Source: a virus. Taken from it: a stretch of DNA of 21,933 nt. Of this stretch, positions 1 through 21,933 are shown piece by piece. The stretch lies in the IMG/VR virus record IMGVR_UViG_3300010375_000587, positions 1 to 21,933 of that record. The stretch is one strand, 5' to 3'. The position numbers were made by a program, and so were the translations under genes. A model generated the notes under the pieces. It was given only the letters and a program-made list of their open reading frames with translations, did no database searches and had not been told where the DNA came from. Each line of letters starts with the position of its first letter. The first letter of the stretch is position 1.

Positions 1-936
1 TTACCGCCCGGCTGCCTGAGCAACGGATCGCATCGGCATGGTTGTTCGGCAAGTCGGATAGTTGACACATCCCCAGAACGGCAGGCCGCCCTGGCGCGGC
101 GCTCGCTCGGTCAGCTTGATGCCGCAATTGACGCAGGTGGGACGCCAGTACTCCCCATCGAATGCGACATCGAGAAGCCTTTGCTGCTGTTCCTGCGTTC
201 GCGTCGCAATCAAGGACAGCAGGCCGTCGACGTCCAGCAGGTTGATGCTGTTCGCTCTCCCGAATGTCACGGCGTCCGGCGTGAAAGTCGACGTCGTGGC
301 GAACTGCCCGCGCTTGACATTGCGAGAGGCCATGACGCCGCGCAACTCACGGATCTTGTCGACGCCGACCCGCTTACCCTGCCAGTGCTTGCATTGAACG
401 ATGCTGACGGGCTCGCCGTCGGGCTGGGACTTCGAAAAGAGCCAGATGTCGACGCCGCCATCGGCGCCGTGCGATTGCGAACGGGTCTCGAAGCCGGCCT
501 GAGCGAACAGGGCCTCCACCAAGGCCTCGAAGCGCCGCCATTCGATCACCGCGAAAACGGGCGGACCCCATGTTGTCGGGCGCGACGGTGCTACGCTGGT
601 CGCATGCCGCTGGGGAAATGGGTCGATCATCACTGGCTCGATGCGCTCAACCGGGGGCGGCGGCCGATCCGGGCGTGCCACCGGTCTTGATTGAACGGCA
701 GCCTGCGCCTCGTTGCGGGGCGTCATCGAAGGTGTCTTCTTGCGTAGAACCAAGGCCGTTACGCCGCAACCGAGCAGCAACAGCCATCCGATGTTCGACA
801 GAGGTCGAATACCGGCGGCAATCGGCGATGTACCGAGAAGGTGAGGCAGAAGCACGAATGCGAGACCGAGTACCGCTCCCTTAATGACGGCCTCCTGGAG
901 GCGCTGCTGTGCGTTCTTCTTGGACCGTCTGGCCAT
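1..936 (-). CDS. Membrane-anchored Mrr-family restriction endonuclease with C-terminal zinc ribbon
   Basis: A 311-residue protein. The ATG at 934-936 is chosen because AAGGAGG lies five bases upstream on the minus strand; a longer reading from 963 has no such site. Two hydrophobic stretches (about residues 18-35 and 48-65) look like a membrane hairpin, followed by a proline-rich linker (70-125). Residues about 132-245 form the Mrr-like nuclease core: the FEALVEALF helix with Glu, then GGVDI with Asp163, then QCK (Gln181, Lys183), the usual D...QxK metal-binding site of this fold. The C-terminus has Cys268, Cys271, Cys290 and Cys296 in a topoisomerase-type zinc ribbon (GC-VNYPTC). Mrr relatives cut modified or foreign DNA; the role here is inferred. 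The stop codon is at the window edge. The gene is divergent from the phospholipase D-like gene. Confidence in the fold is high; the target is unknown. Confidence 0.87.
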   Translation of the reverse strand: MARRSKKNAQQRLQEAVIKGAVLGLAFVLLPHLLGTSPIAAGIRPLSNIGWLLLLGCGVTALVLRKKTPSMTPRNEAQAAVQSRPVARPDRPPPPVERIEPVMIDPFPQRHATSVAPSRPTTWGPPVFAVIEWRRFEALVEALFAQAGFETRSQSHGADGGVDIWLFSKSQPDGEPVSIVQCKHWQGKRVGVDKIRELRGVMASRNVKRGQFATTSTFTPDAVTFGRANSINLLDVDGLLSLIATRTQEQQQRLLDVAFDGEYWRPTCVNCGIKLTERAPRQGGLPFWGCVNYPTCRTTMPMRSVAQAAGR

Positions 937-1118
937 GTCGCCCTCCTTACGCGCGCCGATCATAGACGCGCCGAACCCTCAGGGACGCGGGACGGCTTCA
1001 CGGTTTGCAGGGTGCAGATCTCGTCGGCGAGGTGGGTGTCGCGTTGATTCCCACGCGACGCCGTCGCCATCGATTGCTCGGCCAGCCAGCGGGCGCAAAT
1101 AGCTTGTTAGGCTTGGCC
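937..1118. promoter_or_regulatory. Divergent intergenic region with a 7-bp inverted repeat
   Basis: This 182-bp gap separates two divergent genes, so it should hold both promoters, but I see no clear -35/-10 pair. A perfect inverted repeat GTCGCGT (1038-1044) / ACGCGAC (1053-1059) with an 8-base spacer could be an operator or a small hairpin. GTTAGGC at 1107-1113 resembles an integron attC half-site, but no partner was found. Confidence 0.3.
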
Positions 1119-1706
1119 ATGAACTTTGAATCACACAGGCTTCCCTTCTCTTCGGTCCGGCGGCCTCACCACCGTCGGTTCCTCTGCCTCATGTCAGCGC
1201 TGATCGTAGGTTGCGCGGCGCCGACGCAAACTGCTCCATCGTCGAAAGACATCGAAGTCGCTTTCTCGCCGGAGGCAGGCTCGGAAGCGCTGGTCGTGAA
1301 AGTGATCGATAGCGCACGGCAATCCGTTCGATTGGCCGGCTACTCGTTCACTTCACCGGCGATCGTTCGTGCTTTGATGGACGCCAGGAAGCGCGGAGTG
1401 GATGTGCAGATACTTGTGGACGACAGAGGCAACCGTGGCAAAGCCAGCCTGTCAGCGATGAACCTTGTCGCCGGCGCTGGTATCCCGATGCGGGTGATCT
1501 CGACGTATGCCATCCATCATGACAAGTACATCGTGGTGGACGGCAAGCACACCGAGACGGGCTCGTTCAACTACAGCCAAGCGGCCGCCCGCACGAACTC
1601 CGAGAACGTGCTCGTGGTCTGGAACAACCCCCAAGTCGCCGCCCGCTATCTCGCGCATTGGGAGAACCGGTGGGCGCAAGGGATAGCCGTCGAGATGAGC
1701 TACTGA
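1119..1706 (+). CDS. Phospholipase D-family (Nuc-type) nuclease, predicted lipoprotein
   Basis: A 195-residue protein if started at the ATG at 1119; upstream in-frame codons lack a signal-like start. The N-terminus has basic residues (RRPHHRR) and a short hydrophobic run ending IVGC, a lipobox with Cys32, so export and lipid anchoring are likely. Residues about 45-190 are a PLD domain with one HKD motif: His134-x-Lys136-x4-Asp141, followed by GSFNYS (148-153). Single-HKD members such as the plasmid pKM101 Nuc endonuclease act as homodimers and cleave DNA or RNA without metal; some relatives act on phospholipids. Length fits the Nuc group plus a signal. If the lipobox is real, the enzyme faces the periplasm and could degrade incoming DNA. 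No good ribosome site is visible before 1119. An alternative start at Met25 would still keep the lipobox. Confidence 0.85.
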   Translation: MNFESHRLPFSSVRRPHHRRFLCLMSALIVGCAAPTQTAPSSKDIEVAFSPEAGSEALVVKVIDSARQSVRLAGYSFTSPAIVRALMDARKRGVDVQILVDDRGNRGKASLSAMNLVAGAGIPMRVISTYAIHHDKYIVVDGKHTETGSFNYSQAAARTNSENVLVVWNNPQVAARYLAHWENRWAQGIAVEMSY

Positions 1707-2011
1707 GATTGCGGCGTCGAAGTGGTGCCCGAAGGGCGTCCCGACACGTCGGAAGAGGCGTGCGGGGGCTGGCGCGTGCTTTCTCATAAACCTTCGTTTT
1801 CGAGAAGGACCTCACCGCAGGCTTCATCAATTCGGGTGATGTCAACTTCGTGGGGAGTCAGGGCATCAAGGCGCGCAGACTGGCGGTCCGGGCGGATCGC
1901 CACTAGGCGATAGTTTTTCTAGAATTGCTTGCCATACAACCTAGCGACGTGACAGGTCGTTACCATCAGCCGCATTATTTAGTCGTTCGGCAACTCTTAG
2001 TAGAGGTGCAT
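1707..2011. other. Intergenic region before the TIR gene, no convincing gene
   Basis: This 305-bp stretch shifts from GC-rich near 1707 to AT-richer by 1910, marking a composition boundary just before the TIR gene. Short open frames on both strands (for example minus strand 1567-1845) have no recognisable content and overlap the PLD gene. The only element I support is a weak candidate promoter near 1949-1978. Confidence 0.5.
1949..1978 (+). promoter_or_regulatory. Candidate promoter for the TIR-OmpA gene
   Basis: GTGACA (1949-1954) matches TTGACA at five of six positions. CATTAT (1973-1978) matches TATAAT at four of six, with an 18-base spacer. Transcription would start about 27 bases before the ATG. 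This is a weak match found by eye. Confidence 0.25.
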
Positions 2012-2995
2012 ATGAGTTTTGACGTCGCCCTTTCATTCGCGGGCGAAGATCGACAACACGCTAGGCAACTCGCCAACGAATTGCGAGCACGGAATATCTC
2101 CGTATTTTATGATGAGCACGAGCAAGCAACGTTATGGGGGAAAAACCTATATACCCATTTATCGAATATCTATCACAACGAAGCTACCTATTGTGTAGTT
2201 TTCTTATCTCGCCACTATGCAGAAAAGCGTTGGACGAATTTCGAACGTGAAACTTCGCAGGCTCGGGCATTTTCCGAGAATAGGGAGTACTTATTGCCGA
2301 TAAGATTGGATGACACGGTCATTCCCGGACTGCTCACGACAGTCGCATTTGTTAAATGGCCACCACATAATGCTTCAAGTATCGCCGAGCTGCTTGAAGC
2401 AAAGCTGAAAACGATTCGAAAGCCGCCGGGTACCATTCGAGAGCCGCCTACTACACCTACCAAGCCTGCAGGCGAAAGCAACCAGCCCAGTCAGGGAGGT
2501 GAGAGGGGCGGAGAACGTAAGTCAAGAAATATAATATTTTTGCTCACAGCCATCGCGCTAATTCTTTCCATCTATTTCGTTCCAAAGCTTATCTCTAGAT
2601 ACGCTGAGCATCCACCTGAATCAGCGAATCCCGAAATTCGGCATGACTTAACTACAGAACAAAAAATAGCAATTGACGCATTCATTGCTCAAATTGCCAA
2701 TAAACAAGTGGCACGCATTCTTGTGGACGGCTACACCGATTCATCAAGAGGGCGCGAGTTCAATCTGGCAATTGGCATGAGACGTTCTTATTTGGTTTCA
2801 AACTACTTGAACTTGGCTGGCGTACAAAACGATCTAGTTGAAACTAGCTCCTTTGGCGGCGAAAGAGTTAATAATGGTGACAGTACGCCTGGCCCGCGCC
2901 CTGAGGATAACCTTGTGGCAATTGAAGCACTAGCTGATGTCGAAAGTAGGAGGCTAATAGCGCGAGCAACAATTCGATTTTCAGGAAACGAATAA
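2012..2995 (+). CDS. TIR domain - transmembrane helix - OmpA-like domain protein
   Basis: A 327-residue protein. The ATG at 2012 follows AGAGGT and begins the TIR fold directly; an earlier in-frame ATG at 1925 adds unrelated residues. Residues 1-130 are a bacterial TIR domain: FDVALSFAGEDR, VFYDEHE, LWGKNLYTHL, FLSRHYAEKRWTNFERE, with Glu78 in the catalytic position known from NAD+-cleaving TIRs, then EYLLPIRLDD. A proline-rich linker (136-168) leads to a basic stretch (ERKSRN) and one membrane helix (173-191). Residues about 215-325 look like an OmpA/MotB C-terminal domain: ILVDGYTDSSRGREFNLAIGMRRSYLVSNYL, broken here as ILVDGYTD (Asp243) and Asn251, Arg257/258, the residues that bind peptidoglycan in the family. 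Basic residues before the helix predict TIR inside, OmpA domain in the periplasm. Base composition is AT-richer than the neighbours, suggesting transfer. A defence role is inferred. Confidence 0.85.
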   Translation: MSFDVALSFAGEDRQHARQLANELRARNISVFYDEHEQATLWGKNLYTHLSNIYHNEATYCVVFLSRHYAEKRWTNFERETSQARAFSENREYLLPIRLDDTVIPGLLTTVAFVKWPPHNASSIAELLEAKLKTIRKPPGTIREPPTTPTKPAGESNQPSQGGERGGERKSRNIIFLLTAIALILSIYFVPKLISRYAEHPPESANPEIRHDLTTEQKIAIDAFIAQIANKQVARILVDGYTDSSRGREFNLAIGMRRSYLVSNYLNLAGVQNDLVETSSFGGERVNNGDSTPGPRPEDNLVAIEALADVESRRLIARATIRFSGNE

Positions 2996-3719
2996 GGAGA
3001 TCTTAACGCGCTGCTTGCCTTTCGCGACAGCCTGGCCATCGCCGAGACCCTCGCCGCGCGCGACCCCGACAATGCCGGCTGGCAGCGCGATCTTTCGGTC
3101 AGCCACGAGAAGATCGGCGACGTGCTCGTCGCCCAGGGCGACCTCGCCGGCGCGCTGCTGGCCTTTCGCGACAGCCTGGCCATCGCCGAGACCCTCGCCG
3201 CGCGCGACCCCGGCAACACCGGCTGGCAGCGCGATCTCTCGGTCAGCCACAACAAGATCGGCGACGTGCTCGTCGCCCAGGGGCGACCTCGCCGGCGCGC
3301 TGCAGACCTTTCGCGACAGCCTGGCCATCCGCGAGACCCTCGCCGCGCGGGACCCCGACAATGCCGCCTGGCAGCGCGATCTCTCGGTCAGCCACAACAA
3401 GATCGGCGACGTGCTCGTCGCCCAGGGCGACCTCGCCGGCGCGCTGCTGGCCTTTCGCGACAGCCATGGCCATCGCCGAGACCCTCGCCGCGCGCGACCC
3501 TGGCCACGCCGACTGGCAAGTCGACATTGCGTTTTTTGCTCGAAGCTTGGCATGCTTGTGGGACTACAGCAGGAGGATCGCCGCGCGCACTTACTGAAGG
3601 GGTTGGAGATCCTCTCAAGGGTCAAAGCCACGAACAGGCTCGCCCCGAGGCAGGATTACTGCGCCTGGTTCGAACAAGCGTTGAACGATTTGGACAGGTC
3701 TGCAGTAAGGCATCGATGA
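2996..3719 (+). pseudogene. Broken TPR-type tandem repeat protein (C-terminal remnant)
   Basis: Repeat homology starts immediately after the TIR gene's TAA, in the same frame (GDLNALLAFRDSLAIAE). About 3.5 near-identical 144-bp units follow, beginning at 3017, 3161, 3306 and 3450. Each encodes 48 residues with WQRDLSVSH, KIGDVLVAQGDL and FRDSLAI, a TPR-like helical repeat often found in the tails of signalling and defence proteins. The array is frameshifted: an extra G in the run at 3280-3283, an extra A at 3466, and an indel in the T run at 3532-3537. Reading across these gives a plausible family C-terminus (LLKGLEIL ... LAPRQDYCAWFEQALNDL) ending at 3719. No start codon with a ribosome site is evident. 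It may be the tail of a former TIR-TPR protein whose front was replaced. Sequencing error in homopolymers could explain two of the three shifts. Confidence 0.75.
3017..3530 (+). repeat. Tandem 144-bp repeats, about 3.5 copies
   Basis: Units share long identical runs such as CTTTCGCGACAGCC, GGCAGCGCGATCT and AAGATCGGCGACGTGCTCGT. Spacings between equivalent points are 144, 145 and 144 bases; the 145 reflects the inserted G at 3280-3283. The high DNA-level identity points to recent tandem duplication or gene conversion. Confidence 0.85.
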
Positions 3720-3720
3720 G

Positions 3721-3750
3721 GCTTCTCACAAACGAATGTTTGTGAGAAGC
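3721..3750. terminator. Perfect 13-bp hairpin, possible bidirectional terminator
   Basis: GCTTCTCACAAAC (3721-3733), loop GAAT, GTTTGTGAGAAGC (3738-3750). It sits two bases after the last TPR-remnant stop and downstream of the convergent HEPN gene, the right place to terminate both. There is no T-tract on either side, so it may instead be an RNA-stabilising hairpin or a decayed element end. Confidence 0.45.
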
Positions 3751-3996
3751 GCAGCGCGATCTCCTTTGCCCTCTGTTGGACCTGGGCCGGCCAATCGTCG
3801 GATACCACTCTCGATTGATCATTTCTGTTTTGCCGGCTGCCGCAAGAGTTTCGAGAGCCCCCCTTCAGACGGCATGGCGGGCGTCTCTCTCCCTGCTTTC
3901 CGAATGTCTTCGTGGCGATCCAAAACCGAATTTCGCGCATCAATTCCTGCCTGCCGCAAAACCGACATCCGACACAACCGCGAGCCCAGCAGGCAC
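3751..3996. other. Convergent intergenic stretch, nothing recognised
   Basis: This is 246 bp between the hairpin and the stop of the minus-strand HEPN gene. A minus-strand open frame (3656-3943) contains a protein-like run, VSDDWPAQVQQRAKEIALRF, which could be a leftover gene fragment. It has no start signal and I cannot assign it. Confidence 0.35.
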
Positions 3997-5370
3997 TTAG
4001 ATCTCGGGAGGCGCCGACTCCTTTTGAGGAGGGGAGTCGTGGGTGGACACCGTAAGGGTTGCTGGGAGGGACATAGCAGGGAAGCCGCGAGTTGAGTGAT
4101 CCAGGAAGGGATGCGAGAATTTAATATGAATCAGTAGCAGTAAATAGAACAGGTGCAGACAGCGCAGCATGCTATCAAGACCAGCTTGGATCTCAGCCGT
4201 AGTCTCGCCAGCGATAATCGATCCGCCGTGCGTGGATCGGTTGCGCACAGCCCGCCAAGCGGCCTCAAGCTCCAAACGGAACCAACCTTCAGCCGCCAAT
4301 GCTTTCAAGGCCGCACTGGGAGACTTTCCCTTGATACTTGAGAGCGCCCCACGCCCCCGTTTCTTCATTTGCTCGTCGACCGGAGCGGAAACAAGGTGCT
4401 GCGCCATGGCGTCGGCCGCCGCCTGAACGGCGGGTTCCTCCTGCATTCGGTTTGAGAATAGTTCGCGGAGCATCCGCTCTACGCCGACACCGAGTGGCAG
4501 CGATGACGCTACGAGCCCTTGATCCCAGGCCGCCAGTATGCTGAGCCAGCAGTCGTAGAAGGGACAACTGCCAGCATGCGCGACTTTTGCGTACGCCGCC
4601 ACGAAGGCAACGTGCGAACGATATTGCCGGCTATCAAATGGCGGCCAGATCGTCTTGCCGAGGTGGGCGAGCGGCACAGAGAAGATTCTCGTCGTCTCTA
4701 AGCTTTCACCGCGGCTAATCTGAGAAGAGATCGTCATCTGAGTGCCTGATGCGATTGCAAGGCCCTCAAGCAATCTTGACGCCGCGACTATGTCTACCTC
4801 TTTCACATCATTATGTGCAATAAGCAGGAGGTAGCCTTTGCGTTGGAAGATCGTCACACGGCTACCGTCAGGTGACTCAAGGTTCAGCTTGGTCATCGAG
4901 CTAGAACCGTTCCGCTCCTCCACAGCGTTGCAGGGGATGATGGCGCTCGTGTGTACGACCAACTCGAGGCTGTTGCTCTTACCACCAACAAACGGCGGAC
5001 TACTGCTTGCAATAAATGGCAAGCTCGCTTGCACATCGCTGCCGTCAACCGCCGCATGCACGTTTTCACTTATGGTGAAACGTTCCGACGTCCAAGTGCT
5101 TCCGTTCGGAGCGGTAGCCGTCATCGTGAAGAAGGCGTCATCCGGCAGAAGTTCGCCAGCTTGACCACGTAATTCCAGTGCTTCGCCAAGGGCTACCCGT
5201 TCGGTTGCGAACATTCGTAGTTCCAGCGCGCCATCCGTTCCGCGAACAATGGTTGCTGGCCCAGTTCGCGTCTGTGGTGGGTTTGAATTGGACCGCGTCA
5301 ATACTGCGGTAGGAAATACATATTCCCGATTTGGGCCAATTTGTCCTTCCAGACTCGAAATCGATGCCAT
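3997..5370 (-). CDS. HEPN-motif protein with beta-rich N-terminal half, possibly ApeA-like
   Basis: A 457-residue protein, start taken as the first ATG in the frame (5368-5370); no strong ribosome site is visible. Residues 1-240 are rich in short beta-type segments and polar turns (DGALELRMF, FFTMTATAPNG, STWTSERFTI, SRVTIFQRKGYLLLIAHND) with no membrane span. Residues about 245-420 are predominantly helical, with LGVGVERMLRELF, then AAWRAVRNRSTHG. The six residues 376-381 are R-N-R-S-T-H, the RNxxxH signature of HEPN ribonucleases, followed by a hydrophobic helix (CLHLFYLLLLIHI). A beta-rich front and C-terminal HEPN is the layout of ApeA, an anti-phage HEPN protein, but I cannot confirm homology by eye. 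It would act as an RNA-cleaving abortive effector if the motif is functional. The last 25 residues are low-complexity. It converges with the TIR/TPR region and diverges from the GmrSD-type gene. Confidence 0.65.
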   Translation of the reverse strand: MASISSLEGQIGPNREYVFPTAVLTRSNSNPPQTRTGPATIVRGTDGALELRMFATERVALGEALELRGQAGELLPDDAFFTMTATAPNGSTWTSERFTISENVHAAVDGSDVQASLPFIASSSPPFVGGKSNSLELVVHTSAIIPCNAVEERNGSSSMTKLNLESPDGSRVTIFQRKGYLLLIAHNDVKEVDIVAASRLLEGLAIASGTQMTISSQISRGESLETTRIFSVPLAHLGKTIWPPFDSRQYRSHVAFVAAYAKVAHAGSCPFYDCWLSILAAWDQGLVASSLPLGVGVERMLRELFSNRMQEEPAVQAAADAMAQHLVSAPVDEQMKKRGRGALSSIKGKSPSAALKALAAEGWFRLELEAAWRAVRNRSTHGGSIIAGETTAEIQAGLDSMLRCLHLFYLLLLIHIKFSHPFLDHSTRGFPAMSLPATLTVSTHDSPPQKESAPPEI

Positions 5371-5819
5371 CTTGAGGTGCCTTTTTGTGCTGCTGATTTT
5401 GCGAGTCGCGTTTCCGCATTACTCTGCGATGGAAAGTATGGCGACCAACTGGTTATTTAGGCACTGTGCCGCCTAGCGCTTGACATAAAAAATCGATCCG
5501 AATTTACCAAGGGCGAGTTGCTCGGTCGAATTCTTGCTCGTATCTGAAATGCAGCTGTGACGTGTAGACCGCGTTTTGCCGATTGCCTGCAGAGCGCAAT
5601 CTGACGAGCGTCCTGCGGCACCCACCGCGAGCGTAGCGAGAACGAAACGGCCCTCTCGATCCCTCGATTCCACTGGCTCATCCGCAGAAGTCCCCAGTCC
5701 AATCTGAGAGTACCCTGCGATCGAAATCGATTGATCTGTTGACCCGTGGCAATGTTAACTCGTACGCATGCGATATGCTCGCCGCTACCGACCGCTAGTC
5801 CTACTCTGGAGTTCCCTGC
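5371..5819. other. Divergent intergenic region between HEPN and GmrSD-type genes
   Basis: This 449-bp region should carry promoters for both flanking genes. TTGACA at 5480-5485 and TTGACC at 5739-5744 are possible -35 boxes, neither with a good -10. A minus-strand open frame (5473-5673, 66 codons, ending GKFGSIFYVKR) overlaps a second open frame. It has no visible ribosome site and I recognise neither. No RNA gene or clear repeat seen. Confidence 0.45.
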
Positions 5820-7508
5820 ATGGCGTCACTCGACCAGATCCGCATCGACCTCGAAGGTATCGCCCACGTGCTGGCCGACAATCGCGTCAAAGTTCCAACT
5901 TTCCAGCGCTCGTACGCATGGGAGGAGACCCATGTTAAGGATCTACTCCGCGACGTAGCCGATGCGATCAAAGCGGGAACGAATGAATATTTTCTGGGCT
6001 CAGTAGTCGTTTCGACTGAGCACGCAGGGGTTCTTGAAGTCATCGATGGTCAGCAGCGGCTTGCCACAGTGACAGTGTTCCTTGCCGCCATTCGCGACTA
6101 CCTTCTCGAAAACCAACAGGAGGATCGAGCTTCGTCGCTGGAGGCTGACTACCTTCTGAAGCGAGATCTGCGGACGCAGGAGCCTTTGTCTCGACTTACG
6201 CTTAATGACATTGACCACGACTTTTTCCAAAAGGCGATATTAGCCCGGCCGGGGACTTCAGATCGGAAGGTGACGCCAACTCGGAACTCACATCAGTTGC
6301 TGCTCGCGGCTCGCGGAGCAGCTCAGAGGCACATACAGGCAGTGGTTACGACATCCAAAGCGCCAGTCGACGGCCTCGTTGACTATATCGAGTATCTTAG
6401 CACTCGAGCGAAGGTCATCTTGGTCCAAGTACCTGACCACTCGAACGCATTCACAATCTTTGAGACTCTGAATGACCGTGGGATCGATCTTGCGATTTCC
6501 GACCTTCTAAAGAACTATTTATTCTACCGCGCTGAGAAGCGCATTACCGAAGTACAGGCGGCGTGGGCGGCGATGCTTGGTGCACTGACCGCCGTCGATA
6601 CGGACGCATCTGTGGTCGACTACATCAGGCACTACTGGTCATCACTGAATGGGGCGACTCGCGAGCGCGATCTGTACGCGGCGATCCGCAAGCGCATTGC
6701 GGGTAAGCAAAACGCAGTCGATCTCTCGCGCGGACTGGAAACGGCTGCACGTCACTATGCTGCGATCTTGAGTCCTGCGCACGAGCTGTGGAACGAATAC
6801 GGCTCGACAACTCGGCAGCATGTCGAGACTATCAATTTGCTGCGGATGGTACAGGTTCGCCCCTTGTTGCTTGCAGTCTTGGAAAAGCTATCCATTGCGG
6901 AGGCAAGGAAGGCGTTTCGCCTTGCCGTAGCCTGGGGAGTTCGCTTCCTTATACATGGCGGACTCGGGGGAGGAGTCTTGGAGGACAGCTACTGTGAGCG
7001 CGCCAAGAGCATCCACGCTGGGACGATCACTACCGCAAAGCAGCTCTCGGCTGCCATGGTGCCTGTCGTTCCATCTGATGGAGCATTTGAGGCTGCTTTC
7101 GCCAACGCCTCTGTTTCGCAAGCGTATCTGGCACGGTACTACCTTCGTGTCCTAGAGAACCAAGCGCGCGGCGAGTCGCAACCGGAGCTCGTCCCGAACC
7201 CGAACCAGGAAGAAATTAACCTTGAGCACGTTTTTCCGCTGAAACCTGAAAAGAAATGGCCCGATTTTGATGACGACTTAGCCAAGGCTTTCCAGCGCCG
7301 GCTGGGGAACATGGCGCTTCTCCAGCAGCGGCCGAACTCGACCTTGAAGAGCGAGTCGTTTAGCAAGAAGCGCCCGATTCTCGCAGCCTCAAATTACAAG
7401 CTAACGGCAGAGATCGGCATGGAGACAATATGGGACGCATCGACCATCAATGCACGTCAATTGAAGCTCGCGAAATTGGCGGTCGCGGCATGGTCAACCA
7501 AGGTTTGA
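5820..7508 (+). CDS. GmrSD-type DUF262/DUF1524 modification-dependent restriction enzyme
   Basis: A 562-residue single-chain protein. ATG at 5820 follows GGAG at nine bases. The N-terminal DUF262 (GmrS-like, ParB/Srx-fold) part shows VPTFQRSYAWEE (25-36), EYFLGSVVV (57-64) and IDGQQRLATVTVF (75-87); DGQQR is the family's nucleotide-binding signature. FETLNDRGIDLAISDLLKNY (214-233) is the next conserved block. The C-terminal DUF1524 (GmrD-like HNH) part has INLEHVFP with His470, RLGNMALL with Asn497 and PNSTLKSESFSKKR with Asn506, matching the EHxxP...GN...N..F..K pattern. Fused GmrSD enzymes and relatives (for example BrxU and SspE) use NTP-dependent cleavage to attack phage DNA with modified or phosphorothioated bases. 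Length is normal for the fused form. All key residues appear intact, so it is probably active; which modification it senses is unknown. Confidence 0.88.
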   Translation: MASLDQIRIDLEGIAHVLADNRVKVPTFQRSYAWEETHVKDLLRDVADAIKAGTNEYFLGSVVVSTEHAGVLEVIDGQQRLATVTVFLAAIRDYLLENQQEDRASSLEADYLLKRDLRTQEPLSRLTLNDIDHDFFQKAILARPGTSDRKVTPTRNSHQLLLAARGAAQRHIQAVVTTSKAPVDGLVDYIEYLSTRAKVILVQVPDHSNAFTIFETLNDRGIDLAISDLLKNYLFYRAEKRITEVQAAWAAMLGALTAVDTDASVVDYIRHYWSSLNGATRERDLYAAIRKRIAGKQNAVDLSRGLETAARHYAAILSPAHELWNEYGSTTRQHVETINLLRMVQVRPLLLAVLEKLSIAEARKAFRLAVAWGVRFLIHGGLGGGVLEDSYCERAKSIHAGTITTAKQLSAAMVPVVPSDGAFEAAFANASVSQAYLARYYLRVLENQARGESQPELVPNPNQEEINLEHVFPLKPEKKWPDFDDDLAKAFQRRLGNMALLQQRPNSTLKSESFSKKRPILAASNYKLTAEIGMETIWDASTINARQLKLAKLAVAAWSTKV

Positions 7509-8048
7509 CGAACCGCATCCGATCTGCCAGCAGGAGCGACCGTTGATTGCGGGCGGGTCAGGGAGCTGTAAGCAGAATTGGCACGAGGCGCAAGATGCCT
7601 GGGCTTCGCTTGGCTCGACGTGATGCTGGGAAGCCGACGTTTTCGGCGGGGCAGTGTGGCCGCCTCCGGAACTTGCAGGGGCCGCCTACGCGCCTCAATC
7701 AGCAGCGTTGAACTCGGCTGCCAGGTCGTCGAACCGATGGCTCAAGACGACCAAAATATGTGGGTGTCGCCTCGTTTTCGCTGATCCCCTCGATCACCGG
7801 GTGCTAACAGAGACCCGTACTAGCTTGATTTCGCCGCAGGTCAAGTTCCCCGATGTCTCCTAAACAGGAGACATCGGAGTTCTTGCCCATGCCATCGCCG
7901 CTGCCTAAAACTATCTCACCCCGGTCGACATTTGACATCTAGTCGGTAGACAGTCCCGGGGCAGTTCCCGACTTCGCCTCGGCGCGGTGCAGTCCCGGCT
8001 TCGCAGACTTTCCCGGTCAACGGGGCGACCTTTTTGCGAAGGCCCACC
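7509..8048. other. Junction between defence genes and prophage, no clear gene
   Basis: A 540-bp stretch with only short, unrecognised open frames (for example plus 7578-7784, and a minus frame ending at 7695 with no start). It contains the inverted repeat at 7850-7877 and a 17-codon frame from the ATG at 7889 to the TAG at 7940-7942. Near 7951-8015 the motif CAGTCCCGG recurs with nearby CTTCGC, a short degenerate repeat. No terminase, integrase, tRNA or attachment site is visible. It may be a scar left by an insertion or deletion. Confidence 0.5.
7850..7877. repeat. Perfect 12-bp inverted repeat, 4-base loop
   Basis: CCGATGTCTCCT (7850-7861), AAAC, AGGAGACATCGG (7866-7877). Imperfect pairing extends outward to about 20 bp (CAAG at 7842 with CTTG at 7882-7885). 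No T-tract follows, so a simple terminator is not the best reading; an insertion-element end or protein-binding palindrome is possible. Confidence 0.5.
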
Positions 8049-8756
8049 GTGATCACGATCGCCCGCACTGGCAGTGCCGCAGCAGTCGCCGCGGAGGTCC
8101 GGGATGTTCCGGCCCGAGTCCTGCCGTACGCCGCGAGTGCTGCACTGACGCGCACCGCGCTGGCAGCGCAGAAGCTCATCGTCGAGCGCATGCCGAGCGT
8201 CTTCGATCGCCCGACGCCCTACACCCTCAATGCGACCCGAGTCGTTCCGAGCACCGTGCAGACGCTGCTCGCCCGTGTGGCGGTCAAAGACCAAGCCGGT
8301 CGTGGCATTGCTCCCGAGGCGTTTCTGCTGCCCGAGGTCGCAGGTGGCTCGCGCAGTGAGAAGCGCTTTGAGCGTGCCTTGCGCTACGCGGGCATCCTGC
8401 AGCCCGGCGAGCGCGTGGTACCTGGCGTCGATGCGCCGCTCGACGCCTTCGGCAATCTGCAGCGCTCGGTCCTGTCGCGCATTCTGGCCGTCACTGCGGC
8501 CAGGCCCAGCTTGAAGCGTCGCAGTAAGGCCAGCCTTGCCGAGGGCACCCTCTATTTCGTCGGCGCGATCCGCGGGCAGCGCGGCGTCTGGCGCCGCGAC
8601 GGCCGTAAGCTGTCTCCGATCCTCATCTTCGTTCGCGCCCAGCCGCACTACCGGTCACGCCTCGACTTCGAGAGCATCGCCCGAGCCGCCGCCGAAGCCA
8701 ATTTCCCCCGCGAATTCCAAACCGCCGTTGCAGCACTGCGGCAGCGCATGGGGTAG
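8049..8756 (+). CDS. Conserved prophage structural protein (minor tail/head-tail type), function uncertain
   Basis: A 235-residue protein from the GTG at 8049, chosen because GAAGG lies six bases upstream; a TTG at 8034 is an alternative start. An alanine-rich helix with YAASAALTRTALAAQ opens the protein, followed by MPSVFDRPTPYTLNATRV, FLLPEVAGGSRSEKRFERAL and a basic C-terminal half. This pattern recalls hypothetical proteins common in proteobacterial prophages. The helix plus basic beta-rich body loosely resembles minor tail proteins such as lambda gpZ, but the match is weak. Its place, just upstream of the gpW-like gene, is unusual for a gpZ relative and is where terminase would be in lambda. 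It is the first gene of the plus-strand structural operon, with only three bases before the next start. Confidence 0.6.
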   Translation: MITIARTGSAAAVAAEVRDVPARVLPYAASAALTRTALAAQKLIVERMPSVFDRPTPYTLNATRVVPSTVQTLLARVAVKDQAGRGIAPEAFLLPEVAGGSRSEKRFERALRYAGILQPGERVVPGVDAPLDAFGNLQRSVLSRILAVTAARPSLKRRSKASLAEGTLYFVGAIRGQRGVWRRDGRKLSPILIFVRAQPHYRSRLDFESIARAAAEANFPREFQTAVAALRQRMG

Positions 8757-8759
8757 GCC

Positions 8760-8993
8760 ATGGCCACGTCCGAACTCGAACAACTCGAAGCACGGCTCGC
8801 GAAGTACATCGAAGCCGAGAACGCGGTCCTCAAGCGCCAGGAGTACCGGGTCGGCGAGGGCGCTACCGCACGTGTCTTCAAGTTCGCCGACTTGGCCGAG
8901 ATCCGGGTGCAGATCAATGCCATGACCACACGCATCCACATCCTGCTGTTCGCCGCCGAGCGCCGCCGGCGGGTTTTCTTCGTCCGCTATTGA
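8760..8993 (+). CDS. gpW-like head-tail joining protein
   Basis: A 77-residue protein with ATG at 8760, right after the previous stop. The N-terminal helix (SELEQLEARLAKYIEAENAVL) is followed by a beta hairpin (EYRVGEGATARVFKFAD) and a second helix (LAEIRVQINAMTTRIHIL). This helix-hairpin-helix layout, small size and position directly before the portal gene match lambda gpW, which plugs the filled head before tail joining. Sequence identity to lambda gpW cannot be judged by eye; the basic C-terminus (AERRRRVFFVRY) is consistent with DNA contact. Confidence 0.68.
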   Translation: MATSELEQLEARLAKYIEAENAVLKRQEYRVGEGATARVFKFADLAEIRVQINAMTTRIHILLFAAERRRRVFFVRY

Positions 8994-9010
8994 TCGGTGG
9001 GAGCGATGCC

Positions 9011-9085
9011 ATGAGATCCGACACCTCAGACTTCGCGGTCAGTGCGGTCGAGCTTGCGCAGCCCATCGAGGCAAGACGGCCATGA
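9011..9085 (+). CDS. Short 24-residue ORF coupled to the portal gene
   Basis: ATG at 9011 with GGGAG upstream; 24 codons ending CCATGA, where the TGA (9083-9085) overlaps the portal ATG (9082-9084). The portal start lacks a strong ribosome site of its own, so translation of this ORF may feed ribosomes into the portal gene. The product itself has no recognisable features. Confidence 0.4.
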   Translation: MRSDTSDFAVSAVELAQPIEARRP

Positions 9086-10653
9086 AGCACATTGCCCGCC
9101 GCAAAGTCGCTGTCAGGCCGTCGACGGCCGTTCCTGCTGCCCTGGCAAGCGACACCCTCGGTGGAGCCTTCGCGCCGCTGAACGGCTTTCGCTGGGTGAC
9201 GATCCCGCGCGACGCGAACGCCGACACCCTGCGGCCATTGCCGCTGCAGCGAGCGCAAAGCCGCGACCTGGCACGCCACAACCCGGTCGTCGTCGGTGCG
9301 ATGGGCACGTACCTCGACCGTGTCGTCGGCACCGGCCTGGCGCTGGTTGCGGCTCCGGATCGCCGCGTCCTCGGCTGGTCGGACGAACGCGCGGAAGCCT
9401 GGAAGCACCTCGTGCAGACCGAGTTCTCGCTCTGGGCCGACAACGCCGACTGCGACATCACCGCGGCCGGCAATTTCTACCAGCGCCAGCGCGTCGTCGC
9501 CGGCGCACGCGCCGAATCGGGCGACTGTTTCTCGCTGCTGCCCGACGGAGAGCAGACACCAACGATGCCGTATCGCCTGCGACTGCAGTTGCTCGAAGCC
9601 GACCGTATCGGCAATCCCGGCGGATTGTCCGACACGGCGGACACCGCGGGCGGCATCCAGCGCGATCCGAACGGGCGGCCGCTGCGCTACTTCGTCTACC
9701 ACCGCCACCCTGGTAGCAGCTACGCCACCAGCGACCGCTTCGCCGGCCAATGGGTCGATGCCATCGGCCCCAGCGGACGCCGGCGCATGCTGCACCACTG
9801 GCAGCCGACGCGGCCCGAGCAAAGCCGTGGCGTGCCCTGGTTCGCGCCGATCGTCGCGTTGCTGAAGGACCTGCACGCCTACACCGACGCGGAACTCAAG
9901 GCCGCGCTCGTCAGCTCGTTCTTCACGACCTTCGTGCTCACCGAGACCGGCGACCCTGCGCCGATCTTTGCCGGCGCCACACTTGACGAGGGCCGCGCCG
10001 ATCCGAGCGAGATCCGCATGGGTCCGGGCGCCGTGGTGGGCCTGGCGCGCAACGAGAAGGTCGAGTTCGCCGACCCATCCCGTCCGAACACTGCCTTCGA
10101 AGCCTTCGTCAACGCCGTCACGGTGCAGATCGGCATGGCGCTGAGCATCCCGTTCGAGCTGCTGACGAAGCGCTTCAACGCCAGCTACAGCGCGTCGCGC
10201 GCGGCGCTGCTCGATGCCTGGATGTTCTTCCGCACGCAGCGAGCCTGGCTCGCGTTGAGCTTCTGCCAGCCGAGCTACGAGACCTGGCTCGCCGAGGCCG
10301 TGTCGATGAACCGCGTGGCCGCACCGGGCTTCTTCAGCGATCCGCTGCTGCGCTGGGCCTACACCCGGGCCGCGTGGCACGGCGACAGCCAGGGCTCGAT
10401 CAATCCGAAGGACGAAGTGGCCGCCTATGCGGCGGCCCTCGACGCCGGACTGATGACCCACGAGCGCGCCGAGTGGGAGCTCTTCGGTTCCGACTGGAAC
10501 GTGACCCTGGCACAGAAGGTGGCCGAACACCGCCGCCTGGCCGCGGAAGGCCTGCTGCCCCCGCCCAAGCCCGGCGCTGCAGCAGGCCCCGGCGAGCCTT
10601 CGTCCCCTGTGTCCTCGCCCGCGCCCGCAACCGACACCGAGGTCCAGCCATGA
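9082..10653 (+). CDS. Phage portal protein (lambda gpB family)
   Basis: A 523-residue protein, close to lambda gpB (533). Conserved features are RAQSRDLARHNPVVVGAMGTYLDRVVGTGL near residues 53-82, seen here as SRDLARHNP and VVGTGL; AESGDCFSLL; RLQLLEADRIGNP; and GIQRDPNGRPLRYFVYHRHPG, with LHHWQPTRPEQSRGVPWFAPIV after it. All are hallmarks of the lambda-type portal wing and clip. The stretch FNASYSASRAALLDAWMFFRTQR is typical of the stem/crown region. Twelve copies form the ring through which DNA enters and leaves the head and to which terminase docks. The C-terminal tail is proline/alanine-rich. The end overlaps the next start as ATGA. Confidence 0.95.
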   Translation: MKHIARRKVAVRPSTAVPAALASDTLGGAFAPLNGFRWVTIPRDANADTLRPLPLQRAQSRDLARHNPVVVGAMGTYLDRVVGTGLALVAAPDRRVLGWSDERAEAWKHLVQTEFSLWADNADCDITAAGNFYQRQRVVAGARAESGDCFSLLPDGEQTPTMPYRLRLQLLEADRIGNPGGLSDTADTAGGIQRDPNGRPLRYFVYHRHPGSSYATSDRFAGQWVDAIGPSGRRRMLHHWQPTRPEQSRGVPWFAPIVALLKDLHAYTDAELKAALVSSFFTTFVLTETGDPAPIFAGATLDEGRADPSEIRMGPGAVVGLARNEKVEFADPSRPNTAFEAFVNAVTVQIGMALSIPFELLTKRFNASYSASRAALLDAWMFFRTQRAWLALSFCQPSYETWLAEAVSMNRVAAPGFFSDPLLRWAYTRAAWHGDSQGSINPKDEVAAYAAALDAGLMTHERAEWELFGSDWNVTLAQKVAEHRRLAAEGLLPPPKPGAAAGPGEPSSPVSSPAPATDTEVQP

Positions 10654-11129
10654 GCACCGGTGAGACCGACTTCGGCGGCATCCTGTCCACGCTCGCCGCC
10701 GCATTGGGCGGCGGCGGCGCGGCGCTGATGATCATGCGTCGGCGGCTGAGCCGCGATGGCTCCGAGATCGCCAAGGACCGCGCCGAGGTCAACCTGGTCG
10801 CGACCCTGCAGAGCGAGCGCGACGCGGCCCTGGCGGCCGAACGAAGCGCCTTGGCGGCCCATACCGACGATGCCCGCTCGATCGAGCGCCTGACGGCGAG
10901 CAACGAGTACCTGACGCGCGAGCTGGCGCGCGCGACCAAGGACCTGGTGCGCCTGCGCGGCCTGGTCGCTCGGCTGGCACCGCAGGCCGCGCCCTTCATG
11001 GCCTCGACCTTCGGGCCCGAGAGCGCGCAGGGCAGTGCGCAGGCCGCGTCGGGCGCCGAACCGCGCCTGTGGGGCCGCCGTACCACCGACCGCATCGGCC
11101 CGCCACCGGACGGAGCGACCCCGCCATGA
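10650..11129 (+). CDS. Small membrane/coiled-coil phage protein, unknown function
   Basis: A 159-residue protein. ATG at 10650 overlaps the portal stop. Residues about 8-30 are a glycine/alanine-rich hydrophobic segment (GGILSTLAAALGGGGAALMIM) followed by RRR, a predicted single membrane helix. Residues 38-110 look like a coiled coil (LQSERDAALAAERSALAAH, IERLTASNEYLTRELARA). The C-terminal 50 residues are low-complexity, rich in Ala, Gly and Pro. It lies between portal and protease, where lambda has nothing, and is coupled at both ends by ATGA overlaps. A holin- or scaffold-like role can be imagined but is not supported by specific motifs. Confidence 0.7.
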   Translation: MSTGETDFGGILSTLAAALGGGGAALMIMRRRLSRDGSEIAKDRAEVNLVATLQSERDAALAAERSALAAHTDDARSIERLTASNEYLTRELARATKDLVRLRGLVARLAPQAAPFMASTFGPESAQGSAQAASGAEPRLWGRRTTDRIGPPPDGATPP

Positions 11130-12469
11130 AGCTCATCGACCTGATGACGAGCCCGTGGGCGATCGAGCCGGCGAGTCTGCGCGAGGTCTGCGCGATCTAC
11201 CGTCTGCACGTGCGCGGCGAGAAGGCCGACATCCCGGCGATCGAAGCGCGGCTCGGCCAGACGCTCGCCTACGAGCAGCGGCCGTACGAGGTCATCGACG
11301 GTGTCGCGGTGCTGACTCTCGAAGGCGTGATGGCGCCCAAGGCCAACCTGCTGATGCAGGTCAGCGGCGGCATCAGCACCCAACTCGCGCAACGCGAGCT
11401 GCGCGCCGCGGCGCGCGACCCGGCGGTGCGCAGCGCCATCCTCGCCTTCGACTCTCCCGGCGGCAGCGCGATCGGTGCTCCCGAGTTCGCCCAGGCGGTC
11501 GCCTATTTCCGGGCGCAGAAGCCCTTGCTGACCTGGAGCGACGGACAGCTCGCCAGCGCGGCCTATTGGGCCGCGGTCGCGTCGGACGGCATCTACATCA
11601 GCGGCAGCACCGTGATGACCGGCAGCCTCGGCGTCGTCCTCACGCACGTCGACACGAGCAAGGCCGACGAAGCCGCCGGCGAAGTGGTGACCGAGATCAC
11701 CGCCGGTCGCTACAAGCGCATTGCGAGCCAGCACCGACCTTTGAGCCCCGAGGGCCGCGCGAGCCTGCAGGACCAGGCCGACTACGTCTACGGCCTGCTG
11801 GTCGACGACGTCGCCGCGTACCGCGGCACCACGGTGGACGTCGTGCTCGACCGCATGGCCGATGGCCGGACCTTCATCGGCGCGCAGGCCATCGCGGCCG
11901 GCCTCGTCGACGGCGTCGCCACCTTGGACCAACTGATCGCTGAACTGTCCGCGAGCGGTACGCGCCGCCGCGTCATCCCGCGGAGCGCCGGCGTGGCGCT
12001 GGCGCCCGCATCCCATCTCATGCCAGGAGGAGCCATGCCCCAAGAACAGACACCATCCCTCACGCCAGCGCCTTTGACTCGCGAGACCTTGGAGCGTGAT
12101 CACCCAGATCTCTTCGGGACCTTACGCACCGAGTGGCTGGCCGCCGGTGCCCTCGCGGAGCGCGAGCGCATCCGCGCGGTGCGCGAGCAACTGCTGCCCG
12201 GCCACGAGAGCCTGATCGATCGCCTTGCGGCGGACGGCCACAGCACCGGCGGCGATGCGGCCGCAGCGGTGCTCGCGGCCGAACGCCTGACCCGTGCTGC
12301 CGCGCTGGCAGCCCACGCCGCCGATGCCCCGCCCGCCGTGCCGACGAGCCCGGCGCCGGCGCCGTTCGAAGCCAAGGACCGGGCTGCCCAGCTGGCCGAG
12401 GCCAAGGCCTATGCGGCCGCGCACGGCGTCGGCTTCATCGCCGCGTTGAAGCAACTCGGCCTTGCCTGA
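11126..12469 (+). CDS. Prohead protease (S49/ClpP-like, lambda gpC type) fused to scaffold domain
   Basis: A 447-residue protein. ATG at 11126 overlaps the previous stop. Residues 55-280 are a signal-peptide-peptidase-A type serine protease: GVAVLTLEGVM, AILAFDSPGGSAIGAPE (DSPGGS 109-114), the catalytic Ser144 in QLASAAYWAA, GSLGVVLTHVD, and the catalytic-base Lys197 in AGRYKRI. FIGAQAIAAGLVDGVATLD closes the domain. Residues 304-447 are acidic/alanine-rich helix (LRTEWLAAGALAERERIRAV, AAQLAEAKAYAAAHG), the scaffold part. As in lambda C/Nu3, the protease matures the prohead and removes scaffold. An internal start makes the scaffold alone. Confidence 0.93.
   Translation: MKLIDLMTSPWAIEPASLREVCAIYRLHVRGEKADIPAIEARLGQTLAYEQRPYEVIDGVAVLTLEGVMAPKANLLMQVSGGISTQLAQRELRAAARDPAVRSAILAFDSPGGSAIGAPEFAQAVAYFRAQKPLLTWSDGQLASAAYWAAVASDGIYISGSTVMTGSLGVVLTHVDTSKADEAAGEVVTEITAGRYKRIASQHRPLSPEGRASLQDQADYVYGLLVDDVAAYRGTTVDVVLDRMADGRTFIGAQAIAAGLVDGVATLDQLIAELSASGTRRRVIPRSAGVALAPASHLMPGGAMPQEQTPSLTPAPLTRETLERDHPDLFGTLRTEWLAAGALAERERIRAVREQLLPGHESLIDRLAADGHSTGGDAAAAVLAAERLTRAAALAAHAADAPPAVPTSPAPAPFEAKDRAAQLAEAKAYAAAHGVGFIAALKQLGLA
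12035..12469 (+). CDS. Nested in-frame scaffold protein (lambda Nu3-like)
   Basis: A 144-residue product from an internal ATG at 12035, preceded by AGGAGG at 12025-12030 with a four-base spacer, one of the best ribosome sites in the operon. It is in frame with the protease and shares its stop. Content is helical and rich in Ala, Glu and Arg, as expected for a scaffold that directs capsid assembly and is then degraded. Lambda makes Nu3 from within gene C in the same way, so the arrangement is expected biology, supported here directly by the ribosome site. Confidence 0.75.
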   Translation: MPQEQTPSLTPAPLTRETLERDHPDLFGTLRTEWLAAGALAERERIRAVREQLLPGHESLIDRLAADGHSTGGDAAAAVLAAERLTRAAALAAHAADAPPAVPTSPAPAPFEAKDRAAQLAEAKAYAAAHGVGFIAALKQLGLA

Positions 12470-12486
12470 GTCGGGAGTCCGACTCA
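12467..12486 (+). terminator. Stem-loop at the protease/scaffold stop
   Basis: TGAGTCGG (12467-12474), loop GAGT, CCGACTCA (12479-12486): a perfect 8-bp stem starting on the stop codon itself. It is followed by CCCACTTCTTC with few consecutive T's, so it may act as a weak attenuator or as a hairpin separating protease/scaffold from the highly expressed decoration and capsid genes. Confidence 0.4.
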
Positions 12487-12511
12487 CCCACTTCTTCAGG
12501 GAGATCCCGCC

Positions 12512-12850
12512 ATGAACATCTCGATCCTCACGCTGACCGTCAAGGCCGCCGTCGAGCTCCAGCCCAACCGCGGCGTCACCGTCGCCGGTGGCATCCCCGC
12601 GTCCGGCTCGGACGTGATCGGCTTCAGCCGCTCGGCCGGCGGACCCGGCGACCTGATGCCGGTCGACGTGCTCGGCACGACGATGGCCGAGGCCGGTGCG
12701 GCGGTGCCCGCGGGCGCCTACGTCGAGGTCGATGACGAAGGCCGCATCGTGCCGCACGCCTCGGGCGTCAAGGTCGGCCGCCTGGCTCCCGGTCAGTTCG
12801 CCGCGACCCGCGCCGGCCAGGTCGTCGAGATCCTGCTGCTGCCGAACTGA
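12512..12850 (+). CDS. Capsid decoration/stabilisation protein (DUF2190-like)
   Basis: A 112-residue protein. ATG at 12512 with AGGGAG upstream. It is all-beta in character: LTLTVKAAVELQPNRGVTVAGGIPA, DVIGFSRSAGG, GDLMPVDVLGTTMAEAGAAVPAGAYVEVDDEGRIV, then KVGRLAPGQFAATRAGQVVEILLL. The aG..v..d..Gr.v pattern and AGQVVEILL ending fit the DUF2190 family of phage proteins placed just before the major capsid gene. It occupies the position of lambda gpD, which caps threefold sites and strengthens the shell. Function by position and family resemblance. Confidence 0.75.
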   Translation: MNISILTLTVKAAVELQPNRGVTVAGGIPASGSDVIGFSRSAGGPGDLMPVDVLGTTMAEAGAAVPAGAYVEVDDEGRIVPHASGVKVGRLAPGQFAATRAGQVVEILLLPN

Positions 12851-12886
12851 TGGCCGGTTAGCCGCAACCTTCTACCGGAGCCCACC

Positions 12887-13867
12887 ATGCCTCAAATGAC
12901 CCCCTCCCAGGCCCGCGTCATCGACCCGATCCTCACCGAGGTCGCACGCGGCTTCGTCAGCGTCGGCACACCCGTGGCCGACATCCTCTTTCCGCGCGTG
13001 CAGGTCGGCCAGCGCGGCGGCAAGATCATCAGCTTCGGCCCGGACGACTACCGCCTCTACAACACCGCCCGGGCGCCCGGTGCGGCGACGAAGCGCGTGC
13101 GTTACGGCTATGCCTCGGGCGACTTCGCGCTGGTCGACTACAGCCTCGAAGGCGAGGTGCCGATCGAACTGCAGCAGGAGGCCGAAACCGTGCCCGGCAT
13201 CGACATGGGCGCGGGCGCTGTGAATTCGGTACGCACCGCGCAAGCCATCGAGCGCGAGAAGCAGGCGAGCGACTTGGCCCTCGATCCCGGGGCCTACACC
13301 TCGGGCAACAAGCAGGCGCTCGCCGCCGGCTACCGCTGGGACGACGACGGCGGCGATCCGGCGCGCGATGTGAACATCGGCAAGGAGACGATCCGCTCGC
13401 AGATCGGCGTGCGGCCCAACGTGCTGATCGCCGGCCCGAAGTCGATCAGCGCCTTGCGCAACAACCCGAAGCTGCTGGCTCGTCTCAGCATCACCGAGAT
13501 GCGCACCCCGGCCACCCTGGCGCAGCTGGCCTTGCTGCTCGAAGTCGAGCAGGTCATCGAGGCGAGCGCCGTCTACCACGACGGCACCAAGTTCGTCGAC
13601 ATGTGGGGCGCGGCCGCGATCCTCGCCTACACCAAGCCGGCCAGCTTGAGCGCGCGCGGTTCGCCGAACTACGGCTACACCTACCAGCTCGCCGAGTATC
13701 CGTATGCCGAGGATCCGTACTTCGAGCGCAACACCAAGACCTGGTACTACCCGGTGACCGATGCGCGGCAGGTAGTTCTGGTCGGGCCGGCGGCCGGCTT
13801 TCTCTTCATGAATACGGCGTCGGCGGCGCAGCAGTTCTTCGGGGCGGCGGCCGTGGCCAACGCTTAG
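12887..13867 (+). CDS. Major capsid protein (lambda gpE-like, HK97 fold)
   Basis: A 326-residue protein with GGAG eight bases before the ATG. Features: FVSVGTPVADILFPRVQVGQRGGKIISFG at the N-terminus, typical of capsid proteins (VADxLFP...v....G), the E-loop/spine region with DYSLEGEVP and AIEREKQASDLALDPGAY, then RPNVLIAGPKSISALRNNPKL, LLEVEQVIEASAVY, and a C-terminal VTDARQVVLVGPAAGFLFMNTA. Size and position after protease, scaffold and decoration genes agree with lambda gpE (341). The family packs as pentamers and hexamers to make the icosahedral head. Confidence 0.93.
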   Translation: MPQMTPSQARVIDPILTEVARGFVSVGTPVADILFPRVQVGQRGGKIISFGPDDYRLYNTARAPGAATKRVRYGYASGDFALVDYSLEGEVPIELQQEAETVPGIDMGAGAVNSVRTAQAIEREKQASDLALDPGAYTSGNKQALAAGYRWDDDGGDPARDVNIGKETIRSQIGVRPNVLIAGPKSISALRNNPKLLARLSITEMRTPATLAQLALLLEVEQVIEASAVYHDGTKFVDMWGAAAILAYTKPASLSARGSPNYGYTYQLAEYPYAEDPYFERNTKTWYYPVTDARQVVLVGPAAGFLFMNTASAAQQFFGAAAVANA

Positions 13868-13880
13868 GAGGAGCAGTGCG

Positions 13881-14204
13881 ATGGACGCTCACATTGCGGT
13901 CTTCTTCGCGGTCGAGGACGGCGCGGTGCCGGTGCGCCGTCGTCGGGCCGGCGTGGAGCACCTGGTCTTCTACGCTCACTCGGGACAGAGCGACGCTGAT
14001 GCCTTGCAAGGCTATGCCTCGCAGCCGCGGTACGAGTTGCACTTCGCGGCCACGGACGTACACGACGACGACGAGCTCGACAGCGAGGGTCGGAGCTACC
14101 GCGTGCTGCGGGCACTGCGCGTCAACGACGGCCAGGAGATGCACGCCTATCTCGATCCGGTCGAGCCGGCAGTGCCGTGGGACGGCCCGGAGGCGACGCC
14201 ATGA
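13881..14204 (+). CDS. Head-tail connector/stopper protein
   Basis: A 107-residue protein. AGGAGG (13866-13871) precedes the ATG at 13881; a GTG at 13877 is out of frame. Beta-rich with HIAVFFAVEDGAVPVRRR near the start and DDELDSEGRSYRVLRALRVNDGQEMHAYLDPV near the end; the D..G..Y.V......GQE pattern is typical of small phage head-closure or adaptor proteins such as lambda gpFII. It lies directly after the capsid gene and overlaps the next start by ATGA, which supports the role. The assignment rests mainly on position and size. Confidence 0.6.
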   Translation: MDAHIAVFFAVEDGAVPVRRRRAGVEHLVFYAHSGQSDADALQGYASQPRYELHFAATDVHDDDELDSEGRSYRVLRALRVNDGQEMHAYLDPVEPAVPWDGPEATP

Positions 14205-14650
14205 ACAGCCATCGCTACGCGCTGCACCACGCACTCTACGAGGTGGTCCTGACGACCGCCGGTGCGCATCGGGCCCTCGCGGCATTGAACCCGCCGCTGC
14301 CGGTCGCGCTGCCGCAGCCGGGCTGGGGCCGCATGCTCTTCCTGCTTGATCGCGGCGACGAGCTGGTCGACCAGCCGAACCAGATCGAACACCGTCGCAC
14401 CCGTTGCGTGATCGGTGCCTTGGTGCGCGCCGGCGTCAGTGCAGCGCTCGATGTCGACCAACTGCACTTCGCGACCCGCATCGCGATGCGCGGCGCAAGA
14501 ACGGCACTGGCGCAGATCGATCGGGACAAGCCCGCGCCGATCCTCAGAGAAGTGCAGATCGAGCCTGAGCTGCGCGACCTGAAGAGCGATGGCGCACTGC
14601 TGCTGAGCGCCTACGAGATCGAGTACTTCGAGACCTATCCGGAGGCGTAA
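14201..14650 (+). CDS. Tail terminator/completion protein
   Basis: A 149-residue protein. ATG at 14201 with CGGAGGCG just upstream and overlapping the previous stop. The N-terminal helix (RYALHHALYEVVLTTAGAHRALAAL) is followed by QIEHRRTRCVIGALVRAG and a beta-strand ending AYEIEYFETYPEA. The closing YEIEY strand, small alpha/beta character and place between connector and tube genes fit lambda gpU-type tail terminators, which cap the tail tube and join it to the head. No specific catalytic motif is expected or seen. Confidence 0.6.
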   Translation: MNSHRYALHHALYEVVLTTAGAHRALAALNPPLPVALPQPGWGRMLFLLDRGDELVDQPNQIEHRRTRCVIGALVRAGVSAALDVDQLHFATRIAMRGARTALAQIDRDKPAPILREVQIEPELRDLKSDGALLLSAYEIEYFETYPEA

Positions 14651-14692
14651 GCCTCGGACACTTCGCTTCACAAGAGCCCAGGGAGAACCACC

Positions 14693-15451
14693 ATGACCGC
14701 CAACAGCTTTCGAGGCGCGGGCCGCGTGCTCGCCGACGTCTTCGTCGACGGCGCGCCGAGCGGCACCTACGTCGAATTCCGGCAGATCGCGCAGTTCAGC
14801 CTGAAGTCGCAGTCCGACATCCAGAACGCCACGTCGCACGACTGGCTCGACTTCGGGCAGATCACCGACAGCGTCGCGATCCCGAAGGAGCCGGAGTTCT
14901 CGATGAAGGTGCTGCAGATCGACAAGGACAGCCTGCGCATCGCGCTGATGGCGACCGCATCGGTCGTGGCCGAAGCCGCAGCCACGATCACCGACGAGGC
15001 CGTGACGCTCCAGCCGGGCGTCTTCGTGCCGTTGAAGTACCGCAACCTGGCCGCCGACGGCCTCAAGGTGACGAGCGTCGATGCGGCGACCGTCTACGTA
15101 CTGGGCAAGGACTACGACGTCAACTTCCGCTTCGGCCTGCTGCGGGCCTTGCCGGGCGGGGCGCTGGCGGTCAAGACCCCCGTGCTCGTCGACTACACCA
15201 CCCACGCGATCGCGAGCACGCGCCTCGCCGGCGCCAGGGTGCCGAGCCTGCGCGCCAAGCTGCTCTTCGACGGTATCAACCTGGTCGACCAGCACCCCGC
15301 GCTCGCGACCGTCTGGGACGTGCTGCTGACGCCGCAGGGCGACGTCGACCTCATGAGCGACAAGTGGGTTGAGCTGCAGCTCAACGGGGCGATGCGCACG
15401 CCGGCGGGCAAGGACTCGCCGTACGAAGTCGAGCTGTTCGAGCACCTCTGA
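14693..15451 (+). CDS. Major tail tube protein
   Basis: A 252-residue protein with AGGGAGA before the ATG at 14693. RGAGRVLADVFVDGAPSGTYVEFRQIAQFSLKSQSD is the opening beta-hairpin seen in tail tube proteins. Further beta-rich parts include FSMKVLQIDKDSLRIALMA, GKDYDVNFRFGLLRALPGG and VPSLRAKLLFDGINLV, ending DKWVELQLNGAMRTP...YEVELFEHL. Position immediately before the tape measure, size and beta composition match lambda gpV-type tube subunits, which stack as hexameric rings around the tape measure. No tail sheath gene is seen in the window, consistent with a non-contractile tail. Confidence 0.82.
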   Translation: MTANSFRGAGRVLADVFVDGAPSGTYVEFRQIAQFSLKSQSDIQNATSHDWLDFGQITDSVAIPKEPEFSMKVLQIDKDSLRIALMATASVVAEAAATITDEAVTLQPGVFVPLKYRNLAADGLKVTSVDAATVYVLGKDYDVNFRFGLLRALPGGALAVKTPVLVDYTTHAIASTRLAGARVPSLRAKLLFDGINLVDQHPALATVWDVLLTPQGDVDLMSDKWVELQLNGAMRTPAGKDSPYEVELFEHL

Positions 15452-15493
15452 TCTGCGCGCTTGAACGACGCGTGATTGCGCGAAGGCAGCGCC

Positions 15494-18400
15494 ATGGCCA
15501 CCGATCCCAAGATCCGCTACGACATCCAGGCGACCGCGACCGGTGGCCCGGAGGTCGATCGCCTGGCGACCGAGCTGGAGAAGCTCGACGCGAGCATCGA
15601 TCCGGGGCTTGCCGCGCGAGCACGGGCGCTCGCGGCCGAGGTCCGCCAGCTCGGTGAGCAGCAGGCTGCGATCGAGACCTTCGTCGAGCTGAAGGGTCGC
15701 ACGCAGGAAGCGCGCGCCGCGCTTGACGAGGCGCAACGGGCCGCCCGGCAGATGGGCGCGGAGCTGGCTGTGTTGGACACGCCGACGAAGGCGCAAGCCG
15801 GCGCGATGCAGAAACTGCGCGACGCGGTGCGCGACGCCAAGGCCGAATTGATCGCGCAGACGCAACGCCTCGATGCATCCCGCGCGGAGCTGGCCGAGGC
15901 CGGCATCGCGACCGAAGGCCTGGCGTCGCGGCAAGTGGCCTTGCGCACAGCACTGCGCGCCTCGGGCGAGGAAGCCGCAGCGCTCAAGACGCAACTGTCG
16001 GAGCGGCTCGCCGCCGCGCGGACCCAGGCCGACGAGGAAGTCCGGCTGAACCAGCGGATCGAAGCCAGCATGCGGGAGCTGACCGCCGCCGCGCAGCAGG
16101 AGCTGCAGGCCGAGCGCCTGGCCGCCGAGGAGGCAGTGGCGCTGACCCGGCGTGTGCAAGCGGCCGAAGCCGAGGCCGCCGCGGCCACCGCCGCGCGCGG
16201 CCGGGCCCGCACGGCGGATCTGGATTCGTATCGGGCGGCGCAGACCGCGTCGATCGCGAAGGAGCGCGAGCAGTCGGCCGCGATCGGGGAGGGGAGTGCG
16301 AAGGCGAGCGTCTTCAGGGAGGTCATGACCGGACTCGGCCCGATCATCGCCGCCGTCTTTGGTGCCGAGCAGGTGATGGCCTTCGCTGGACACCTGGCCG
16401 AAGCCAGCGCCCAGGTGACGAACCTCAAGGCGCGGCTCGGCCTGGTCACCGCCGAGGGGCAGGACCAGGCCAAGGTCTTCCAGCAGGTGTTCGACATCGC
16501 CCAGGCGACCGGTGCACCGCTGGCGGCCACTGGCACGCTCTTCACGCGCCTGGCCGGGGCGACCAAGGAAGCCAAGGCGACGCAGGCCGAGATGCTCGGC
16601 GTGACCAAGGCACTGACCCAGTCCTTGGCGATCAGTGGCGCGACGACAGCCGAGACCGAATCCGCCACGGTCCAGTTCAGCCAGGCGATGGCGCGCGGCG
16701 TGCTGAACGGCGAGGACCTGCACAGCGTGATGGAATCGGCGCCGCGCCTGGCCACCGCGATGGCCGCAGGCCTCGGCATCTCGACCGGCAAGCTGCGCGA
16801 GTGGGGCGAGCAGAACCGGCTGACCAGCGAGGTCGTGGTCAAGGCACTGCTGGCGCAGTCGAAGACGATCGACGATGAGTTCGGCAAGCTGCCGGTCACG
16901 ATCGCGCGCGCCGGCCAGCAGCTCAGCAATGCCTGGGGCGTGTTCCTGGAGAAGCTGGACTCGACCTACCAGGTCAGCGCCCACGTGGCCCAGGGACTGA
17001 GCTTCGTCAGCGAGCACATCGACGAGCTGTCGCGTGTCGCCACGGCCTCGGTGCAAGGGACCGCCGGCGTCCCGAAACTCGTTCAAGCCCTGGCCGACCT
17101 GTACCAGAAGACCAAGGAGGGCAAGCAGCCGGTCGACGACTCGGCCGCCGCGCTGGCGGCGCAAGCCGCTGCCGCCAAGCTCGCCGCCGATGCGGCGGCC
17201 GGCCTCACGCCCGAAGCGCAGAAGCTCATCGCGGCCTTCGAGGCCCTCGTGCAAAAGGGCGAGCCGGCCTCGAAGGCCATCGAGGCGGTGCAAAAGGCCC
17301 TGGACTTCAGCACGCCGAAGGGCATCGCCGATGCGGCCGCCGCGCTCGACGAGCTGCGCAAGACCGGTGCCATCAGCGCGAAGGCGCTGCACGACGCCTG
17401 GATCTCGGGGCTGAAGGACATCAACCTGGCCGACTTCGGCAAACAGGCCCGCTTGATGTTCGACAGCTCGGAGCAGGGCGCACGGCGGCTGCAGGCCGCG
17501 CTCGATGCGGTCAACAGCGAAGCGCTGGCACGGGCCGGCACCTCGGTGCTGGAGCTGCGCACCGGCTTTTCGACGACCTTCAAGAGCGCGATGGCCGATA
17601 CCGATGCGCTCGTGACGTCGATCAAGCGCATCGGCGCGACAGGCGATGAGGTCGGCCGCGTGCTGAGCCAGTCGCTGGACAAGGACCTGGCCGCGGCGCA
17701 CACCGAGAAGGCAGTGCAGGCCGTCATCGACAAGTGGCGGGAGCTGGGCAAACAGGGGCTCGTCAGCGGCGAGCAGCTGACCGCGGGTCTGCAGAAGGCG
17801 AAGGACAAGCTCGAGGAACTGACGCCAGGCATCCAGGGCTTGAGCGAAGCGCTGCACAGCTTCGGCCTGAAGACCAAGGCAGAGCTGCAGGACGTGGCCG
17901 ACAAGAGCGCGCAGGCCTGGAAGATCGTCTCGACGAGTGCCGGCGTCAGCCTGCAGGACCAGGTGATCGCGTTCAACAAGTATCACGACGATGCAGTGGC
18001 CGCCAACGGCGGCGTCGAGAGTTCGACCTTGGCCGCGCAGCGCCAGATGCTGCAATGGAAGATCGACGCGTCGACCGCCGCCGACGGCATCGTCGGCAAC
18101 CTCAGCCGGGCCGGCACGAGCGTCGACGGGCTGCGCTCGAAGATCGACAGCGTCACCGCCGCCTACCGCCGCCTCGAAGACCAGAGCGGCCGGGCGGCGT
18201 CGAGTGCGAGCGGCAGTCTCGATGCCCGCAACAAGGCCGACTTGTCGACGACGGGACGCTTCGATGCGCTCGACGCCCCCGGCAACGGCGGCGGCGGCCT
18301 GCAGGCGCTGCAGGACAAGCTCAGGGCCGGCACCCTCACACCCGACGACATGGCCACCGCGCGCGCCGTGCTGGAGGCGGCCCAGTTCAACAAGGACCAG

Positions 18401-18805
18401 ATGGAGCAGGCCCTGAAGGTCAACGCCGCCGCCTTCACGACGAACTACATCACCGCGACCAACGGCGCAGTCATCGCGGCGCAAACCATCCTGCAGAAGA
18501 TTACCGAGCTGGCCGCGCAAGCCGCCCAGGCCTCGAAGGACATCGATACCCCATCCCCGTCGCCGGCGCCCTCACCAGCGCCTGCACCGACATCGGCAGC
18601 GCCCGTGCCGGCGCCGCATCCGGCTCTTGTACCGACGCCGGCGCCGAACCCGCTGACCCCGTACACCACCGCGGCCGCACGCACCGTCAACATCGACTTC
18701 AGCGGCCGGCGCGTGGCCTCCATCAACGTGGCCACGCAGGCCGACTCGGATGCGCTGGTGACGCTGCTGCGCAGGCTCGAATCCGCGAAGGGGGTGGCAG
18801 CATGA
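15494..18805 (+). CDS. Tail tape measure protein
   Basis: A 1103-residue protein. ATG at 15494 is chosen because GAAGG lies seven bases upstream; a start at 15476 would add six residues. Residues 20-265 are long coiled coil (LATELEKLDASI, RAALDEAQRAARQM, AEAEAAAATAARGRAR). Residues 277-300 are hydrophobic. Residues about 300-490 match the tape-measure N-terminal domain: FDIAQATGAPLAATGTLFTRLA, ATVQFSQAMARGVLNGEDLHSVMESAPRLATAMAAGLGIS and LREWGEQNRLTSEVVVKALLAQ are the recognisable blocks, each broken by few insertions. The C-terminus has a Pro/Ala linker (about 1018-1050) and a small beta end (TVNIDFSGRRVASINV). It sets tail length and is ejected ahead of DNA. No separate chaperone gene precedes it. 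Confidence 0.93.
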   Translation: MATDPKIRYDIQATATGGPEVDRLATELEKLDASIDPGLAARARALAAEVRQLGEQQAAIETFVELKGRTQEARAALDEAQRAARQMGAELAVLDTPTKAQAGAMQKLRDAVRDAKAELIAQTQRLDASRAELAEAGIATEGLASRQVALRTALRASGEEAAALKTQLSERLAAARTQADEEVRLNQRIEASMRELTAAAQQELQAERLAAEEAVALTRRVQAAEAEAAAATAARGRARTADLDSYRAAQTASIAKEREQSAAIGEGSAKASVFREVMTGLGPIIAAVFGAEQVMAFAGHLAEASAQVTNLKARLGLVTAEGQDQAKVFQQVFDIAQATGAPLAATGTLFTRLAGATKEAKATQAEMLGVTKALTQSLAISGATTAETESATVQFSQAMARGVLNGEDLHSVMESAPRLATAMAAGLGISTGKLREWGEQNRLTSEVVVKALLAQSKTIDDEFGKLPVTIARAGQQLSNAWGVFLEKLDSTYQVSAHVAQGLSFVSEHIDELSRVATASVQGTAGVPKLVQALADLYQKTKEGKQPVDDSAAALAAQAAAAKLAADAAAGLTPEAQKLIAAFEALVQKGEPASKAIEAVQKALDFSTPKGIADAAAALDELRKTGAISAKALHDAWISGLKDINLADFGKQARLMFDSSEQGARRLQAALDAVNSEALARAGTSVLELRTGFSTTFKSAMADTDALVTSIKRIGATGDEVGRVLSQSLDKDLAAAHTEKAVQAVIDKWRELGKQGLVSGEQLTAGLQKAKDKLEELTPGIQGLSEALHSFGLKTKAELQDVADKSAQAWKIVSTSAGVSLQDQVIAFNKYHDDAVAANGGVESSTLAAQRQMLQWKIDASTAADGIVGNLSRAGTSVDGLRSKIDSVTAAYRRLEDQSGRAASSASGSLDARNKADLSTTGRFDALDAPGNGGGGLQALQDKLRAGTLTPDDMATARAVLEAAQFNKDQMEQALKVNAAAFTTNYITATNGAVIAAQTILQKITELAAQAAQASKDIDTPSPSPAPSPAPAPTSAAPVPAPHPALVPTPAPNPLTPYTTAAARTVNIDFSGRRVASINVATQADSDALVTLLRRLESAKGVAA

Positions 18806-19200
18806 GCATCACCCTCTCGGCCGACGGCGTCACCGTCGAGCTGCAGCCGGACATGTTCTGGTCCGACGAGCTGAGCTGGGCGTCGGTGGCCCAAAGCGCC
18901 GATCGCGCCATCACCGGCGCCCTGATCGTCAGCATGGTGCAGCTGCAGGGCGGCCGGCCGATCACGCTGGAGCCGATGGACGACGCCTCCGGGTGGATCC
19001 CGCTGTCGGCCGTCGAGCAGCTCCAGGCCTGGGCGGCCGTCGCCGGCCAACAGATGCAGCTCGCCATTCGGGGCATGACGCTCACGGTCATCTATCGGCA
19101 TCAGGACGCCCCGGGGCTCGACCCCACGCCGATCGTCAAGGTGCGCAACCCGCGCAGCGCCGACCGCTATCGCGTGACCTTGAAGCTGATGGAGGTCTGA
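18802..19200 (+). CDS. Small distal tail protein, phage-conserved
   Basis: A 132-residue protein. ATG at 18802 overlaps the tape measure stop. It is beta-rich: SITLSADGVTVELQPDMFWSDELSW, AITGALIVSMVQLQGGRPITLEPM, GWIPLSAVEQLQAWAAVAGQQM, LAIRGMTLTVIYRH, then RYRVTLKLMEV. Lying right after the tape measure, it probably helps build the distal tail or tip complex, where lambda has gpM/gpL. I do not recognise a named family. Coupled translation with the tape measure is likely. Confidence 0.65.
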   Translation: MSITLSADGVTVELQPDMFWSDELSWASVAQSADRAITGALIVSMVQLQGGRPITLEPMDDASGWIPLSAVEQLQAWAAVAGQQMQLAIRGMTLTVIYRHQDAPGLDPTPIVKVRNPRSADRYRVTLKLMEV

Positions 19201-19203
19201 GCC

Positions 19204-21933
19204 ATGGCCATCCTCAGCGGCAACATCAAGCTCGCGGCCTCGCAGGTCATGGACGACGTGCCCGAAGGCGGCGGCGCGCCCACGGGTACCAAGATCGCCG
19301 ACGGGGTCAGCAACGCGATCTTTCCGGACATCAGCGAGCTCGATCGCGCCGGCGGCCGGGTCAACCTGCGCAAGGTCTTCGTCACGGTCGACACCGACGA
19401 CACCGACAGCTATTTCGGCTGTAACCTCATCGTGGCCGAGCCGCCGCGCGATCCACGGGTCAGCGTCACGCTCTTCACCACGCGCGATACCTTCGACCGG
19501 CGCCTGGCGGCGCGCCGCGCGATCGAAGCCTACCTGGCGGTCGGCTCGGCCTATGCCGGCTATCTGTTCGGCAACCACCTGGACGGACAGAGCACGGTCA
19601 CGCTGCTGCAGCGCGAGAAGACGGCCTTGCCGGTGACCGGATCGACGCTCGTGCTGCGCCGCTTCGAAGGCCAGCCGACCGAGGCCGAGCAGTACATTCG
19701 CATCACCCACGTCGATGCGCAGCTGCGCACCTTCACCGACGACAGCGGCGACTTCACCCGCGTCGAGGTGGTGCTGGGCTTGAGCGACCAGCTGCGCGGC
19801 AAGTTCCCGGGCTTCGATGCGATGCGCCAGGACGCGGCGATCAACTACACCGGCAAGACCAAGGTGTACGACACCATCGTCGCCGATGCCGCGCGCTACT
19901 ACGGCGTCGTGCCGCTGGCCAAGGCGGCCGGCGTCGGGGACATCAGCGTGCATGCGGCGGGCATCTTCACGCAGCTGGTGCCGAGCGCCCAGGTCGAGAC
20001 GCCGATCGCCGATGCGCGGCTGAACCAGCAGTCGGCGCTGACCGTGCCCGGCGCCTCGGGCAGGCTGACGCGCCAGGGCTACTTCAGCTTGCGCCCCGAC
20101 GTGAACCTGTACATCGGCGGGGCGCTGCTGCCGGGCAGCCTGAAGCTGGTCCTGGCGGGCAAGACACTGACCGACGATGGCGGCTTGTTGATCAACCAGG
20201 CCGACGGCACGCAACTGGGCACGGTCGACTACGGCAACGGCGTGCTGTCCGTCAACACGCTGGTGAGCAACGGCGAGAACGGCACGCTCGGCTGGACGCC
20301 GGGCGCCGTCGTCAGCCTGGTGGCCGAGTCGATCGGTCTGGAGGTGACGCAGGAAGGCCAGCGCCTGACCTGGGTCTTCAGCCTGCTGCCGGTGCCCGCC
20401 AAAGGCTCCCTCACGATCAGCTACCTCGCCGGCGGCCGCTGGTACGTGCTCAACGACAACGGGGCAGGGCAGGTCAAGGGCACCGACACCGGCCATGGGT
20501 CGGGGTCGATCAATGCGAGCACCGGCACCGTGAGCTTGACCTTGGGTGCCTTGCCCGACGTCGGCTCCAAGATCATCGTGAGCTACGCGCCGGTGCAGGT
20601 GGTGCCGCCGACCGTGCCTGCCGTGCTGAGCAAGCAGAGCAGCGATGTCCGCTTCTGCTGGCGATACCCGCTCGATGAAGCGGTCGTGCCGGGCTCGGTG
20701 CGCCTGTCCTGCGCGGACTACTGGGGCACGGGCAGCGTGGCCGACAACGGTGCCGGGCTGCTCGGCGACACCGACGCCCACGGCGCCGCCATTGCCACCG
20801 GCACCATCGACTATGGCTGGGGCGAACTGCTGGTCGCTTTCCGGAACCTGCCCCCCAAGGGTACGGCGCTGACGATCAAGTACACCAAGGCCGTGCAGCA
20901 CACCGAGCAGGGGCTGGTGATGGCCGAGCAGAGCGCCAGCTATGCGCTGACCTTGCCGGGTGGGGTGCGGCCGCTGTCGCTGCACTTGATGGCCTACGTC
21001 GGCTACAAGGGCTGGAACTTCCCAGGCGTCGACTACCCGGCGTACCAGGTGGCCCAGCTGACCGACGACGGCGCTGGGCGGTTGCTGTGGGCCGAGGGCG
21101 TCGCCGGCACGATCGACTATCCCTCCGGCGCGGTCGTGCTGAACAAGCAATTCGACATCACGACGACGCACAGCCAATGGCGGCGGGTGCAACCCGATCC
21201 GACCTCGCCCAAGACCTCCATGCGCCTCGCCGGCACGTGGACGCGGGTCCAGAGCGCCACGGTCTTGAACGGACCGGTGGAGGGCGACCTGGCGACCGAG
21301 GGACCGAACGCCAACAGCCGCGGCGGCGGCCTCGATGGCGGTTGGTGGACGCCTCAGAACCAGGCTTATGTGGCGCAGTACGCCGGGGCCACCGACACGG
21401 CGCGCACCTTGACCGTGCCGCTCGACACCCTCGGCCTGCAGACGGCGCTGCCAGCGAACTTCACGCTGGCCAACGGCTTGCAGTTCTCGATGGCGGGCGA
21501 GCTGTATGCGAGCGACGCGCAGGGCCACCTGCAGAAGAACATCGATGCCGCGAGCGGCAAGGGCGCGATCGTCGGCTCGGTCGACACCACGCGCGGCGTC
21601 GTCACCCTCTCGGCCTGGCCCAACGGTGCCAGCCCTGTCGTCAGCGGCTTCTGCGCCGTGCTCGTACCGCCGGTCATCGGCAAGGCCTCCCCGATGACCC
21701 TGGAATCGGCCGTGTTCCGGGCGGCGGTTGCGCCCTTGCGCAATGGCAGCTTCAGCCTGGCCGGCAAGGTGCAAGGGCTGCCGGCCCTCGCCTGGCCGGG
21801 CGGCACCCTGTACGTGCCGACGGTCGACGAGACCGGCCAGGATTTCCTGGTCGCGGCCGACAACGAGGGCGTGATCGCCACCGGCGGGCCGCCGGCGAAC
21901 GACGGCAGCGGTGGCACCTTCGGGGTCTTCGGG
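19204..21933 (+). CDS. Large tail-tip/baseplate protein with repeated beta modules (partial)
   Basis: Open for 910 codons from the ATG at 19204 (GGAGGT upstream) to the window edge with no stop, so the true protein is longer. The N-terminal 120 residues include VTVDTDDTDSYFGCNLIVAEPP and SVTLFTTRDTFDRRLAARRAIEAYL. Residues 250-310 are a second block. From about residue 320 onward it is almost all beta-type sequence with four degenerate modules carrying D(D/N)GAG...GTIDY..G.V.L, near residues 323, 417, 512 and 620. Such beta modules are common in tail-tip and fibre proteins that display host-contacting surfaces. Position after the distal tail gene supports a tip or host-recognition role. I cannot place it in a named family. 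Only three cysteines are visible (near residues 74, 485 and 841); most of the chain is cysteine-free. Confidence 0.75.
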   Translation, partial: MAILSGNIKLAASQVMDDVPEGGGAPTGTKIADGVSNAIFPDISELDRAGGRVNLRKVFVTVDTDDTDSYFGCNLIVAEPPRDPRVSVTLFTTRDTFDRRLAARRAIEAYLAVGSAYAGYLFGNHLDGQSTVTLLQREKTALPVTGSTLVLRRFEGQPTEAEQYIRITHVDAQLRTFTDDSGDFTRVEVVLGLSDQLRGKFPGFDAMRQDAAINYTGKTKVYDTIVADAARYYGVVPLAKAAGVGDISVHAAGIFTQLVPSAQVETPIADARLNQQSALTVPGASGRLTRQGYFSLRPDVNLYIGGALLPGSLKLVLAGKTLTDDGGLLINQADGTQLGTVDYGNGVLSVNTLVSNGENGTLGWTPGAVVSLVAESIGLEVTQEGQRLTWVFSLLPVPAKGSLTISYLAGGRWYVLNDNGAGQVKGTDTGHGSGSINASTGTVSLTLGALPDVGSKIIVSYAPVQVVPPTVPAVLSKQSSDVRFCWRYPLDEAVVPGSVRLSCADYWGTGSVADNGAGLLGDTDAHGAAIATGTIDYGWGELLVAFRNLPPKGTALTIKYTKAVQHTEQGLVMAEQSASYALTLPGGVRPLSLHLMAYVGYKGWNFPGVDYPAYQVAQLTDDGAGRLLWAEGVAGTIDYPSGAVVLNKQFDITTTHSQWRRVQPDPTSPKTSMRLAGTWTRVQSATVLNGPVEGDLATEGPNANSRGGGLDGGWWTPQNQAYVAQYAGATDTARTLTVPLDTLGLQTALPANFTLANGLQFSMAGELYASDAQGHLQKNIDAASGKGAIVGSVDTTRGVVTLSAWPNGASPVVSGFCAVLVPPVIGKASPMTLESAVFRAAVAPLRNGSFSLAGKVQGLPALAWPGGTLYVPTVDETGQDFLVAADNEGVIATGGPPANDGSGGTFGVFG

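Follow-up and report, generated by a model that had tools for sequence, protein, structure and literature searches.

The window, by which we mean the whole stretch of DNA that was analysed, is an entire IMG/VR contig of 21.9 kb (21,933 nucleotides). A siphophage head-tail block starts at position 8034 and comprises genes for a minor tail protein, the portal, the head maturation protease, the capsid, the tail tube and the tape measure. The first 7.5 kb encode an Mrr nuclease, a PLD-type nuclease, a TIR-OmpA protein, a decayed tetratricopeptide (TPR) gene, a 457-aa protein and a GmrSD/HEC-06 restriction protein, and the contig ends 2 kb upstream of the TIR-OmpA gene. The latter forms a low-GC insert within a cluster of defence genes, next to the siphophage block. 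The original prediction had assigned it to phage defence, and the neighbourhood is of the defence type, with the Mrr nuclease and GmrSD/HEC-06 near by. The features in and around the gene are as follows.

1896-1911, + strand: terminator-like stem-loop followed by TTTTT, just 5' of the gene (consensus scan, pattern match only)
1897-1925, + strand: second sigma-70-like promoter candidate (consensus scan, pattern match only)
1949-1978, + strand: sigma-70-like promoter candidate GTGACA-18-CATTAT (consensus scan, pattern match only)
2002-2008, + strand: Shine-Dalgarno-like AGAGGTG, 3 nt before the ATG at 2012 (sequence)
2012-2995, + strand: TIR-TM-OmpA gene (intact ORF; Pfam TIR_2 and OmpA)
2012-2419, + strand: TIR domain, residues 1-136, predicted cytoplasmic NADase (Pfam; AlphaFold2 pLDDT mostly 92-98; Foldseek best match AbTir 7uxu)
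2243-2245, + strand: catalytic-position Glu78 in W74-T-N-F-E78 (aligned to AbTir E208; invariant in 39 sequences)
2420-2527, + strand: Pro/Gly-rich linker, residues 137-172, ending in the basic ERKSR (sequence; low pLDDT)
2528-2593, + strand: single membrane helix NIIFLLTAIALILSIYFVPKLI, residues 173-194, with no acidic residue (hydropathy; AlphaFold2 helix)
2645-2980, + strand: OmpA/Pal-like domain, residues 212-323, predicted periplasmic (Pfam OmpA; TIGR02802 Pal; AlphaFold2 core pLDDT ~90; Foldseek Pal/OmpA/MotB)
2735-2785, + strand: Pal-type peptidoglycan-contact motif T242-D243 ... N251 ... R257-R258 (alignment with Pal)
2948-2980, + strand: R313-R314 and last strand, probable counterpart of the Pal NRRV (from the sequence and the AlphaFold2 strand 314-322)
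2996-3540, + strand: decayed tetratricopeptide gene remnant with four 144/145-nt repeats and two 1-nt frameshifts (sequence, GC)

The reading frame at 2012-2995 is uninterrupted, starts with ATG, has no internal stop and encodes 327 amino acids. The TIR-TM-OmpA layout was confirmed at the coordinates listed, and the original prediction of a TIR domain, one membrane helix and an OmpA/MotB-like domain in a single chain was accurate by Pfam, hydropathy, AlphaFold2 and Foldseek. The consensus scan found two promoter candidates upstream, where 0.9 were expected by chance. The GC content of the gene is about 46% (TIR half 46.8%, linker and membrane helix 48.6%, OmpA half 45.3%) and that of the adjoining genes 55-70%, which marks the gene as a low-GC insert. 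Low GC across both halves rules out an assembly chimera with one low-GC and one high-GC part. Since the low GC is uniform, the fusion probably predates the arrival of the gene at its present locus.

The TPR remnant (RDLSVSHNKIGDVLVAQGDLAGAL repeats) follows directly after the TIR-OmpA stop in the same frame, and its start coincides exactly with the end of the low-GC insert. An in-frame fusion of TIR-OmpA and TPR was ruled out by the TAA at 2993-2995 and by the GC content of 45% versus 72%. The decay of the TPR gene means that parts of the locus were not maintained. The product of a related TPR gene from a Thauera plasmid consists of a DUF4062 domain, a hydrophobic segment and TPR, and the gene lies near an Mrr homologue that is 36% identical to the Mrr of the window. 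In the Swarozyc defence system, DUF4062 serves as a TIR-like NADase domain (PMC13174449). Because this relative has the order DUF4062-TM-TPR, TIR-like proteins with a membrane anchor may have been present at the locus on more than one occasion.

Other parts of the region were also inspected. The PLD-family nuclease (1119-1706, + strand; NucT/DrmC-like) has a lipoprotein-like start with the lipobox-like LIVGCAAP, and its DNA relatives, about 67% identical, are on Xanthomonas and Pandoraea plasmids. The 457-aa protein (3997-5370, - strand) gave no match in Pfam, PADLOC or NCBIfam; its C-terminal part contains the RxxxxH-type motif RNRSTH and is perhaps HEPN-like. A possible slot for defence-gene cargo lies just upstream of the minor tail and portal genes, at 1-8030 of the window and at 564-2990 of L088, a related prophage (portal 69% identical) that has a SIR2-nSTAND gene at that same flank. 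A GpA-type terminase is absent from the window and from L088, and the six related contigs with one carry it upstream of the tail and portal genes. Three related contigs have inverted repeats of the type TGTCxCCT...AGGxGACA ahead of their minor tail gene (window 7839-7888, L088 ~3225-3265, L089 ~4395-4435); these are perhaps the insertion-sequence ends that built the cargo slot. No DNA similarity to plasmids was found for 7500-8040 of the window.

The amino-terminal half was matched by Pfam TIR_2 at residues 5-116 (E 6.5e-17) and by Pfam TIR at residues 3-99, both above the curated cut-off. Alignments combining TIRs with Pals were misaligned, and the two halves were therefore modelled separately; the full-length AlphaFold2 model is accordingly poor for the OmpA half. 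With 38 relatives, AlphaFold2 modelled residues 1-136 as a TIR fold with a pLDDT mostly above 92, in agreement with the predicted domain, and the best PDB match in Foldseek was AbTir with the NAD+ analogue 3AD (7uxu; TM-score 0.81 by target length). Among the named TIR models, the nearest are those of defence proteins: the retron RT-TIR (2.3e-13), PDC-S66 and ThsB.

Glu78, which had been proposed as the catalytic residue, aligns with AbTir E208 and is invariant across 39 members of the TIR subfamily. In AbTir, mutation of S140, R151, D167, V193, W204, E208 or R215 abolishes or inhibits the NADase activity, whereas mutation of V150, K201 or M222 has no effect (PMC11374754). All seven of the NADase-critical residues that could be aligned are identical in the window protein (S8, R18, D34, V63, W74, E78 and R85), and the equivalents of the three dispensable ones all differ. 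Because the critical set is identical and Glu78 invariant, the TIR half is likely to cleave NAD+.

The mean Kyte-Doolittle hydropathy reaches its maximum of 2.27 at residues 173-191, directly after ERKSR, and AlphaFold2 placed a helix at residues 169-199. The membrane helix preceded by basic residues was thus found where it had been predicted. The helix NIIFLLTAIALILSIYFV contains no D or E, so the acidic helix residue of the ZorB type is absent. Since the protein is without an N-terminal signal sequence and follows the positive-inside rule, we infer an N-in/C-out topology with the TIR domain in the cytoplasm and the OmpA half in the periplasm.

The carboxy-terminal half was matched by Pfam OmpA at residues 212-295 (E 1.4e-10, above the curated cut-off), and the named models closest to it are those of Pal, OmpA and MotB/MotY, including NCBIfam TIGR02802 Pal. 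When residues 191-327 were modelled with Pal sequences, the core was confident (pLDDT ~90), and Foldseek returned many Pal, OmpA and MotB structures with a probability of 1.00. The superposition of the whole domain was only fair, with about 68-70 residues fitting at 1.2-1.9 A (6top, 1r1m, 2aiz). The identity to IMG/VR Pals was 21-28% over the aligned length and 30-40% over the best core segment. This part is therefore OmpA-like, as the original prediction had it, and the residues named there, TDSSRG (with T242 and D243), N251 and R257/R258, line up with the Pal contact motif TDERGTxEYNxALGxRR. The extent of the domain had to be corrected: it reaches to about residue 323, and the canonical first beta-strand of OmpA is not recognisable and is missing in the AlphaFold2 model. 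The loop before the last strand is enlarged and lies outside the Pfam coverage. Behind R313-R314, SRRLIARATIRF (residues 314-323) is probably the last strand of the NRRV type, next to an extra strand at 301-309 in the model. Peptidoglycan binding by the OmpA half is plausible.

The relatives of the TIR half share the signature SFAGEDR ... VFYD ... WTNHERE ... EYILPxRxDD and have a patchy distribution across Cyanobacteria, Poribacteria, Bacteroidota, Actinobacteria, Proteobacteria and archaea. Those whose loci were read (35-65% identity) are fused to widely differing partners: GUN4, EAD1-type ends, ATPases, a Roc-type GTPase, TPR and zinc-ribbon-like tails; several of these names come from inspection of the sequence rather than from a Pfam match in every case. 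None of these loci encodes a membrane helix with OmpA, and the nearest TIR relatives are without a membrane helix. One relative adjoins an AlwI restriction-modification pair (L025), one an EAD1-NACHT protein (L012) and one is placed between an integrase and a resolvase (L026), while others, among them L020 and L027, lie between ordinary genes. The catalytic Glu is kept and some of the loci are of defence or mobile type, which agrees with what had been expected of homologues. A more distant proteobacterial TIR (L065:1456-3081, genome G067) has a membrane helix (hydropathy 2.65) followed by about 350 further residues with no clear Pfam domain, and represents a second TIR-TM layout.

A role outside defence was considered for the window protein. 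The gene adjoins siphophage genes and the L088 prophage has its SIR2-nSTAND gene at the same flank, which would suit a switch that responds to envelope stress or peptidoglycan damage and, for reasons other than defence, kills or arrests the host, or else superinfection exclusion by a resident prophage. However, the presence of Mrr and GmrSD next to it suggests a defence against nucleic acids, and some members of the TIR subfamily were found in mobile and defence loci. We regard a non-defence role as the least probable of the explanations considered here.

The same architecture was searched for elsewhere. Single-protein and alignment scans of IMG/VR gave no further TIR-TM-OmpA protein, and neither did about 1,600 sampled genomes from the phyla and classes of the relatives or the plasmids and phages scanned. 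A pattern scan of 84,980 genomes returned 40 loci, all with other partners and none with TIR-TM-OmpA; as the architecture scans used short conserved patterns or sampled genomes, they speak for rarity and not for uniqueness. The C-terminal half alone returned only ordinary Pals. No description of a TIR-OmpA protein was found in the open literature, so the literature and genome searches agree with the earlier statement that no characterised protein with this layout was known. The layout is a singleton in everything searched. The function can therefore not be argued from the conservation of the whole architecture, and there is no sign that selection keeps TIR and OmpA together.

Being a singleton, the protein could be a chance fusion or a gene in decay, non-functional as a unit, in a defence hotspot rich in gene scraps, and both the decayed TPR gene directly 3' and the missing first OmpA strand fit such an origin. 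On the other hand, the frame of 327 codons is intact and has Shine-Dalgarno and promoter-like sites, the active-site sets of both halves are preserved, and the low GC common to both halves makes the fusion probably older than its arrival here. A non-functional fusion is in our judgement quite unlikely.

We tentatively favour, at slightly below an even chance, a one-protein defence device in which a cytoplasmic NADase is controlled via a wall-tethered periplasmic domain. It builds on the observed domains, the helix, the conserved catalytic set, the contact residues and the defence-type and mobile setting; its NADase activity, orientation and peptidoglycan binding are expected from the families of the two halves. 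The device would be of mobile-element origin. Its membrane helix would join the TIR domain to the OmpA/Pal-type domain that grips the peptidoglycan, and the TIR domain would cleave NAD+ once oligomerised or freed from an inhibited state, with NAD+ depletion or a cyclic-ADPR-type product as the outcome. Speculatively, phage entry that disturbs the wall or the inner membrane, or later envelope damage, might alter the tension, spacing or clustering of the tethered molecules; this might switch the TIR domain on, leading to NAD+ loss and the arrest of the infected cell. The envelope trigger and the protection against phage are the speculative parts of the proposal, and the defence would probably be abortive. 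The low identity of the OmpA half to Pals, the absent first strand and the good fit of only about 70 residues speak against the device, as do the singleton layout, the decayed TPR gene and the lack of a membrane helix in the nearest TIR relatives. The original interpretation, a sensor of envelope disturbance that triggers NAD+ loss, is partly supported and plausible.

The Pal fold commonly serves as a wall anchor. The main alternative to the device is accordingly that the OmpA half is a static anchor holding the NADase at the envelope, and that activation comes from a phage protein or partner bound by the TIR domain or the linker in the cytoplasm. In line with this, the SpbK NADase is activated in the cytoplasm by the phage protein YonE (PMC12847820), and the TIR-like NADase of Swarozyc is activated by the phage portal (PMC13174449). 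However, the linker is Pro/Gly-rich and of low confidence and the TIR domain is short and plain, so that no cytoplasmic sensor domain is evident. We consider the static anchor unlikely, though less so than a non-functional fusion.

Within the wall-tethered device, a more specific form would be a one-chain immune receptor resembling a Toll receptor, whose peptidoglycan-bound domain senses the perturbation of the wall by the phage and activates the TIR NADase directly, without a second-messenger partner or a motor. This form is possible, though we would doubt it sooner than the device in general. The activation of TIR effectors is usually explained by the binding of phage proteins in the cytoplasm or by second messengers. 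If the proposal is true, bacteria would have a transmembrane TIR receptor formally akin to the Toll-like receptor, the idea of wall sensing from Zorya would be joined to that of NAD+ loss by TIR proteins, and envelope sensing by an immune NADase would be testable with one gene.

We know of no bacterial TIR NADase in which a membrane helix and then an OmpA-type domain follow. The window protein has the TIR fold, the WxxxE Glu and other NADase-critical residues in common with AbTir, SpbK, Thoeris ThsB and the type XII retron RT-TIR. Membership in Thoeris was ruled out, as no ThsA partner was found and no SIR2, SLOG or macro protein was present among the ORFs scanned with PADLOC and Pfam up to the contig end 2 kb upstream. 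The RT-TIR model matches only the TIR part (2-120), the C-terminus being TM-OmpA instead, and retron XII was ruled out by the features tested, with no reverse transcriptase fused or in the neighbouring ORFs tested. Residues 212-323 match Pal and the C-terminal domain of OmpA best, in sequence and in structure, and share with them the TD, N and RR motif, whereas the window protein has no lipobox or barrel, is missing the first strand and has a larger loop before the last one. The Thauera plasmid protein likewise combines a TIR-like domain, a hydrophobic segment and a long C-terminal domain next to an Mrr-family gene, but its TIR-like family is a different one and TPR takes the place of OmpA.

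ZorB of Zorya and MotB likewise have a single membrane helix followed by a periplasmic domain of the OmpA/MotB fold, and PADLOC gave a weak match of the window protein to ZorB1 (7.6e-5). ZorB has a short N-terminal tail and an acidic ion-path residue in its helix, whereas the window protein has a TIR enzyme and no such residue. The MotA-like partner ZorA gave no match among the neighbouring ORFs (PADLOC, Pfam; contig end 2 kb upstream), and membership in Zorya was ruled out on these two grounds. The comparison with Zorya made in the original prediction is therefore an analogy only. The peptidoglycan-binding OmpA-fold domain of ZorB is required for phage defence and was proposed to sense wall disturbance (PMC11890865), and it serves as a precedent for the proposed device. 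In conclusion, the window protein plausibly consists of a known part, a bacterial TIR NADase effector, and a new part, a membrane-crossing wall-binding module.
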